A stretch of 64,000 nucleotides of DNA from the NCBI GenBank assembly GCA_902806235.1, contig CADCVW010000039.1:1-64000 (forward strand), read 5' to 3'. Position 1 is the stretch's first letter. Each line of letters opens with the position of its first letter. Made by a program: the position numbers and the translations under genes. The stretch comes from an uncultured Sphingomonadaceae bacterium. GTDB lineage: Bacteria > Pseudomonadota > Alphaproteobacteria > Sphingomonadales > Sphingomonadaceae. The notes below the pieces were generated by a model that ran no database searches, had not been told where the DNA came from, and saw nothing but the letters and a program-made list of their open reading frames with translations. Positions 1 through 64,000 of this stretch are shown piece after piece.

Positions 1-1
1 C

Positions 2-1227
2 GAAGAGGACGCGTTCCAGACGTTTGGCGACGTCGTCAGCTCCGGCCAGACCTTCCTCAATGCCATCCCCAATTTCGAGCCGCCGCAGAAGCTGAAGGTC
101 ATGGAGGCTTTCGCCGAGATCAACATCCCGCTGATCCGCGACAGCTTCATCGAGGAGCTGTCGCTGCAAGCAGCCGGCCGCGTCTCGGATTACAACAACG
201 CCACCGGCACCGTGTACACTTACAACGTCGGCGGCACGCTGGCCCCGGTGCGGGACGTCCGCTTCCGCGCTCAGCTTTCGCGCGCTATCCGGGCGCCGTC
301 GCTAAGTGAACTCTTCCCTGCGACATCACCAACATCGGCGCGGGCAGCGCCAATCGCGCGGCGAACTGCGCCGCCGCGGGTATCCCGGCAAACTTCCAGA
401 ACCTGGAAGCGCGCGCAGCGACGATCGAGATCCGGTCGGGCGGCAACCCCAACCTGATCGAGGAGAAGTCCGACGCGCTCACTCTGGGCGTGGTCGTGCA
501 ACCGCGATTCATCCCCGGCCTGTCGGTCACCGTCGACTACTTCGATTTCGACATCGACAACGTGATCACTGCCGCGACGGCGCAGCAGATCCTCAACAAC
601 TGCTACGACGCCGCCTCGCTGGATAACCAATTTTGCCCGTTGATCTTCCGCGATCCCAGCACCTTCTTCTTCCAACGTCCGGGCGTGCTGCAGAGCAGCC
701 TCAACTTTGCGCGGCGGACAGCCAAGGGCATCGACTTTGACGTCGCCTACCGGCGCGATATCGGGTTCGGTCAGCTGAACTTGCGAGGCATCGCGACTTA
801 CATCAAGGAGCGGAACAACTTCCAAGACTTGAACGATCCGACCCGCATCGATCAAGTCCGGCGCGAATTGGGCGACCCGCGGTGGGCGGCAAACTTCAAC
901 GCCGACCTGGAAGTTGGCAAGTTCACGCTCGGCTACGAGCTGCGCTTCCTTGAACAGCAGGTCGTGAACACGGCCGAGGACATCTTTACTGTGCAGGGTC
1001 GCGCACCGGAAAATCCCGATTATTCGAGCCCGCGCTACTATCCGGACGTCTATTATCACGACATCCGGCTGTCCTACGACGCGACCGAGAATTTCACGTT
1101 CTACGGCGGCGTGGACAACATCACCGACCGGCTCCCGCCGCTCGGCCTGACGGGCACCGGCGCGGGTTCGGGCATCTACGACGTGTTTGGCCGTCGCTTC
1201 TTCGTAGGCATCCGCGCGGGGCTGTAA
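2..1227 (+). pseudogene. TonB-dependent receptor, C-terminal part, frameshifted
   Basis: This is the C-terminal beta-barrel of an outer-membrane TonB-dependent receptor; the 5' part lies outside the window. Reading frame 2 runs from base 2 through the barrel motif RAPSLSELFP near 290-319. Homology then continues in frame 1 from about base 319 (CDITNIGAGSANRAANC, then GNPNLIEEKSDALTLG) to the stop at 1227. The last strands read FYGGVDNITDRLPPLG and end RRFFVGIRAGL, the usual C-terminal signature with a terminal aromatic strand. Frame 1 is closed by TGA at 307-309 and frame 2 runs on into unrelated sequence up to 457, so one open frame cannot encode the barrel. Related receptors usually have about ten more residues between LSELF and the CD motif, so a small out-of-frame deletion is likely; a sequencing or assembly error cannot be excluded. 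The substrate is unknown. Confidence 0.85.
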
Positions 1228-1251
1228 GGGTCCACACGGTCAAGAAACTTG

Positions 1252-1280
1252 GGGCCGTCCTTCGGGGCGGCCCTTTCCTT
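1252..1280 (+). terminator. Rho-independent terminator after the TonB receptor
   Basis: A 9-bp stem (GGGCCGTCC with GGGCGGCCC, one G-T pair) closes a TTCG tetraloop 25 bases after the receptor stop codon and is followed by a T-rich run. From here to 1489 I see nothing further that I can name. Confidence 0.85.
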
Positions 1281-1489
1281 TCGGCGAGACTGCGGGTTGT
1301 GACGTCCGGCGTAGTGGCAGCACTGGCCTTAGGACGGGGTCATAGACAGCAAGGGGCAGAGAGCGCCGCGGCGAAGCCGCGCCGCGACGTCGGACGAGCT
1401 CGACTATAGCCGACTCGCCGACCGGCTCCGCACTTGTCCTCGCCTAGCACGACAGTCGCGGAAGCAAGCGCGGCGCTAGTCGCGGGCGC

Positions 1490-2389
1490 TCAGCCCCACA
1501 ACTCCCGCCGGTACCGCGCGAAGCACCGCGCCCCCGCGTTTAGCCGGATCAGCGCGCCTTCAGCGATCGCCGTCGCGCGGCGCGGGTCCTCCTCGACCAG
1601 GGGCCGCAGGGCCTCGCGGTTCCAGTCCTCACTGTGCTTGACGTCCAGCACGGCGTGAAGGTCGAAGTAGCGGCGCTCGCGCTCCGTGAAGCCGAGGCGG
1701 CGGAGCCCCTGGCCGGTGGCGGCCGAGCGGTCGGGGGCGGTGAGCTCGATCACGCCGAGCGCGCCGACGCTCTGCCACGCGTAGCGGCGCGTGGAGGCCA
1801 TCGCTGTCATCCCGTTAGCGAGCAGGAGGCTTTCCCACACCGTGCTCTCGATGGTCGGCGCAATCTCCAGCCGTTCTACGAGCGCGTCGAGGAGGAGGCC
1901 GTGCATACCCTTGATGTTGCCGCGGCCCATCTCGTCCCAATAGTTGCGGGCGAGCTCGAGCTTGGCGCGAGCGGGCATCTTGACCTGGGTCATCGCGACC
2001 AGGTCGTCGAAGCCGGCCTCGCCCGCCGCTTCCTGCTCGAGGAACCAGCGCATCTGGTCATAGGACGCTTCCTCGGCGAGCCAAGGGAAGAGCGGGTCCT
2101 GCTGGCCGGGGCCACGCTCCTTCAGCTCCTCGAACCAGGCGACGAAGCCGTCGACGTCCGTCGGCGCTGTGGCGGCTTCGTCGGCGACCTCCGCGCGCAG
2201 CTCCTCAACGAAGGCGCCTTCCAGGCGCAGCAACCGCTGGTCGCGCTCGAAGGTGCGCTGCCAATCATCGGCCGGGAACTGCGGCTCTAGTCGTTCGCGA
2301 TTCCAGCGGGCGAGACCCTGCTGGAAACTGTCCGACAGAAATTGCGACGCGCGGCCAGAGCCGGCGTCGATCGGGAACTTGGTCGCCAT
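1490..2389 (-). CDS. Iron-containing redox enzyme family protein (haem-oxygenase-like fold)
   Basis: A 299-residue soluble protein with no signal peptide. It resembles the haem-oxygenase-like diiron oxidase group (Haem_oxygenas_2 / 'iron-containing redox enzyme'). Candidate metal ligands are Glu153 in NYWDEMGRG, His163 in KGMHG, and the C-terminal set His245, Asp249 and His252 in DLHAVLDVKHSEDW, which gives the H-x3-D-x2-H spacing of this group. The ATG at 2389 is preferred over an upstream TTG at 2422 because GGCGGAAAG sits just before it. Known family members catalyse varied O2-dependent oxidations, so the substrate cannot be predicted. No biosynthetic partner genes are adjacent; the neighbours are a broken TonB receptor and alr. 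Confidence 0.7.
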   Translation of the reverse strand: MATKFPIDAGSGRASQFLSDSFQQGLARWNRERLEPQFPADDWQRTFERDQRLLRLEGAFVEELRAEVADEAATAPTDVDGFVAWFEELKERGPGQQDPLFPWLAEEASYDQMRWFLEQEAAGEAGFDDLVAMTQVKMPARAKLELARNYWDEMGRGNIKGMHGLLLDALVERLEIAPTIESTVWESLLLANGMTAMASTRRYAWQSVGALGVIELTAPDRSAATGQGLRRLGFTERERRYFDLHAVLDVKHSEDWNREALRPLVEEDPRRATAIAEGALIRLNAGARCFARYRRELWG

Positions 2390-2494
2390 TATGCTTTCCG
2401 CCTGGTATCTTTGTTCTACCAAGCCAAGCGCGTGGGCCGCTCCCCGGTTCCCGTTCCTGATTTGTGCTGTTGCTCCATGTTACCTGTTGCGGGC

Positions 2495-3535
2495 TCATCT
2501 CCAGACGCGCGTGTAACGAGCGCCAAGTCCGGTCAGCAGCTCGTATTGCGACAAGCCGGACTGTTTGGCGGCGCGGGGCAGGTCGAAGTCGATGGGGAGC
2601 CAGTCGCCTTCGCCCACCTCCGCCCCCGTCACGTCGACGGCGGTAAGGTCCATCGATACGCGGCCAAGAACCGGACAGCGGCGCTCGCCGGCGAGCGCGG
2701 CGCCGCGGTTCGTAAAGCCGCGCAGGTAGCCGTCGGCGTAGCCGATATTGAGGATCGCCACCTCGCGGTCCTCGGCCGCGACGTGAAGATGGTTGTAGCC
2801 GATGCCCTCCCCCGCGGGTAGCCGGCGCCGCTGGAGCACGCGCGCCTGCGGCCGCACTACTTGCCGAACCGAGCCGGCCGCCTCGGGTCGGGGAAAGCCG
2901 CCGTAGAGCGCGAGCCCCGGCCGGGTGAGATCGAAGCGGTAGTCCGGCCCGAGCAACACTCCCGCCGAGTTGGCGAGGCTCAGTCGCTGCGCCCCGACCC
3001 GCGCACCGACCTCGCGCAGCGCCGCTGCCTGGCGCGCGTTTAGGGCGTGGTCCTCGTCAGCGCGGGCGAGGTGGCTCATCAGGGTTTCGACGGCCAAGCC
3101 GTCGAGCAACCCGGACGCCGCTTCTTTCGCCGACAGGCCGAGCCGGTTCATACCGGTGTCGACCATCACGTCGCACGGACGCCCGTTTCCCGCCGCCCGC
3201 CAGCGGCGCGCCTGTTCGGGGGTGTTGAGCACCGGCTTCGCGGGGGTCGCCAGCGCCGTGGGTAAGTCCTCGGCGCCGACGCCGTGCAGCACCGATAGAT
3301 CCGCGCCGTCCAGGTGCGGCGCGATTACCTCCGCCTCGGCCCAGGTGGCGACGAAGAAGTCGTGGCAGCCCGCCGCGCGCAGGCGCCGCACCACCTCCGC
3401 CGCGCCCAGGCCGTAGCCGTCGGCCTTGACCGCCGCGCCGCAGGCGGCGGGCGCGCTCCGCGCAGCCATCCAGCGCCAGTTCGCGACGAGCGCGCCGCCG
3501 TCGATCAGCAAGCGCAGGGGGGCGGAAGCGGCCAT
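2495..3535 (-). CDS. alr: Alanine racemase
   Basis: A PLP-dependent, 346-residue enzyme interconverting L- and D-alanine to supply D-Ala for peptidoglycan. The N-terminal barrel carries the PLP lysine Lys37 in AAVKADGYGLG and the motif MVDTGMNRLG. The C-terminal beta domain carries the catalytic tyrosine region GEGIGYNHLH (Tyr247) and NIGYADGYLRG. The ATG at 3535 fits the family N-terminus (MAASAPLRLLIDGGAL); the open frame extends upstream but would overlap the MFS gene. No strong Shine-Dalgarno is visible. The gene starts 23 bases after the transporter stop on the same strand, so co-transcription or reinitiation is likely. Length and motifs are normal for the family. Confidence 0.95.
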   Translation of the reverse strand: MAASAPLRLLIDGGALVANWRWMAARSAPAACGAAVKADGYGLGAAEVVRRLRAAGCHDFFVATWAEAEVIAPHLDGADLSVLHGVGAEDLPTALATPAKPVLNTPEQARRWRAAGNGRPCDVMVDTGMNRLGLSAKEAASGLLDGLAVETLMSHLARADEDHALNARQAAALREVGARVGAQRLSLANSAGVLLGPDYRFDLTRPGLALYGGFPRPEAAGSVRQVVRPQARVLQRRRLPAGEGIGYNHLHVAAEDREVAILNIGYADGYLRGFTNRGAALAGERRCPVLGRVSMDLTAVDVTGAEVGEGDWLPIDFDLPRAAKQSGLSQYELLTGLGARYTRVWR

Positions 3536-3558
3536 GGTTATTCGCGGGCGTTCGCGCC

Positions 3559-5148
3559 TCAGCGCGCTTCGCGCCCGCGCGTCTCGGGGAGGAAGAATAA
3601 GGTGACGACCAGCGCCATCGCGACCACCGCGATCGTGTACCACAGCCCTTGGTAGGGATCGCCGCTGCGCGCGACCATGTACTGGCTGATGAGCGGCAGG
3701 AAACCACCGAAGTAGCCGGTGCCGATGTGGTAGGGGATGGACATCGACGAGTAGCGGATGCGCGGCGGGAACAGCTCGGTGAGGAGCGCCGCGACCGAGC
3801 CGTAGGTCGCGCCGGACAAGGCGCCGAGCATCAGGATGCCGAGAAGCACTACCAGCACCGCGGTCCCGGTCGGCCGCACCTTGTCGAAGCTGTAGCCGGC
3901 CCGGCTCAGCGCCACGTCGACGGACGGGGGCGACAGGTCGGGGAGCGGCGCGCCGGCGATCGTCAGCGACAATGTCGCGGCATCGCGCGTCTCATAGTGC
4001 AGCCCCTTCTTCGACAACTGGTCGAGCAGTCGGCCGCACGGGCTCCCCTGCGTCTTGGCAAAGGGGTCGTAGGTGCAGGCCGGGCCCGCCACCACCACCG
4101 GCGCGCGGGCGGAGGCCTCCGCCAGCCCTGGATTCGCCGCCGCGCCCATCATCTTGAAGATGGGAAAGAGCAGCAGCAGCGTCGCCAGGTAGCCGAGCAC
4201 GATTGGCGGTTTCCGGCCCACCTTGTCCGACAGCCAGCCGAACAGGATGAACCATACGAGCCCGGAGGTCGCACCGACGCCGACGAGCAACTGCGCCGTT
4301 TGATCCTCCACGCGGAGCGCGTTCTGGAGGAAGTAGAGCACCTGGAACATTGCCGTGTACCAGATCACGGTGAGCCCGGCGGCGATGCCGAACAGCGCGA
4401 CCAGGATGCGGCGGACGTTGCCGGGGTAGGTGAAGCTCTCCTTGAGCGGGTTCTTGGCGACCTCGCCCGCTTCCTTCATCGCCTTGAACACGGGACTTTC
4501 GCTGAGCTTGAGCCGCATCCACACGGAAACGGCGAGCAGGACGAGCGAGAAGAGGAAGGGGATGCGCCAGCCCCAAGCCTGCCAATCGTCCGCGCTCATC
4601 AGCGCCTGCGTGCCCAGAACGACCGCCAGGCTCAGGATGAAGCCGCCGACCACGCTCGCCTGGATGAAGCTGGTGTAGAAGCCGCGCTTCCCGTCAGGGG
4701 CGTGCTCGGCGACGTAGATTGCCGCGCCGCCGTACTCGCCGCCCAGCGCCAGTCCCTGCAACACGCGCAGGAACAGGATGATCCCCGGCGCCCAAGCGCC
4801 GATGCTCGCGGCGGAAGGCACAAGCCCGACCCCGGCGGTCGCCACGCCCATCAGGATGATGGTGGCGAGGAAGGTGTATTTGCGCCCCAGCCGGTCGCCG
4901 AACCAGCCGAACAGCACCGCGCCCAGGGGCCGCACGCCGAAGCCGACGGCGAAGCCCGCGAGGGCGAGGAGCAGCTGCGCCACTTCGCTGTCGGCAGGAA
5001 AAAAGGTGCGGCCGATAATCGCTGCGAGCGTGCCGTAGATGAAGAAGTCGTACCATTCGAACACGGTGCCGAGCGACGATGCGGCGATCACCGTGCGGAT
5101 GTCCTTGCGCGAAACTTGCGCGCGCACCGGCGCGGCGATGGTGGCCAT
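3559..5148 (-). CDS. MFS transporter, metabolite:H+ symporter (MHS) type
   Basis: A 529-residue inner-membrane transporter with about 12 hydrophobic segments. The N-terminus SSLGTVFEWYDFFIYG, the loop motif GDRLGRK after TM2 and RVLQGLALGGEYGGA are typical of MHS symporters (KgtP, ProP and ShiA relatives), which import organic acids, betaines or similar solutes with protons. Residues about 315-400 form an unusually large polar insertion between central helices, containing two cysteines (ACTYDPF and SPCGRLL) that could form a periplasmic disulfide. AGGGGAACGC precedes the ATG at 5148. The gene lies directly upstream of alr on the same strand. Substrate is unknown. Confidence 0.88.
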   Translation of the reverse strand: MATIAAPVRAQVSRKDIRTVIAASSLGTVFEWYDFFIYGTLAAIIGRTFFPADSEVAQLLLALAGFAVGFGVRPLGAVLFGWFGDRLGRKYTFLATIILMGVATAGVGLVPSAASIGAWAPGIILFLRVLQGLALGGEYGGAAIYVAEHAPDGKRGFYTSFIQASVVGGFILSLAVVLGTQALMSADDWQAWGWRIPFLFSLVLLAVSVWMRLKLSESPVFKAMKEAGEVAKNPLKESFTYPGNVRRILVALFGIAAGLTVIWYTAMFQVLYFLQNALRVEDQTAQLLVGVGATSGLVWFILFGWLSDKVGRKPPIVLGYLATLLLLFPIFKMMGAAANPGLAEASARAPVVVAGPACTYDPFAKTQGSPCGRLLDQLSKKGLHYETRDAATLSLTIAGAPLPDLSPPSVDVALSRAGYSFDKVRPTGTAVLVVLLGILMLGALSGATYGSVAALLTELFPPRIRYSSMSIPYHIGTGYFGGFLPLISQYMVARSGDPYQGLWYTIAVVAMALVVTLFFLPETRGREAR

Positions 5149-5237
5149 GCGTTCCCCTGCCTTTCCCTCTCGCGCTTCGTTCTATGGGGTCAGGGGCGGG
5201 GCGTCGAGGGCGGGCGGAGTGCCGGGCGCGGGCCGGC

Positions 5238-5621
5238 TCACGCCGCGCTCGCGAACACCCCTAGCGCGCGCGCCGTTTCGATGATCGCCGCCGGCCGGTA
5301 CGGCTTGGTGAGCAGGCAGCCGCCGGGCACCAGCCGCGGGGCGTCGACCGAATAGCCGGTGGCGTAGATCACCGGCAGGTCCGGGCGGCGGCGGCGCGCT
5401 TCCTGGGCGATGCCCCAGCCGTCCATGTCGCCGGGCAGGCGGATGTCGGTGAAGAGGAGGTGGATGTCCGCCCCCTGCTCGTCCAGCGCGCTCATCGCGC
5501 CTTCGCCGTCCTCCGCCTCGCGGACGCGAAAGCCGGCGTCCTCGAATTCGGCGACGATCAGTTCGCGCACCAAGGGCTCATCCTCAACCACCAGCACCGT
5601 GCGCGTCGCGTGTTTCGTCAA
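5238..5621 (-). CDS. Single-domain response regulator (receiver only)
   Basis: A 127-residue CheY-like receiver with no output domain. The acidic pocket is VVEDEP at about 11-16, the phosphoacceptor is Asp59 in LLFTDIRLPG, the Thr position is in IYATGYS, and the conserved Lys is in LLTKPYRP near residue 104. The start is TTG at 5621, supported by GGGAGG about seven bases upstream. No kinase gene is adjacent. Receivers of this kind often act in phosphorelays or signal by protein-protein contact, but the partner is not shown by this sequence. The 261 bases between this gene and the divergent dioxygenase gene contain no further gene that I recognise. Confidence 0.9.
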   Translation of the reverse strand: MTKHATRTVLVVEDEPLVRELIVAEFEDAGFRVREAEDGEGAMSALDEQGADIHLLFTDIRLPGDMDGWGIAQEARRRRPDLPVIYATGYSVDAPRLVPGGCLLTKPYRPAAIIETARALGVFASAA

Positions 5622-5882
5622 GCCTGCCTCCCGGAACGGAGTGCGTATCGACCGGGCCTCAGCCGTGGCCGCGCAATCCTTGAACCATGAACGAGTGGAT
5701 GGGTGGTGAACCGGCGCGGCGGAGGATCGTCGCGGCCAGGCGTCGCTGCTTCATAACGACGACTTAGCACGCCGGGCGCGGTTGGGAAGCGAGCGATTTC
5801 GCCTGAATCATAATGGAGGCGTCCCGCTTCACCTTCGCCCGTGCGCTGCTATGCTGTGCGCGGGCCATTCGGAAGGTTCGTG

Positions 5883-6737
5883 ATGAAACAGTCGTTCGAG
5901 CTGGAAGCCTCGGGCTGGGACACCGCCGCGATCATGCGCGGCCTGTACGGCGACGGCATCATCGGTTTACCCGGCGCCTTCGACCGCAACTGGGCGGCGC
6001 GGATGCGCGAGGACATCGATGCGCTGTTCGCCGAAGCCAAAGCGACGCCTGGCGGCGCGCTGCCGCGCGGGCCGGAGCGCTTCTACGTCGAGGTGCACCC
6101 GGAGCGGGTGCGCGGCTTCGTCGACATCGCCACCCATCCGTGGTTCGTCGCGGTTTGCCGCGCGGTGCTCGGTCCCGACTACCGCATCGTCGAGGTCGGC
6201 TTCGACGTGCCCGGCCCCGGCGCGCAAGACCAGCCGTGGCACCGCGACTTCGCCGCGCCGGAGGCGACGACGAAGGGGCGCCGGCTGAACAGCCTCGCCT
6301 TCAATTTCACCGCGGTCGACACCACGGAGGAGATGGGGCCGTTCGAGGTCGCGCCCGGGACGCAGTGGGACGACTTGTCGGCATACCCCAACGGCATGTT
6401 CCCACCGCGCGAGCTGTTTCCGCGCTACCAGGCTCGCGCCCAGCGCAAGCTGCCGCGAATGGGCGACATCTCCGCCCGTTCCGCGCTCACCATCCACCGC
6501 GGCACGGCCAACCGGTCGGCGGTTTCGCGCCCGGTGCTGGTGGTGGGCGTGGACGCGCCGGACGCGACCAACGCGCACCACCACGATCTCCAGGTAACGC
6601 GGGGGTACGCGGCGACGCTGCCGGCGGAAGTGCTGGAACACCTCACCTATCGGCTGGTCGACGAACTCGAGTTCGTAGTGCAGGCGCACACGATCGACGG
6701 ACTACTGCAGGCGGACGGGCCGAGCATGGCGGCGTGA
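5883..6737 (+). CDS. Phytanoyl-CoA dioxygenase (PhyH) family protein
   Basis: A 284-residue protein of the Fe(II)/2-oxoglutarate-dependent PhyH family, which hydroxylates varied small molecules. The metal triad is visible as His120 and Asp122 in QPWHRDF with distal His205 in ALTIHRGTANRS; Arg216 in SRPVLVVG is the likely 2-oxoglutarate anchor. The ATG at 5883 is chosen because GGAAGG lies seven bases upstream; the frame is open to 5841. No signal peptide is present. The gene is monocistronic here, followed by an intergenic repeat and convergent glmS. The substrate is unknown; this family is too diverse to call phytanoyl-CoA itself. Confidence 0.82.
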   Translation: MKQSFELEASGWDTAAIMRGLYGDGIIGLPGAFDRNWAARMREDIDALFAEAKATPGGALPRGPERFYVEVHPERVRGFVDIATHPWFVAVCRAVLGPDYRIVEVGFDVPGPGAQDQPWHRDFAAPEATTKGRRLNSLAFNFTAVDTTEEMGPFEVAPGTQWDDLSAYPNGMFPPRELFPRYQARAQRKLPRMGDISARSALTIHRGTANRSAVSRPVLVVGVDAPDATNAHHHDLQVTRGYAATLPAEVLEHLTYRLVDELEFVVQAHTIDGLLQADGPSMAA

Positions 6738-6754
6738 GGGGCAACTTCGGAAGG

Positions 6755-6905
6755 ACATCTTCCCTCGCCCCTTTCAGGGGAGAGGAGCGAGACTTAGCTT
6801 TCGCTGCGGCGAAGGCTTAGTCGCAGCGGAGAGGGGCTGTGCGGGAAGTCACTAAGGACCGAGCTTTGTCGGCTCGGCCCCTCTACCCCTGAAGGGGAGG
6901 GCTAA
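6755..6905. repeat. Intergenic repeat (CCCTTCAGGGGAGAGG family), copy 1
   Basis: Fills the gap between the convergent PhyH and glmS genes. It is bounded by near-complementary ends (cccctttcaggggagagg and cccctgaaggggaggg) and contains smaller dyads such as CCGAGC/GCTCGG. Its left part, around GAGCGAGACTTAG and CTTAGTCGCAGCGGAGAGG, is clearly homologous, inverted, to the element at 48496-48672. It probably also ends transcription from both sides. Confidence 0.75.
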
Positions 6906-6910
6906 GAAAC

Positions 6911-8740
<1,830 letters not shown>

Positions 8741-8830
8741 ACTACCCGCTCCACTCCAGCTCGCGCGATCGCTTATAGGCACCCTGGCGAGAGCTGGCCA
8801 TAACCCGGCCGCGCGCGGCCGCTCCGGGCG

Positions 8831-8863
8831 GTGTCATAAAAATGCCACGCCAACGTCACACAA
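8831..8863 (+). promoter_or_regulatory. Pho-box-like array, three 11-bp repeats
   Basis: Three heptamers in 11-bp phase: GTGTCAT at 8831, ATGCCAC at 8842 and ACGTCAC at 8853, each followed by a 4-base A-rich or mixed spacer. The PhoB consensus is a direct repeat of CTGTCAT-like heptamers with 11-bp period, and the first repeat with its AAAA spacer fits well. The array ends eight bases before the ATG of the DUF2490 gene, which is unusually close for an activator site. phoB itself lies 9 kb downstream. Confidence 0.5.
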
Positions 8864-8871
8864 GGCCGCAC

Positions 8872-9543
8872 ATGAAGCTTGCCAAGTTCCTCGCGCCACT
8901 CGTCGCGCTTCCCCTTTCCGCCAGCCCCGCGCTGGCGGCCGACGACGACCGCGAACTGTGGGTGACGCTGGGCGCGTCCGGCCCGATCGCGGGCAAGGTA
9001 ACGGGCAGCCTGGAGACGCAGATCCGTTTCAGCGACGACGACGAAGGTTTGTACGAGTTCCAGGCCGGCGGCTTCGTCGGTACGGAGGTCGCCGAAGACG
9101 TGACCCTGCAGCTCGGCTATGTCCGCGTGCAGCGCTACGCCGACGGGCGGCGCTTGTCGGTGGAGGACCGCCCACGCGTCCAGCTCGGCGCGGCGCTCGG
9201 CCGGGTGCTCGGCGGTCAGCTGTCCGCCCGGCTCCGGGCGGAGCAGCGCATCCGCGGCGGCGAGACGGGCTGGCGGCTGCGCCCGCAGCTCCGCTACGTC
9301 CGCGCGCTCGGCGCGAAGACCAAAACTTCGCTCGCCGTCAGCCACGAAAGCTTCCTCGCGCTGAACGCCACCGATTTCCAAGAGTCCGGCTACGTCCGGA
9401 TGCGCAACTTCGCCGGGTTGACTTTCCCCGTCGCGCCCAAGCTGCGCGCGGAGCTGGGCTACCTCAATCAGTGGGACATCCGAGGCGGCCGCGAGGACGC
9501 GGTGAATCACATCGCCTTCACCAGCCTCAACATCTCCTGGTGA
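8872..9543 (+). CDS. DUF2490 family outer-membrane-type protein
   Basis: A 223-residue protein that begins with a Sec signal peptide (MKLAKFLAPLVALPLSASPALA, then ADDD) and continues as alternating amphipathic beta segments (LGYVRVQRYAD, RPQLRYVRAL, KLRAELGYLNQWD), ending in the aromatic strand FTSLNISW. This is the pattern of DUF2490, a small predicted outer-membrane beta-barrel family of unknown role. The ATG at 8872 is preferred because it begins the signal peptide; an in-frame ATG at 8842 lies within the Pho-box-like array. The Shine-Dalgarno is weak (AAGG). It sits between glmS and glmU but on the other strand. Regulation by phosphate is inferred only from the adjacent repeats. Confidence 0.78.
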   Translation: MKLAKFLAPLVALPLSASPALAADDDRELWVTLGASGPIAGKVTGSLETQIRFSDDDEGLYEFQAGGFVGTEVAEDVTLQLGYVRVQRYADGRRLSVEDRPRVQLGAALGRVLGGQLSARLRAEQRIRGGETGWRLRPQLRYVRALGAKTKTSLAVSHESFLALNATDFQESGYVRMRNFAGLTFPVAPKLRAELGYLNQWDIRGGREDAVNHIAFTSLNISW

Positions 9544-9559
9544 GTCGAAGGTCGGCGGC

Positions 9560-10912
9560 TCAGCCCGCCTTGCGCGCCTTCATCGCCGCGCGGAACCGCT
9601 CGGCCCAGCCCGGCCGCGCCTCCTGCCGCCCGCGGGCGAGCGCCAGCGCGCCCGGCTCGACGTCCGCCGTCACCACGGAGCCCGCGCCCACCATCGCCCC
9701 GTCGCCGACCGTCACCGGCGCGACCAATGCGCTGTTGGAGCCGATGAACGCGCCGGCGCCGATCGTCGTGCGGTGCTTGAAGAAGCCGTCGTAATTGCAG
9801 GTGATGGTGCCCGCGCCGACGTTGGCGCCCGCGCCCACGTCTGCGTCGCCGAGGTAGGTCAGGTGGTTGGCTTTGGCGGCCGGCCCCAGCCGCGCCTTCT
9901 TGGTCTCCACGAAATTGCCGACCTTGGCGTTCTCGCCCAGCTCCGTCCCGGGGCGGAGCCGCGCGTAGGGGCCGACCTCGACGCCCGCGGCGAGGCTCGC
10001 GCCCTCCAGGTGGCAAAAGGCGCGGATCGTCGCGCCGTCGGCGACGCGGACGCCGGGACCGAAGAAAACGTTGGGCTCCACCAGCACGTCGCGGCCGAGC
10101 TCGGTGTCGTGGGCGAACCACACGGTCTCCGGCGCGACCAGCGTCGCGCCCGCGTCCATCGCCGCCGAGCGGCGGCGACCCTGCCAGTCGGCCTCCATCA
10201 CCGCGAGCTCGGCGCGGCTGTTGACGCCTTCGACCTCCCACGCCGCCGTCTCCACCACCGCCGAGCGGCGGCCGTCGGCGAGGGCGAGCATAACGACGTC
10301 CGGCAGGTAATATTCGCCCTGCACGTTGTCGTTGCCCACCCGCGCGAGCAGCGGCCACAGGTCGCGGGCGCGCACCGCCATCAGCGCGGAATTGCACAGG
10401 TCGACGCGGCGCTCCTCGCTGTTGGCGTCCTTGTATTCGATCATCTTCTCGATGATCCCTTCCGGCGTGGCGATGATCCGGCCGTAACTGCGCGGATCCG
10501 CCGGGCGCGAGGCGAGCACGACGACCGTCGGCGCGTCCTCCCCGTGCAGCCGGTCAAGCATCCGGCGGAGCGTCGCGGCGGGCACCAGCGGCACGTCGCC
10601 GGCCAGGATCACCACGTCGCCGTCGAAGCCGCGCAGGGCGTCCTCCGCCTGTTGCACCGCGTGGGCCGTGCCGAGCTGCGGGTCCTGCACCGCCAAGGCG
10701 ACGCCGCGCCCGGCGACCGCCGCCTCCACCTGGTCGCGGTGTGAGCCCACCACCATCACCCGCTTCTCCGCCCCCAGCGCGTCCACAGCGTCGAGCAGGT
10801 GGTGGAGCATCGCCCGCCCGGCGATCGGGTGGAGCACCTTGTGCGTGTCCGAGCGCATCCGGGTGCCCTTGCCGGCGGCGAGGATCACGGCGGCGAGCGG
10901 CTGAGACGGCAT
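9560..10912 (-). CDS. glmU: Bifunctional GlcN-1-P acetyltransferase / GlcNAc-1-P uridylyltransferase
   Basis: Catalyses the last two steps of UDP-GlcNAc synthesis: acetylation of glucosamine-1-phosphate and UTP transfer. The 450 residues have an N-terminal nucleotidyltransferase domain (LAAVILAAGKGTRM, then DTHKVLHPIAGRAM) and a C-terminal left-handed beta-helix acetyltransferase with hexapeptide repeats (GVEVGPYARLRPG, KVGNFVETKKARLG, NHLTYLGDADVG). The ATG at 10912 fits the family N-terminus; the frame stays open far upstream but overlaps phoR. It converges with the DUF2490 gene (16-base gap) and is divergent from phoR. Confidence 0.97.
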   Translation of the reverse strand: MPSQPLAAVILAAGKGTRMRSDTHKVLHPIAGRAMLHHLLDAVDALGAEKRVMVVGSHRDQVEAAVAGRGVALAVQDPQLGTAHAVQQAEDALRGFDGDVVILAGDVPLVPAATLRRMLDRLHGEDAPTVVVLASRPADPRSYGRIIATPEGIIEKMIEYKDANSEERRVDLCNSALMAVRARDLWPLLARVGNDNVQGEYYLPDVVMLALADGRRSAVVETAAWEVEGVNSRAELAVMEADWQGRRRSAAMDAGATLVAPETVWFAHDTELGRDVLVEPNVFFGPGVRVADGATIRAFCHLEGASLAAGVEVGPYARLRPGTELGENAKVGNFVETKKARLGPAAKANHLTYLGDADVGAGANVGAGTITCNYDGFFKHRTTIGAGAFIGSNSALVAPVTVGDGAMVGAGSVVTADVEPGALALARGRQEARPGWAERFRAAMKARKAG

Positions 10913-11000
10913 GGGTAGGGTTCCTGCGACGGCTACGGAGACGCGGCGCTCTGCCACGCGCGGCCTCGACTTTCCAGTGACGCGGGGCCAACCTCCCGCC

Positions 11001-12269
11001 GTGCCCCGCCCGCTCCTGCTCCTCCTAATGATCGGCGCGGTCGCCGCCGCCCTGCTGCTCGGCGGCACCCTGCCCGCTCTGACCGGCGGCGCGGTCGCGG
11101 GAATCGCGCTGGCGTTGCTCGCGCGAGACGCGGAGCCGGTCCGCCCGCGCCGCACCGGGCCGCGCTCGCCGCGCCGGGCGGAGGAGATTGCTGTCGCGCC
11201 CGAGCTGCTAGAGGCGATGGGCGACCCCGTGCTTCTCGTCCGCGAGCGCAGGGTGGCGCTGGCCAACGCCGCCGCGCGCGCGCTGCTCGGCCCGCACATC
11301 GCCGGCGAGGACATCCGGCTGGCGATCCGCCACCCGGTCGCCGCCGAGGTGCTCGACCGCGCCGGCGCGGCGCCCGCCGACGCCGAGCTCGTCGGCCTCG
11401 GCCAGCACGACCGGCGCTGGCGCATGACGGTGAGCCGGCTCCCCGGCGGGCTGCGGCTCGTGCGGCTGCTTGACGTGTCCGACCGCGCCGCGGCCGAGCG
11501 GATGCGGACGGATTTCGTCGCCAATGCGAGCCACGAGCTGCGCACCCCGCTGGCGACCCTGAGCGGCTTCGTTGAAACGCTAGAGGACCCGGCGGCGGGC
11601 GGGAACCCGGCGACGCGCGCGCGCTTCCTGGCGATCATGGGGGACGAGGCGCGGCGGATGCGGCGGCTGGTCGACGATCTCCTTTCCTTGTCCCGGATTG
11701 AGGCCGACCGCTTCTCCGTGCCGGACACGCCTCTCCCGCTCGCGCCCCTGGTCGCCGAAGCGGTGGCGGACGTTGCCCGGGCGCTGGAAGCGCGGGGCGC
11801 GACGGCGGAGGTGCGGGTAGATCAAGGGGCGGAGGTCGCGGGCGATCGCGGCCAGCTCGTGCAGGCGCTGCGCAACCTGCTCGACAATGCGATCAAATAC
11901 GGCCCGCCCGGCGGCGCGATCGAGGTCACGGGGCGAATCACGGATGGCCACGTCGCGGTCGCGGTGCGCGACCGCGGCGAGGGCATCGCGCCCGAGCACC
12001 TGCCGCGGTTGACCGAACGCTTCTACCGGGTCGACCCGGGCCGCAGCCGCGCGCTCGGCGGCACGGGACTAGGGCTCGCCATCGTCAAGCACGTCGCCGA
12101 ACGGCACCGCGGCCGCCTGCTGATCGAGAGCGCCCCCGGCGAGGGCACGACCGTGACGCTGCAGCTGCCGCGCCCGCTGTCACGAAAGAGTCACGGAAAT
12201 TTCGCAGGAGAGCCCGCGTCCCCCGACGACGGATCGGCCGGGCGACGCTTCGGGGAGTTCACGGAATGA
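11001..12269 (+). CDS. phoR: Phosphate regulon sensor histidine kinase PhoR
   Basis: An inner-membrane sensor kinase of 422 residues. Two N-terminal hydrophobic segments (about 4-22 and 28-41) are followed by a PAS-like region (about 65-160), the H box NASHELRTPLATL with phosphoacceptor His178, the N box RNLLDNAIKYGPP, and G boxes VRDRGEGIAPEHL and GGTGLGLAIVKH. It should phosphorylate PhoB under control of the Pst transporter and PhoU. The GTG at 11001 is chosen because it begins just before the first membrane segment and avoids overlapping glmU; an in-frame ATG at 10911 overlaps the glmU start codon and is less likely. The stop overlaps the pstS start (ATGA), showing coupling. Confidence 0.93.
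   Translation: MPRPLLLLLMIGAVAAALLLGGTLPALTGGAVAGIALALLARDAEPVRPRRTGPRSPRRAEEIAVAPELLEAMGDPVLLVRERRVALANAAARALLGPHIAGEDIRLAIRHPVAAEVLDRAGAAPADAELVGLGQHDRRWRMTVSRLPGGLRLVRLLDVSDRAAAERMRTDFVANASHELRTPLATLSGFVETLEDPAAGGNPATRARFLAIMGDEARRMRRLVDDLLSLSRIEADRFSVPDTPLPLAPLVAEAVADVARALEARGATAEVRVDQGAEVAGDRGQLVQALRNLLDNAIKYGPPGGAIEVTGRITDGHVAVAVRDRGEGIAPEHLPRLTERFYRVDPGRSRALGGTGLGLAIVKHVAERHRGRLLIESAPGEGTTVTLQLPRPLSRKSHGNFAGEPASPDDGSAGRRFGEFTE
12177..12198 (+). promoter_or_regulatory. Pho box upstream of pstS, inside the 3' end of phoR
   Basis: CTGTCAC at 12177 and GAGTCAC at 12188 form a direct repeat with the 11-bp period of PhoB sites, each followed by an A/G-rich tetramer (GAAA, GGAA). The site lies about 68 bases before the pstS start codon, a normal distance for a PhoB-dependent promoter. 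This suggests pstSCAB-phoU can be induced separately from phoR. Confidence 0.65.
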
Positions 12270-13330
12270 AGAAGCTTTGGGCGTGCCTCGTCCTCGCGAG
12301 CACGGCGCTCGCCGGCTGCCAGGACGCCGCCTCGACCGGCGGCGCGGGGGGCGGCGCGGGCGGCGCGCGGCAGCACCTGACGATCGTCGGCTCGTCGACC
12401 GTCTACCCGTTCACCAAGGCGGTGGTGGAGAGCTTCGCCCGCGCGAACCCGTCGTTCCGCGCGCCAGTCCTCGAGTCGACCGGCACCGGCGGCGGTATGA
12501 AGCTGTTCTGTGGCGGCGTGGGTGCGCAGTTCCCCGACGTCGCCAATGCGTCACGCCGCATCAAGGCGTCCGAGTTCGCCGATTGCCAGAAGAACGGCGT
12601 GCGCCAGATCGCCGAAGTGCAGATCGGCATCGACGGGCTCACCCTAATCCAGGCGAGGAACGCGCCCCAGCCGCTGCGCCTGGCGCTCGCCGACGTCTAC
12701 AAGGCGCTCGCCGCGCGGCCGTTCGGCCAGCCGCAGACTGCCAAGACGTGGCGCGACGTGAATCCGGCGCTGCCCGCCACGCCGATCCAGGTGTTCGGCC
12801 CGCCGACGACCAGCGGCACGCGCGATGCGCTGGTCGAGTTGATGCTGGAGAAGGGCTGCCAGAGCGACCCGGCGATGAAGGCTCTCAAGGAGTCCAACGA
12901 GGACGAGTACAAGGCGATCTGCACCAAGGTGCGCGAGGACGGCGCGTTCATCGAAGCGGGCGAGAACGACAACCTGCTGGTGCAGAAGGTGTCGGGCAAC
13001 CCTGGCGCGGTGGGCGTGCTCGGCTTCGCCTTCCTTGAGGAAAACCAGGGCGCGGTGCAGCCGGTCGCGATCGATGGGGTTCTGCCGACCTACCAGACGA
13101 TCGCCTCCTACCAATACCCGGGAGCGCGGCCGTTATTCGTCTACGTCAAGGGCGAGCACGCGCAGGTGATCCCGGGCCTGCGCGAGTTCATGGCGGAATA
13201 TGGTCGTGCGATGGCGCAGGGCGGCTACCTGACGCAGCACGGGCTGATCGTCTCGCCCGCCGACGTCGCGGCCAAGGCGACGCAGGCCGCGACGCAGCTG
13301 ACGCCGATCAACGCGCAAGGGCTGAGCTGA
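12266..13330 (+). CDS. pstS: Phosphate ABC transporter substrate-binding protein PstS
   Basis: Periplasmic high-affinity phosphate-binding component of the Pst importer, 354 residues. The N-terminus is a lipoprotein signal with lipobox LAGC (Cys18), followed by a Gly/Ala-rich linker. Phosphate-contact motifs are TIVGSSTVYPFTKAV near the N-terminus, ESTGTGGGMKLFCGG, and GPPTTSGTRDA in the second lobe. Lipidation implies inner-membrane anchoring rather than a free periplasmic protein. The start overlaps the phoR stop by four bases. It heads pstS-pstC-pstA-pstB-phoU. Confidence 0.96.
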   Translation: MKKLWACLVLASTALAGCQDAASTGGAGGGAGGARQHLTIVGSSTVYPFTKAVVESFARANPSFRAPVLESTGTGGGMKLFCGGVGAQFPDVANASRRIKASEFADCQKNGVRQIAEVQIGIDGLTLIQARNAPQPLRLALADVYKALAARPFGQPQTAKTWRDVNPALPATPIQVFGPPTTSGTRDALVELMLEKGCQSDPAMKALKESNEDEYKAICTKVREDGAFIEAGENDNLLVQKVSGNPGAVGVLGFAFLEENQGAVQPVAIDGVLPTYQTIASYQYPGARPLFVYVKGEHAQVIPGLREFMAEYGRAMAQGGYLTQHGLIVSPADVAAKATQAATQLTPINAQGLS

Positions 13331-13355
13331 GCCCGGCGCGGCTCGACCGCCGGGC
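13331..13355 (+). terminator. Hairpin between pstS and pstC (likely attenuator or mRNA stabiliser)
   Basis: A perfect 8-bp stem (GCCCGGCG with CGCCGGGC, 9-base loop) begins right after the pstS stop codon and has no T-run. A second, imperfect GC-rich dyad follows near 13371-13405. Hairpins after a binding-protein gene commonly raise its expression relative to the permease genes; that role is inferred here. Confidence 0.45.
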
Positions 13356-13417
13356 GGCGATGGCTGTAAGGGCCGAGTCGGCGCGGCGCCGCCCCGCGCG
13401 GCCCTGAACGGATCACC

Positions 13418-14803
13418 ATGTCCATCACCGCCCTCCTCCTGCTGATTCTCGGGCTAGGCGCGGTCGCCTGGTTCGCCGGGCGCACGCGCGCCGCCGCCTT
13501 CGCGGGAAGCGGGCGCGAGCGCGCGCACAGCCTACCGAACTACCACGGCTGGTACGCCGCGCTGTGGGCGGTCGCGCCCGCGCTCCTCTTCCTCGCGGTG
13601 TGGCAGGCGACCTCACCCGCGCTGGTGACGAACGCCGTACTCGCCGACCCGCGCGCGGCCGCCCTGCCTGCTGACCCGACGCTGCGCGGGCCCATCCTGG
13701 CGGAAGCGCGCGACCTTGCCGCCGGGCGCGTCCAGGCGGCGTTCAACCCCCAAGCGGAGGCGCTCGCCCCGGCCTACGCCGACGCCTCCTCCCGCTACGG
13801 GCTGCTCGGGCTGGTCGCAGCGGCGCTGCTGGCCTTCGCGGGCGGCGCTTTCGCCTTTCTGCGCCTCCGCCCCGATTTCCGCGCGCGCACGCGGGTCGAG
13901 CGGATCGTGATGGGAATGTTGCTACTCGCTTCCTTAATCGCCGTGCTCACCACCTTCGGCATCGTCGCTTCGCTGGTGGTAGAGGCGTTCCGCTTCTTCG
14001 CCCAAGTGTCGCCCGCCGAGTTCCTGTTCGGCACGCACTGGTCGCCGCAGACCGCGCTGCGCGCCGACCAGGCTGGCTCCTCCGGCGCGTTCGGCGCGGT
14101 GCCCTTGTTCTGGGGCACGATCTTTATCGGCGTGATCATCGCCATGACGGTGGCCATCCCGCTCGGGCTGATGAGCGCGATCTATCTGACGCAATATGCG
14201 CGCGCCTCGACTCGGCGCTGGATGAAGCCCCTCCTGGAGATTCTCGCCGGCATCCCGACGGTGGTGTACGGCTATTTCGCCGCGCTCACGCTCGCGCCGC
14301 TGGTGCGCGACCTGGGGCTGACCCTCGGCATCGGCGGCGCGTCTTCCGAATCGGCGCTCGCCGCCGGGCTGGTTATGGGGGTCATGATCATCCCCTTCGT
14401 GTCCTCCATGGCCGACGACTCGCTCGCTGCCGTGCCGCAGGCGATGCGCGACGGTTCGCTGGCTATGGGCGCGACAACTTCGGAGACGATCCGCCGCGTC
14501 CTCGTTCCCGCCGCGCTGCCCGGCGTGGTGGGCGGGGCGTTGCTGGCGGTCAGCCGCGCGATCGGCGAAACAATGATTGTGGTGATGGCCGCCGGGCTCG
14601 CGGCCAACCTTTCCGCCAATCCCTTCGCCTCCGTCACCACCGTGACCACGCAGATCGTCCAGCTACTCACCGGCGACCAAGAGTTCGACAGCCCGAAGAC
14701 GCTCGCCGCCTTCGCGCTCGGCTTGGTGCTGTTCCTCGTCACGCTGCTCCTCAACGTCATCGCGCTGCGCGTGGTGAAGCGGTTCCGGGAAGCTTATGAG
14801 TGA
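13418..14803 (+). CDS. pstC: Phosphate ABC transporter permease PstC
   Basis: Inner-membrane permease of 461 residues, longer than the roughly 320 of E. coli PstC because of an N-terminal extension (about 1-160) holding additional hydrophobic segments and a polar loop; such extended forms are usual in alphaproteobacteria. The core carries the binding-protein-dependent transport domain with the ABC-contact region around DGSLAMGATTSETIRRVLVPAALPGVVGG and MAVSRAIGETM-like residues (LAVSRAIGETMIVVMAAG). ACGGATCACC precedes the ATG. It ends overlapping pstA by eight bases. Confidence 0.95.
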   Translation: MSITALLLLILGLGAVAWFAGRTRAAAFAGSGRERAHSLPNYHGWYAALWAVAPALLFLAVWQATSPALVTNAVLADPRAAALPADPTLRGPILAEARDLAAGRVQAAFNPQAEALAPAYADASSRYGLLGLVAAALLAFAGGAFAFLRLRPDFRARTRVERIVMGMLLLASLIAVLTTFGIVASLVVEAFRFFAQVSPAEFLFGTHWSPQTALRADQAGSSGAFGAVPLFWGTIFIGVIIAMTVAIPLGLMSAIYLTQYARASTRRWMKPLLEILAGIPTVVYGYFAALTLAPLVRDLGLTLGIGGASSESALAAGLVMGVMIIPFVSSMADDSLAAVPQAMRDGSLAMGATTSETIRRVLVPAALPGVVGGALLAVSRAIGETMIVVMAAGLAANLSANPFASVTTVTTQIVQLLTGDQEFDSPKTLAAFALGLVLFLVTLLLNVIALRVVKRFREAYE

Positions 14804-16109
14804 ACTGAACGCCAGCCTGGTGCCGCAGCTGCCGATCGTCGGCGTCGACGCACACGAGCCAGTCGCGCGCAAGCCCACCGACTGGCGCACCGGCTCCATG
14901 CAGGGGCGCATCCGACGCCGCTACGCGGCCGAGCGTCGCTTCCGCCTGATCGGCGCGGGCGCGGTGGTGCTCGCCGCGGCGTTCCTCGCTTTCCTGCTCG
15001 TCACCATGTTCGCCAACGGGTTGCGCGGCTTCACGCGGACGGAGGTGGCGCTCGACATCGACTTCCCCCGCTCGACGTTGATCGTCGATCAAACCGCGGT
15101 GCAGCGCTTCGGCGAGCAGGGGCTGGCGGGCGCGGACCTCCAGGGCGTGGTCGCCGCCGCGGCGAACGCGCGGCTGGGGCCGGGCGGGGCGGCGCTGCTG
15201 TCGGACGGCGCCTGGGTGGAGGTGCGCCGCGCGATCCTCGAAGATCCGGCGATCCTGTCCGGCGTCCACCGCTTCGAGCTGCCCGCTGCCGCGGCGATCG
15301 ACGTCGCGGCCAAGGGCGACGGCGCGGCGGACGCTGAGGTCCAAGTCGCGCGGCTGCGCGAGCGAGGGCTGCTGTCCACCGGCTTCAACGGTCAGTTCCT
15401 GACGGGCGCGGACGCGACGGACCCGACCGCCGTCGGCATCTGGGGCGCGTTCAAGGGCTCGCTGCTGACCATGCTGGTCACCCTCGCGCTCGCCTTTCCA
15501 ATCGGCGTGCTGTCGGCGGTGTATCTGGAGGAATACGCGCCGCGGAACCGCTGGACGGACATCATCGAGGTGTCGATCAACAATCTGGCGGCGGTGCCCT
15601 CCATCATCTTCGGGCTGCTCGGCCTCGCCATCTTCCTCAACGTGATGAACCTGCCGCGCTCGGCCCCTATCGTCGGCGGGCTCACGCTCGCGCTGATGAC
15701 CATGCCCGTGATCGTCATCGCCGGCCGCAACGCGATCAAGGCGGTGCCGCCCTCTATCCGCGACGCCGCCCTGGGCGTCGGCGCGTCGCCGGTGCAGGTG
15801 GTGTTCCACCACGTCTTGCCGTTAGCACTTCCCGGCATCCTGACCGGCACGATCATCGGCATGGCGCGCGCGCTGGGCGAGACGGCCCCACTCCTGATGA
15901 TCGGCATGCGCGCCTTCATCTCCTCGCCGCCAGAGGGGCTGACGCAGCCGGCGACGGTGCTGCCAGTGCAGATCTTCCTCTGGTCGGACGAGGTGAGCCG
16001 CGGCTTCGTGGAGAAGACCTCGGCGGCGATCATCGTGCTGCTCGTGTTCCTGCTCGCCATGAACGGGATCGCCATCTATCTGCGCAACCGGTTCGAGAAG
16101 CGGTGGTAG
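14796..16109 (+). CDS. pstA: Phosphate ABC transporter permease PstA
   Basis: Second inner-membrane permease of the Pst importer, 437 residues. The N-terminal part (to about residue 210) matches the DUF3333 extension of alphaproteobacterial PstA: one hydrophobic segment ([19 protein letters not shown]) and a large periplasmic loop. The C-terminal core has five or six membrane segments and the EAA-like loop ([21 protein letters not shown]) that docks PstB, then [17 protein letters not shown]. The ATG lies inside the end of pstC with GGGAAG just upstream, so translation is coupled. pstB follows after five bases. Confidence 0.95.
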
Positions 16110-16114
16110 GGCAG

Positions 16115-16900
16115 ATGACGACGCAAGCGGCCGACGCCGCATCCTCCACCAAGATTGTCGCCCGCGACGTGTCCGTCTTCTACGGCGCGAAGAAGGCGAT
16201 CGACGCCGTGTCGATCGACATCGACCAGGACCATGTCACCGCCTTCATCGGCCCGTCCGGCTGCGGCAAGTCGACTTTCCTGCGGTCGTTCAACCGGATG
16301 AACGACACCATCCCCAACGCGCGGGTGGAAGGCAGCATTACGCTCGACGGCAAGGACATCTACTCGTCGGATATGGACGTGGTGCAGCTGCGCGCGCGCG
16401 TCGGCATGGTGTTCCAGAAGCCCAACCCCTTCCCCAAATCGATTTTCGAGAACGTCGCCTACGGCCCGCGCATTCACGGGCTGGCGAGCGGCCGCGCCGA
16501 GCTCGAGGAGGTCGTGGAGAAATCCTTGCGTCGCGCGGGGCTGTGGGAGGAGGTGAAGGATCGCCTCAACGAGAGCGGCACCGCGCTCTCCGGCGGGCAG
16601 CAGCAGCGCTTGTGCATCGCCCGCGCGATCGCCGTCGATCCGGAGGTGATCCTGATGGACGAGCCGGCCAGCGCGCTCGATCCCATCGCCACCGCGCGGA
16701 TTGAGGAGCTGATCCACGAGCTGCGCGGCCGCTACGCGATCGTGATCGTCACCCATAACATGCAGCAAGCGGCCAGGGTCTCGCAGCGCACCGCCTTCTT
16801 CCACCTCGGCCACCTGGTGGAATACGGCGACACTCGCGCCATCTTCACCAATCCGAAGCAAGAGCGGACCAAGGACTACATCACCGGCCGCTACGGATAA
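16115..16900 (+). CDS. pstB: Phosphate ABC transporter ATP-binding protein PstB
   Basis: Cytoplasmic ATPase of the Pst importer, 261 residues. Walker A is [13 protein letters not shown], the signature is [17 protein letters not shown], Walker B is [14 protein letters not shown], and the H loop is [10 protein letters not shown]. The SalY-like helical region and the terminal KDYITGRYG are typical of PstB. The ATG at 16115 has GGTAGGGCAG just upstream and matches family length; the frame is open to 16103. It is followed after 17 bases by phoU. Confidence 0.97.
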
Positions 16901-16917
16901 GAAAGCACCGCCCCATC

Positions 16918-17622
16918 ATGCCCGCTCCCGCCGCCCACACCGTTAAAGCCTTCGACGAGGACGTCCGCCAACTCCGCGCCATCATCGCGGAGATGGGCGG
17001 GCTCGCCGAGCAGGGCTTGGCCGAGGCGCTGCGCGCGCTGCGCCACCGCGACGCGGAGGCCGCCATGCGCGTAGTGGAGAACGACAATCGGATCGACCTG
17101 CTCGAGCTGGAAGTCGAGAACGCGGTGGTGCAGCTGATCGCGCTGCGCGCGCCGCTCGCCGACGACCTGCGCGAGGCGGTCGCCGCGCTCAAGATCGCCA
17201 GCGTGGTGGAGCGGATCGGCGACTACGCCAAGAACATTGCAAAGCGCGTTCCCGCGCTGGAGCGCGGCGGCGACATCGAACCGCTGTCCTTGCTGCCGGA
17301 GATGGGGCGCATCGCGGGCGAGATGGTTCATCTCGTGCTCGACGCCTTCGCCGCGCGCGATCCGGACAAGGCGGTGGAGGTTTGCCAGCGCGACAAGGCG
17401 GTGGACGATTTCTACAACAGCATCTTCCGCACGCTGCTCACCCACATGATGGAGAACCCGCACACCATTACCCAAGCCGCGCACCTGCTGTTCGTTGCCA
17501 AGAACATCGAGCGGATCGGCGACCATGCGACCAACGTCGCCGAGATGGTCTATTACGCCGCGACGGGCGAGCGGATGAGCGAGCGCCCGCGCGGCGGCGA
17601 CGCGGGGTCGCCCCCGCGCTGA
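16918..17622 (+). CDS. phoU: Phosphate transport system regulatory protein PhoU
   Basis: Cytoplasmic all-helical negative regulator linking Pst transport state to PhoR, 234 residues. Two PhoU repeats are visible, each with the metal-binding E/D-x3-D motif context: KIASVVERIGDYAKNIAKR (about residues 95-115) and FVAKNIERIGDHATNVAEM (about 193-215). The C-terminus is a short polar tail (ERPRGGDAGSPPR). Upstream spacing of 17 bases from pstB puts it in the pst transcript. The Shine-Dalgarno (AGAAAG) is weak. Confidence 0.96.
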   Translation: MPAPAAHTVKAFDEDVRQLRAIIAEMGGLAEQGLAEALRALRHRDAEAAMRVVENDNRIDLLELEVENAVVQLIALRAPLADDLREAVAALKIASVVERIGDYAKNIAKRVPALERGGDIEPLSLLPEMGRIAGEMVHLVLDAFAARDPDKAVEVCQRDKAVDDFYNSIFRTLLTHMMENPHTITQAAHLLFVAKNIERIGDHATNVAEMVYYAATGERMSERPRGGDAGSPPR

Positions 17623-17630
17623 GCGGGGCG

Positions 17631-17652
17631 TTGTCACGCGGCCGTAACTTAT
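17631..17652 (+). promoter_or_regulatory. Pho-box-like site upstream of phoB
   Basis: TTGTCAC at 17631 and CCGTAAC at 17642 are arranged with the 11-bp period of a PhoB site; the second is followed by the A/T-rich TTAT. The site sits in the 49-base gap between phoU and phoB and ends 19 bases before the phoB ATG. It is consistent with PhoB autoregulation but is weaker than the pstS site. Confidence 0.45.
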
Positions 17653-17671
17653 TCGGCGGAAGGCGACGGGC

Positions 17672-18370
17672 ATGGCGAACGTTCGACTGCTCTTGGTGGA
17701 GGACGATCCGGCGCTCGCCGAGCTGGTGGCCTGGCATTTCGAGCGCGAGGCGTTCGCGGTGGAGTGCACGGGCGACGGCGAGGAAGCGCTGCTGCTCGCC
17801 GCGGAGAACCCGCCGGACATCGTGCTGCTCGACTGGATGATCGAGGGCACGTCCGGCATCGAAGTGTGCCGCCGCCTGCGCCGCCTTCCCGCCACCGCCA
17901 ACGTGCCGATCATCATGCTCACCGCCAGGGGCGAGGAGGCCGACCGCATCCGCGGGCTGGAGACGGGGGCGGACGACTACGTTACCAAGCCCTTTTCCCC
18001 GCGCGAGCTGGTGGCGCGGGTGGGCGCGGTGCTGCGCCGCGTGCGGCCGGCGCTGGCCGGCGAGGGCCTGAGCTACGCGGACATCGAGATGGACCTCGTC
18101 CAGCACAAGGTGCGGCGCGGCGGGCGGGCGGTGGCCCTCGGCCCTACCGAGTTCCGGCTGCTGCGCCACTTCCTCGAGCACCCGGGCCGCGTCTTCTCGC
18201 GCGAGCGGCTGCTTGACGCGGTGTGGGGCCACGACAGCAGCATCGACGCGCGCACGGTGGACGTTCACATCCGCCGCCTGCGCAAAGCAATCAACGAGGG
18301 TGACGCGCCCGACGTGATCCGCACCGTGCGCTCGGCGGGCTACGCGCTCGACAACGAGGGCAAGGTCTAG
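17672..18370 (+). CDS. phoB: Phosphate regulon response regulator PhoB
   Basis: An OmpR-family transcription factor of 232 residues. The receiver domain has the acidic pocket LLVEDDP, phosphoacceptor Asp54 in IVLLDWMIEG, Thr in MLTARGEE and Lys in YVTKPFSPREL. The C-terminal winged helix contains LGPTEFRLLRHFLEHPGRV, then ERLLDAVWGHDS and the recognition-helix region RTVDVHIRRLRKAI, all PhoB-like. GGAAGG lies upstream of the ATG. It is the last gene of the phoR-pst-phoU-phoB cluster, and the Pho boxes at 12177 and 17631 are its predicted targets. Confidence 0.96.
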   Translation: MANVRLLLVEDDPALAELVAWHFEREAFAVECTGDGEEALLLAAENPPDIVLLDWMIEGTSGIEVCRRLRRLPATANVPIIMLTARGEEADRIRGLETGADDYVTKPFSPRELVARVGAVLRRVRPALAGEGLSYADIEMDLVQHKVRRGGRAVALGPTEFRLLRHFLEHPGRVFSRERLLDAVWGHDSSIDARTVDVHIRRLRKAINEGDAPDVIRTVRSAGYALDNEGKV

Positions 18371-18429
18371 CCGCGGTTGTATCGCTCGGGCCGCGCGCCC
18401 ACTATCGGTCGATCGAGAAGGAGCTCGCC

Positions 18430-18546
18430 GTGAAGAAGTTGATGGTCGGCGCCGCGGCGCTATTGTTCTCCGGTTCCGCCGCCTACGCCGCCGCGCCGGA
18501 AGCCATGCACGCGCTCGCCAAGGCCTGCGGCCTGCCCTGCTGCTGA
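18430..18546 (+). CDS. Predicted 38-residue exported peptide ending CGLPCC
   Basis: A short gene starting with GTG, preceded by the consensus Shine-Dalgarno AAGGAG seven bases upstream (18417-18422), and closed by TGA at 18544. The product begins with a signal-peptide-like segment (MKKLMVGAAALLFSGSAAYA, possible AxA cleavage after about residue 20-22) and leaves a mature tail of some 16-18 residues (about PEAMHALAKACGLPCC) with three cysteines. A strong terminator starts 23 bases after the stop. It follows phoB by 59 bases on the same strand, so it may be co-transcribed with the phosphate regulon. I do not recognise the family. Ribosome binding site, signal and terminator together argue that it is a real gene. 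Confidence 0.65.
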   Translation: MKKLMVGAAALLFSGSAAYAAAPEAMHALAKACGLPCC

Positions 18547-18568
18547 AGCGGCATCGCTGAGCAGATCG

Positions 18569-18602
18569 GGGCGTCTGCGCGCGAGCGCAGGCGCCCTTTT
18601 CC
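18569..18602 (+). terminator. Rho-independent terminator after phoB and the small peptide gene
   Basis: A 12-bp stem (GGGCGTCTGCGC with GCGCAGGCGCCC, one G-T pair) with a GCGA loop, followed directly by TTTTCC. It separates the phosphate cluster from the downstream SDR gene. Confidence 0.9.
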
Positions 18603-18665
18603 TTGCGCGCCGGGGCGCTTGAGTTACGACGCGGGCGCATTCCCATCCGCAGTCGGAGTCACCGC

Positions 18666-19586
18666 ATGACCATTCGTTTCGACAACCGCGTCGCGATCGT
18701 CACCGGCGCAGGCGGCGGCCTCGGCCGCGCCTACGCGCTGGAGCTCGCGCGGCGCGGGGCGAAGCTGGTGGTCAACGACCTCGGCGGCGCGCGCGACGGT
18801 TCGGGCGAGTCGGACGCGGCGGAGCGCGTCGCCGACGAGATTCGCGCGGCGGGCGGCGAGGCGATCGCCAACGGCGCGAGCGTCACCAATTTCGAGCAGG
18901 TCACGGCAATGGTCGAGGAAGCGCGGGCGCGCTTCGGCGGCGTTCACGTCCTGATCAACAACGCGGGTATCCTGCGCGACAAAAGCTTCGCCAACATGAG
19001 CGTGGAGGACTTCCGGCTCGTGGTGGACGTTCACCTTGTCGGCTCGGCCAATTGCACAAAGGCGGTGTGGGCCGGGATGCGCGAGCAGGGCTACGGCCGG
19101 ATCCTGATGACGGCGTCGTCGACCGGCTTGTTCGGCAATTTCGGCCAGGCAAACTACGGCGCGGCGAAGGCGGGGCTGATGGGGCTCACCAAGACGCTGT
19201 ATCTCGAAGGCGCGAAGTACGGCATCCGGGTGAACACGCTCGCCCCCACCGCGGGAACGCGGATGACGGAGGATCTGATGCCGCCGGAGATGTTCCAGGC
19301 ATTTAGCCCGGAAAACGTCGTGCCCGCCGCGCTCTTCCTCGTGTCGGAGGACGCGCCGACCAACGCGATCGTCGGCGCGGGCGCAGGCGTGGTAGCGGCG
19401 TCCTACGTCACGCTGACGCCCGGCGTCGCCTTTCCGCCCGACCGGCGCACGCCGGAAGCGGTGGCCGAGGCGTGGGAGCGAATCGTCGACCGGACGGGCG
19501 AGGCGGTGCCGAAGTCCGGGGCCGAGCAGGGCATGATGGCGGTGGCGCAGCTGCAGAAGCTGATGGCGAACGCCGGAAAAACCTGA
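18666..19586 (+). CDS. SDR family oxidoreductase, peroxisomal multifunctional-enzyme type
   Basis: A 306-residue NAD(P)-dependent dehydrogenase. The cofactor motif is TGAGGGLGRAYA (residues 13-24), the NNAG motif is at 98-101, and the catalytic Ser151/152, Tyr164 and Lys168 are in TASSTGLFGNFGQANYGAAK. The long N-terminal form with NDLGGARDGSG resembles the (3R)-hydroxyacyl-CoA dehydrogenase domain of peroxisomal multifunctional enzymes, so a role in beta-oxidation of branched or hydroxylated acyl-CoAs is plausible but inferred. The ATG at 18666 has GGAG upstream. It lies upstream of malate synthase, separated by a repeat. Confidence 0.85.
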   Translation: MTIRFDNRVAIVTGAGGGLGRAYALELARRGAKLVVNDLGGARDGSGESDAAERVADEIRAAGGEAIANGASVTNFEQVTAMVEEARARFGGVHVLINNAGILRDKSFANMSVEDFRLVVDVHLVGSANCTKAVWAGMREQGYGRILMTASSTGLFGNFGQANYGAAKAGLMGLTKTLYLEGAKYGIRVNTLAPTAGTRMTEDLMPPEMFQAFSPENVVPAALFLVSEDAPTNAIVGAGAGVVAASYVTLTPGVAFPPDRRTPEAVAEAWERIVDRTGEAVPKSGAEQGMMAVAQLQKLMANAGKT

Positions 19587-19591
19587 GCGAA

Positions 19592-19670
19592 ACCTGAGCT
19601 TGTCGAAGGGCGGGCCGCGAGGACTGACGTTGGTGAGTGCGGCCCGCCCTTCGACAGGGCCAGGGCTGAC
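19592..19670. repeat. Palindromic intergenic repeat (AGCTTGTCGAAG family), copy 1
   Basis: Perfect 17-bp arms at 19602-19618 and 19639-19655 (GTCGAAGGGCGGGCCGC and its complement) with a 20-base loop. It lies between the SDR gene and glcB. The CTGAGCTTGTCGAAG core recurs five more times in the window, in either orientation. Confidence 0.9.
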
Positions 19671-19690
19671 GGGGATGGGGAAGAGCCGAC

Positions 19691-21829
19691 ATGCAAGACT
19701 ATCAGACCCGCGGCACCATCCAGGTTGCCCCCGAGCTCGCCGCCTTTATCGAGGAACGCGCGCTGCCCGGAACGGGGCTGGAGCCGGACGCCTTCTGGCG
19801 CGGCTTCTCCGCCATCCTCGACCGCCTCGCCCCGGAGAACCGCGCGCTGCTCGCCGTTCGCGACGACCTCCAGGCGCGGATCGACGACTGGCACCGCGCG
19901 CGGCGCGGCCGTCCGCTCGATCAAGCCGAGTATCAGGCGTTCCTGCGCGAAATCGGCTACCTCGTCCCCGAGCCGGAGCCCTTCGTGATCGGCACGGCGA
20001 ACGTGGACAACGAGGTCGCGCGGCTCGCCGGGCCGCAGCTCGTGGTTCCCGTGCTTAACGCGCGCTTTCTGCTCAACGCCGCCAACGCGCGCTGGGGCAG
20101 CCTGTACGACGCGCTGTACGGCACGGACGCGCTGGGCGACCTGCCCCCGCCCGGCGCTTACGACCAAGCGCGCGGCGCGCGGGTGGTCGCGCGGGCCAAG
20201 GCCTTCCTCGACGAAGCGGTGCCGCTGGCGCAGGGCTCCCACGCCGACGCCACCGGCTACCGGGTCGAGGGCGGCGCGCTGCTCCCCACTCTCGCCGACC
20301 CGGCGGCCTTCGTCGGCTACCGCGGCGACCCGGCCGCGCCCTCGGCCGTGCTGCTCCGCCACCACGGGCTGCACGTCGAGCTCTCCATTGACCGCGCGCA
20401 TCCGGTCGGCCGCGACGACCCGGCGGGCCTCGCGGATGTGATCCTCGAGGCCGCGCTCACCACCATCGTCGACCTCGAGGACTCGGTCGCGGCGGTGGAC
20501 GCCGAAGACAAGGTCGCGGCCTACGCCAATTGGCTGGGCGTGATCCGGGGCGACCTGGAAGCGTCGTTCGAGAAAGGCGGGCGCACGCTGACCCGCACGC
20601 TCGAGCCCGACCGGGAGTACGTCGCGCCGGACGGGACGCTGTTCGCCCTGCCGGGGCGCAGCCTGCTCTTCGTTCGCAACGTCGGCCATCTCATGACGAC
20701 CCCCGCCGTCTTGCTGGCGGACAGGTCCGAGGCGCCCGAGGGCATCATGGACGCGGTGGTCACAGGCCTGTGTGCGCTGCACGACTTGCGCGGGCTCGGG
20801 CGCCACCGGAACAGCCGCGCCGGATCAGTCTATATCGTCAAGCCGAAGATGCACGGCCCGGACGAGGTCGCGTTCACGGACCGGATGTTCGACGCGGTCG
20901 AGGGCCTGCTCGGGCTGGACCGCCACGTGCTCAAGGTTGGCGTGATGGACGAGGAGCGGCGCACCTCCGCCAACCTCGCCGCGTGCATCGGCGCGGTGCG
21001 GGACCGCATCGTGTTCATCAACACCGGCTTCCTCGACCGCACCGGCGACGAGATGCACACGGCGATGCAGGCCGGGCCAATGATCCGCAAGGCGGCGATG
21101 AAGGACTCGGGGTGGATCAAGGCCTACGAGGCCCGCAACGTCCAGATCGGGCTCGCCTGCGGCTTCTCCGGCCGGGCGCAGATCGGCAAGGGCATGTGGG
21201 CCGCGCCCGACCTGATGGCGGACATGGTCGCGCAGAAGATCGGCCACCCGCGGAGCGGGGCCAACACCGCCTGGGTGCCGAGCCCGACCGCGGCGACCCT
21301 GCACGCGCTTCACTACCACCAGGTCGACGTGTTCGCGCGGCAAGAGGAGCTGCGGGCCGAGTTGACGCCCCCGCTCGACGCGCTGCTCGCCGTGCCGCTC
21401 GCCGACCAGGCCAACTGGTCGGACGCGGAAGTGACGGAGGAGCTGGAGAACAACGCGCAGGGCATTCTCGGCTACGTCGTGCGCTGGGTCGATCAGGGGG
21501 TCGGCTGCTCCAAGGTGCCCGACATCCACGACGTGGGGCTGATGGAGGACCGGGCGACCTTGCGCATTTCCTCGCAGCACATGGCGAACTGGCTGCTGCA
21601 CGGGGTCGCCTCGGGGCAAGAGGCCGACGGGGCGCTGCGGCGGATGGCGGCGAAGGTGGACGCGCAGAACGCGGGCGACCCGGCGTACCGGCCGATGGCG
21701 GCGAACTTCGAGCGGAGCATCGCCTTCCGGGCGGCGCGGGCGCTGGTGTTCGAGGGGGTGGCGCAGCCGAACGGCTATACGGAGCCGCTGCTGCACGAGT
21801 TCAGGCGGCGGGTGAAGGAGCGGTCCTAA
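19691..21829 (+). CDS. glcB: Malate synthase G
   Basis: Condenses glyoxylate and acetyl-CoA to malate, the second enzyme of the glyoxylate shunt; 712 residues, normal for isoform G. Recognisable blocks include [55 protein letters not shown] (Mg/glyoxylate site with Arg), [10 protein letters not shown]-like residues ([14 protein letters not shown]) and the C-terminal [19 protein letters not shown] with the catalytic Asp. GGGGAAGAG precedes the ATG. Isocitrate lyase lies 4 kb downstream on the other strand with a ScfR/RamB-type regulator next to it. Confidence 0.97.
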
Positions 21830-21831
21830 GC

Positions 21832-21950
21832 CTTTCCCCTTCAGGGGAAAGGTTGGCGTGGAGACATGTCAACGTTCACCAACGTCGGAAGGTGAGTTTG
21901 TTGGACAGCCCTACCCCAACCCCTCCCCTGAAGGGGAAGGGCTTAGTCGT
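21832..21950. repeat. Intergenic repeat (CCCTTCAGGGGAGAGG family), copy 2
   Basis: Lies between convergent glcB and the serine hydrolase gene. The left end reads cctttccccttcaggggaaagg and the right end cccctcccctgaaggggaaggg, so the ends are mutually complementary. There is a 75-base middle without coding potential. It probably acts as a bidirectional terminator. Confidence 0.7.
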
Positions 21951-21952
21951 CC

Positions 21953-23206
21953 TCACCCCACCCGCGACTCTGTCATCGCCGCGTAGATCAGTGCCTTCAG
22001 CTCGCGGCGGATCGGGTAGGCGCTCGACGGCATCAGCTGCGTCATGAACACCATCGTCAACCGCTCGACGGGGTCGACGAAGAAGGCGGTCGAATACATC
22101 CCGCCCCAGTAATATTCGCCGACGGTGCCGAGGTTCATGGAAGGCACCACCTCCTCGTTCACCGCGAAGCCGAGGCCGAAGCCGACGCCCGCATTCTGCG
22201 CTTCACTGAACATCGAGCGCGACATCTGGGTGAGCGTCTGCCCGCCGGGCAGGTGGTTGCGCGTCATCAGCCAGAGCGTCTTGGGCGACAGGATGCGCGT
22301 CCCGTCGAGTTCGCCGCCGCGCAGCAACATGCGGCAGAAGCGGTCGTAGTCGCGCGTAGTGGAGACGAGCCCGCCGCCGCCGGACTGGAACGTGCGCGGG
22401 CGGAGCCAGGCGCTCGTGTGCCCATGCTCCATCAGCTGCACGCCGCGGTCCTCGTGGATCATCCAGCAATCACCGAGCCGGTGCGCCTTGTCGGCGGGCA
22501 CGGTGAAGAAGCTGTCGACCATGCCCAGCGGGTCGAAGATGCGCTGGCGGAAGAACTCGCCCAGGCTCAGCCCCGACAGCCGCTCGACCACCGCGCCGAG
22601 CACGTCGGTGGCGACCGAGTAGTTCCACGCCTCGCCGGGCGAGAAGAGCAGTGGCACACCAGCTAAGGCCGCGACGAAGCCATCGCTGTCCATCGCCCGG
22701 TTGAACGGGTCGATGCGGCGCTCGCGATAGGCTGCGTCGACCGGGCCGTCCTGCTGGATGTGGTAGGTGAGCCCGGCGGTGTGGCGGAGCAGATCGACCA
22801 TCCGCATCGGCGCGGCGGTCGGGCGGGTGCGGAACGGCTCGCCGGCGCCGCCGCCGTCGTACACGGCGACGCCTTTGAGCTCCGGCAGGACGTGGTGGAC
22901 GGGGGTATCGAGGGCCACTGCCCCCTCCTCCAACAGCATCATGAACGCGACGGAGGTGACCGGCTTGGTCATGGAGGCGATGCGGAACAGCGCGTCTTCG
23001 GCGAGCGGCGCCCCGTCCTCGCGCGCGACGCCGAGCGTGGCGGTGTAGACCGGAGCCTCGTCGCGCGCGACCAGCAGCTGGGCGTTGTGGAGCTTGCCGG
23101 TGTCTAGGTAGCGAGACTGGAGGAAGGGCGCGATGCGCCCGAGGCGGTCGGGGTCGAAGCCGTGGCGGGCGGCGGCGTCAAGGCCGAGCTTGCTCATCAC
23201 GTTCAT
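21953..23206 (-). CDS. Serine hydrolase, class C beta-lactamase / esterase family
   Basis: A 417-residue protein of the beta-lactamase-fold S12-like family (penicillin-binding esterases, EstB-like). The catalytic tetrad motif is SMTK (Ser78, Lys81) and the Tyr motif is NYSV (Tyr196), with HTAGLTY between. There is no signal peptide, so it is probably a cytoplasmic esterase or amidase rather than a resistance enzyme. GGAG lies about ten bases before the ATG at 23206. It stands alone between two intergenic repeats. Confidence 0.85.
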   Translation of the reverse strand: MNVMSKLGLDAAARHGFDPDRLGRIAPFLQSRYLDTGKLHNAQLLVARDEAPVYTATLGVAREDGAPLAEDALFRIASMTKPVTSVAFMMLLEEGAVALDTPVHHVLPELKGVAVYDGGGAGEPFRTRPTAAPMRMVDLLRHTAGLTYHIQQDGPVDAAYRERRIDPFNRAMDSDGFVAALAGVPLLFSPGEAWNYSVATDVLGAVVERLSGLSLGEFFRQRIFDPLGMVDSFFTVPADKAHRLGDCWMIHEDRGVQLMEHGHTSAWLRPRTFQSGGGGLVSTTRDYDRFCRMLLRGGELDGTRILSPKTLWLMTRNHLPGGQTLTQMSRSMFSEAQNAGVGFGLGFAVNEEVVPSMNLGTVGEYYWGGMYSTAFFVDPVERLTMVFMTQLMPSSAYPIRRELKALIYAAMTESRVG

Positions 23207-23254
23207 GGATCGGCTGCTCCTGCTGATGTGCCCATCCCACCCCTACCCCGATCG

Positions 23255-23339
23255 GACTGAGCCTGTCGAAGCTCTTCCTTTCTCTTCGACGGCAGGCCGT
23301 CCAGGAAGGCGCTTCGACAAGCTCAGTGCGAACGGAGTT
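23255..23339. repeat. Palindromic intergenic repeat (AGCTTGTCGAAG family), copy 2
   Basis: Arms ACTGAGCCTGTCGAAGC (23255-23271) and GCTTCGACAAGCTCAGT (23311-23327), one mismatch pair, spaced by a segment containing CGACGGCAGGCCGTCCAGGA. That middle segment is nearly identical to the copy at 62765-62854, so these two are a subfamily. Confidence 0.88.
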
Positions 23340-23355
23340 CTGGGGGCGGGTAGGC

Positions 23356-24441
23356 CTACCCGAACGTGATCACCGACCGCACGCTGTCACCGGAGCGCAG
23401 CTTGCCCATCGCCTCGTTGACCTGCCCCAGCCCGATCCGCTCGGCGACCAGGCTGTCGAGGTCGAGCTTACCGCGCAAGTAGAAGTCCACCAGCCGCGGG
23501 ATGTCGACGGGGAAGCGGTTGGAGCCGAGCAGCGAGCCCTGGATCTTCTTCTCCGCCAGGAAATGCCAGCCGGGCAGCTTCACCTCCTCGCCGGGCGGGA
23601 TCATGCCGACCACGGTGGCGGTGCCGCCGCGCTTGAGCGCGTGGAAGGCGAGTTCGGCGGTGCTCGTGCGGCCGACGCATTCGAGCGCGTGATCGACGCC
23701 GCCGCGGGTGAGCTGCAGCAGCTCCTCCGCCGTGTGCTCGCCCGACTGGACCGTGTCCGTCGCGCCGAGCTTGCGCGCGAGCTCGAGCTTCTCCGGCACG
23801 GGGTCCACCGCGACGATGCGGCCCGCGCCGGTGATCGCCGCGGCATTGATCGCGGCCAAGCCGACGCCGCCGCAGCCGATCACCGCCACCGTCTCGCCCG
23901 GCTGGACCTTGGCCGCGTTCCACACGGTGCCCGCGCCGGTGAGCACCGCGCAGCCGATCAGCGCCGCGCGGTCGAGTGGCATCGCTGGGTCGATGCTCTG
24001 GCAGGCATGCTCGTGGACGAGCATCGTTTCCGCGAAGGCGGACAGGTTGAGGTACTGGTGGACGGGGTCGCCCCCGGCCGCGAGCGAGAGCCGCGGCGGC
24101 TCCGTCGAGCGGCGCTTGGTGCTCTCGTCCACGCAGAGCGACAGTCGTCCGGTGACGCAGAACTCGCACTGGCCGCAGAAGGCGGACAGGCAGGTGATCA
24201 CCGGGTCGCCGACGCGCACGCGGTGGACCTCCGAACCCACCGCCTCGACGATCCCCGCCGCCTCGTGCCCGGGCACAGTAGGCAGCGCGGTGGGATAGGT
24301 GCCGTCGACGAAGTGGAGGTCGGAACGGCACACGCCCACCGCCGCGGTACGGATCAGCACCTCGCGCGGACCGGGGGACGCCACCTGGACGTCCTCGACC
24401 GCCATCGGCTGCTTCGGCGCGCGAAGGACGGCAGCCTTCAC
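23356..24441 (-). CDS. Zinc-dependent alcohol dehydrogenase
   Basis: An MDR-family dehydrogenase of 361 residues. Catalytic zinc ligands are Cys38 (GVCRSD), His59-Glu60 (PGHEAAG) and Cys164 ([10 protein letters not shown]). The structural zinc site has all four cysteines, 89, 92, 95 and 103 (CGQCEFC then LC). The NAD-binding motif GCGGVG is at 189-194. It resembles class-III-like or mycothiol-independent long-chain alcohol dehydrogenases; the substrate is not evident. It starts with GTG overlapping the acyl-CoA dehydrogenase stop (GTGA), so the two are translationally coupled and may act on related substrates. Confidence 0.92.
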
Positions 24442-25727
24442 TCGGCGGCCTGGGCGAAGCTCTGGCGGACCGGCAGCTCGGCCTTATAGTCGGCGTATTT
24501 GCCGAACTCGTCGCGCGCGATCGCGCGGTTGTGGACCTCGTCCGGGCCGTCGGCGAAGCGGAGCGTGCGGATGTTGGCCCAGGCGTGGGCGAGGAAGCTG
24601 TCGCCCGACACGCCGCCGCCGCCGTGCGCCTGGATCGCGTCGTCGATGATGTTGAGTGCCATGGTGGGCGCGAAAACCTTGATCATCGCGATCTCGCCCC
24701 GCGCCGCCTTGTTGCCGGCGACATCCATCACGTGCGCGGCCTTGAGGCAGAGGAGGCGCGCCATCTCGAGCTCGATGCGAGCCTTGGCCACGCGCTGCTC
24801 CCAGATCGAATGGTCGGCAATGCGTTTGCCGAAGGCGACCCTGCTCAGCAGCCGCTTGCACATCGCCTCCAGCGCCATTTCCGCGACGCCGATGGTGCGC
24901 ATGCAGTGGTGGATGCGGCCCGGCCCGAGGCGGCCTTGCGCGATCTCGAAGCCGCGGCCCTCGCCGAGGAGCACGTTCTCCATCGGCACGCGCACGTCCT
25001 CCAGCACCACCTCGCCGTGGCCGTGCGGCGCGTGGTCGTAGCCGTAGACGGACAGCATCCGCTCGATCCGCACGCCCTTGGCGTCCAGCGGCACGAGAAT
25101 CTGGCTCTGCTGCTGGTGCCGGGCGTTGCCCGGGTTGGTCTTGCCCATCACGATCGCCACCGCGCAGCGCGGGTCGCCGACGCCCGACGACCACCATTTG
25201 CGCCCGTTGATCACATAGTGGTCGCCGTCGCGGACCATGGAAGTCTGGATGTTGGTTGCGTCCGACGACGCCACGTCCGGCTCCGTCATCAGGAAGGCGG
25301 AGCGGATCTCGCCGTTCATCAGCGGCTTGAGCCACCGATCCTTCTGCGCGCGGGAGCCGTAGCGGTGTAGTACCTCCATGTTGCCCGTGTCGGGGGCGGA
25401 GCAGTTGAACACCTCCGACGACCAGCCGAGCTTACCCATCTCCTCCGCGCAGAGCGAATATTCGAGGTTGGTGAGCTGGGTACCCTCGAACTCGAAGCTG
25501 TCGTCGACGTGGCTCTGCCCGGAGTGCGGGGGCATGAAGAAATTCCACAGGCCCTCGCGGCGCGCGATCGGCTTCAGCTCCTCGATCACGGGGACGACTT
25601 TCCAGCGGTTGCCGCCCTCCCCGACCTGATGATGGTACTCGTCGTTCCGCGGGCGGATATGTTGGTCGATGAAGGCTTTGACCCGGTCGCGGAAGTGCGT
25701 CTGGCGCTCGGTGAGGGTGAAATCCAT
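24438..25727 (-). CDS. Acyl-CoA dehydrogenase, ACAD10/11-like
   Basis: An FAD-dependent dehydrogenase of 429 residues that introduces the alpha-beta double bond in acyl-CoAs. The N-terminal helical domain starts [19 protein letters not shown]; the middle beta domain contains [17 protein letters not shown] and NGRKWWSSG; the C-terminal domain contains [20 protein letters not shown] and [18 protein letters not shown]. The [10 protein letters not shown] and EVHNRAIAR forms point to the ACAD10/11-like branch often used for unusual or long-chain substrates. AGGAGCAGGACCG precedes the ATG at 25727. It is first in a two-gene operon with the alcohol dehydrogenase. Confidence 0.92.
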
Positions 25728-25802
25728 CGGTCCTGCTCCTGGGCTGGGCGTGCTCGCCGTATCCTCTTCAGTGTCGGCCTTAACTGCGTAGGGAGCAACA
25801 CA

Positions 25803-25922
25803 AAAGCCCTCTCCCGCTTGCGAGAGAGTTGGGTGAGGGCACGCCGTTGATCGTTAACGGCGGTTGATGTTGATGGGGCGTACCCTCACCCCAGCCCTCT
25901 CCCGCGAGCGGGAGAGGGAGAA
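25803..25922. repeat. Intergenic repeat (CCCTCTCCCGC family), copy 3
   Basis: Lies between aceA and the acyl-CoA dehydrogenase gene. The ends are inverted copies (CCCTCTCCCGC...GCGAGAG and CCCTCTCCCGCGAGCGGGAGAGGG, the latter itself a hairpin), around a middle that includes the dyad GCCGTTGATCGTTAACGGC. Confidence 0.7.
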
Positions 25923-25926
25923 CGTC

Positions 25927-27210
25927 CTACTCCGCCGCCACCTTGAACTGCTCGGCTTCCGTGCTCTCGGCGAGCGCGGTGGTGCTCGCCTGGCCGCCGG
26001 ACACGGCGGTCGCCACCAGGTCGAAATAGCCGGTGCCCACCTCGCGCTGGTGGCGCGTCGCGGTGTAGCCGTCGACCTCACGCGCGAACTCGGCCTGCTG
26101 GAGCTCGGAATAGGCCGCCATGCCGCGGTCGCGGTAGCCGGACGCCAGCTCGAACATGCCCAGGTTGAGCTGGTGGAAGCCGGCCAGCGTCACGAACTGG
26201 AACTTGTAGCCCATCGCGCCCAGCTCGCGCTGGAACCTGGCGATGGTGTTCTTGTCGAGCTTGGCTTCCCAGTTGAACGACGGCGAGCAGTTGTACGCCA
26301 TCATCTTGCCCGGGTGCTCGCGCTGCACTGCTTCGGCGAAGCGCCTGGCGTCGTCCAGGTTCGGGTGGCTCGTCTCCCACCACAGGAGATCAGCATGCTC
26401 CGCGAAGGCGATGCCGCGCTTGATGCAGTGGTCGACGCCCGTGCCGTCCTTGAGCCGGAAGAAGCCCTCCGGCGTACGCTCGCCGGTGAGGAACTCGTGG
26501 TCGCGCTCGTCGACGTCCGAGGTGATCAGCTTGGCCGACTCCGCGTCGGTGCGCGCGACGAGCACCGTCGCCACGCCGCATACGTCGGCGGCGAGCCGTG
26601 CCGCGTTGAGGTTGCGGATGTGCGCCTGGGTCGGAATCAGCACCTTGCCCCCTAGGTGCCCGCACTTCTTCTCGGAGGCGAGTTGGTCCTCGAAGTGCAC
26701 GCCGGCGGCGCCCGCCTCGATATAGGCCTTCATAATCTCGAAGCAGTTGAGCGGCCCGCCGAAGCCGGCCTCCGCATCGGCGACGATCGGCGCGAACCAG
26801 TCGCGCGTGACGTTGCCTTCGGAATGTTCAATCTGGTCGGCACGCTGCAGCGTCTTGTTGATCTTGCGGCACAGCTCCGGCCCCGCGTTGGCCGGGTAGA
26901 GCGACTGGTCGGGGTACATCTGCCCCGCGGTGTTGGCGTCGGCGGCGACCTGCCAACCGGACAGGTAGATCGCCTTCAGCCCTGCGCGGACCATCTGCAT
27001 CGCCTGGTTGCCGCTGAGCGCGCCGAGCGCATTTATATACGGCTCGGTCTTTAGCAGCTCCCAAAGCTTGTTCGCGCCGCGCTTCGCAAGCGTGTGCTCG
27101 ATCGCTACCGACCCGCGCAGCTTCTCGACGTCCACCGCCGAGTAAGTGCGGTTGATGCCGTCGAAGCGGCCCTGCGGCGCGTTCGGGATCAGCTGTTCGA
27201 AGCTCGCCAT
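25927..27210 (-). CDS. aceA: Isocitrate lyase
   Basis: Splits isocitrate into glyoxylate and succinate, first enzyme of the glyoxylate shunt; 427 residues. The signature KKCGHL is at about 181-186 with catalytic Cys183 in a flexible loop; other motifs are [28 protein letters not shown] (Mg site), VARTDAESA and TLAGFHQLN. The ATG at 27210 begins [19 protein letters not shown], the normal N-terminus; a frame extension to 27288 lacks similarity. It is divergent from a ScfR/RamB-type regulator that probably controls it. Malate synthase is 4 kb away. Confidence 0.97.
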
Positions 27211-27340
27211 CTGCCTATCACTCCCTGATATATTTCTGCCGCTACAGTGCAGGAGGATCGACTTGCCGGAAAGAGCGATAAGTGACACAGCTTCAGCTCA
27301 CGTCTGTTGTAAATTGTGAAGATGTGACGGGAGAAGGCCG
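27211..27340. promoter_or_regulatory. Divergent promoter region aceA / ScfR-type regulator
   Basis: A 130-base intergenic region, locally AT-richer than its surroundings (for example TTGTAAATTGTGAAGATGTGA at 27303-27323, only partly symmetric). It must hold the aceA promoter and probably the operator for the adjacent regulator. I cannot assign a precise motif with confidence. Confidence 0.45.
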
Positions 27341-28747
27341 GTGCTCGACGGACGCAAGCTCTACCTCGGCGCACGGCTGAAGCGGTTGCGCCGCGAACTA
27401 GGGTTGAGTCAGACGCGCATGGCCGAAGAGCTCGGCGTGTCGCCCTCCTACCTCAACCATCTCGAGCGCAACCAGCGCCCGCTCACCGCGCAGGTGCTAG
27501 TGCGCATCACGCGCACATACGACGTCGACGTGCGCGCGCTCACGGAGGAGCAGGAGGGCGCGTCGGCCAACGATCTGGCGCAGGTCTTCGCCGACCCCTT
27601 CTTCGGCGACCTATCCATCCCGCGCGCGGAACTGACGGAGGCGGCCGACCACGCGCCGGCGGTCGCGGAGGCAATCGTGCGGCTGTACCGCAGCTTCCAG
27701 CAGCAGCGCCCGGCCGAGCCCGGCGCGCTGCCGGCGCACGTCGCGCGGCCGCAGATCGACCCGGCCGACTGGGTCGGCGAACATCTGAATAGCCAGCGCA
27801 ACCACTTCCCCGAGCTCGACGAGGCGGCCGAGGCGCTCGCCGACGAGCTGCGCGGGGCGGAGTCGGAGAGCATCGGCGGACTGCTCGGGCGGCTGGCGGG
27901 CGAGCAAGGGGTCGCGGTGCGGATCGTGCCGGAGGACGTACTGGAGAACGCCTTCAGTCATTACGACTACCACCGCCGCCGCCTGCAAATCTCCGTCCTG
28001 CTCTCCACGCCCGGCCGCAGCTTCGCCGTCGCCTATCAGCTCGCGCTGCTCGAGTTCGGTGAGCTGATCGACGCGCTCGCCTCCCGTGCCGGCCCGCCGG
28101 ACCCGACGAGTCGCCGCCTGCTCCGCGTGGCGCTCGCCAACTACGCGGCAGCCGCGCTGATGATGCCCTACGAGGCGTTCCACGCCGCGGCCGAGGCGCT
28201 CGCCTACGACGTCGAGCCGCTCGCGCGGCGCTTCGGCGCGAGCTTCGAGCAGGCGGCGCAGCGGCTTTCGTCGCTTAACCGGCCGGGCGCGCGCGGCGTG
28301 CCCTTCTTCATGGTTCGCACGGACGCTGCGGGCAACCTGTCCAAGCGCTTCGCCGGCGGCGGCGCGCCCTTTTCGCGCTTCGCCGGGCTGTGCCCACGGT
28401 GGAACGTCCACGGCGCGTTCCGCACCGCGGGCGTCGTCACCCAGGTGATCGAGATGCCCGACGGCGAGCGCTTCTTCGCCTTCGCCCGGCGCGTCGCGCG
28501 CCCCGCGCCGATCGCGGGCGAAGAGGAGCGCGAGCTGGCCGTCGGGCTCGGCTGCGACCTGCGCTACGCCGGGCGGCTGGCCTACGCGCGCGGACTCGAC
28601 CTGCAGAACCCGAGGGCGCAGCCGGTCGGCCCCGGCTGCACGCTCTGCGAGCGCCGCCGCTGCCCGCAGCGCGCCGCGCCGCCGGCGGGTCGCAGCCTGC
28701 GCGTCGATGAGTTCGCGCGGCCGGCGACGCCTTATGACTTCGGCTGA
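27341..28747 (+). CDS. ScfR/RamB-type short-chain fatty acid transcriptional regulator
   Basis: A cytoplasmic XRE-family regulator of 468 residues. The N-terminal helix-turn-helix (about 8-62) reads LKRLRRELGLSQTRMAEELGV then SPSYLNHLERNQRPLT. A central IrrE/ImmA-like DUF955 region (about 160-270) and a C-terminal domain with cysteines (LGCDLRYAGR, GPGCTLCERRRCPQRAAPP) follow. Relatives (RamB in actinobacteria, ScfR in alphaproteobacteria) control glyoxylate-shunt and acetate/propionate genes, which agrees with its divergent position next to aceA. The start is GTG at 27341 with GAGAAGG upstream. The Cys cluster could bind a metal or cluster; that is inference. Confidence 0.9.
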   Translation: MLDGRKLYLGARLKRLRRELGLSQTRMAEELGVSPSYLNHLERNQRPLTAQVLVRITRTYDVDVRALTEEQEGASANDLAQVFADPFFGDLSIPRAELTEAADHAPAVAEAIVRLYRSFQQQRPAEPGALPAHVARPQIDPADWVGEHLNSQRNHFPELDEAAEALADELRGAESESIGGLLGRLAGEQGVAVRIVPEDVLENAFSHYDYHRRRLQISVLLSTPGRSFAVAYQLALLEFGELIDALASRAGPPDPTSRRLLRVALANYAAAALMMPYEAFHAAAEALAYDVEPLARRFGASFEQAAQRLSSLNRPGARGVPFFMVRTDAAGNLSKRFAGGGAPFSRFAGLCPRWNVHGAFRTAGVVTQVIEMPDGERFFAFARRVARPAPIAGEEERELAVGLGCDLRYAGRLAYARGLDLQNPRAQPVGPGCTLCERRRCPQRAAPPAGRSLRVDEFARPATPYDFG

Positions 28748-28790
28748 ACCGCGGCGGGGTAGGAAACAACAGAAGTACCCACCCCTAACC

Positions 28791-28954
28791 CCTCCCGCAA
28801 AGGCGGGAGGGGGATGGCACAGCCGCGGCGCGACGGTGTTCCCCTTCCCGGCTTCTTGGGAGGGGCCAGGGGTGGGCACTTCTTCGCTTTCCGGGACAGC
28901 CCGCCGCCGAAGAAAGGGAAAGGGCTTCGACAAGCTCAGCCCGAACGGTTTAGG
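28791..28954. repeat. Two adjacent intergenic repeats: CCTCCCGC hairpin and AGCTTGTCGAAG family copy 3
   Basis: 28791-28810 is a perfect 8-bp hairpin (CCTCCCGC and GCGGGAGG, AAAG loop) of the second repeat family. 28886-28954 ends with GGGCTTCGACAAGCTCAGCC and CGAACGG, the right half of the palindromic family; its left arm is degenerate. The 240 bases between the ScfR-type gene and the quinone oxidoreductase gene hold nothing else that I recognise. Confidence 0.75.
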
Positions 28955-28987
28955 GGATGTCGGCGGTTCTCAGGGGAGACTATCAGA

Positions 28988-29977
28988 ATGCGCGCACTGC
29001 TCAGCACGGCCGTCGGTGGCCCGGAGACCCTGACCCTCGGCGACCTGCCGCGCCCCGAGCCCAAGCCTGGCGAGGTGCTGATCCGCGTCGCCGCCTGCGG
29101 ACTCAATTTCCCCGACGTTCTCATGATCGAGGACAAGTACCAATTCAAACCGCCCCGCCCCTTCGCGCCGGGCGCGGAGGTGAGCGGGACGGTGGAGGCA
29201 GTCGGCGACGGCTCGGCCGGCATTGCAGCGGGCGACCGGGTGATGGCGCTCACCGGCCACGGCGGCCTCGCCGATTATGTCGCCGCGGCCGCGAACCGCT
29301 GCGTGCCCCTGCCGGACGCGATGCCGTTCGACGAGGCGGCGGCGTTCAACATGACCTATGGCACCTCCTATTACGCGCTGAAGGACCGAGGGATGCTCCG
29401 CTCCGGCGAGACGCTCCTCGTGCTCGGCGCGGCGGGCGGCGTCGGCATCGCCGCCGTTGAGCTCGGCAAGGCGATGGGCGCGCGGGTGGTGGGCGGCGTG
29501 TCCTCGGAGAAAAAGGCGGAGGCGGTGCGCCGCGCGGGGGCGGACGAGGTGTTCGTATACCCGCGCGAGGTGACGGACGGCCGCGCGCTCACTGCGCTGT
29601 ACAAGGAGGTGCTGCCCAAGGGCGCCGACGTGATCTACGATCCGATCGGCGGCGACCATACTGAGCCCGCGCTGCGCAGCCTCGCCTGGGACGGCCGCTA
29701 TTTGGTGATCGGCTTCACCGGCGGCATCCCGCGCCCGCCGCTCAACCTCACGCTTCTCAAGAGCTCGTCGATCGTGGGCGTATTCTGGGGTGCGGCGATG
29801 ACGCGTGACCCGGAGCTCAACCGGCGCAACAACATGGAGCTGCTCGAGCTCTACGGTGAAGGCAAGGTGAAACCGCTCGTCTCCGAGCGCTTCCCGCTCG
29901 AGCGCGGCGGCGAGGCGATCGCGCATCTCGCCGCGCGCGCGGCGATCGGCAAGGTGGTGGTCACGCTGGAGGGCTGA
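28988..29977 (+). CDS. NADPH:quinone oxidoreductase family protein
   Basis: A zinc-free MDR-family enzyme of 329 residues. The GroES-like N-terminal domain contains ACGLNFPDVLMIEDKYQFKP and the Rossmann domain has LVLGAAGGVGIAAVELGKAMGA, the NADPH-binding AAxGGVG motif of quinone reductases. The structural zinc cysteines are absent, as expected for QOR types. It may reduce quinones or act as an enoyl reductase; context does not decide. The ATG at 28988 has GGGGAG upstream; the frame extends to 28814 through repeat DNA and that extension is not part of the gene. Confidence 0.9.
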   Translation: MRALLSTAVGGPETLTLGDLPRPEPKPGEVLIRVAACGLNFPDVLMIEDKYQFKPPRPFAPGAEVSGTVEAVGDGSAGIAAGDRVMALTGHGGLADYVAAAANRCVPLPDAMPFDEAAAFNMTYGTSYYALKDRGMLRSGETLLVLGAAGGVGIAAVELGKAMGARVVGGVSSEKKAEAVRRAGADEVFVYPREVTDGRALTALYKEVLPKGADVIYDPIGGDHTEPALRSLAWDGRYLVIGFTGGIPRPPLNLTLLKSSSIVGVFWGAAMTRDPELNRRNNMELLELYGEGKVKPLVSERFPLERGGEAIAHLAARAAIGKVVVTLEG

Positions 29978-30111
29978 CTTGCGGCGCGGGCCGGGCGTTC
30001 GGCTCGCCCCGCGCCCGCCGCGTCTCGCCGCAGAGGCAAAACACCGTGTTGATATAATGTCGCGCTCACCGTAGCCGCCCGGCAACTTTCCATTCGATCG
30101 GTGACCGCTTC

Positions 30112-32199
30112 ATGCTTCGCTTCGCCCTGCTCGCCCTCCTGTCCACCTCGCCGCTCGCCGCGCAAACGGCCGCGCCCGCCCGCTCGGGCGGGACCGCGCC
30201 GACGGCGGGCGATCATCACGAGGAGGCCGACGCCTCCATCGTCGTCACCGCCCCGTTCGAGCGAGAGCAGGAAGACCTGCTGTCCGGCGTATCCGTCGTC
30301 ACCGGCGAGGAACTGGTGCGCGAGCTGCGGCCTACCATCGGCGAGACGCTGGCGCGGCAGCCGGGTGTGTCGGCCACCAGCTTCGGCCCCAACGCCTCGC
30401 GGCCCGTGCTGCGCGGTTTCCAGGGCGAGCGGATCCGCGTGCTCACCGACGGCATCGGCAGCTTCGACGTGTCCAACACGTCGGTCGACCATCCGGTGGC
30501 GATCAACCCGCTCACCGCCGAGCGGATCGAGGTGCTGCGCGGGCCGTCGGCTTTGCTTTTCGGCTCCTCCGCGATCGGCGGCGTGGTGAACGTGCTGGAC
30601 GCGCGCATCCCGCGCCGCCTGCCGAACGAGCCGATCCACGTCGAGGCGCTGGGTACGCTCGGCTCCGCTGCGCGCGAGCGCTCCGCGTCCGGCAAGGTCG
30701 ACCTGCCGGTCGGCCGCCTCGTGCTCCACGCCGACGGGACGTACCTCAATACGAACGACCTGCGCATCGCCGGTTTCGTGCTGTCGCCGGAGCTGCGCGC
30801 GCAGGCGGCCGCGCGCGACGACGCGGGCGTGCGCTCGCTCGCGACCTTGCGCGACCGCCTGCCCAACAGCGGCAACCGGCTGTGGGAAGTCGCAGGCGGT
30901 GCTTCCGCCGTGGTCGGCGACAGCCACGTCGGCTTCTCAGTGAACCGACTCGACAACCTGTTCGCCATCCCCGTCCGCTATTCGCTAGAGCCCGGCGGAG
31001 AAGCGGAGGCGGTGCGCATCGACGCGAAGCAAACGCGGGTGGACCTGCGCGGCGAAATCGCGACCGGCGGCTCCTTGTTCGACCGCGTACGCCTCCGCGC
31101 CGGCGCCGCGGACTACCAACACGCCGAGCTGGAGGAGACTGGCGAGGTCGGCACCCGCTTTTTCTCATCGGGCTACGAAGGGCGCGCCGAGTTCGTCCAG
31201 CGCGAGCGCGGCAATTGGCGCGGCGCAATCGGCGGTCAGTTCTTCCTGCGCGACCTGAACATCGTCGGCGAGGAAAAATTCCTGCCGACCAACGAAACGC
31301 AGCAGTATGGCATCTTCACGTTGCAGGAGGTCGATCTCGGCGCGCTTCGGGTGGAGGGCGGCGCGCGGCTCGAGCGCGCCTACCTGAGCGCGCAAGCGGA
31401 CGAGGCGCTGGGGACAGACGCCGCCCGGCGCACGTTCACCGCGCTGAGCGGGAGCCTCGGCGCGAGCGTGGGACTAGCCGAGGGCGTGCGGTTGGGCGTG
31501 ATCGGCTCGCGGAGCGAGCGCGCGCCGTCCGCGGAGGAGTTGTTCGCCAACGGCCCGCACGCCGGTACCCAGACGTTCGAGATCGGCGACCCCGGTTTCG
31601 TCAAGGAGAAGAGCTGGGGATTGGAGGCGAGCCTGCGCGGCGAGCGCTCCGGCATTGCGCTGGCGCTCAACGCCTACCTCAACGACTTCCACGATTTCAT
31701 CTACGAGTCGTTCGGCGACGAGGAGCCGATCGACGGGCTGCCCGTGCTCCGCTACGCCCAGGCTGACGCGCGCTATTACGGGTTCGAGGCAGAAGCCTCG
31801 GCGCGGCTCGGCCGGTTCGGCGGGGTGGCGATCGTCGCCGACGCGGTCGCCGACTACACCCGCGCGACGATCAAGGGCCAGGGCCCAGCGCCCCGCATCC
31901 CGCCGCTCCGCGTGCTCGGCGGGGTTGAAGCGCAAGCCGACGGGGTCGCCGCGCGGCTGGAGGCGGAGCACGTCGCTCGGCAGGACCGCAATGCGGCGTC
32001 TGAGACGGAGACGCGCGGGTTCACGCTGGTCAATGCCTCCTTGAGCTTTGCGCCCTTCGGCCGGGAGAACGGGACGACCCTGCTGCTCAGCGCCAACAAC
32101 ATCTTCGATGTCGACGCTCGCCGCCACGCGAGCCTGTTAAAGGATCTCGCGCCGCTCGCGGGGCGCGACGTGCGGGTGAGCGCGCGGGTGCGGTTCTAG
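30112..32199 (+). CDS. TonB-dependent receptor, ZnuD-like
   Basis: An outer-membrane receptor of 695 residues. A signal peptide (MLRFALLALLSTSPLAAQ) precedes a short His-bearing stretch GDHHEEAD and the TonB-box-like ASIVVTAPF. The plug domain (about 55-165) contains RQPGVSATSFGPNASRPVLRG and RIEVLRGPSALLFGSSAIGG; the rest is a 22-stranded barrel with TVxLGxxxxRxxRAP-like GSRSERAPSAEELFANGPH and terminates RDVRVSARVRF. The plug sequence and His-rich start resemble ZnuD-type zinc/metal receptors; substrate is inferred. A TATAAT hexamer sits at 30053-30058. No Zur box was convincing. A broken esterase follows. Confidence 0.88.
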   Translation: MLRFALLALLSTSPLAAQTAAPARSGGTAPTAGDHHEEADASIVVTAPFEREQEDLLSGVSVVTGEELVRELRPTIGETLARQPGVSATSFGPNASRPVLRGFQGERIRVLTDGIGSFDVSNTSVDHPVAINPLTAERIEVLRGPSALLFGSSAIGGVVNVLDARIPRRLPNEPIHVEALGTLGSAARERSASGKVDLPVGRLVLHADGTYLNTNDLRIAGFVLSPELRAQAAARDDAGVRSLATLRDRLPNSGNRLWEVAGGASAVVGDSHVGFSVNRLDNLFAIPVRYSLEPGGEAEAVRIDAKQTRVDLRGEIATGGSLFDRVRLRAGAADYQHAELEETGEVGTRFFSSGYEGRAEFVQRERGNWRGAIGGQFFLRDLNIVGEEKFLPTNETQQYGIFTLQEVDLGALRVEGGARLERAYLSAQADEALGTDAARRTFTALSGSLGASVGLAEGVRLGVIGSRSERAPSAEELFANGPHAGTQTFEIGDPGFVKEKSWGLEASLRGERSGIALALNAYLNDFHDFIYESFGDEEPIDGLPVLRYAQADARYYGFEAEASARLGRFGGVAIVADAVADYTRATIKGQGPAPRIPPLRVLGGVEAQADGVAARLEAEHVARQDRNAASETETRGFTLVNASLSFAPFGRENGTTLLLSANNIFDVDARRHASLLKDLAPLAGRDVRVSARVRF

Positions 32200-32305
32200 G
32201 AAGCCCGGACTTCTGAAGGAAAAGCCGTTATCCGGGGCTCGGCCCGGGGTGACGGTTGAACATGGGCCGACCAACATTGCGTCCACGCGTTATTCACTCG
32301 CCTTC

Positions 32306-33128
32306 ATGGCTCTCGTGCTCGCCGCGCCTGCCGCCACGCAGGCGCCTTTCGCCGGCCCGGGCGCGCCGGTGGTGATCGGCCAGGGCTATGATTTTCCATC
32401 AAGGGTCCTGAGCGACGCGCGACGGGTAAGTTTCATGGTGCCACCCGGCTACGGTGACCCGAAGCAGGCGACCACCCGCTGACCCCGTGCTCTACCTGCT
32501 CGATGGTGGGGCGGAGCGGCGGGACTTCAAACATTTCGCCGGGCGAGTCCACTTAGGCAGCCCGTGGTGCATCAACGCTCCGTTTATTCTTGTCGGCGTG
32601 GAAAGCGAGGACCGTCGGGCGGAATTTACCCAGCCGTCGTCGGACCCGAAAGAGAGGAAGGACTTCCCGACGCACGGGCAGGCCGAACGCTTCCGACGCT
32701 TCCTCGTCCGCTCTCCGGCCCGCGATCGACGCAGCTAGTAGCAGGGACGGCACGCCCGCGCTGATGGGCGAGAGCCTAGCAGGACTGTTCGCGGTGGATG
32801 CGGCGCTCCGCCCCGACGGAGGCTTCGATCGTTATGTCGCGGTCAGCCCCAGCCTGTGGTGGAGCGGGCAGGCGCTGGCCAAGGCCGCCGCCACGCTGCT
32901 CGCCGCGGCCCGAAGCTACGCGCGCTGTGGCTGACGATTGCGGACGAGGGCGGGGCGATGCAGGAAGGCGTGGACCGGGTGGTCGCTGCGGTCCGCGCGC
33001 CCCCGCGCGGGGGCGTCACCCTCACCCACGCGCCGATGCCGGAAGGAAAGCACTCTACCATCTACCACCCGGCCACGACCCGCGCGATCCGCGCGCTATT
33101 CCCGCCCCCGCCCGAGCCGAAGCCTTAG
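32306..33128 (+). pseudogene. Decayed alpha/beta-hydrolase (esterase D / enterochelin-esterase-like)
   Basis: Fragments of one secreted alpha/beta-hydrolase are spread over three frames. Frame 2 (32306-32481) starts with a signal peptide (MALVLAAPAATQA) and continues GYDFPSRVLSDARRVSFMVPPGYG. Frame 3 (about 32475-32700) has DPVLYLLDGGAERRDFKHFAG and FILVGVESEDRRAEFT. Frame 1 (about 32750-32930) has the nucleophile elbow GESLAGLFAVDAALRPDGGFDRY and VSPSLWW. Frame 3 again (to 33128) has LTHAPMPEGKHSTIYHPATTRAIRALF, with the catalytic-His region. Order and content match the PF00756 esterase family, so at least three frameshifts have occurred. It follows a TonB receptor, where such esterases are often found. 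Confidence 0.85.
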
Positions 33129-33148
33129 CCGGCGGGCGGAAACCAGCT

Positions 33149-36100
33149 TCACCCCACCTCCATCCCGTGCTCTAGGTTCATCAGCTGCGGGTCGCCCCCC
33201 TGCGCGGTGATGTTGACGCTGATCGCGCGCTCGGTGGCGTAGCGGAGGAGCGAGTAAGGACCGCCCGCCTTGGGGCCCGTGCCGGAAAGCCCTTCGCCGC
33301 CAAACGGTTGCACGCCCACCACCGCGCCGATGATGGAGCGGTTCACGTAGACGTTGCCGGCGGGGACCATCTCGCGCACCTCGCGCGCGAAGGCGTCGAC
33401 GCGGGTATGGACGCCGAGCGTCAGGCCGTAGCCGCGGGCGGCCAGCGCGCGGGCCACCTGCGGCAGCTCGCGGCGCTTGTAGCGGTACACGTGGAGGATA
33501 GGGCCGAACACCTCGCGCTCGAGAAAGTCGGGGCGGTCGACCTCAGCGAGCACGGGGGCGAAGTAGGAGCCCTTGGCCCCAAGCCCGTCGACGTCAAGGG
33601 CGCGGATCACCTTGGCCTCGCGCTCCAGCCGCGCGCGGTGCGCCCGCAGACCGTCGAGTGCGGCGTCGTCGATCACTGGGCCGAGGTCAGTCGCGGGGTC
33701 GGTTGGGTCGCCGAGCCGCCAGCACTCCATCGCGCCCGCCAGCCGCTCGATCAGCGCGGGGGCGGTCTCTGCGGGCAGGAACAGCATGCGGAGCGCGGAG
33801 CAGCGCTGGCCGGCCGAGCCGAAAGCGGACTGGAGCGCGTCGTCGATCACCTGCTCGTGGAGCGCGGTGGTGTCGACGAACATCGCGTTGAGCCCGCCGG
33901 TCTCGGCGATGAAGGGAATGATCGGGCCGTCGCGCAGGGCTAGCGCCCTGTTGATCGCGCGCGCTGTGTCGGTCCCGCCGGTGAGCGACACGCCGTTGAT
34001 CCCCGGATGCTTGACCAGCGCCGCGCCGACCAACTCACCCGGGCCGGGTATGAGGTGGAGGACGCCCGCCGGCAGCCCCGCCGCGCGGAACAGGCGCACG
34101 GCTTCGGCGGCGACGAGCGGCGTCTGCTCGGCGGGCTTGGCGCACACCGCGTTGCCCGAAGCCAACGCCGCCGTCAGCTGACCGGTGAAGATCGCCAGCG
34201 GGAAGTTCCAAGGCGAGATGCAGGCGAACACGCCGCGCCCGCCGAGCTCGTAATGGTTGGTCTCCCCCGCCGGCCCGCCGAGGACCAAAGGTCCCCCGAA
34301 CTGCGTCTCGGCCAGGTGCGCGTAATAGCGACAGAAGTCGGCGGCCTCGCGCACCTCGGCGACGCCGTCGGGCAGTGTCTTGCCTGCCTCGCGCGCGAGC
34401 AGCGCGACCAGCGGCTCCAGCTCGGCTTCGAGCGCGTCGCCCATGCGCCGTAGGATCGCCGCCCTGCCTCGCCCGCCGAGCTTGTCCCAGCCGGGCTGCG
34501 CGGTGCGCGCGGCGGCGACCGCGCGGTCTACCGCCGCTTCGTCGGCGTCGAAGACGTGGCCGAGGACGCGGGAGCGGTCGGCCGGGCTGGTGACCGGCGC
34601 ACCAGTCGAGCGAGTCCCCTCCGCCCGCGCCTCGTAGCGCCGTGCGTCGGCCGTGGCGACCGCGCGTGCGAAGCCCTCGCGAACCGCGCGCTGCGACAGA
34701 TCGCGCCCGAGGCTGTTCGGCCGCGCTTCGCCGTAGATGTCCTGCGGCAGCGGGATGCGCGGATGCTTATCGGGCCACGCCTCGACCTCCCCAATGGGAT
34801 CGTTGACAACCTTCTCCGGTGGCACCATCGGGTCGAGCAGCGCGTGCACGAAGCTGCTATTAGCGCCGTTCTCCAGCAGCCGGCGGACAAGATAGGGCAG
34901 CAGGTCCTCGTGCCCGCCGACCGGCGCGTAGGCGCGTAGGCGGTAGTCGCCCCAGCGCTCGGCGGCCGCGGCGTAGAGCGCCTCGCCCATACCGTGGAGG
35001 CGCTGGTGCTCGATCACCACGCCGGCCTCCGCCGCCATCTCGCGCACGGCGGCGAGCGTGTGGGCGTTGTGGGTGGCGAACTGCGGGTAGAGCGCGGGCG
35101 CCTGCCCGATCAGCAGGCGGGCGCAGTGGAGGTAGCAGAGGTCGGTCGCGGGCTTGGTGGTGAATACCGGATAGTCGGGGTGGCCGTTGACCTGCGACCG
35201 CTTAATTTCACTGTCCCAATAGGCGCCCTTCACGAGCCGCACCATGATGCGGCGGGATGCCCCCCGCGACAGCTCGCCCAGCCGCTCGATAAGCGCCGGG
35301 GCGCGCTTGCTGTAGGCTTGGACGACGACGCCCAGCCCCTCCCAGTCGCCCAGCGCCGGGTCCCGCGCGAGCCGGTCGAGGAGCTTGAGGGAGAGAGCCA
35401 AGCGGTCCGCCTCCTCCGCGTCGATCGCGAAGTTGAGGTCGTGGCTTGCGGCGATCACCGCCAGGCGCAGCAGGCGCGGGTAGAGGTGCTCGAGGACGTC
35501 CGCCTCGTGCGTCGCCTCGTAGCGCGGGTAAAGCGCGGACAGCTTCACCGAGCAGCCGTTGCCCGTCTCGGGCGTCGCGCCCGCCTCGCGCGCCGCGCCC
35601 ACCCGCTCGATCGCGTCGGCGTAGAGTTGCTCGTAACGCGCGGCGTCCGCCCGGGTGCGCGCGCCTTCGCCGAGCATGTCGAAGGAGCACATCACCCCTT
35701 CCTTCCTCGCCCGCGCGATAGCCCCGTCGATGGTGGGCGCGAGCACGAACTGCTCGCCCATCATGCGGACGGCGGCGACGACGGCCTGACGGATCACCGG
35801 CTCGCCGACGCGCTGTACCATGCCGCGCAGGTAGCCCGCGAAGTCACGCCGCGCTTCCGGCGCGACGTCGACGATCTTGCCCGTGAGCATCAGCCCCCAG
35901 GTCGAAACGTTGACAAACATGCTGTCCGACCGGCCGGCGTGCTTGTCCCAATCGGCGGAGGAAATCCGCTCGGCGATCAGCCGGTCGCGCGTGTCGGCGT
36001 CCGGCGTGCGGAGCAGCGCTTCGGCCAGGCACATGAGGGCGAGCCCTTCCGACGTGCCGAGCGAGAACTGCTGCAGGAACGCTTCCACCGTCCCCTTGCC

Positions 36101-36292
36101 GCGCTTGGTCGCGCGCGACGCGCGGACGAGCTTGATCGCTTCGGCGCGGACGCGCTGCCGGGCAGCGCCGTCGAGCGGCCGCGCGGCGAGCAGGTCGCGC
36201 AGGATGTCCCGCTCCGGCGTGAACTTGAGGGCGTCGAGCGCGTCCCAATCGAGCGCGGGAGCGGCGGTCCGTGTCTGCAGCATGGGGGCCAT
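33149..36292 (-). CDS. putA: Bifunctional proline dehydrogenase / P5C dehydrogenase PutA
   Basis: Oxidises proline to glutamate in two channelled steps; 1047 residues. The FAD proline dehydrogenase barrel lies about 80-460 (RLVKGAYWDSEIKR, TKPATDLCYLHCARLL, FATHNAHTLAAV, LRAYAPVGGHEDLLPYLVRRLLENG). The aldehyde dehydrogenase half (about 540-1020) has CISPWNFPLAIFTGQ, the Glu motif ETGGLNAM and catalytic Cys in GSAGQRCSALR near residue 830. The N-terminal ribbon-helix-helix DNA-binding domain of enterobacterial PutA is missing, so it is not self-regulating. The start may be 36292 or 36283 (two ATGs). It is divergent from the thiolase gene with a 56-base gap. Confidence 0.95.
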   Translation of the reverse strand: MAPMLQTRTAAPALDWDALDALKFTPERDILRDLLAARPLDGAARQRVRAEAIKLVRASRATKRGKGTVEAFLQQFSLGTSEGLALMCLAEALLRTPDADTRDRLIAERISSADWDKHAGRSDSMFVNVSTWGLMLTGKIVDVAPEARRDFAGYLRGMVQRVGEPVIRQAVVAAVRMMGEQFVLAPTIDGAIARARKEGVMCSFDMLGEGARTRADAARYEQLYADAIERVGAAREAGATPETGNGCSVKLSALYPRYEATHEADVLEHLYPRLLRLAVIAASHDLNFAIDAEEADRLALSLKLLDRLARDPALGDWEGLGVVVQAYSKRAPALIERLGELSRGASRRIMVRLVKGAYWDSEIKRSQVNGHPDYPVFTTKPATDLCYLHCARLLIGQAPALYPQFATHNAHTLAAVREMAAEAGVVIEHQRLHGMGEALYAAAAERWGDYRLRAYAPVGGHEDLLPYLVRRLLENGANSSFVHALLDPMVPPEKVVNDPIGEVEAWPDKHPRIPLPQDIYGEARPNSLGRDLSQRAVREGFARAVATADARRYEARAEGTRSTGAPVTSPADRSRVLGHVFDADEAAVDRAVAAARTAQPGWDKLGGRGRAAILRRMGDALEAELEPLVALLAREAGKTLPDGVAEVREAADFCRYYAHLAETQFGGPLVLGGPAGETNHYELGGRGVFACISPWNFPLAIFTGQLTAALASGNAVCAKPAEQTPLVAAEAVRLFRAAGLPAGVLHLIPGPGELVGAALVKHPGINGVSLTGGTDTARAINRALALRDGPIIPFIAETGGLNAMFVDTTALHEQVIDDALQSAFGSAGQRCSALRMLFLPAETAPALIERLAGAMECWRLGDPTDPATDLGPVIDDAALDGLRAHRARLEREAKVIRALDVDGLGAKGSYFAPVLAEVDRPDFLEREVFGPILHVYRYKRRELPQVARALAARGYGLTLGVHTRVDAFAREVREMVPAGNVYVNRSIIGAVVGVQPFGGEGLSGTGPKAGGPYSLLRYATERAISVNITAQGGDPQLMNLEHGMEVG

Positions 36293-36348
36293 ATAGAAGC
36301 GCTGCCGGCCCTTGTCGCGCCCCCCGCTGCCCGCCACAAGGACGCTCG

Positions 36349-37545
36349 ATGAAAGCCTTGATCTGCGACTACGTCCGCACGCCTATCGGCCGCTTCGGCG
36401 GGGCGTTGGCAACCGTCCGCGCCGACGATCTGGCGGCGATCCCGATCCGGGCGTTGATCGAGCGCAGTGGCCTTGACCCGGCGGCGATCGACGAAGTGCT
36501 GCTCGGCTGCGCCAACCAGGCGGGCGAGGACAACCGCAACGTCGCGCGCATGTCGGCGCTGCTCGCCGGGCTGCCCGAAACGGTGCCGGGCGCTACGATC
36601 AACCGACTGTGTGCGTCGGGCCTCGACGCGGTGGGCAGCGCCGCGCGGGCGATCGCGCTGGGCGAGGCGGAGGTGGCGATCGCCGGCGGCGTGGAGAACA
36701 TGACGCGCGCGCCCTTCGTCATGGCCAAGGCGGCTTCGCCGTTCCAGCGCACGGCGCAGGTGGAGGACACCACTATCGGCTGGCGCTTCGTCAATGCGAG
36801 AATGGAGGCTGCCCACGGCGTCGACTCCATGCCGGACACGGCGCAGAACCTTGCCACCGAGCACCGGATCGCGCGCGAGGACCAGGACGCCTTCGCGCTG
36901 CGCAGCCAGCGGCGGGCGGGCGCCGCACAGGCCGACGGCTTCTTCGCGGGCGAGATCGCGGTCGTAGAGGTGGTGGGCCAGCGCGGCGCGGCGACGCTGG
37001 TGGACGCGGACGAGCATCCCCGGCCCGACACCCAGCCGGAAGCGCTCGCCAAGCTCAAGCCCATCCAGGCGCAAGGCAGCATCACCGCCGGCAACAGCTC
37101 GGGGGTCAACGACGGCGCGGCGGCGCTGCTGCTCGCCTCGGAGCGGGCGGCGGAGAAGCACGGCCTGACGCCCCGCGCCCGCGTGCTCGGCATGGCCACC
37201 GCCGGCGTGCCGCCGCGCGTGATGGGCATCGGGCCCGTGCCGGCGACCGCCAAGCTGTGCGATCGGCTCGGCTTGAGCATACGCGATTTCGACGTGATCG
37301 AGCTCAACGAAGCCTTCGCCGCGCAAGCCTTGGCGGTGCTGCGCGGGCTGGGGCTCCCCGACGACGCGCCGCACGTCAACCCGCACGGCGGGGCGATAGC
37401 CTTGGGCCATCCACTCGGCGCGTCCGGCGCGCGGCTCGCCGGCACCGCCCTGCGCGCGCTGGAGCGGAGCGGCGGACGGCGCGCGCTCGTCACGCTCTGC
37501 GTCGGCGTCGGCCAGGGCGTCTCCCTCGCGATCGAAAGGATTTAG
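36349..37545 (+). CDS. Acetyl-CoA C-acyltransferase (thiolase), PcaF-like
   Basis: A thiolase of 398 residues that cleaves 3-oxoacyl-CoAs with CoA. The nucleophile is Cys88 in TINRLCASGLDAVG; the C-terminal His motif is GGAIALGHPLGASGARL and the second cysteine lies in LVTLCVGVGQG. The segment LGCANQAGEDNRNVARM is typical of 3-oxoadipyl-CoA thiolases (PcaF/PaaJ), so an aromatic-degradation substrate is possible, but no other such genes are nearby. AAGGA precedes the ATG at 36349. The nitronate monooxygenase gene follows after five bases and is likely co-transcribed. Confidence 0.93.
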   Translation: MKALICDYVRTPIGRFGGALATVRADDLAAIPIRALIERSGLDPAAIDEVLLGCANQAGEDNRNVARMSALLAGLPETVPGATINRLCASGLDAVGSAARAIALGEAEVAIAGGVENMTRAPFVMAKAASPFQRTAQVEDTTIGWRFVNARMEAAHGVDSMPDTAQNLATEHRIAREDQDAFALRSQRRAGAAQADGFFAGEIAVVEVVGQRGAATLVDADEHPRPDTQPEALAKLKPIQAQGSITAGNSSGVNDGAAALLLASERAAEKHGLTPRARVLGMATAGVPPRVMGIGPVPATAKLCDRLGLSIRDFDVIELNEAFAAQALAVLRGLGLPDDAPHVNPHGGAIALGHPLGASGARLAGTALRALERSGGRRALVTLCVGVGQGVSLAIERI

Positions 37546-37550
37546 GCTCC

Positions 37551-38507
37551 GTGACTCTTCCTCCCCTGTTCGACCGCTTGGTGCTGCCCGTCATCGGCTC
37601 GCCGCTGTTCATCATCTCCAACCCCGACCTCGTCATCGCCCAGTGCAAGGCGGGGATCGTCGGCAGCTTCCCGGCGCTCAACGCGCGCCCGGCGTCGTTG
37701 CTCGACGAATGGCTCGACCGGATCACGTCGGAACTGGCGGCGCATGACCGCGCGCACCCAGACGCGCCGTCCGCGCCTTACGCGGTGAACCAGATCGTCC
37801 ACAAATCGAACGGGCGGCTCGAGGAGGACCTCGCCGTCTGCGCCAAGCACCGGGTGCCGATCGTCATTACGTCGCTCGGCGCGCGCGAGGACCTGAACGT
37901 CGCGGTCCACGGGTGGGGCGGCATCACGCTGCACGACATCATCAACGACCGCTTCGCGCGCAAGGCGGTGGAAAAGGGCGCCGACGGGCTGATCGCGGTC
38001 GCCGCCGGCGCGGGCGGGCACGCGGGCACCTTGTCCCCCTTCGCGCTGGTGCAGGAGATCCGCGCCTGGTTCGACGGGCCGCTAGCGCTCTCCGGCTCTA
38101 TCGCCAACGGCCGGGCCGTCTTGGCTGCGCAGGCGATGGGGGCGGACCTCGCCTATATCGGGTCTCCGTTCATCGCGACGGAGGAGGCGAACGCCGACCC
38201 GCGCTACAAGCAGGGCATCGTCGAGGCCGGCGCGTCCGACATCGTCTACTCCGACCTCTTCACCGGCGTTCACGGCAACTACTTGCGAGGCTCCATCACC
38301 GCCGCCGGGCTCGACCCCGACGACCTGCCCAAGGGAGACCTGAAGACGATGGATTTCGGCGGCAGCCGCGAGGCCAAGGCGTGGCGAGACATCTGGGGCG
38401 CGGGGCAAGGCGTCGGCGCGGTGAAGGAGGTGCGGCCGACGGGCGAGTACGTCGCGCGGCTAACGCGCGAGTACCAAGCGGCGAAGGGAGCTCTCCTGGC
38501 GGCGTAG
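37551..38507 (+). CDS. Nitronate monooxygenase family protein
   Basis: An FMN-dependent TIM-barrel protein of 318 residues (2-nitropropane dioxygenase family). The start LFDRLVLPVIGSPLFIIS binds the flavin phosphate region; the active-site block is AAGAGGHAGTLSPFALV with the catalytic His, followed by ALSGSIANGRAVLAAQAMGADLAYIGSPF. Substrates for close relatives in alphaproteobacteria are mostly unproved. The start is GTG at 37551 with AGG nearby and AAAGGA further up; the open frame runs far upstream inside the thiolase gene but is not coding there. Ends before a large palindrome. Confidence 0.9.
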   Translation: MTLPPLFDRLVLPVIGSPLFIISNPDLVIAQCKAGIVGSFPALNARPASLLDEWLDRITSELAAHDRAHPDAPSAPYAVNQIVHKSNGRLEEDLAVCAKHRVPIVITSLGAREDLNVAVHGWGGITLHDIINDRFARKAVEKGADGLIAVAAGAGGHAGTLSPFALVQEIRAWFDGPLALSGSIANGRAVLAAQAMGADLAYIGSPFIATEEANADPRYKQGIVEAGASDIVYSDLFTGVHGNYLRGSITAAGLDPDDLPKGDLKTMDFGGSREAKAWRDIWGAGQGVGAVKEVRPTGEYVARLTREYQAAKGALLAA

Positions 38508-38534
38508 CCGCGAGCGCGACACCTTAGCTCTTAC

Positions 38535-38620
38535 TGTCAGCCCTGAGCTTGTCGAAGGGCGGGTGACACGGACCATCGGTGGTCCGCGTGGCCCGCCCTT
38601 CGACAAGCTCAGGGCTGACA
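38535..38620. repeat. Palindromic intergenic repeat (AGCTTGTCGAAG family), copy 4, perfect 29-bp arms
   Basis: Arms 38535-38563 and 38592-38620 are perfect inverted copies over 29 bases (starting TGTCAGCCCTGAGCTTGTCG). The 28-base loop contains its own stem CGGACCA/TGGTCCG. It lies between the convergent nitronate monooxygenase and DUF1465 genes and should fold as a very stable hairpin on either strand. Confidence 0.95.
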
Positions 38621-38633
38621 GAATTGGTGTAGC

Positions 38634-39092
38634 TCAGAACGACTGCTCCAGCCGCCCCTGCAAGGAGCGCGCGGGGCTGGCGACCTCCCCTTGCCGCGCG
38701 CCCTCCCCGTCCAGCCGCGCCACCCGCGCGTACAGCTCCTGCGACCGGGCAATCAGCAGGCGGGCGCGCAGCGGCAGTCCGGCCACGTCCTCGGCCCCGC
38801 TCCCCGCCTCCTCGCCCAGCCGTCGCGCGGGCTCGCGCGCGGTCGCCGCGTCGGCGTCGCCGCCGTGGGCGCGCCGGGCGAGCAGCCAGGCGAGGACGTG
38901 CATCAGCCGCGACGTGGCTTTCAGCGACTCGCAGGCGAAGGTGACGCCGCCGCCCGCGCCTAGCTCGTCGCGGTCGTCGCGGCCGTCGCCGTCAAAATAA
39001 CCCCGCGCTTCGTCGGCGAGCAGCAGCGCCTCGGCGTAGAGCTGCTCCACCAGCCGCGGCGTCAGGTCCGATCCGGAGGTGGGCTGCTCCAT
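38634..39092 (-). CDS. DUF1465 family protein (RcdA-like)
   Basis: A 152-residue helical protein. The core SDLTPRLVEQLYAEALLLADEARGYFD, then FACESLKATSRLMHVLAWLLARRA and LLIARSQELYARVARLD, matches DUF1465, the family to which Caulobacter RcdA (adaptor for ClpXP proteolysis of CtrA) belongs to my knowledge. Whether this protein acts as such an adaptor is inference. The ATG at 39092 is preferred because GGGAGCGGCG sits before it; an earlier ATG at 39104 is possible. It is divergent from hsp20 with 178 bases between. Confidence 0.82.
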   Translation of the reverse strand: MEQPTSGSDLTPRLVEQLYAEALLLADEARGYFDGDGRDDRDELGAGGGVTFACESLKATSRLMHVLAWLLARRAHGGDADAATAREPARRLGEEAGSGAEDVAGLPLRARLLIARSQELYARVARLDGEGARQGEVASPARSLQGRLEQSF

Positions 39093-39138
39093 CGCCGCTC
39101 CCATGCCATCCGCCCTTCGAAGAAAACAACCCCGGCCA

Positions 39139-39167
39139 CTTGAATAACGGCGACGCCGAACCCACGT
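39139..39167 (+). promoter_or_regulatory. Candidate RpoH (heat-shock) promoter of hsp20
   Basis: CTTGAA at 39139 followed 16 bases later by CCCACGT resembles the alphaproteobacterial sigma-32 promoter (CTTGAA, about 17 bases, CCTATNT), with a perfect -35 and a partial -10. It would give a leader of about 100 bases, the size of a ROSE thermosensor. Confidence 0.45.
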
Positions 39168-39270
39168 CGTCCCGCGTCGACGGTGTCGCCATTCGGGGCG
39201 CGGTCGACGGGTCCGGCGCGGGGTCGCGCGGGCCGTTCAACCTAGCGATTGCTTCTGAGGAGGATCGGAT
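39168..39270 (+). promoter_or_regulatory. ROSE-like RNA thermometer in the hsp20 leader
   Basis: The last hairpin pairs CGAT (39246-39249) with ATCG (39264-39267) and CTTC (39252-39255) with GAGG (39260-39263), leaving TG as a bulge and burying most of the Shine-Dalgarno AGGAGG (39258-39263). The ATTGCTTCTGAGGAGGAT arrangement, with TTGCT facing the Shine-Dalgarno and a bulged G, is the hallmark of ROSE elements of alphaproteobacterial small heat-shock genes. Upstream GC-rich dyads could form the other stems. Confidence 0.65.
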
Positions 39271-39753
39271 ATGCGTACTTATGATTTCGCGCCACTGCTG
39301 CGCTCGTCCATCGGTTTTGAGAACCTCAACCGATTGGTCGATCTGGCCACGCGCGGCGAGGGCGACAGCTTCCCGCCCTACAACATCGAGAAGACGGGCG
39401 AGGACTGCTACGCCATCGCCATGGCGGTGGCCGGCTTCCGCCGCGACGAGCTCGACCTCGTCGTCCAGGACAACGTGCTGTTGGTGACGGGCCGCGCCAA
39501 CGAGGACGAGGGCCGCGGCCGCGAGTTCCTGCACCGCGGCATTGCCAAGCGCGCCTTCGAGCGCCGCTTCCAGCTCGCCGACACGATCAAGGTGACGGGC
39601 GCCGATTACCGGGACGGCCTGCTCGTGATCTCGCTCCAGCGAGAGATCCCCGAGCACAAGAAGCCGCGCCGCGTCGCCATCCGCGAGGGCGCCGCGACCG
39701 AAGCCGCGCCGCAGGTCGTCGAGCACCGCGCGGAGCGCGCGCAGGCCGCGTAA
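39271..39753 (+). CDS. Small heat-shock protein, Hsp20 family
   Basis: An ATP-independent holdase chaperone of 160 residues. The alpha-crystallin domain runs from about 37 to 130 (PPYNIEKTGEDCYAIAMAVAG, DNVLLVTGRANEDE, REFLHRGIAKRAFERRFQLAD, DGLLVISLQREIPEHKKPRRV), followed by a flexible tail. The N-terminus MRTYDFAPLLRSSIGFENL resembles IbpA. Its leader carries a probable ROSE thermosensor and a candidate RpoH promoter. A terminator-like hairpin follows. Confidence 0.94.
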   Translation: MRTYDFAPLLRSSIGFENLNRLVDLATRGEGDSFPPYNIEKTGEDCYAIAMAVAGFRRDELDLVVQDNVLLVTGRANEDEGRGREFLHRGIAKRAFERRFQLADTIKVTGADYRDGLLVISLQREIPEHKKPRRVAIREGAATEAAPQVVEHRAERAQAA

Positions 39754-39777
39754 CGCCGGCCGACGCCGACCCGCGTT

Positions 39778-39816
39778 GGGGCGCGGGGGGCCATCGTCCT
39801 CCCGCGCCCTTCGTTT
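39778..39816. terminator. Terminator between hsp20 and the convergent DUF465 gene
   Basis: A perfect 9-bp GC stem (GGGCGCGGG at 39778-39786 with CCCGCGCCC at 39801-39809), 14-base loop, followed by the T-rich TTCGTTT. It reaches the stop codon of the opposite gene. Confidence 0.75.
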
Positions 39817-40013
39817 CAGGCGATGATGTCGGGGATTAGCTGGTCCCCGACCTGCGCGATCTCGTCCTTGAGCAGCAGCTTGCGCCGCTTCATGCGCGCC
39901 ACCTGAAGCTGATCGACGCCTTGCCGCGCGAGCAGCGCGTCAATCGCGGCGTCTAGGTCGCGGTGCTCGCAACGCAGCCGCTCGAGCCGCTCGCGGAGCT
40001 CGTCTTCCTCCAA
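39816..40013 (-). CDS. YdcH/DUF465 family small protein
   Basis: A 65-residue charged coiled-coil-like protein. The sequence EEDELRERLERLRCEHRDLD, then LQVARMKRRKLLLKDEIAQV and the ending QLIPDIIA match the DUF465 (YdcH/SlyX-like) family of unknown function. The start is taken as TTG at 40013, where GGGAAGGA lies seven bases upstream and the family N-terminus begins; GTG codons at 40046 and 40052 are alternatives. It faces a second DUF465 gene 142 bases away, divergently. Confidence 0.8.
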   Translation of the reverse strand: MEEDELRERLERLRCEHRDLDAAIDALLARQGVDQLQVARMKRRKLLLKDEIAQVGDQLIPDIIA

Positions 40014-40154
40014 GCCGAAGTCCTTCCCGTCTCCGCGGCCCCCCACCGACACGGCCCGGCGCAAGGCGGCTCGCCTCGTCGCATCGGCCCGTGACGAATG
40101 CCGTCCCCGGTGGTTTATTCGACACCCCTTCCCTAGTCCATGGAGGCCCGATCG

Positions 40155-40310
40155 ATGAACAAAGCCCACCCGACGACGTTGCAGGCGCGCCACGCCGATC
40201 TCGAAGCGCGCATCGCCGCGGAGGCGGGCCGTCCCCGTCCCGATACGGGCCTGATCGCCGAGTGGAAGAAGCAGAAGCTGCGCTTGAAAGAAGAGTTCGG
40301 CAAAAGCTGA
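40155..40310 (+). CDS. Second YdcH/DUF465-type small protein, 51 residues
   Basis: A short gene with ATG at 40155 preceded by GGAGG eight bases upstream. The product (MNKAHPTTLQARHADLEARI, then AEWKKQKLRLKEEFGKS) shows the DUF465 pattern: one helix of 'HADLEARI' type, a Pro-rich turn and a basic 'KKQKLRLKE' helix. It is paralogous in pattern to the divergent gene at 39816-40013. Function unknown; such small coiled proteins may bind nucleic acids or membranes, but nothing here decides. Confidence 0.82.
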   Translation: MNKAHPTTLQARHADLEARIAAEAGRPRPDTGLIAEWKKQKLRLKEEFGKS

Positions 40311-40361
40311 GCGCCGGGCGCGGCCGACGTCGCCGGTTGGTCGCCTTCCCCGCGGCCGGCC

Positions 40362-40745
40362 CTAGCGCACCTCGAGCTTGCTGTTGAACAGCCCGGCAAC
40401 GTGGCTCGCCGGGCGCTCGCCCGGCGGCGGAGCCTTGCTCACCGGCTTGCGCGCAGCCGCCGGGTCGACCATCGCGTCGAAGTGGGCGCCGAACTTGCCG
40501 GAGCCGACCCAGGCCACGGCGCCGCCGACGCGCTCGACCCCGCGCACCTCCACCTCGACCCGGTCGCCGACCGCGAGCGGCCGGTTGCAGTCGGCCATCA
40601 TTCCGCCGGGCGACAGGTTGCGCACGCGCACGGCGAAGCTCCGCCCGTTGGCGACCACTGTCACCTGCGCCTGGAGGAAGAAGCTGTTGCGCGCCGCGCG
40701 GCGCTGCGCGGCGTCCGTGCTGCTGGTCAGCGGCCTGTGTTCCAC
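40362..40745 (-). CDS. PilZ domain protein
   Basis: A 127-residue stand-alone PilZ domain, a cyclic-di-GMP receptor. The RxxxR switch motif is in RRAARNSFFLQAQV and the second motif in RNLSPGGMMADCN (D/NxSxxG), followed by DRVEVEVRGVERVGGAVAWVG. The tail is short and basic. The start is GTG at 40745 with GAGGGA upstream. No cyclase or motility gene is close by, so its output is unknown. Confidence 0.88.
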   Translation of the reverse strand: MEHRPLTSSTDAAQRRAARNSFFLQAQVTVVANGRSFAVRVRNLSPGGMMADCNRPLAVGDRVEVEVRGVERVGGAVAWVGSGKFGAHFDAMVDPAAARKPVSKAPPPGERPASHVAGLFNSKLEVR

Positions 40746-40824
40746 CGTTTCGGTCCCTCGTTCCCGGGCGGGACGCTAGGACGACGACGGTTGCCGAACC
40801 GTTAAGCGGCCGGTCGCACGGGCA

Positions 40825-41292
40825 TCAATCGTCGCGCGAAACGCGCTCGTTGCGCTCGTGCTTCTCCTGCGCTTCCACCGTCATGGTGGCGATCGGCCGA
40901 GCCTCGAGCCGGGCAAGCGAGATCGGCTCGCCCGTCACCTCGCACCAGCCGTACTCGCCCTCGTCGATGCGGCGCAGCGCCGCGTCGATCTTGTTGATGA
41001 GCTTGCGCTGACGGTCGCGAGTGCGGAGTTCGATCGACCAGTCGGTCTCGCTCGACGCGCGGTCGGTGAGGTCGGGCTCGCGCAGTGAGTCGCTGGCGAG
41101 CTGGAGCAGCGTGCCCTGCGCTTCACGCAGGATGGCTTCCTTCCAATCGAGCAGCTTAATGCGGAAATAAGCGAGCTGCCGCGCGCTCATGAACTCCTCG
41201 TCCGCGCTCGGCCGATACTCCTCGCGGAGGTCGTTCGCCGCTAGAAGCCCGCCGGACGCGGTGCGCCAATCGTCGGTCAACGCCGTCGCCAT
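40825..41292 (-). CDS. dksA: DksA-type RNA polymerase-binding factor with degenerate zinc finger
   Basis: A 155-residue transcription factor that enters the RNA polymerase secondary channel and acts with ppGpp in the stringent response. The coiled-coil tip has the essential D-x2-D-x-A motif (Asp74, Asp77, Ala79 in REPDLTDRASSE). The globular domain keeps only one of the four zinc cysteines (Cys117 in YGWCEVTGEPISLARLEARP; the other positions are Thr120, Thr138 and Ala141), so it probably binds no zinc, as in several alphaproteobacterial DksA proteins. GAGAGGGCAAAAGGC precedes the ATG. Confidence 0.93.
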   Translation of the reverse strand: MATALTDDWRTASGGLLAANDLREEYRPSADEEFMSARQLAYFRIKLLDWKEAILREAQGTLLQLASDSLREPDLTDRASSETDWSIELRTRDRQRKLINKIDAALRRIDEGEYGWCEVTGEPISLARLEARPIATMTVEAQEKHERNERVSRDD

Positions 41293-41464
41293 GCCTTTTG
41301 CCCTCTCAGCTCGGCCGGATCGATCCGGCTCTCAACTGCCCGCGCTCGCAAACCCGCCCCGGTCCGCTCACGCGCTGCCTTTACTCCTCGCGCGCATCTC
41401 GCACAAGCGGAGCAGGGGCAGCACGGCAGCGTTAGAGAACAAGGGCTTACCGATTCGTGAACGG

Positions 41465-41482
41465 CGTTGCTGCGCAGCAACG
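41465..41482. repeat. Perfect 18-bp palindrome in the dksA-rimO intergenic region
   Basis: CGTTGCTGCGCAGCAACG is its own reverse complement. It lies 77 bases before the rimO start, in a 266-base region with no other recognisable gene. It could be an operator or part of a promoter region. Confidence 0.6.
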
Positions 41483-41558
41483 GTGTGCAGTACGGGCCGT
41501 GTTACCCGTCCGGGGGTCTGGCGCTCGGCGCGCGCCGGTCCTATGTCGCGCGCCTTCC

Positions 41559-42905
41559 ATGACGACCACGCTTCCCCTACCCCCAAAAGTGGGCATGGTG
41601 TCGCTCGGCTGCCCCAAGAACCTGGTGGACAGCGAACGCATCCTGACCCGCTTGCGCGTCGACGGCTACGCCATGTCTGCCGACTACCAAGGTGCAGACG
41701 TGGTGCTGGTGAACACCTGCGGCTTCCTCGACAGCGCCAAAGAGGAGTCGCTCCAGGCGATCGGCGAGGCGATCACGGAGAATGGCCGGGTGATCGTCAC
41801 CGGTTGTATGGGCCGGGAAGCCGAAGTCATCCGCGCCAAGTTTCCGCAGGTCCTCGCGGTCACGGGCGCGCATCAATACGAGCAGGTGCTCACCGCGGTG
41901 CACGAAGCCGCGCCGATCGCGCGCTCGCCCTATCTCGATCTGGTGCGCGGCGGCGCGGTGGAGGACGCCGACCTCAAGTTAACGCCCCGCCACTATGGTT
42001 ATCTGAAGATCAGCGAAGGCTGCAACCACCGCTGCTCCTTCTGCATCATTCCGTCGATCCGCGGTGACCTTCAGAGCCGCCGCCCCGACGCGATCCTGCG
42101 CGAGGCCGAGAAGCTGGTCGCGGCGGGCACGCGCGAGCTACTGGTGATCAGTCAGGACACGTCGGCCTACGGCGTCGACCTGAAGCGGCAGGAGTGGGCG
42201 TGGCGCGGCACCCCCGTCCGCGCCCACGTCACCGACCTCGCGCGCGAGCTGGGCAAGCTCGGCGTCTGGGTGCGGCTCCACTACGTCTACCCTTACCCGC
42301 ACGTCGACGGCCTGATCCCGCTGATGGCCGACGGGCTTATCCTGCCCTACCTCGACATCCCCTTCCAGCACGCCTCGCCGAGCGTGTTGCGCGCGATGCG
42401 CCGCCCGGCGAACGAGGCTAAGGTACTCGAGCGGCTCCGCGCCTGGCGGGAGATCTGCCCTGACATCGCCATCCGCTCCTCCTTCGTCGTCGGTTTCCCC
42501 GGCGAGACGGAGGCCGACTTCGACTACCTGCTCCAGTGGCTGGACGAAGCGCAACTCGACCGCGTCGGCGCATTCCGCTTCGAGCCGGTCAAGGGCGCGG
42601 CCGCCAACGCGCTCCCCGGCGCGGTGTCGGAAGAGGTCAAGGAAGAACGCTACCAGAGGCTGATGCAGCGCACCGCCGTGATCTCTGCGGCCAAGCTCCA
42701 GGCCAAGATCGGCCGCACGATCGACGTGATCGTCGACGAGGCCGACGGCGAGGGCGGTGCGTCCGGCCGGTCGAAGGCCGACGCGCCGGAGATCGACGGC
42801 GAGGTCCACCTTCGCGATGCGCCGCTCTCCACTGCGCCCGGCGACGTATTGCGTGTGCTGGTGGAGGACGCGGACGAGCACGACTTATACGGGGTGCCGG
42901 CGTGA
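41559..42905 (+). CDS. rimO: Ribosomal protein S12 methylthiotransferase RimO
   Basis: A radical-SAM enzyme of 448 residues that methylthiolates the conserved aspartate of ribosomal protein S12. Domains in order: UPF0004 N-terminal domain with three cluster cysteines ([32 protein letters not shown]), radical-SAM core with [11 protein letters not shown], and a C-terminal TRAM domain (from about 380). A short Gly/Ser-rich insertion ([16 protein letters not shown]) lies in the TRAM region. The ATG at 41559 fits the family N-terminus. SLGCPKN rather than TxGCQMN places it in RimO, not MiaB. Confidence 0.97.
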
Positions 42906-42949
42906 CGCTCAGCTGGTGAGCGCGACCGCGCTCGGCTAGGCCCGCGCGC

Positions 42950-44338
42950 ATGACCGATTTTGCCTCCCTCCTGCAGCCCGACCGCGGGCAGCCCGCCGTT
43001 TCCCTCCAACTCGTGACGAAGAACGGTTTCGACGCTTGGCTTGCGTCGCGACCCGAGCGCGCGCGGGTCGCGGTGGCGGCGCAGGGGTTCAAGGGCGCGG
43101 CGGACTCGCTGGCGATCCTGCCCGGCGACGGCCCGGCGGACTGGTCCGCCGCGCTCGGGGTGGACGCGGGCGAGCCCGCCCCCTGGTCGCTCGCCAAGGC
43201 GGCGGGGGCACTGCCGGCGGGCGCGTACCGGCTGGCGGACACCGCGCCGGGACAGGCGGCGCTGGGCTGGCTGCTCGCGCAGCACCGCTTCGCGCGCTAC
43301 CGGGAGAACAAGGCGGCCGGAGGCCCGCGCGTGATGCTCAGCGGCGCGCCGGCGGAGGTCCACCGCGCGGTGATGCTGGCTGAGGTCACCGCGCTCGTCC
43401 GCGACCTGGTCGACACGCCGGCGAGCGACCTCGGCCCGGCCGAGTTGGCAGCCGCCGCGCTGGAGCAGGCGCGCGCGCTCGGGGCGGAGGCGGAGGAGAC
43501 GCGCGGCGAAGCGCTCGAGCGAGGCTTCCCGATGATCCACGCTGTCGGCCGCGCGGCCGGGCCGGGCCGCGAGCCGCGGCTCGTCGAGCTGCGCTGGGGC
43601 AATCCGGCGCATGCCCGCGTCGCAGTCGTCGGCAAGGGCGTGTGCTTCGACTCCGGCGGGCTGAACATCAAGCCGGCATCGGGCATGCGGCACATGAAGA
43701 AGGACATGGGCGGCGCGGCGCACGCGCTGGCGCTGGCGCGGCTGGTAATCGGCGCGCGGCTGCCCGTGCGGTTGCACGTCCTGCTCCCCATCGTGGAAAA
43801 CGCAATCAACGGGAACGCCTTCCGCCCCGGCGACGTGCTGCGCAGCCGGGCGGGCAGGACGGTGGAGATCGGCAACACGGACGCCGAAGGGCGGCTGATC
43901 TTGGCCGACGCACTCACGAAAGCGGGGGAAGAAAGTCCCGAGCTCCTGCTCGACTTCGCCACGCTCACCGGCGCCGCCCGCGTCGCGCTCGGCCCTGACC
44001 TGCCGCCCCTGTTCAGCAACGACGAGGCGCTCGCCGCCGATCTCCTCGCCGCGGCCGAGCGCGAGACGGACCCGCTGTGGCGCATGCCGCTCTGGGCACC
44101 CTACGCGGACATGCTCAAGTCGGAGGTCGCAGACTTCGCCAGCGCCGGCGATGGTTCCTTCGCCGGCGCGATCACCGCCGCCCTGTTCCTGCAACGCTTC
44201 GTGGCGGACGCGACGTCCTGGGCGCACCTGGACATCTTCGCCTGGCGGCAGTCGGCCAAACCCGGCCGCCCCGCCGGCGGTGAGGCGCTCGGCCTGCGCG
44301 CCGCCTTCGCCATGCTCGAAGCGCGCTACGCCGCTTAA
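42950..44338 (+). CDS. Leucyl aminopeptidase family protein (M17)
   Basis: A two-metal cytosolic aminopeptidase of 462 residues. The catalytic domain has GKGVCFDSGGLNIKP (Lys and Asp ligands), MKKDMGGAAHALALA, the signature NTDAEGRLILADAL and the C-terminal QRFVADATSWAHLDI. The N-terminal domain (to about 140) is divergent, as in PepA relatives. Expected role: peptide turnover. It lies 44 bases after rimO on the same strand; co-transcription is likely. Confidence 0.93.
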   Translation: MTDFASLLQPDRGQPAVSLQLVTKNGFDAWLASRPERARVAVAAQGFKGAADSLAILPGDGPADWSAALGVDAGEPAPWSLAKAAGALPAGAYRLADTAPGQAALGWLLAQHRFARYRENKAAGGPRVMLSGAPAEVHRAVMLAEVTALVRDLVDTPASDLGPAELAAAALEQARALGAEAEETRGEALERGFPMIHAVGRAAGPGREPRLVELRWGNPAHARVAVVGKGVCFDSGGLNIKPASGMRHMKKDMGGAAHALALARLVIGARLPVRLHVLLPIVENAINGNAFRPGDVLRSRAGRTVEIGNTDAEGRLILADALTKAGEESPELLLDFATLTGAARVALGPDLPPLFSNDEALAADLLAAAERETDPLWRMPLWAPYADMLKSEVADFASAGDGSFAGAITAALFLQRFVADATSWAHLDIFAWRQSAKPGRPAGGEALGLRAAFAMLEARYAA

Positions 44339-44440
44339 GTCTCTGACTGGCGCGGGTTTACGCATCCTATGATGCGCAACGAATGCCGCAGCCGCCGGTT
44401 ATCGTTAACCAACTGGAACATCGCACGGGAGAAGAGCGCG

Positions 44441-44842
44441 ATGGGTAATCTCGGCCTCGCGGGCTGGATGCAGACGCTCGTCGGCTATGTGCGATCGGGC
44501 AAGCCCGACCTCACCAACCGGCAGATGGCGCTGCTCCTGATCGTCTACCTGTCGCCTGGTCCGCACACGGTGCGTGGGCTGGCGCGCATCCTCGGCGTAT
44601 CGAAGCCGGTCGTCACCCGCGCCTTGAACACGCTCGGCGCGCTGGGCTATCTGCGTCGCGAGCGCGACAATGCGGACCGCCGCAACGTGTTCATCACCAA
44701 AACGGAAAGCGGCGCGCAATTCCTTGAAGGCTTCAGCGAAACCCTCGACGACGGCGCGCGACGCCCCGCAGTCGCCGCCGCTCCCGCCGACGACGAGCGC
44801 CGCGTCGCCCGCCGCGAGCCCGCCTTTATCGCCGGCCGTTAG
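44441..44842 (+). CDS. MarR-like winged-helix protein
   Basis: A 133-residue regulator. The winged helix is LTNRQMALLLIVYLSPGPHTVRGLARILG then SKPVVTRALNTLGALGYLRRERDNADRRNVFI, a clear MarR pattern; the C-terminus (about 100-133) is low-complexity Ala/Arg. The ATG at 44441 has GGGAGAAG upstream; an earlier in-frame ATG at 44369 lacks support. In sphingomonads a gene like this commonly sits just before a C40 peptidase gene, which fits the remnant that follows. Target genes unknown. Confidence 0.8.
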   Translation: MGNLGLAGWMQTLVGYVRSGKPDLTNRQMALLLIVYLSPGPHTVRGLARILGVSKPVVTRALNTLGALGYLRRERDNADRRNVFITKTESGAQFLEGFSETLDDGARRPAVAAAPADDERRVARREPAFIAGR

Positions 44843-45140
44843 CCGCTTCGCGCTGACGGGTCCTTCGCGCGCGCTGGACCTGGCTTACCAGGCCTGGCGG
44901 CGCGACCTGGCGGACGTAGCGCTCGCGGGCACCGCGCTCGCCTCCCATTACGCTGCGCCGGTGGCGCGCACGTGCGCGGCGGAAGCGCAGCTGCTGGCGT
45001 CGATCGGCGGCGAGGTCGTGGGCGCGCTCCTGCCCGGCGAGCGGTTCCAGTTGCTTGAATGCGCGGGCGGCTGGGCATGGGGCTGGCGCGAGCGCGACCA
45101 CCGCGTCGGCTACCTGTCCGCCGACGCGCTCGACGGGTGA
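44838..45140 (+). pseudogene. Remnant of an NlpC/P60 (C40) peptidase: N-terminal SH3 domain only
   Basis: An open frame reading VSRFALTGPSRALDLAYQAW then RRDLADVALAGTAL, ASHYAAPVARTC and GGWAWGWRERDHRVGYLSADALDG matches the N-terminal SH3 region of C40 peptidases. It stops at TGA (45138-45140) just where the catalytic NlpC/P60 domain should begin. The natural start position is GTT (44838), not a start codon, and none of the usual codons occurs nearby in frame; an ATG at 44670 would lie wholly in the MarR gene. Loss of start codon and catalytic domain suggests decay. The stop overlaps the argC GTG start by four bases. Confidence 0.6.
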
Positions 45141-46063
45141 CCACCCGCGTCTTCATCGACGGCGCAGCGGGGACGACGGGGCTGGAGATTGCCGATCGCT
45201 TGGAGGGACGCGCCGACCTCGAGCTGATCCGGCTGCCCGACGAGCGCCGCAAGAACGCGGGCGCGCGGCGCGACGCCCTCAATGCCGCCGACGTCGCGAT
45301 CCTCTGCCTGCCCGACGCGGCGGCGCGGGAGGCGGTCGCGCTGCTCGATCCGGCGGGTGGCGCGCGCGCGATCGACGCCTCCACCGCGCACCGCACCGAT
45401 CCCGCCTGGACCTACGGCTTCCCCGAGCTGGTCGGCCGCGAGCGGGTCGCCGCCGCGCGGCGGGTGTCCAACCCCGGCTGCTACCCGACCGGCTTCCTCG
45501 CGCTCGTCGCGCCCCTCGTCCGCGCCGGGTTGTTGCCCGCCGGCGCGGCTCTCGGCGTCCACGCCGTGTCCGGCTATTCGGGCGGGGGCAAGGCGATGAT
45601 CGCCGAGTTCGAAGCTCCGGACGCGCCGCAGCGTCCCGCCTACCGTGCCTACGCGCTCGGCTTGGGGCACAAGCACGTCGCCGAAATGCAGGAGCACGCC
45701 GGGCTGCTCCACCCGCCGCTGTTCACGCCCGCCGTCGTCGCGACGTTCCGCGGCATGTTGGTGGAGGTGCCGCTCGACCTCGGCGACCGTGCGCCGCCGC
45801 TGGACGAGGTGCGCGACGCGCTCCGCGCCGCCTACGCCGGCTCGGCGCTCGTTTCGCTGCCCAAGGTCGACGGCGATCTGCTCGCGGTCGAACGCTGCGC
45901 CGGGACGGATCGGCTCGAACTGTTCGCCTTCGGGGACCCCGCGACGCGCCAGCTCCGTCTGATCGCCGCGCTCGACAATCTCGGCAAGGGCGCGGCCGGA
46001 GCGGCGGTGCAGAGCCTGAACCTGATGGCCGGGCTGGAGGAGACGGCGGGGTTGCGGCTCTAG
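45137..46063 (+). CDS. argC: N-acetyl-gamma-glutamyl-phosphate reductase (short, type 2)
   Basis: Third enzyme of arginine synthesis, NADPH-dependent; 308 residues, the short form. The dinucleotide motif is IDGAAGTTGLEI, the catalytic cysteine is Cys115 in SNPGCYPTGF, and the His region is GLGHKHVAEMQ. The C-terminus ALDNLGKGAAGAAVQSLNLM is diagnostic. The start is GTG at 45137, overlapping the stop of the peptidase remnant (GTGA); its ribosome binding site is poor, so translation may depend on ribosomes coming from upstream. It converges on mltG with a three-base gap. Confidence 0.94.
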   Translation: MTTRVFIDGAAGTTGLEIADRLEGRADLELIRLPDERRKNAGARRDALNAADVAILCLPDAAAREAVALLDPAGGARAIDASTAHRTDPAWTYGFPELVGRERVAAARRVSNPGCYPTGFLALVAPLVRAGLLPAGAALGVHAVSGYSGGGKAMIAEFEAPDAPQRPAYRAYALGLGHKHVAEMQEHAGLLHPPLFTPAVVATFRGMLVEVPLDLGDRAPPLDEVRDALRAAYAGSALVSLPKVDGDLLAVERCAGTDRLELFAFGDPATRQLRLIAALDNLGKGAAGAAVQSLNLMAGLEETAGLRL

Positions 46064-46066
46064 GGC

Positions 46067-47035
46067 CTACATCTCGCCCCGCGCGCGGCGCAGCGCATAC
46101 CACTTCGCCACGTTCGCGTTGTGCTGCGCCAAGGTGTCGGCGAAGACGTGCCCGCCCGTGCCGTCCGCGACGAAGTAGAGCGCCTTCGTCGGCGCCGGAT
46201 CGAGCACGGCGGCGATGCTCTCGCGCCCCGGGTTGGCGATGGGACCGAACGGCAGGCCGGGGGAGGAATAAGTGTTGTAGCCGTTCACCGCCTGCAGCTC
46301 CGACCGCAGAATGCGGCGGCCGAGCGGGCGGCCTCTAGTGATCGGGTAGATCACCGTCGGATCGGCGTCGAGCTTCATGCCGATCCGCACTCGGTTAGAG
46401 TAGACGCCCGCCACCATGCGGCGCTCCGACGGCTTGCCCGTCTCCTTTTCGACGATGGAGGCGAGCGTCAGCGCTTCCTGCGGCGTTTTCACGACGCTGC
46501 CGGGCTTACGCGTCGGCCAGAGCCGGGCGAGCTCCTTCGTCATCGCCTCCTGCATGCGCGCGAGCACCGCGGCCCTGCTCTCGCCGCGGCGGTAAGAGTA
46601 GCTGTCGGGGAGCACGGAGCCCTCCGCCGGCACCGGCACGGTCCCGACGAGGTGCGGCGCGCGCATCAGCCGCTCGTGGACAAGCACAGAGGGCGTGCCT
46701 TCCGGAACCGCAACGAAGCGCTGCAGCGTCTTGCCGGTCCGGAGGACGTCCAGCACCTCCGCCGCGCTCGCCCGCACCGGGATCTCGAACTCGCCCGCCT
46801 GGATCGACCCGCCGCCGAACAGCCGCGCGAGAAGGCGGAAGCGCGACGCGGAACCGATCGCGCCTACGCGCTCCAACTCGAGCGCGGCGCGGCCGAGGCT
46901 CGACCCTTCGGGCACGACCACCGCGACCGGACGCTCGGCCGGGCCGGGGCCGTTCCAGGCGTAGAGCACGCCGCCGAGCAGCAGGGCGGCGAGGAGCGCG
47001 AGCCCGCCGAGCAGGATGGGTAGCTTACGCTTCAT
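46067..47035 (-). CDS. mltG: Endolytic transglycosylase MltG
   Basis: A membrane-anchored lytic transglycosylase of 322 residues that ends glycan strand synthesis in peptidoglycan. One N-terminal membrane helix (LPILLGGLALLAALLLGGVLYAW) precedes a LysM-like region (VVVPEGSSLGRAALELERVGAI) and the YceG catalytic domain with the active-site Glu in LTLASIVEKETGKPSERRM and then YNTYSSPGLPFGPIANPGRESI. GAGGTGTTCAG precedes the ATG. It follows fabF on the same strand, the usual order in alphaproteobacteria. Confidence 0.96.
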   Translation of the reverse strand: MKRKLPILLGGLALLAALLLGGVLYAWNGPGPAERPVAVVVPEGSSLGRAALELERVGAIGSASRFRLLARLFGGGSIQAGEFEIPVRASAAEVLDVLRTGKTLQRFVAVPEGTPSVLVHERLMRAPHLVGTVPVPAEGSVLPDSYSYRRGESRAAVLARMQEAMTKELARLWPTRKPGSVVKTPQEALTLASIVEKETGKPSERRMVAGVYSNRVRIGMKLDADPTVIYPITRGRPLGRRILRSELQAVNGYNTYSSPGLPFGPIANPGRESIAAVLDPAPTKALYFVADGTGGHVFADTLAQHNANVAKWYALRRARGEM

Positions 47036-47044
47036 CTGAACACC

Positions 47045-47135
47045 TCGTCACCCCGGCCTCGAGCCGGGGCCCACCTTCCCCTTCTCCGCCGGTGCAAGAA
47101 GAAAGGTGGGTCCCGGGTCAAGTACGGGATGGCGA
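47045..47135. repeat. Dyad repeat (CCCCGGC...GCCGGGG type) between fabF and mltG
   Basis: Inverted, imperfect arms: tcaccccggcctcgagccggggcccacctt on the left and aaggtgggtcccgggtcaag with acggga on the right. GGCTCGAGGCCGG-like dyads are inside. A related half-copy (CCGGGGCTCGGCCCGGGGTGA) lies near 32231-32252. It sits within a same-strand gene pair. Confidence 0.65.
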
Positions 47136-47169
47136 CGTTCGCTGATGAACGACTGCCCGCTCCGGACGG

Positions 47170-48426
47170 TCAAACCGCCCGCATCACCAAGCTGGCGTTA
47201 GTCCCACCGAAACCGAAGCTGTTGTTGACCACGGCCTTGACCCGCCGCTCCTTGGCGACGTGCGGTACAAGGTCCACCCCCGCCGTGCCCTCGCTCGGGT
47301 TGTCGAGGTTGAGCGTCGGCGGCACCACCCCATCGCGCATCGCGAGCAGGCAGAAGATCGCCTCCACCGCGCCGGCCCCGCCGAGCAGATGGCCGATCGC
47401 TGACTTGGTCGAGCTCATCGACAGCCTGCCCACCGCGTCGCCGAACAGGCGGCGGACGGCCCCGAGCTCCAGTTCGTCGCCCATTGGCGTGGAGGTGCCA
47501 TGCGCGTTTATGTAGTCAATGTCCTCCAGGGCCAGCCCGCTGCGCTTCATTGCATTGGCCATCGCGCGGTAGCCGCCCGCGCCCTCCGGGTGCGGCGCGG
47601 TGACGTGGTAGGCGTCGCCGGACATGCCGTAGCCGATCAGCTCGCCGTAGATGGTCGCGCCGCGACGCTTTGCGCGCTCATATTCCTCCAGCACCACCAC
47701 GCCCGCGCCTTCGCCCATGACGAAACCGTCGCGGTCGCGGTCGTAGGGGCGCGATGCGCGCTCGGGCTCGTCGTTGCGGGTGGACAGCGCCTTGGCTTGG
47801 CTGAAGCCCGCGATGCCGAGCGGCGACAGTGCCGACTCCGCGCCCCCCGCGAGCATCACGTCCGCGTCATCGAGCGCGATCATCCGCGCCGCGTCGCCGA
47901 TGGAATGCGCGCCGGTCGAGCAGGCGGTCACCACCGCGTGGTTCGGCCCCATCAGCCCGTGCTTGATCGACACTTGGCCGGAGACGAGGTTGATCAACCG
48001 GCCGTGGACGAAGTGCGGCGACACGCGGCGCGGCCCCTTCTCGTGGAGGACCAGCGCTTCCTTCTCGATGCCCGGCAACCCGCCGATCCCCGAGCCGATG
48101 GAGACGCCCGCGCGGTAGCGGTCCTCCTCGCTCATGTCGGTCAGGCCCGCGTCCTCCAGCGCCTGGCCCGCCGCGTCGATGCCGTAGATGATGAAGGGAT
48201 CAACCTGGCGCTGCACCTTGTGGTCGACGCGCTTGCCCGGGTCGAAGCCGAACTCGTGCTCGGGCGGCTTGATCTCGCAGGCGATCCGGCAGGCGAAATC
48301 GGTCGGGTCGAACCGCGTGATCCGCCCCGCGCCGCTGCGGCCCGCCAAGATGTTCCTCCAGCTGGTCTCCACGTCGGCCCCGACCGGCGTCACCAGCCCC
48401 AATCCCGTCACCACCACGCGGCGCAT
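47170..48426 (-). CDS. fabF: Beta-ketoacyl-ACP synthase II
   Basis: Elongating condensing enzyme of type II fatty-acid synthesis, 418 residues. The catalytic triad motifs are Cys169 in AVVTACSTGAHS, His in DYINAHGTSTPMGDELE (about 309) and His in STKSAIGHLLGGAGAVE (about 346). The N-terminus MRRVVVTGLGLVTPVG is standard. AAGGAGCCGGGCC precedes the ATG at 48426. It lies downstream of acpP, separated by a 252-base repeat-filled gap. Confidence 0.97.
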   Translation of the reverse strand: MRRVVVTGLGLVTPVGADVETSWRNILAGRSGAGRITRFDPTDFACRIACEIKPPEHEFGFDPGKRVDHKVQRQVDPFIIYGIDAAGQALEDAGLTDMSEEDRYRAGVSIGSGIGGLPGIEKEALVLHEKGPRRVSPHFVHGRLINLVSGQVSIKHGLMGPNHAVVTACSTGAHSIGDAARMIALDDADVMLAGGAESALSPLGIAGFSQAKALSTRNDEPERASRPYDRDRDGFVMGEGAGVVVLEEYERAKRRGATIYGELIGYGMSGDAYHVTAPHPEGAGGYRAMANAMKRSGLALEDIDYINAHGTSTPMGDELELGAVRRLFGDAVGRLSMSSTKSAIGHLLGGAGAVEAIFCLLAMRDGVVPPTLNLDNPSEGTAGVDLVPHVAKERRVKAVVNNSFGFGGTNASLVMRAV

Positions 48427-48495
48427 GGCCCGGCTCCTTGCACAACTAAACGGCTCCCCCGCGCTCTAGGGGCGGAGGAGCCGTTGGTAAACCGA

Positions 48496-48672
48496 AAGCC
48501 CTCTCCCCTACAGGACCGCAGTGGCCGGCTCTCCGGCCGCTGCAGGTTGAGAGAGGGGCCGAGCTGCAAGTTCGGTCCTCAATACGACCGTAGCAGCCCC
48601 TCTCCGCTGCGACTAAGGCCTGCTTCGCAAACCTAAGTCTCGCTCCTCTTCCCTGAAGGAGAGAGGGGAGGA
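48496..48672. repeat. Intergenic repeat (CCCTTCAGGGGAGAGG family), copy 4, between acpP and fabF
   Basis: A 177-base element with several dyads (GGCCGGCTCTCCGGCC, GAAC/GTTC pairs). The right half (CCCTCTCCGCTGCGACTAAGG ending TTCCCTGAAGGAGAGAGGG) is an inverted homologue of 6755-6905. It lies inside the usual acpP-fabF transcription unit and could attenuate fabF. Confidence 0.75.
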
Positions 48673-48678
48673 GCGCCC

Positions 48679-48915
48679 TCAGCTCTTGTGGTTGTCGATA
48701 TATTCGATCGCGTCGTTCACCGTGGTAATCTTCTCCGCGTCGTCCTCCGGAATCTCCACCCCGAACTCTTCCTCGAACGCCATCACCAGCTCGACGATGT
48801 CCAGGCTGTCCGCGCCCAGGTCGTCGATGAAGCTCGCCTCGTCCGTCACCTTCTCGGCCTCGACGCCCAGATGTTCGACGACGATCTTCTTCACGCGGTC
48901 GGCAGTCTCGCTCAT
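48679..48915 (-). CDS. acpP: Acyl carrier protein
   Basis: The 78-residue acidic carrier of fatty-acid synthesis. The phosphopantetheine attachment site is Ser37 in [19 protein letters not shown]. The rest ([20 protein letters not shown] and [17 protein letters not shown]) is typical. The ATG at 48915 has AGGGAAC-type purines upstream. It is preceded by fabG (65-base gap) on the same strand. Confidence 0.97.
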
Positions 48916-48980
48916 GGTGTGTTCCCTGTTAGGTTCGCTCCGCGCCCTAGCCCCGCCGGAACGCGGCTGGCAAGGGGCGC

Positions 48981-49718
48981 TTAGAGCATCGCCATGCCGC
49001 CGTTGACGTGCAGCGTTTGCCCGGTGACGTAGGCCGCTTCGCGGCTCGCCAGGTAGACCACCGCCGCCGCGACGTCCTCGCCCGCGCCGAGCTTCCCCGC
49101 GGGGATGCGGCCGGTGAGCGCCGCTTTCTGCGCTTCGGGAAGCGCGTCGGTCATCGCGGAGGTGATGAAGCCGGGGGCGACGCAGTTCACGGTGATGCTG
49201 CGGCTCGCCACCTCCTGCGCGAGCGCCTTGCTCATCCCCACCAGCCCCGCCTTGGACGCGGCGTAGTTCGCCTGGCCGGGGTTGCCCGTCGCGCCCACTA
49301 CGGAGGTGACAGAGACGATTCGCCCGAAGCGCGCGCGCATCATCGGCTTGAGCGACGCCCGGCACAGGCGGAACGCGGCCTCCAGGTTGACGCGGATGAC
49401 TTGGTCCCACTCCTCGTCCTTCATCCGCATCGCGAGGTTGTCGCGCGTCACGCCCGCGTTGTTCACCAGGATGTCGAGCTTGCCGAGCGCTTGGATCGCG
49501 CGTGGGACAAGGTCGTCGACGGCCGCGCCGTCCGACAGGTCGCACGGCAGCACCGCGGCGTCCCCGCCGACCTCCGCCGCCACAGCCCGCAGCGTCTCCT
49601 CGCGCGTCCCCGACAGCGCCACCCGCGCGCCCTGCGCGGCGAGCGCGCGCGCCACCGCCGAACCAATGCCGCCGGACGCGCCCGTCACCAGCGCCGTCAT
49701 GCCTCCGAGATCGAACAT
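48981..49718 (-). CDS. fabG: 3-oxoacyl-ACP reductase
   Basis: NADPH-dependent reductase of the fatty-acid elongation cycle, 245 residues. The cofactor motif is [10 protein letters not shown] (12-21), NNAG at 86-89, and catalytic Ser139, Tyr152 and Lys156 lie in [20 protein letters not shown] followed by K. The ending [16 protein letters not shown] is the FabG signature. The ATG at 49718 is five bases after the fabD stop, so the two are coupled. Confidence 0.96.
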
Positions 49719-49723
49719 CGCGG

Positions 49724-50659
49724 TCAGAACTCCCTCGCCATGGCTTCCACGTCGGCCATCGTGACCAGGCTGGCGCACGGCGCGTCCGGCGTGATCCGCT
49801 TCACCATCGGCCCCAGCACCTTGCCGCCGAGCTCGACGAAGCGCTCGACGCCCGCTCCCGTCATGTTCGCCACGCTCTCCCGCCAGCGCACGGGCGCGGT
49901 GATCTGCTCGACCAGCAGCCGCCGCACCTCGTCCGGGTCGGCGGCGGGCTGCGCCGTGACGTTGGCGTAAACGGGGACGAGCGGAGCCCGCAGCGGCGCT
50001 TCCGCCAGAGTCTCCGCCATTGCTTCGGCCGCCGGTCGCATCAGTTCGCAGTGAAACGGCGCGGAGACGGGGAGCAGCATCGCCTTTTTCGCCCCGCGCG
50101 CCTTGGCCAGCACGACCGCGCGCTCCACCGCGCCGCGGTGGCCGGAGATCACTGCCTGGCCCGGCGCGTTGTCGTTGGCGGCCGACACGACCTCGCCCTG
50201 CGCCGCGTCTTCGGCGACCTGCAGGGCGTCCTCCCAGGAAAGCCCGAGCAGTGCCGCCATCGCACCCTCGCCGACCGGCGTCGCCGCCTGCATCGCCCGG
50301 CCGCGCAGCTTCAGCAGCCGCGCCGTGGTCGCGAGGTCGAGCGCGCCCGCCGCGCAGAGCGCACTGTACTCCCCTAAACTGTGCCCGGCGACGAAGGCGG
50401 CGTGCTCCGCCACCCGCACCCCGCCCTCCTGCTCCAATACGCCAAGCGTCGCGACTGCGTTAGCCATGATCGCCGGCTGGGCGTTCTCCGTCAGCGTCAG
50501 CTCGTCTTCCGGCCCTTCGCGCATCAAGCGCGACAGGTGCTGGCCGAGCGCCTCGTCGACTTCCTCGAACACCGCCCGCGCCGCCGCGCTCGCTTCCGCC
50601 AAGGCCGCCCCCATGCCCACCTGCTGGCTGCCCTGGCCCGGGAAGAGGAACGCGCGCAT
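49724..50659 (-). CDS. fabD: Malonyl-CoA:ACP transacylase
   Basis: Loads malonyl groups onto ACP; 311 residues. The start [17 protein letters not shown], the nucleophile Ser94 in [16 protein letters not shown] and catalytic His203 in [12 protein letters not shown] identify it. AAGGAG lies eight bases before the ATG at 50659; the upstream open frame is non-coding. It heads the cluster fabD-fabG-acpP-fabF-mltG. Confidence 0.97.
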
Positions 50660-50717
50660 CGAGGACTCCTTGTGGCTGCGCGCCGGCGATAGCGGCGCGG
50701 GCCCTGCCCCGAAACCC

Positions 50718-51536
50718 CTACCCCGCCCCGAACGGCACCACCTTATTGTCCACATCGTGGCCGATGTCCGCGCGGCCGAGCCACGCGGCGCCCGCGCGCG
50801 CGCACCAGCCCTGCGCGATTTCCTCCTCTTCCTCCCCGAACGCCGGCTCGTTGGGCACCACCGCGTTCACCCGGCCGAGCCGTAGTCCCGCGCTTCGTTC
50901 CAGCAGCCCGCTCGCCGCCAGTTGGCCAAAGGCGCGATCGAATCGGTAGGTGGGCTCCGACACTTCCTCCAGCAGCAGCTCGTGCCCGGACAGGTCCGGC
51001 AGCCAGGGCGTCCCCATCAGGTGCGCCAGGATCGTCAGGTTGAACGCGGCGCGGGGGACGCCCGCCCGCACCGAAGGCTCCAGCGCGCGGCGGTCGCCCC
51101 GCAACAACCAGCCGAGCCCGCGCGCCACCGCCGCCTCGCCGCCCGGCCGCAGCACGTCCTGCGGCATCGGCCCCCAGGTCGGCCGCCCCAAGCCCGCCGC
51201 ATGAAAGGCGCCGAGCAGCGTCCCACCGTCGCTGTAGCCCATGTACCTCTTGTCCGCGGCGACGCTGCCCAGCCGCGCCAATACTTCCCCTGCGATCCGC
51301 ACCGCGCCGTAGCCGCCCCGCGCGAACCACACCGCGTCTACCGCCGGATCGTTCGCGACCTCCACCAGCGAGTCCGCCCGCGCCGCGTCCGGCCCGGCGA
51401 AATGGCCGCCGCGGAGGAAGCATTGCGGGTGCCAGCGGAGCTCCGCTGCCGGAAAATCCCGCGCGGCCAGCGCGTCCACCTTCGCGCGAGCGACCTCGGT
51501 CGCCGGGCAGCTCGGCGCGACGATCGCAATCCTCAT
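50718..51536 (-). CDS. ldcA: LD-carboxypeptidase (S66 family)
   Basis: A serine peptidase of 272 residues in the S66 family (LdcA/MccF), which removes terminal D-Ala from tetrapeptides in peptidoglycan recycling. The nucleophile is Ser102 in [11 protein letters not shown], Glu lies in [17 protein letters not shown] and His in [13 protein letters not shown]. No signal peptide, so cytoplasmic recycling is expected. AAGGAGTCGGG precedes the ATG at 51536; a much longer open frame upstream is not coding. It is divergent (46-base gap) from a Mur ligase gene that would act on the same material. Confidence 0.9.
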
Positions 51537-51581
51537 TCCCGACTCCTTGCCGCCCCCGCGCGCATCTCCGATAGCGCGGGG

Positions 51582-52985
51582 ATGGACAGGCCCCAATATT
51601 TCTTCGTCGGCATCGGCGGCTCCGGCATGCTCCCGCTCGCCACCATCGTGCGCGCGGGCGGGGCCGAGGTCGCCGGCTCCGACCGCGCGCTCGATCAAGG
51701 GCGCAGCTCCGCCAAGTTCGAGTGGCTGCGGGCGCAGGGGGTCGCGCTGTTCCCCCAGGACGGGTCGGGCGTGACGTCGCCCGAGCAGACGGTGGTGGCG
51801 TCCGCCGCGGTGGAGGAGACTGTACCGGATGTCGCGGCCGCGCTCCGGGTCGGCTCGAAGCGGCTCACGCGCGCCGAGCTGCTGTCGCGTTTGTTCAACG
51901 ACGCTCCGCGCAGCATCGGCGTCGCGGGTACCAGCGGCAAGTCGACGGTAACGGGCATGCTCGGCTGGATGCTGCACCGCGCCGGCCGGGCGCCCACCGT
52001 AATGAATGGCGCGGTGATGAAGAACTTCGTTGGCCCCGCCGCGCCCTTCGCCAGCGCGCTGGTTGGCGACGGCGACCTGTTCGTCAGCGAGGTGGACGAA
52101 TCGGACGGCTCCATCGCCCATTACGGCGCGTGCGTCGCCGTGCTCCACAACCTGTCGCTCGACCACAAGGGCATGGACGAGCTGCGCGAGTTGTTCGGCG
52201 GCTTCCTCGCCCGCGCTGGCACGGCTATCGTCAACGCCGACGATCCGGAGGTCGCCGCGCTCGCCGCCGCGCTGCCCGCCGATCGGCGCACCACTTACGC
52301 TATCAACGCCGGGGCGGACCTGCGTGCAACGAACCTTCGGCCCGAGCGCGACGGCATCGCCTTCCGCCTCGAAGCTCCGCGCGAAGCGCACGAGGTCCGC
52401 CTGGCCGTGCCCGGCCGCCACAACGTCTTGAACGCGCTGGCCGCGCTCGCCGCCGCGCGCGCGGCCGGGGTGGGGCTGGCGGAGGCGGCTGGCCACATCG
52501 CCGGGTTCGCCGGCCTGCGCCGCCGCCTGGAGCGCGTCGGCGAGGCAGGCGGCGTCGCCGTGTACGACGATTTCGCGCACAACCCCGACAAGATCGCTGC
52601 GACGCTGGCCACCCTGCGCGCCTTCTCCGGCCGGCTGCTCGTGCTGTTCCAGCCCCACGGCTACGGCCCGTTGCGGAAGATGGGCGCGGAGCTCGCCATC
52701 GCCTTCGCCGAAGGGCTCGGGCCGAACGATATCCTGGCGATCCCCGATCCCGTCTACCAAGGCGGCACCGTCGACCGCTCCGCGGGCAGCGCCGACCTCG
52801 CCACCGCGATCCGCGCCGCCGGCCGCGACGCGCGGCACTTGCCCGAGCGGGCGGTGTGCGCGGCCGAGCTGCTGCGGCAAGCGCGCGCGGGCGACCGGAT
52901 CGTGGTCATGGGGGCGCGGGACGACACGCTGGCGGAGCTGGCGGTGGAACTGGTGGAGCGCTTGGGCGAGGGGACGCCGGCTTAG
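51582..52985 (+). CDS. Mur ligase family protein, MurC/Mpl-like
   Basis: An ATP-dependent amino-acid or peptide ligase of 467 residues. The N-terminal UDP-binding motif is [16 protein letters not shown], the P-loop is [15 protein letters not shown], then [14 protein letters not shown] and [17 protein letters not shown] (central domain) and [32 protein letters not shown] (C-terminal domain). This is the MurC/Mpl branch. Because it is paired with LD-carboxypeptidase, Mpl (re-attaching recycled tripeptide to UDP-MurNAc) is more likely than MurC, whose gene is usually in the dcw cluster. The ATG at 51582 follows GCGGGG. Confidence 0.85.
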
Positions 52986-53149
52986 CCCAACCCTCCGGGG
53001 CCTTGCCTTCCCTCGCCTTTTCCGCCATCTGCGCCCTCGTTCGGGGCGGGAGCGCTGCTCTCTGCCCCGCTCAGCATGTAAACGACAGCCGGAGGGGCGT
53101 CCGCACGGGGCGGCGTTAGCGATCGGCCAATTTTAAGGAACGCACGAAC

Positions 53150-53620
53150 ATGCCGTTGTACGAGCATGTCTTCCTCGCGCGTCAGGACCTCGCCCAGGCG
53201 CAGGTCGACGCGATGACGGAGAACGCGACCCGCATCATCACCGAGGGTGGCGGGCGCGTGGCGAAAACGGAAAGCTGGGGCCTGCGCTCCATCGCCTACC
53301 GCATCGCCAAGAACCGCAAGGCGCATTACGTGTGCCTCGACATCGACGCCCCCGCGCCGGCCATCGCCGAGCTCGAGCGCCAAACGGGCATCAACGAGGA
53401 CATCATCCGCTACATGACCGTGCGCGTCGACAAGCACGAGGAAGGCCCGTCGGCGATGATGCGCCGCGGCGACCGCGACCGCGACCGCCGGAGCGGCCGC
53501 GACGGCGACCGTGACCGCAGTGATCGCGATCGCGGCCCGCGCGGCGATCGCGACGGCGGGCGCGACGACCGCGGTCCCCGTCCGGAGCGCGCCGAGCGCG
53601 AAGCCCAGGAAGCGAGGTAA
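53150..53620 (+). CDS. rpsF: 30S ribosomal protein S6
   Basis: A 156-residue S6. The core (about 1-95) reads [39 protein letters not shown] and [14 protein letters not shown]. The last 55 residues are an Arg/Asp/Gly-rich tail of alternating RDRD and RGD units, an extension seen in alphaproteobacterial S6 and probably disordered. AAGGAACGCACGAAC precedes the ATG. It leads rpsF-rpsR-rplI; the promoter must lie in the 164 bases upstream, where I see no clear boxes. Confidence 0.97.
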
Positions 53621-53623
53621 CAC

Positions 53624-53848
53624 ATGGCACGCCCATTCTTCCGCCGCCGCAAGAGCTGCCCGTTTCAGGGTAAGGACGCGCCGGTCATCGACTACAAGGA
53701 CGTTCGTCTGCTGCAGGGCTTCGTGTCCGAGCGTGGCAAGATCGTGCCGAGCCGCATCACCGCGGTGTCCGGCAAGAAGCAGCGCGAGCTGGCCCAGGCG
53801 ATCAAGCGCGCCCGCCACCTCGGCCTGCTCCCCTACATCGTGAAATAG
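53624..53848 (+). CDS. rpsR: 30S ribosomal protein S18
   Basis: A 74-residue protein that pairs with S6 on the 30S platform. The sequence [36 protein letters not shown] and [14 protein letters not shown] is standard. It starts four bases after the rpsF stop, so the two are coupled. Confidence 0.97.
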
Positions 53849-53861
53849 GAGGGCTTCGCCC

Positions 53862-54443
53862 ATGGAAGTCATCCTGCTCGAGCGCGTCGAGAAGCTCGGC
53901 AACATCGGCGACGTGGTCACGGTGAAGGACGGCTACGGCCGCAACTTCCTCCTGCCGCGCAAGAAGGCGCTGCGCGCCAATGACGCGAACCGCCGCGTGT
54001 TCGACGCTAATCGCGCACGAATCGAGGCGGAGAACGCAGAGCGCCGCGCCACGGCCGAGCGCGACAGCCAAGGGATCGACGGCCGCACCGTGCAGCTGAT
54101 CCGCCAGGCGTCCAACACCGGCCAGCTCTACGGCTCCGTGTCCGCCCGCGACATCGCTGAGCTGCTGGAAGCAGACGGTGCGCGCGTCGCCCGCTCGGCG
54201 ATCGTGCTCGACCGCCCAATCAAGGCGATCGGCATGCACGAGGTGCGCGTGGCGCTGCACCCGGAAGTGTCGGTCAAGGTCCGCGTCAACGTCGCCCGCT
54301 CGCCGGAGGAAGCCGACCTTCAGGCGCAGGGCGTGGACGTTGCCGCCGACATGTTCGAGCGCGACGAAGCGGGCTTCACCGAGGACCGCGACCCGAACGC
54401 CGAGCCGGGCTTGGCCGAGGGCGGCCAGGACGACGCGGCTTAA
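53862..54443 (+). CDS. rplI: 50S ribosomal protein L9
   Basis: A 193-residue L9. The N-terminal rRNA-binding domain has MEVILLERVEKLGNIGDVVT and DGYGRNFLLPRKKALRA; a long central helix follows, then the C-terminal domain with LYGSVSARDIAELLEADGARV. The last 45 residues are an acidic tail (ADMFERDEAGFTEDRDPNAE) longer than in E. coli. GGAGG lies upstream of the ATG. Last gene of the operon, before a strong terminator. Confidence 0.97.
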   Translation: MEVILLERVEKLGNIGDVVTVKDGYGRNFLLPRKKALRANDANRRVFDANRARIEAENAERRATAERDSQGIDGRTVQLIRQASNTGQLYGSVSARDIAELLEADGARVARSAIVLDRPIKAIGMHEVRVALHPEVSVKVRVNVARSPEEADLQAQGVDVAADMFERDEAGFTEDRDPNAEPGLAEGGQDDAA

Positions 54444-54452
54444 GTGAAGTAA

Positions 54453-54600
54453 GTAGCCCTCACCCTTCAGGGGAGAGGGTTGGGAGAGGGACCGAGCCGG
54501 AAGGCTCGGTCCCTTTCTTTTTCAGCGCTCCGCGCCGAGCGAGCGCCTTCGCCGCTCGCTCCCTCTCCTAGCCTCTCCCCTGAAGGGGAAAGGGACCGCG
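54453..54600. repeat. Intergenic repeat (CCCTTCAGGGGAGAGG family), copy 5
   Basis: Ends cccttcaggggagaggg (left) and cctctcccctgaaggggaaaggg (right) are inverted copies and enclose the rplI terminator. It lies between the convergent rplI and rnr genes. Confidence 0.75.
54488..54522 (+). terminator. Rho-independent terminator of rpsF-rpsR-rplI
   Basis: A perfect 11-bp stem GGGACCGAGCC / GGCTCGGTCCC with a GGAA tetraloop, followed by TTTCTTTTT. Confidence 0.93.
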
Positions 54601-54611
54601 CAGTCCCGTCC

Positions 54612-56867
54612 CTACCGTCGCCCTTGATGCCGGATGTTCGCCGGCCGGCCCCGCCGCACTCGGTCCCCACGCGCCCCGCGCCGTGCCGGCGGCCCGCTCC
54701 GCCCGCCGCCGCCCGGCGCGTCCGGTAGCTCGAAGCGCAGCGACCCGCTCACCGGGTTCGCCTCCGCCAGCCTAAGCTTCAGCCGCCGCCCCGACGCGTA
54801 GACTTCCTCGCTGTCCTCGCCGACCAGCGCCTGGGCCTTGTCGTCATAGCGGAAGTACTCGCTCCCCAGCGTCGACACCGGCACTAGCCCGTCGCCGCCC
54901 AAGCCCTCCACCGTGGCGAAGAAGCCGAACGCCTGCACCCCGGTGATGCGCGCGTTTACGACTTCGCCGACCCGCTCGGCAAGGTAAGCGGCGACGTAGC
55001 GGTCGATCGTCTCGCGCTCCGCCTCCATCGCGCGCCGCTCGAGCGCGCTGATCGCCTCGCCAAGGCGGGCGAACTCCTCGACCTCGCCCGGTGAGAGCCC
55101 GCCGTCGCCCAGCTTGTACGCGCTCGCCAGCGAGCGGTGCACCAGCAGGTCGGCGTAGCGCCGGATGGGCGAGGTGAAGTGGGCGTAGGAGCCCAGCGCC
55201 AGCCCGAAGTGGCCGGTGTTGTCCGGCGCGTAATAGGCCTGGGTCTGGGTACGGAGGATCTGCTCCATCACCTGCGGGCGATGCTCCGCACCCTCGCCCA
55301 GCTGCTCTATGATCCGGTTGAACGTCTCCGGCCGCACCACCTGGCCCAGCGCGAACTCCAGCCCGAAGGTCTTGAGATAGTCCTTGAGCGCGACGAGCTT
55401 CTCGCGCGACGGCGGCTCGTGGTCGCGGTACATCACGGGGGCCTTCTTGGCCTCCAGCGCCTTGGCCGCCGCCACGTTGGCGGCGATCATATAGTCCTCG
55501 ATCAGCTTGTGCGCGTCCAGCCGCTCGCGCGGCGCGACCGACATGATCCGTCCCTTTTCGTCGAGCTCCACCCGCCGCTCGGGCAGGTCGAGGTCGAGCG
55601 GCGCGCGCTTCTCCCGCGCGGCGTACAGCGCGCGCCAGCAGGCCCAGAGGGGTTGCAGCGTGGACTCGACCAGCGCGGGATCGAACGCCGGCGGCTCGCC
55701 GCCCCCGCCCTCCGCCGCATCCATCGCCGCCTGCGCTTCCTCGTAGGGGATGTTGGCCGCGATCCGCACCTTCGCGCGGGTGAAGCGCCAGCTGCGGAGC
55801 GTCCCGTTCTTGCCCACTTGGAGATGGCACGCCAGCGCCGCCCGGTCCTTTCCCTCGACGAGCGAGCAGATGTCGGACGACAGCGCGTGCGGCAGCATCG
55901 GCACCACCCGGTCGGGGAAATACACGCTGTTGCCGCGCCGCCGCGCCTCCTTGTCGAGCGCGGAGCCGGGGCGGACGTAGAAGCTCACGTCGGCGATCGC
56001 GACCAGCGCGCGCCAGCCGCCCTCGTTCGCCGGATCGTCGTCCGGCGCCGCCCATACCGCGTCGTCGTGGTCGCGCGCGTCCACCGGGTCGATCGCGACG
56101 ATAGGCAGATGCGTCAGGTCCTCGCGCTCGCCAAGGTCGAGCCTGGCTACACGCTCCGCTTCCGCCATCGCGGCTTCGCCGAAAGCGTCGGGCAGCCCGT
56201 GCTTGTGGATCGCGATCAGGCTGAAGCTGCGCGGCGCGAACGGGTCGCCCAGCCGCTCCGTCACCCGCGCCGTAACGCGCGGTGGCCGACCGGTGCGCTC
56301 GGCGAGCACCAGGTCGCCGGCTTCCGCCCCACCCGCGTCCGACACCGCGTAGTCGCGCCGCTCGCGCTTCTCCACGCCCTTCAAGAACAGTCGCCCGCCC
56401 TCGTCGTGCAGCACGCCTAGCAATAGGTCCGCGCCTTTGGCGAGCTTCTTCATCGGATGAGCTACGTGGCCGTTCCCTCGTTCCTCCGTGCGCGCGAGCA
56501 CCCGGTCGCCGATCCCCAGCGCGCCCTTCCTGCCTTTCTCCAGGAGGCGCAGCCTTGGCTCGGGCGCGTCGCTCTCCCAGCGCTCGGGGACGGCCCAGGC
56601 GGTCCCGCTGTCGTCCACGTCCACCACGCGCAGCACCGTCACCTTGGGCACCCCGCCCATCGCGTGGAAGGCGCGGCCGGGTGAACTATCGATCAGCCCC
56701 TCGTCCGCCATGTCTTTGAGCAAGCTTTTGAGCGCGATCTTGTCGTGGCCGTACAGGCCGAAGGCGCGCGCGATCTCCCGCTTGCCCGCGGGCTGATCCG
56801 AGGAGGAGATGAACTCCAAGATCTGCTCGCGGGTCGGCAGCCCGGCCTCCTTGTCCGGCCGCGCCAT
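54612..56867 (-). CDS. rnr: Ribonuclease R
   Basis: A 751-residue processive 3'-5' exoribonuclease of the RNB family that degrades structured RNA. Domains in order: winged-helix N-terminus (GLPTREQILEFISSS, SLLKDMADEGLID), cold-shock domains (about 70-220), the RNB catalytic domain with the Asp cluster IDPVDARDHDDAVW and SDICSLVEGKDRAALACHL, YAHFTSPIRRYADLLVHRSL, and a C-terminal S1 domain (about 635-715) with a basic Arg/Gly tail that stands in for the Lys-rich tail of E. coli. The ATG at 56867 overlaps the FAH gene stop by one base (TGATG). Confidence 0.96.
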   Translation of the reverse strand: MARPDKEAGLPTREQILEFISSSDQPAGKREIARAFGLYGHDKIALKSLLKDMADEGLIDSSPGRAFHAMGGVPKVTVLRVVDVDDSGTAWAVPERWESDAPEPRLRLLEKGRKGALGIGDRVLARTEERGNGHVAHPMKKLAKGADLLLGVLHDEGGRLFLKGVEKRERRDYAVSDAGGAEAGDLVLAERTGRPPRVTARVTERLGDPFAPRSFSLIAIHKHGLPDAFGEAAMAEAERVARLDLGEREDLTHLPIVAIDPVDARDHDDAVWAAPDDDPANEGGWRALVAIADVSFYVRPGSALDKEARRRGNSVYFPDRVVPMLPHALSSDICSLVEGKDRAALACHLQVGKNGTLRSWRFTRAKVRIAANIPYEEAQAAMDAAEGGGGEPPAFDPALVESTLQPLWACWRALYAAREKRAPLDLDLPERRVELDEKGRIMSVAPRERLDAHKLIEDYMIAANVAAAKALEAKKAPVMYRDHEPPSREKLVALKDYLKTFGLEFALGQVVRPETFNRIIEQLGEGAEHRPQVMEQILRTQTQAYYAPDNTGHFGLALGSYAHFTSPIRRYADLLVHRSLASAYKLGDGGLSPGEVEEFARLGEAISALERRAMEAERETIDRYVAAYLAERVGEVVNARITGVQAFGFFATVEGLGGDGLVPVSTLGSEYFRYDDKAQALVGEDSEEVYASGRRLKLRLAEANPVSGSLRFELPDAPGGGGRSGPPARRGARGDRVRRGRPANIRHQGRR

Positions 56868-57874
56868 CAGGCGGCGACCACCGTCTGCTCGATCGTGCCG
56901 AAGATCGGGTGGCCGGTCTCGTCTTCCATCCAGATGCGGACACCGTCGCCGTGCTTGAGGAACGGCGTGCGGGCGGAGCCCTCCAGGATCGTCTCAACCG
57001 TGCGCACCTCGGCGATGCACGAGTAGCCCACGCCGCCGGCCTCGATCGGCTTGCCCGGCCCGCCGTCGGCGTCCCTGTTCGACACCGTGCCCGAACCAAT
57101 CACGGAGCCGGCCGCGAGATTGCGCGTCTTGGCGACGTGCGCGACCAGCGTGCCGAAGCCGAAGGTCATGTCCACCCCCGCGTCCGCGCGGCCGAAAGGG
57201 CGGCCATTAAGGTCGACGCTGAGGGTGCCTGACAATTTGCCGTCGCGCCACCGCTCGCCTAGCTCATCGGGGGTGACGAGCACCGGCGACAAGGCGCTCG
57301 CGGGCTTGGACTGGACGAAGCCGAAGCCCTTGGCGAGCTCGGCCGGGATCAGGTTGCGCAAGGACACGTCGTTCACCAGCCCGACGAGGCGGACGTGCCG
57401 CAAGGCGTCCTCGGCGGAGACGCCCCGCGGCACGTCGCCGGTCACCACCACCACCTCGGCTTCGAGATCGCAGCCCCACGCCTCGTCGGCGAGCGGGATC
57501 GGGTCGCGCGGGGCGAGCATCTCGTCGGACGCGCCCTGGTACATCAACGGGTCGTGCCAGAAGCTCTCCGGCATCTCCGCCCCGCGCGCCTGCCGCACGA
57601 GGGCCACGTGGTTAACGTAGGCCGAGCCGTCCGCCCACTGGAACGCCCGCGGCAGGGGCGCCGCCGCCTCGCGCTCGTGGAACCGCTCGCGCGGGATCGC
57701 CGCGTGGGCCAAGTCCTGGTCGAGCAGGCGGAGCTGCGGCTCGACGCGCTCCCAATCGTCCAACGCGGCCTGCAAGGTCGGGGCGATGTGCGCCGCGGAA
57801 GCGCACCAGGCGAGGTCGGCGCTCACCACCACGAGCCGCCCATCGCGCCCGCCCTTCAACGATCCCAGCTTCAA
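56867..57874 (-). CDS. Fumarylacetoacetate hydrolase family protein
   Basis: A metal-dependent C-C hydrolase-family protein of 335 residues. The C-terminal FAH domain contains the metal ligands Glu-x-Glu in CDLEAEVVVVTGDVP with Asp in VGLVNDVSLRNLIP, then FGFGTLVAHVAKTRNLAAGSVIGSGTVSN. The N-terminus KLGSLKGGRDGRLVVVSADL is typical of the FAH-like subgroup that includes fumarylacetoacetase-type proteins. The start is taken as TTG at 57874, since GGAGG lies five bases before it; an ATG at 57898 is upstream of the ribosome site. Substrate unknown; tyrosine-pathway genes are not adjacent. Coupled to rnr. Confidence 0.87.
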   Translation of the reverse strand: MKLGSLKGGRDGRLVVVSADLAWCASAAHIAPTLQAALDDWERVEPQLRLLDQDLAHAAIPRERFHEREAAAPLPRAFQWADGSAYVNHVALVRQARGAEMPESFWHDPLMYQGASDEMLAPRDPIPLADEAWGCDLEAEVVVVTGDVPRGVSAEDALRHVRLVGLVNDVSLRNLIPAELAKGFGFVQSKPASALSPVLVTPDELGERWRDGKLSGTLSVDLNGRPFGRADAGVDMTFGFGTLVAHVAKTRNLAAGSVIGSGTVSNRDADGGPGKPIEAGGVGYSCIAEVRTVETILEGSARTPFLKHGDGVRIWMEDETGHPIFGTIEQTVVAA

Positions 57875-57948
57875 TCTCGCCTCCTGTTCCGGCCCCAATG
57901 GCCCGCCGCCCCTTTGCGTTCCAGCAACGCGCGGCTAGGCGCAAGCCC

Positions 57949-58998
57949 ATGACCGACGTTCTAATCGAGCAAGAGGGCCACACCGGCCGCCTCCGCCTGA
58001 ACCGGCCTAAGGCGATCCACGCGCTGAACTTGGCCATGGCGCAAGCGATGATCGAAGCGCTGACCCGCTGGCGCGCCGACCCGGACGTGCATTGCATCCT
58101 CATCGACCACGCCGAAGGCCGCGGCTTCTGCGCGGGCGGCGACATCCGGATGCTGTGGGAAAGCGGCCGCGCCGATGGCGAGGAGGCACGCGCCTTCTTC
58201 CGCACCGAGTACCGGCTCAACCACCTGCTCTTCACCTACGCCAAGCCGGTGGTTGCCTTTCTCGACGGCATCACCATGGGCGGCGGGGTCGGCATCGCGC
58301 TGCCCGCCAAATACCGGGTCGCCACGGAGAACACCCGCTTCGCCATGCCAGAGACCGGCATCGGCCTGTTCCCCGATGTCGGCGGCGGCTGGCACCTGTC
58401 ACGGCTGCCCGGCCGCGTCGGCCAGTTCCTGGCCCTGACCGGGGCGCGGCTCGACGGCGCGGAATGCCTGCACCTCGGCCTCGCCTCCCACTACCTACCC
58501 GCTGCGTCGCTCGACGCGGTGAAAGCAGCGATTGCCGCCGATCCGGGTCGGGTCGAGGCAATCCTGTCGGACGCGGCGACCGCGCCGCCCCCGGCGCGCA
58601 TCGTGGCGAACGAGGCGGAGATCAATCGCCTGTTCGCGAGCGATCGACTGGAGGACATCTACGCCGCGCTGCAAGCGGACGGCTCGGCTTGGGCGCGCAA
58701 GGAGCTGGAGACGCTCCGCGCCAAATCGCCGCAGACCATGAAGGTCGCGCTCCGCCTGCTCCACGACGGCGCGCGCATGCACGATTTCGCCGACGAGATG
58801 CGGCAGGAGTTCGCCGTCGCCTCCCACGTCGTCCAGCGCCACGACTTTCTGGAAGGCGTGCGCGCGCTGATCGTCGACAAGGACAACGCGCCCCGCTGGG
58901 AGCCGGCGACGCCCGAAGGCGTTTCCGACCACCTCGTCGACCAGATCTTCGCGCCTTTGCCGGCGGACGAAGTATGGACGCCGCTGTCGGTCGGGTGA
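57949..58998 (+). CDS. 3-hydroxyisobutyryl-CoA hydrolase / enoyl-CoA hydratase family
   Basis: A crotonase-fold thioesterase of 349 residues in the valine-degradation type. Oxyanion-hole motifs are EGRGFCAGGDIRML and FLDGITMGGGVGIALPAKYRV; the catalytic region MPETGIGLFPDVGGGWHLSRLPG carries the Glu and Asp that mark HIBYL-CoA hydrolases, and the long C-terminal part (about 220-349) with MRQEFAVASHVVQRHDFLEGVRALIVDKD is specific to them. The ATG at 57949 fits the family start. Divergent from the FAH gene by 74 bases. Confidence 0.93.
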   Translation: MTDVLIEQEGHTGRLRLNRPKAIHALNLAMAQAMIEALTRWRADPDVHCILIDHAEGRGFCAGGDIRMLWESGRADGEEARAFFRTEYRLNHLLFTYAKPVVAFLDGITMGGGVGIALPAKYRVATENTRFAMPETGIGLFPDVGGGWHLSRLPGRVGQFLALTGARLDGAECLHLGLASHYLPAASLDAVKAAIAADPGRVEAILSDAATAPPPARIVANEAEINRLFASDRLEDIYAALQADGSAWARKELETLRAKSPQTMKVALRLLHDGARMHDFADEMRQEFAVASHVVQRHDFLEGVRALIVDKDNAPRWEPATPEGVSDHLVDQIFAPLPADEVWTPLSVG

Positions 58999-59017
58999 AC
59001 TGATTCTGCTTCAAGGT

Positions 59018-59103
59018 CTCCGTTCGCCCTGAGCTTGTCGAAGGGCTTCTTTTCTTCTTACGGCGGCGAAGGGAGGGCTTCGACACGCTCAGCCCGAACG
59101 GAG
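59018..59103. repeat. Palindromic intergenic repeat (AGCTTGTCGAAG family), copy 5
   Basis: Near-complementary ends CTCCGTTCGCCCTGAGCTTG (59018-59037) and the segment ending AGCCCGAACGGAG (59091-59103), with TGTCGAAG/CTTCGACA inside. It lies between the HIBYL-CoA hydrolase and TPP-enzyme genes. Its terminal GGAG is the Shine-Dalgarno of the following gene. Confidence 0.9.
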
Positions 59104-59111
59104 TGTCTGGA

Positions 59112-60764
59112 TTGTCCGAAGCCCACCCCCGCACCGGCGGCCGCATCCTCATCGATCAGCTCGCCTTGAACGGCGTCGACACGATCTACGGCGTCCCCGG
59201 CGAGAGCTTCCTTGCTGCCCTCGACGCGATCCACGATGCCCCGCACGGGTTGCGTTTCGTCCAATGTCGCCACGAGGCCGCCGCCGCCAACATGGCGGAA
59301 GCCGCGGGCAAGATGACCGGCCGCCCAGGCATCGCCTTCGTCACCCGCGGCCCCGGCGCGACCCACGCGGCGATCGGTGTCCACACCGCCTTCCAGGACT
59401 CCACGCCGATGCTGCTGCTAATCGGGGACGTCGGGCGCGGCGACATCGGGCGCGAGGCGTTCCAGGAAGTCGACTTTCCCGCGATGTTCGCGCCGCTGGC
59501 GAAATGGGCGGCCAAGGTCGACGACGCGCGCCGACTGCCGGAGCTGGTCGCGCGCGCCTTCAGCGTGGCCATGTCCGGCCGCCCGGGGCCGGTAGTGCTC
59601 GCGCTGCCCGAGGATATGTTGACGGAGGAGATCGAGGTCGCCGACGCCCGGCCCGCGCGCCCCGCCCGGCCCCGCGCCGCGCGGGCTGACCTCGTGGCGG
59701 CGCGCGACCTCCTCGCGCGAGCGGAGCGGCCGCTCCTGATCGCCGGCGGCGGGAGCTGGAGCGTGCAAGCGGCCGCCGAGCTCCGCCGCTTCGCGGAAGC
59801 GAATGAACTTCCGGTCGCCGCTTCGTTCCGCGCGCAGGACGCGCTCGACAACCGCTCGCCGTCCTACGTCGGTCACCTGAGCTTCGGCGCCGCCCCGGCG
59901 CTGGCGGCGGCCGTGGCGGACGCGGACCTGCTGCTGGTCGTCGGTCCGCGGCTCGGCGACGTCACCACGAACGGCTACACGCGCCCCGCGCCGCCGACGC
60001 TTCAGCAGACGCTGATCCACGTCCACCCCGACCCGGACGAGCTGAACCGCATTTACCAAGCGGACCTGCCCGTCGCCGCCGACCCGGCCGACTTCTTGGC
60101 GGAAGCCGTGGACTGGCGGCTGGAACCGCGGTGGGCGGAGCGCGCCGCCGTGCTGCGGAAGGCGCACCTTGCCTTCTCCGAACCGCCCCCCGCCAAGACG
60201 CCTCTCGACCTCGCGCGTGTCGTTCGGCGCTTGCGCGCCGCGCTGTCGGACGACACGGCTGTCGCTAACGGCGCGGGGAACTTCGCCATCTGGCTCCACC
60301 GCTTCTGGGAGTACCGGGACTGGCGCACCCAGCTCGCGCCGACCAACGGCGCGATGGGCTACGGCGTCCCCGCCGCGGTCGCCGCCGCGCTGGCGGGCAG
60401 GCCGGCGCTGGCCTTCTGCGGTGACGGCGACTTCCTAATGTCGGGCCAGGAGCTCGCCACAGCCGTCAGGTTCGGCGCGCCCGCGCTCTTCGTCGTGGTC
60501 GACAACGGCCAGTACGGCACAATCCGAATGCACCAGGAGCGCGCCTACCCTGGCCGCGTCGAGGGCACTGGCTTGTGCAACCCCGACTTCGCCGCCCTCG
60601 CCCGGGCCTATGGGGCGGGCGGCTGGACCGCCGCGGACGACGCGGGCTTCGACCGCGCGCTGGCGGAGGCGCTGGCGCACGACGGGCCGGCGCTGATCCA
60701 CCTCCTCGCCGACCCAGAGGAAATCGCGCCGGGGGTAACGGTGGAAAGCCTGCGGGTGCGCTAG
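59112..60764 (+). CDS. Thiamine pyrophosphate-dependent enzyme, acetolactate synthase-like
   Basis: A 550-residue TPP enzyme of the POX/AHAS family. The N-terminal PYR domain has the activating Glu in QCRHEAAAANMAEA (about residue 51) preceded by GVPGESFLAALDA; the central domain (about 190-320) is Rossmann-like; the C-terminal PP domain has GDGDFLMSGQELATA then VVVDNGQYGTIRM. It is shorter than IlvB and no regulatory ilvN is adjacent, so a catabolic 2-oxoacid decarboxylase or ligase role is as likely as valine synthesis. The TTG at 59112 has GGAG eight bases upstream; GTG at 59103 is an alternative with no room for a ribosome site. Confidence 0.88.
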   Translation: MSEAHPRTGGRILIDQLALNGVDTIYGVPGESFLAALDAIHDAPHGLRFVQCRHEAAAANMAEAAGKMTGRPGIAFVTRGPGATHAAIGVHTAFQDSTPMLLLIGDVGRGDIGREAFQEVDFPAMFAPLAKWAAKVDDARRLPELVARAFSVAMSGRPGPVVLALPEDMLTEEIEVADARPARPARPRAARADLVAARDLLARAERPLLIAGGGSWSVQAAAELRRFAEANELPVAASFRAQDALDNRSPSYVGHLSFGAAPALAAAVADADLLLVVGPRLGDVTTNGYTRPAPPTLQQTLIHVHPDPDELNRIYQADLPVAADPADFLAEAVDWRLEPRWAERAAVLRKAHLAFSEPPPAKTPLDLARVVRRLRAALSDDTAVANGAGNFAIWLHRFWEYRDWRTQLAPTNGAMGYGVPAAVAAALAGRPALAFCGDGDFLMSGQELATAVRFGAPALFVVVDNGQYGTIRMHQERAYPGRVEGTGLCNPDFAALARAYGAGGWTAADDAGFDRALAEALAHDGPALIHLLADPEEIAPGVTVESLRVR

Positions 60765-60766
60765 AG

Positions 60767-60790
60767 CCCTCTCCCGCGAGCGGGAGAGGG
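60767..60790. terminator. Hairpin between convergent TPP-enzyme and cysNC genes
   Basis: A perfect 10-bp stem CCCTCTCCCG / CGGGAGAGGG with a CGAG loop fills the 28-base gap between two convergent genes. There is no T-run. It is the shortest member of the CCCTCTCCC repeat family. Confidence 0.7.
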
Positions 60791-60792
60791 AG

Positions 60793-62727
60793 CTAGACCA
60801 CCGGGAACCACTCTCCACCCAGCACCCGCTCGACGATCAGCTCTGCCGCTTCCTCGGCGCCCATGGCGGTGGTGTCGATCCTGATCTCCGGGCGCTCGGG
60901 CGGCTCGTAGGGGCTGTCGATGCCAGTGAAGCGCGGCAGCTCCCCCGCCCGCGCCTTGCGGTACAGGCCCTTGGGATCGCGCGTTTCCGCGTCGGCGAGC
61001 GGCGTGTCGACGAAGATCTCCACGAACTCGCCCGCCGGCAGCATCGCCCGCACCATCTCCCGCTCCGCCCGGAACGGTGAGATGAAGGCGGTGAGCACGA
61101 TCAGCCCCGCGTCCGTCATCAACTTGGCAACTTCGCCCACCCGGCGGATGTTCTCCACCCGGTCCGCGTCGGAGAAGCCGAGGTCGCGGTTGAGCCCGTG
61201 GCGCACGTTGTCGCCGTCGAGCAGGAACGAGTGCTTGCCCAGCGCGTGCAGCTTCTTCTCGACGAGGTTGGCGATCGTCGACTTGCCCGCGCCCGACAGC
61301 CCCGTGAACCACACGAGTCGCGGCTCCTGGTTCTTCTGCGCGGCGTGGGCTGCGCGCGTGACGTCGATCGCCTGCCAGTGGATGTTGGTCCCGCGCCGCA
61401 GCGCGAAGCGGATCATCCCCGCGCCGACCGTCGCATTGGACAGCCGGTCGATCAGGATGAACCCGCCGAGGTCGCGGCTCTCAGCGTAGGGCTCGAACAC
61501 CAGGGGACGATCGGTCGTCAGGCTGGCGGCCGCAATGCCATTCAGCTCCAGGACGCGCGCGGGCAGCTCGGCCAGCGTGTTCACGTCGATCGCGTGCTTG
61601 ATTTCCGCCACCTGCGCCGAGACGGTCTGGGCGCCCAGCTTCAGCAAGTAGGCGCGGCCGGGCAGCAGCGGCTCCTCGCCCAGCCACACCAGCGTCGCCT
61701 CGAACGCGTCCGCCGCCTGGGGCGGCGCATCGGCCGCGGCGAGCACGTCGCCGCGGCTGCAGTCGACCTCGTCGGCGAGTGTCAGCGTCACCGATTGCTC
61801 GGCGACGGCGCGCGGCAGGTCGCTCCCCATCGTCACGATCCGCGCGACGCGCGTGGTCCGGCCGGAGGGCACGACGCGCACCGGGTCGCCGGGCTCGACC
61901 GAACCGGCGGTGATCAGCCCGGAAAAGCCGCGGAAACCGGCGTCGGGCCGGTTGACCCACTGCACCGGCATCCGGAACGGCCGCGCTGCCTCGCGCGCCT
62001 GGTCGAGCTCGACGGTCTCAAGGTGCTCGAGCAACGCCGGCCCTTCGTGCCACGGCATCGCCGCCGACCGCTCCACGACGTTGTCGCCGGTCAACCCCGA
62101 CAGCGGGACCGGCGTGAAATCCGCCATGCCGATGCTTGCTGCAAAGGCGCGGTAGTCGGCGACGATCGCGTCGAACGCGGCCCGGTCGAAGCCGACGAGG
62201 TCCATCTTGTTCACCGCCAGCACTAGGTGCCGGATGCCGAGCAGGTGGGCGAGGAAGCTATGCCGCCTCGTCTGGGTGAGGATGCCCCGCTTGGCGTCAA
62301 CCAATATTACCGCCAGCTCGGCGGTGCTCGCCCCCGTCACCATGTTCCGCGTGTACTGCTCGTGCCCCGGCGTGTCGGCGACGATGAACTTGCGCCGCTC
62401 GGTCGAGAAGAAGCGGTAGGCGACGTCGATGGTGATGCCCTGCTCGCGCTCGGCCGCCAGCCCGTCCACCAGCAGCGCGAGGTCGATCGCCTCCCCTTGC
62501 GTCCCGTGCCGCCGGCTGTCGTCGCGCAGCGCGTCGAGCTGGTCGGCGAAGATCGCCCGAGTGTCGTGCAGCAGCCGCCCAATCAGCGTCGACTTGCCGT
62601 CGTCCACCGACCCGCAGGTGAGGAAACGTAGCAGAGTCTTGCTCTCGTGCTGCCGCAGGTAGGCCTCAATGTCGCGCGCGGCGAGTTCGTCGGGACGGTA
62701 GCTCGCGGGCGGGGTAGGCGCGTTCAC
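60793..62727 (-). CDS. cysNC: Bifunctional sulfate adenylyltransferase large subunit / APS kinase
   Basis: A 644-residue fusion. CysN (about 1-450) is a translation-factor-like GTPase: [19 protein letters not shown], then [13 protein letters not shown] and [11 protein letters not shown]; it drives ATP sulfurylase with CysD. CysC (about 455-644) is APS kinase, P-loop [18 protein letters not shown] and [16 protein letters not shown]. Together they make PAPS for sulfate assimilation. The start is GTG at 62727, fitting the family ([15 protein letters not shown]); upstream the open frame runs through repeat DNA. It follows cysD by 172 bases with a palindromic repeat between. Confidence 0.95.
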
Positions 62728-62764
62728 CGGTCGGCCCCGAACGTCCGACCCCGCCTCACCCACG

Positions 62765-62854
62765 CCGTTCGGGCTGAGCTTGTCGAAGCCTTCCCTTTTC
62801 CTGCGACGGCGGGCCGTCCAGGAAGGCGCTTCGACAAGCTCAGCGCGAACGGGA
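62765..62854. repeat. Palindromic repeat (AGCTTGTCGAAG family), copy 6, inside the cysD-cysNC operon
   Basis: Arms CCGTTCGGGCTGAGCTTGTC (from 62765) and GCTTCGACAAGCTCAGCGCG, ending GAACGG (to 62852), enclosing CGACGGCGGGCCGTCCAGGA. This middle part is almost the same as in 23255-23339. It lies in the 172 bases between cysD and cysNC. Confidence 0.92.
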
Positions 62855-62899
62855 GTGAGTGGGCCGGCGAACTGGGAAACGAAAAAGGAGCGCCGGCCA

Positions 62900-63799
62900 T
62901 CAGAAATACCCCTCCCGCTTCTTCTTCTCCATGCTCGCCGACTGGTCATGGTCGATCGCGCGGCCCTGCCGCTCTGACGTCGTCGTCAGCAGCATCTCCT
63001 GGATCACCTCCGGCAAGGTCGTCGCCCGGCTCTCCACCGCCCCCGTCAGCGGGTAGCAGCCGAGCGTGCGGAAGCGGATGCTGCGTTGCTTCGTAATCTC
63101 GCCCGGCCGCAGCCGGAACCGCTCGTCGTCGACCATCAAGAGCAGCCCGTCGCGCTCCACCGTCGGCCGCGGCGCGGCGAGGTAGAGCGGCACGATCGGG
63201 ACCGCTTCCGCATGGATGTATTGCCAGATGTCCAGCTCGGTCCAGTTAGACAGGGGGAAGACGCGGATGCTTTCCCCTTCACGCTTGCGCGCATTGTACA
63301 CGCGCCAGAGCTCCGGCCGCTGGTTCTTCGGGTCCCAGCGGTGCCCGGCCGCGCGAAAGGAGAATACCCGCTCCTTCGCCCGGCTCTTCTCCTCGTCGCG
63401 CCGCGCGCCGCCGAACGCCGCGTCAAAGCCGTGGAGATCGAGCGCCTGGCGCAGCCCTTCGGTCTTCCACAAGTCTGTGTGCAGCGCGCCGTGGTCGAAC
63501 GGGTTGATCCCCCGCGCCTCCGCGTCCGGGTTGCGATGGACGATTAGCTCCATCCCCCCCTCGCGCGCCGCCCGCTCGCGCAACTCGTACATCGCCCGGA
63601 ACTTCCAGGTCGTGTCGACGTGCAGCAGCGGGAACGGCGGCGCGGCCGGAAAGAATGCCTTGCGCGCCAGGTGCAGCATCACCGCCGAGTCCTTGCCGAT
63701 GCTGTACAGCATCACCGGCCGTTCGGCCTCGGCCACGACCTCGCGCATCACGTGGATCGACTCGGCCTCGAGCCGCTGGAGATGGGTGAGCGCGGTCAC
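62900..63799 (-). CDS. cysD: Sulfate adenylyltransferase small subunit
   Basis: The 299-residue ATP-sulfurylase subunit that makes APS from sulfate and ATP. The PP-loop is [42 protein letters not shown] and [12 protein letters not shown] are family motifs, and the ending [10 protein letters not shown] is standard. The start is GTG at 63799 with no good ribosome site. It is first in cysD-cysNC and 65 bases after the DUF2794 gene on the same strand. Confidence 0.96.
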
Positions 63800-63864
63800 G
63801 GCGGCGATCTAGGAGCGGGGCGGCCCCGCTTCGACCAACGAAAACTTACCGGCGGCCAAGGGCG

Positions 63865-64000
63865 TTAATCGTCCTTGACCAGCTTGATCAGCCGCCGCTC
63901 GACCGGGGCGAGCACCGGCCCCAGCTCGTGCCCGCGCTTCAGGATCGCGCCGCCCTCGCCGTACAGCGCCCACATGCCCTGCCGGTGGCGCAGGGCGGGG
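63865..64000 (-). CDS. DUF2794 family protein, C-terminal fragment (cut by window edge)
   Basis: The last 44 codons of a gene whose 5' part lies beyond the window. The visible residues RQGMWALYGEGGAILKRGHE followed by LGPVLAPVERRLIKLVKDD match the C-terminus of the alphaproteobacterial DUF2794 family of unknown function. TAA is at 63865-63867. It lies 65 bases upstream of cysD on the same strand. Confidence 0.7.
   Translation of the reverse strand, partial: PALRHRQGMWALYGEGGAILKRGHELGPVLAPVERRLIKLVKDD

Follow-up and report, generated by a model that had tools for sequence, protein, structure and literature searches.

A conserved family of short cysteine peptides in sphingomonads, probably metal-binding, with one copy behind phoB

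Introduction

Methanobactin precursors are very short cysteine-bearing metal peptides that have no Sec signal peptide and need MbnB/MbnC. Another group, the bufferins, consists of small Sec-exported cysteine peptides that are active against copper and includes Buf1 (DUF2282, PF10048) and Buf2, with its signature of six or 12 cysteines (PMC12452194). In Caulobacter, bufferins are under the control of sigma-F (PMC3511200; PMC12452194), the heavy-metal sigma factor whose published promoter motif is GTAACC-N16-CGAA (PMC3511200). A different mode of control is exerted by the nascent chains of CutF and CruR, which detect copper and regulate the gene that follows (PMC9973294; PMC9426467).

Here, a 38-codon gene directly behind phoB is described in a window of 64,000 nucleotides (contig CADCVW010000039.1 of an uncultured Sphingomonadaceae bacterium), together with its relatives, which are referred to as CC-peptides and which, as judged by sequence searches, are a new, uncharacterised and previously unnamed family found mainly in Sphingomonadales. 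No MbnB/MbnC genes were recognised at their loci. CC-peptides resemble the bufferins in being small, Cys-rich and predicted to carry Sec signal peptides, in their setting of metal stress including copper, which for CC-peptides is read from locus context, and in sigma-F/NrsF control and DoxX-type neighbours, as at Caulobacter CC3254-3257 and CC2907-2905 (PMC3511200). In contrast to bufferins, their mature part spans only 18 to about 46 residues, with one to several Cys or CC groups. They gave no match to DUF2282 (Buf1) or to any other Pfam model, and against the cysteine signature of Buf2 the window peptide has three Cys and some paralogues have six. Further, neither the window flank nor the listed member loci, part of whose ORFs were profile-scanned, showed a recognisable MNIO (DUF692) or DUF2063 gene. 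Because the profile test failed and members had no recognised MNIO neighbour, CC-peptides are not filed as bufferins, although by analogy the family may work like them. The same observations bear on the explanation that the peptide is the precursor of a modified, bufferin-like metallophore (RiPP) whose DUF692/MNIO enzyme is encoded elsewhere in the genome. The company of sigma-F, NrsF and DoxX-type genes, the Sec signal peptide and the cysteine logic are those of bufferin clusters (PMC12452194; PMC3511200), but the peptides have no such profile match, and in the neighbour lists of the member loci, part of whose ORFs were scanned with the MNIO profile, no MNIO-like ORF was recognised; a modified precursor is considered very improbable.

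A short gene behind phoB

The sequence-only reading had described an ORF with an AAGGAG motif, a signal-like N-terminus, a CGLPCC end and a terminator behind it, and all these elements were recovered, together with a GTG start, when the sequence was read again (Table 1). GC content at codon positions 1, 2 and 3 is 0.63, 0.58 and 0.92, which is what a coding frame in a GC-rich genome should show. Inspection of the N-terminal part suggests a signal peptide for which cleavage is expected after AYA.

Table 1. Positions of the features discussed (window coordinates unless a locus is named)
Feature	Position	Strand	Remarks
Possible Pho box TGTCACGAAAGAGTCAC	12178-12194	+	1 mismatch; 72 nt before pstS; total of matches across the window at chance level
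phoB, phosphate response regulator	17672-18370	+	TIGR02154 match of 335.7 bits, above the cut-off of 296.2; 84% identity to best relatives
Gap between phoB and peptide gene, 59 nt	18371-18429	+	without sigma-F motif, hairpin-plus-T site or CutF-like ORF
Slot matching that of the Pro/Ala-rich proteins of relatives	18371-18665		
Shine-Dalgarno AAGGAG	18418-18423	+	6 nt upstream of GTG; direct reading
38-aa peptide gene, GLPCC subgroup of CC-peptides	18430-18546	+	GTG start, TGA stop at 18544-18546, 38 codons; translation MKKLMVGAAALLFSGSAAYAAAPEAMHALAKACGLPCC by direct reading
Predicted Sec signal peptide, residues 1-20	18430-18489	+	suggested by K2-K3, hydrophobic core, invariant A18 and A20
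Predicted mature 18-mer AAPEAMHALAKACGLPCC	18490-18543	+	three Cys (C-x3-CC); better conserved half of the peptide
Intrinsic-terminator-like hairpin and T-rich tail	18568-18597	+	13 pairs, 10 of them G-C
Short-chain dehydrogenase (PF00106), next gene	18666-19586	+	behind phoB in many relatives, with or without insert
VTT-disulfide-reductase fusion	L164: 3351-5558	+	
VTT-disulfide-reductase fusion	L130: about 6217-8295	-	
45-aa hydrophobic ORF	L130 (contig 71 of the window genome): 12225 to about 11980	-	between sigma-F motif and msrB
Cys-rich peptide MKSRFAIAVAAIVFGATAAYAATEAMGCCKDCCKDKTEQHQDHKM	L119: 6578-6766	-	exported-looking
Cys-rich peptide MKTKYLLGALALTMSTAAFAAEPAPTPEKECCCCKKDEHGKMACCKDKDAKSGDEHKGHDMGGMDHK	L162: 5147-5350	+	exported-looking

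Homologues and extent of the family

When the single 38-aa sequence was searched against 397 genomes of the bacterial family, it matched an ORF of equal length and 74% identity in genome G353, as well as weaker relatives; a first single-sequence search of 59 relatives had returned chance matches only, none of which carried a Cys tail when translated. A DNA scan of GTDB contigs for an exact pattern (MKK start, 75-105 nt, CGLPCC, stop) yielded five copies of exactly 38 codons, with a mature sequence common to all. They come from four sphingomonad genomes besides that of the window, namely Sphingomonas MGR_bin57, Sphingomonas MGR_bin317, Allosphingosinicella YX3bin14 (two copies) and SS_bin_87 (Sphingomonadaceae, the same as G353). 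The six remaining matches belonged to unrelated bacteria (Cohnella, Bacteroidales, Lachnospiraceae and others). The predicted mature consensus of this GLPCC subgroup is AAPEAxHA(L/A)A(K/R)(A/S)CGLPCC.

Profile searches, tblastn of plasmids and the single-sequence and DNA-pattern searches brought the family to 22 loci, about 16 of which hold longer paralogues with several CC groups. The tails of these longer members follow CC-x4/5-CC-x3/5-CC, and their genes lie on chromosomes and on plasmids of Sphingopyxis and Blastomonas; one member (G695) comes from another family within the same class. Overall, members measure 38-66 aa and consist of a predicted signal peptide, AAPxxV..A and one to several Cys or Cys-Cys groups, with a CC always near the C-terminus. 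Among 16 aligned members, M1, A18, A20 and C37-C38 are invariant, A18 and A20 being the -3 and -1 positions of a predicted signal peptidase I site. The window peptide shows these family features, with AxA before the mature part, AAPxx at the mature start and a terminal CC. A GC-rich hairpin followed by a T run stands about 12-28 nt past the stop codon in most other members.

Only matches with a Cys tail were counted. Loose profile matches at E 0.001-0.1 were mostly ordinary signal peptides without such a tail and were left out, and one candidate (L123, from genome G238) was dropped on inspection. A match located behind phoB in genome G218 proved to be a different exported protein, its similarity being confined to the signal peptide.

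No Pfam or NCBIfam model matches the family peptides above its cut-off; the sub-threshold matches, Phage_coatGP8 and MprA_tail, cover the N-terminal, signal-like part. A profile search of PDB sequences gave weak matches at most, mostly to signal peptides, and no paper on the family was found in the open-access literature. The initial statement that no family was known is thus correct for curated models, while relatives are already present in RefSeq as 'hypothetical protein': WP_155644913.1 (Sphingopyxis FD7 plasmid pSFD01) and WP_171900143.1 (Blastomonas RAC04 plasmid pBSY18_2). Both differ from the window peptide by a longer tail (49 aa, three CC groups) and have metal-type regulators or efflux genes on the same locus or plasmid. 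At the copy on Blastomonas plasmid pBSY18_1, no gene is annotated at the position of the peptide.

Purifying selection on the reading frame

Synonymous change exceeded non-synonymous change in all 15 pairs of 38-aa members (binomial p 2e-3 to 1.5e-7), with pS of 0.57-0.88 and pN of 0.12-0.29, two recent duplicates excepted. For the window copy and L139, pS was 0.81 and pN 0.12 (p 1.5e-7), and where dN/dS could be computed for pairs with the window copy it was 0.13-0.18 (p 3e-4 to 9e-4). The bias was also present in other members: dN/dS was 0.04-0.20 in pairs of longer members, 0.09-0.20 among plasmid-type members (p 7e-6 to 6e-4) and 0.04 between the two copies of genome G359 (p 1e-9). The mature half was better conserved than the signal half in nearly all 38-aa pairs; for the window peptide against the other members of this length, pN was 0.04-0.14 in the mature half versus 0.20-0.30 in the signal part. 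These substitution patterns indicate that the reading frame of CC-peptides is under purifying selection, with dN/dS of about 0.04-0.2, and that the window ORF is a genuine protein-coding gene.

It had been suggested from the sequence that this was a credible gene below the usual length cut-offs, a view to be given up if no conserved homologue with synonymous-biased substitutions existed. The gene passed this test, with 22 homologous loci and synonymous-biased change in every pair compared. A chance ORF in the gap between phoB and the short-chain dehydrogenase gene might have been suspected from the short length, the GTG start and a size below the ordinary cut-offs of gene calling. This explanation is refuted by the synonymous-biased substitution among homologues, which occur at the same length in four other genomes with the mature sequence kept, and its probability is practically nil.

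Position of the window copy behind phoB

Between phoB and the peptide gene there is no hairpin-plus-T site, and on the plus strand, from phoR onward, the only long-stem site of this kind comes immediately after the peptide gene. Because no terminator separates the two genes and the long-stem hairpin comes only after the second, the simplest explanation is that the peptide gene is transcribed from the phoB unit. The window copy is thus probably transcribed by read-through from this unit, ending at the terminator at 18568, and a weak promoter of its own within the 59-nt gap is possible.

This arrangement would also be expected if the peptide gene belonged to the Pho regulon, as the last of a phoR-pstSCAB-phoU-phoB unit, and acted in phosphate starvation or on arsenate taken up by Pst, and weak Pho-box-like sites are present before pstS and phoB. 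However, Pho-box matches within the window are no more than expected by chance, and co-transcription alone would not make phosphate the function. Further, none of the 21 other member loci lies by phoB, and the peptide is absent behind phoB at all 29 related loci; a synteny search downstream of phoB likewise gave no homologue, so that conservation of position was rejected. Since no other member is tied to phoB, a Pho-specific function is quite unlikely. The link to the phosphate cluster that had been proposed therefore does not hold as a family trait, and the suggested co-expression with phoB is plausible in the window genome but not family-wide.

Many relatives keep phoB and the short-chain dehydrogenase gene linked, with an insert that varies. 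At least eight relatives encode a different small exported Pro/Ala-rich protein (92-156 aa) behind phoB, where the window genome has its CC-peptide. These proteins, located between phoB and the dehydrogenase gene or downstream of phoB (L044, L049, L053, L054, L055/L132, L059, L062 with two, and L064), end near x-C-(S/T/K)-x(4)-(D)-x-C, and for the one at L055 Pfam gave no match and NCBIfam none close to the cut-off.

Metal-resistance neighbourhoods

Many members sit in copper, mercury or arsenic resistance loci. In an enrichment test chosen after the pattern had been noticed, 17 seeds taken from member loci were searched in 12-kb windows, seed matches on their own locus being ignored. A metal seed was matched in 11 of the 22 member loci versus 2 of 32 random control windows from the same genomes (Fisher p=3.3e-4), the effective number of loci being smaller than 22 because some of them are related (G359 a and b, G292 and G160, the plasmid copies). 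The type of metal varies among loci. A MerR gene and a Cu-type P-ATPase with YHS and HMBD domains are found at the G353 locus, ArsR and a MIP channel at G320, and a CueR/CadR-like regulator at G145. MerT-like, GDCCVxC and CDF genes accompany the members of G269 and Blastomonas pBSY18_1, and Cus/Czc RND genes that of plasmid pBSY18_2. The two G359 loci carry the multicopper oxidase CopA, a CsoR-like regulator and Grx-MauE, and the G292 locus carries CopA, DUF411, CueR-like and CDF genes, part of which recur in G160. No metal seed was found at G304, G275, G695, L139 and L142, or within 6 kb of the window copy. The association is an enriched one and no defining feature of the family.

Control of family members

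Within 700 nt upstream of the peptide, five exact sigma-F motifs (as TGTAACC-N16-CGAA) and two with one mismatch were found in the 22 loci, whereas 768 kb of control sequence held a single site with 0-1 mismatches. The motif was first noticed in the member sequences and tested afterwards; the published consensus was derived independently of these sequences. Upstream of the window copy there is no sigma-F site.

A second recurring arrangement was found in ten loci (L083, L084, L085, L086, L119, L122, L131, L149, L150 and L164), where the peptide is directly preceded by a Cys-containing ORF of about 100-130 aa with a signal-like N-terminus and a C-terminal PPPR or PPPP. No Pfam model matches the ORFs of this type that were scanned. 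The likeness to CutF, CruR (DUF2946) and CopL (PMC9973294; PMC9426467) lies in this upstream, signal-like Cys ORF with its Pro-rich end; the counterpart is accordingly the partner ORF, itself without a Pfam match, and not the peptide. The PPPR/PPPP ORFs are candidate new CutF/CruR-like metal-sensing upstream ORFs of sphingomonads. When the ends of the partner ORFs were folded with the Shine-Dalgarno sequence of the peptide, pairing was obtained in about half of the loci, which is too inconsistent for CutF-style sequestration to be claimed. The window copy is directly preceded by phoB instead of such an ORF, and no convincing partner match was found elsewhere in the genome. A divergent MerR gene, in G353, represents the third recurring control arrangement.

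The genome of the window carries a second, long-tailed member (MKKLLLATALLVPASAAFAAGSDAVATFATSCCSAAAACCRLVLACCG) on contig 71. It belongs to a single directional unit consisting of a sigma-F motif, a 45-aa ORF, msrB, msrA, the peptide, an ECF sigma factor and NrsF (PF06532, E 2e-13), and the motif at the head of this operon is among just three exact matches that the 2.7-Mb assembly contains. The 45-aa ORF encodes a hydrophobic product (MAHAAQFRTPFALFCSGARPFAGSLAALAAMLAVAGLTPVMAMAL). A fusion of a VTT (TVP38) domain to a pyridine-nucleotide disulfide oxidoreductase adjoins both this second copy and one G145 member (G145b; 65% identity, 697 aa).

Proposed function

The reading preferred here, which is considered fairly probable, is that CC-peptides are Sec-exported thiol micropeptides buffering soft metals in the envelope, the window copy probably being read from phoB. 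Synthesis of the peptide would respond to metal or thiol stress, and its export by Sec would be followed by cleavage after AxA. In the envelope, the clustered thiols of the short mature peptide would then bind soft metal ions (Cu(I), Hg(II), As(III) or Cd(II)), in the manner of a miniature bufferin. Redox proteins encoded nearby (DoxX/MauE, DsbD-like, Grx-MauE, VTT-disulfide reductase, MsrAB) may maintain these thiols in a usable state. Many members are putatively driven by sigma-F, lie behind a CutF/CruR-like Cys ORF ending in PPPR, or both, and the window copy would be a short-tailed paralogue that lost, or never had, both controls. Three Cys in 18 residues make a modest metal site for one molecule. 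Across the family, locus context and cysteine pattern suggest that CC-peptides probably bind toxic metals outside the cytoplasm.

The redox neighbours can also be read as the main partners, the exported Cys groups then buffering or reporting periplasmic disulfide or oxidant stress. DsbD_2 lies upstream in L138, DoxX- or MauE-like genes with weak Pfam scores adjoin L139, the second copy of the window genome and G145b, Grx-MauE proteins occur at both G359 loci and at G292, and msrB-msrA immediately precede the second copy of the window genome. In contrast, other loci contain metal-specific genes that have no obvious redox function (MerT-like, CDF, Cus/Czc RND, ArsR), and Caulobacter sigma-F responds to Cr and Cd, its genes not being induced by agents that generate ROS (PMC3511200). 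Since metal-specific transporters and regulators recur and sigma-F of Caulobacter answers metals rather than ROS (PMC3511200), metal buffering is preferred over a purely redox role, which is rather unlikely.

A broader version of metal buffering is put forward tentatively, being somewhat doubtful as a whole: CC-peptides would form a new class of Sec-exported micropeptide metal buffers, 'mini-bufferins' without a modifying enzyme, under sigma-F/NrsF and CutF-like stalling-ORF control, spread among sphingomonads by plasmids, with one short copy moved into the phoB unit in the lineage of the window. If Cu(I), Hg(II) or As(III) were bound without enzymatic modification, this would be a simpler answer to the problem that bufferins and methanobactins solve. 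The analysis delimits a conserved family of proteins that can escape gene callers and that falls outside Pfam and NCBIfam, and it gives the sphingomonad sigma-F heavy-metal response and the CutF-like metal-sensing ORFs a concrete candidate output, a thiol peptide with predicted export. Two other exported-looking Cys-rich peptides, MKSRFAIAVAAIVFGATAAYAATEAMGCCKDCCKDKTEQHQDHKM and MKTKYLLGALALTMSTAAFAAEPAPTPEKECCCCKKDEHGKMACCKDKDAKSGDEHKGHDMGGMDHK, which have no Pfam match, adjoin CC-peptides in loci of the metal type.
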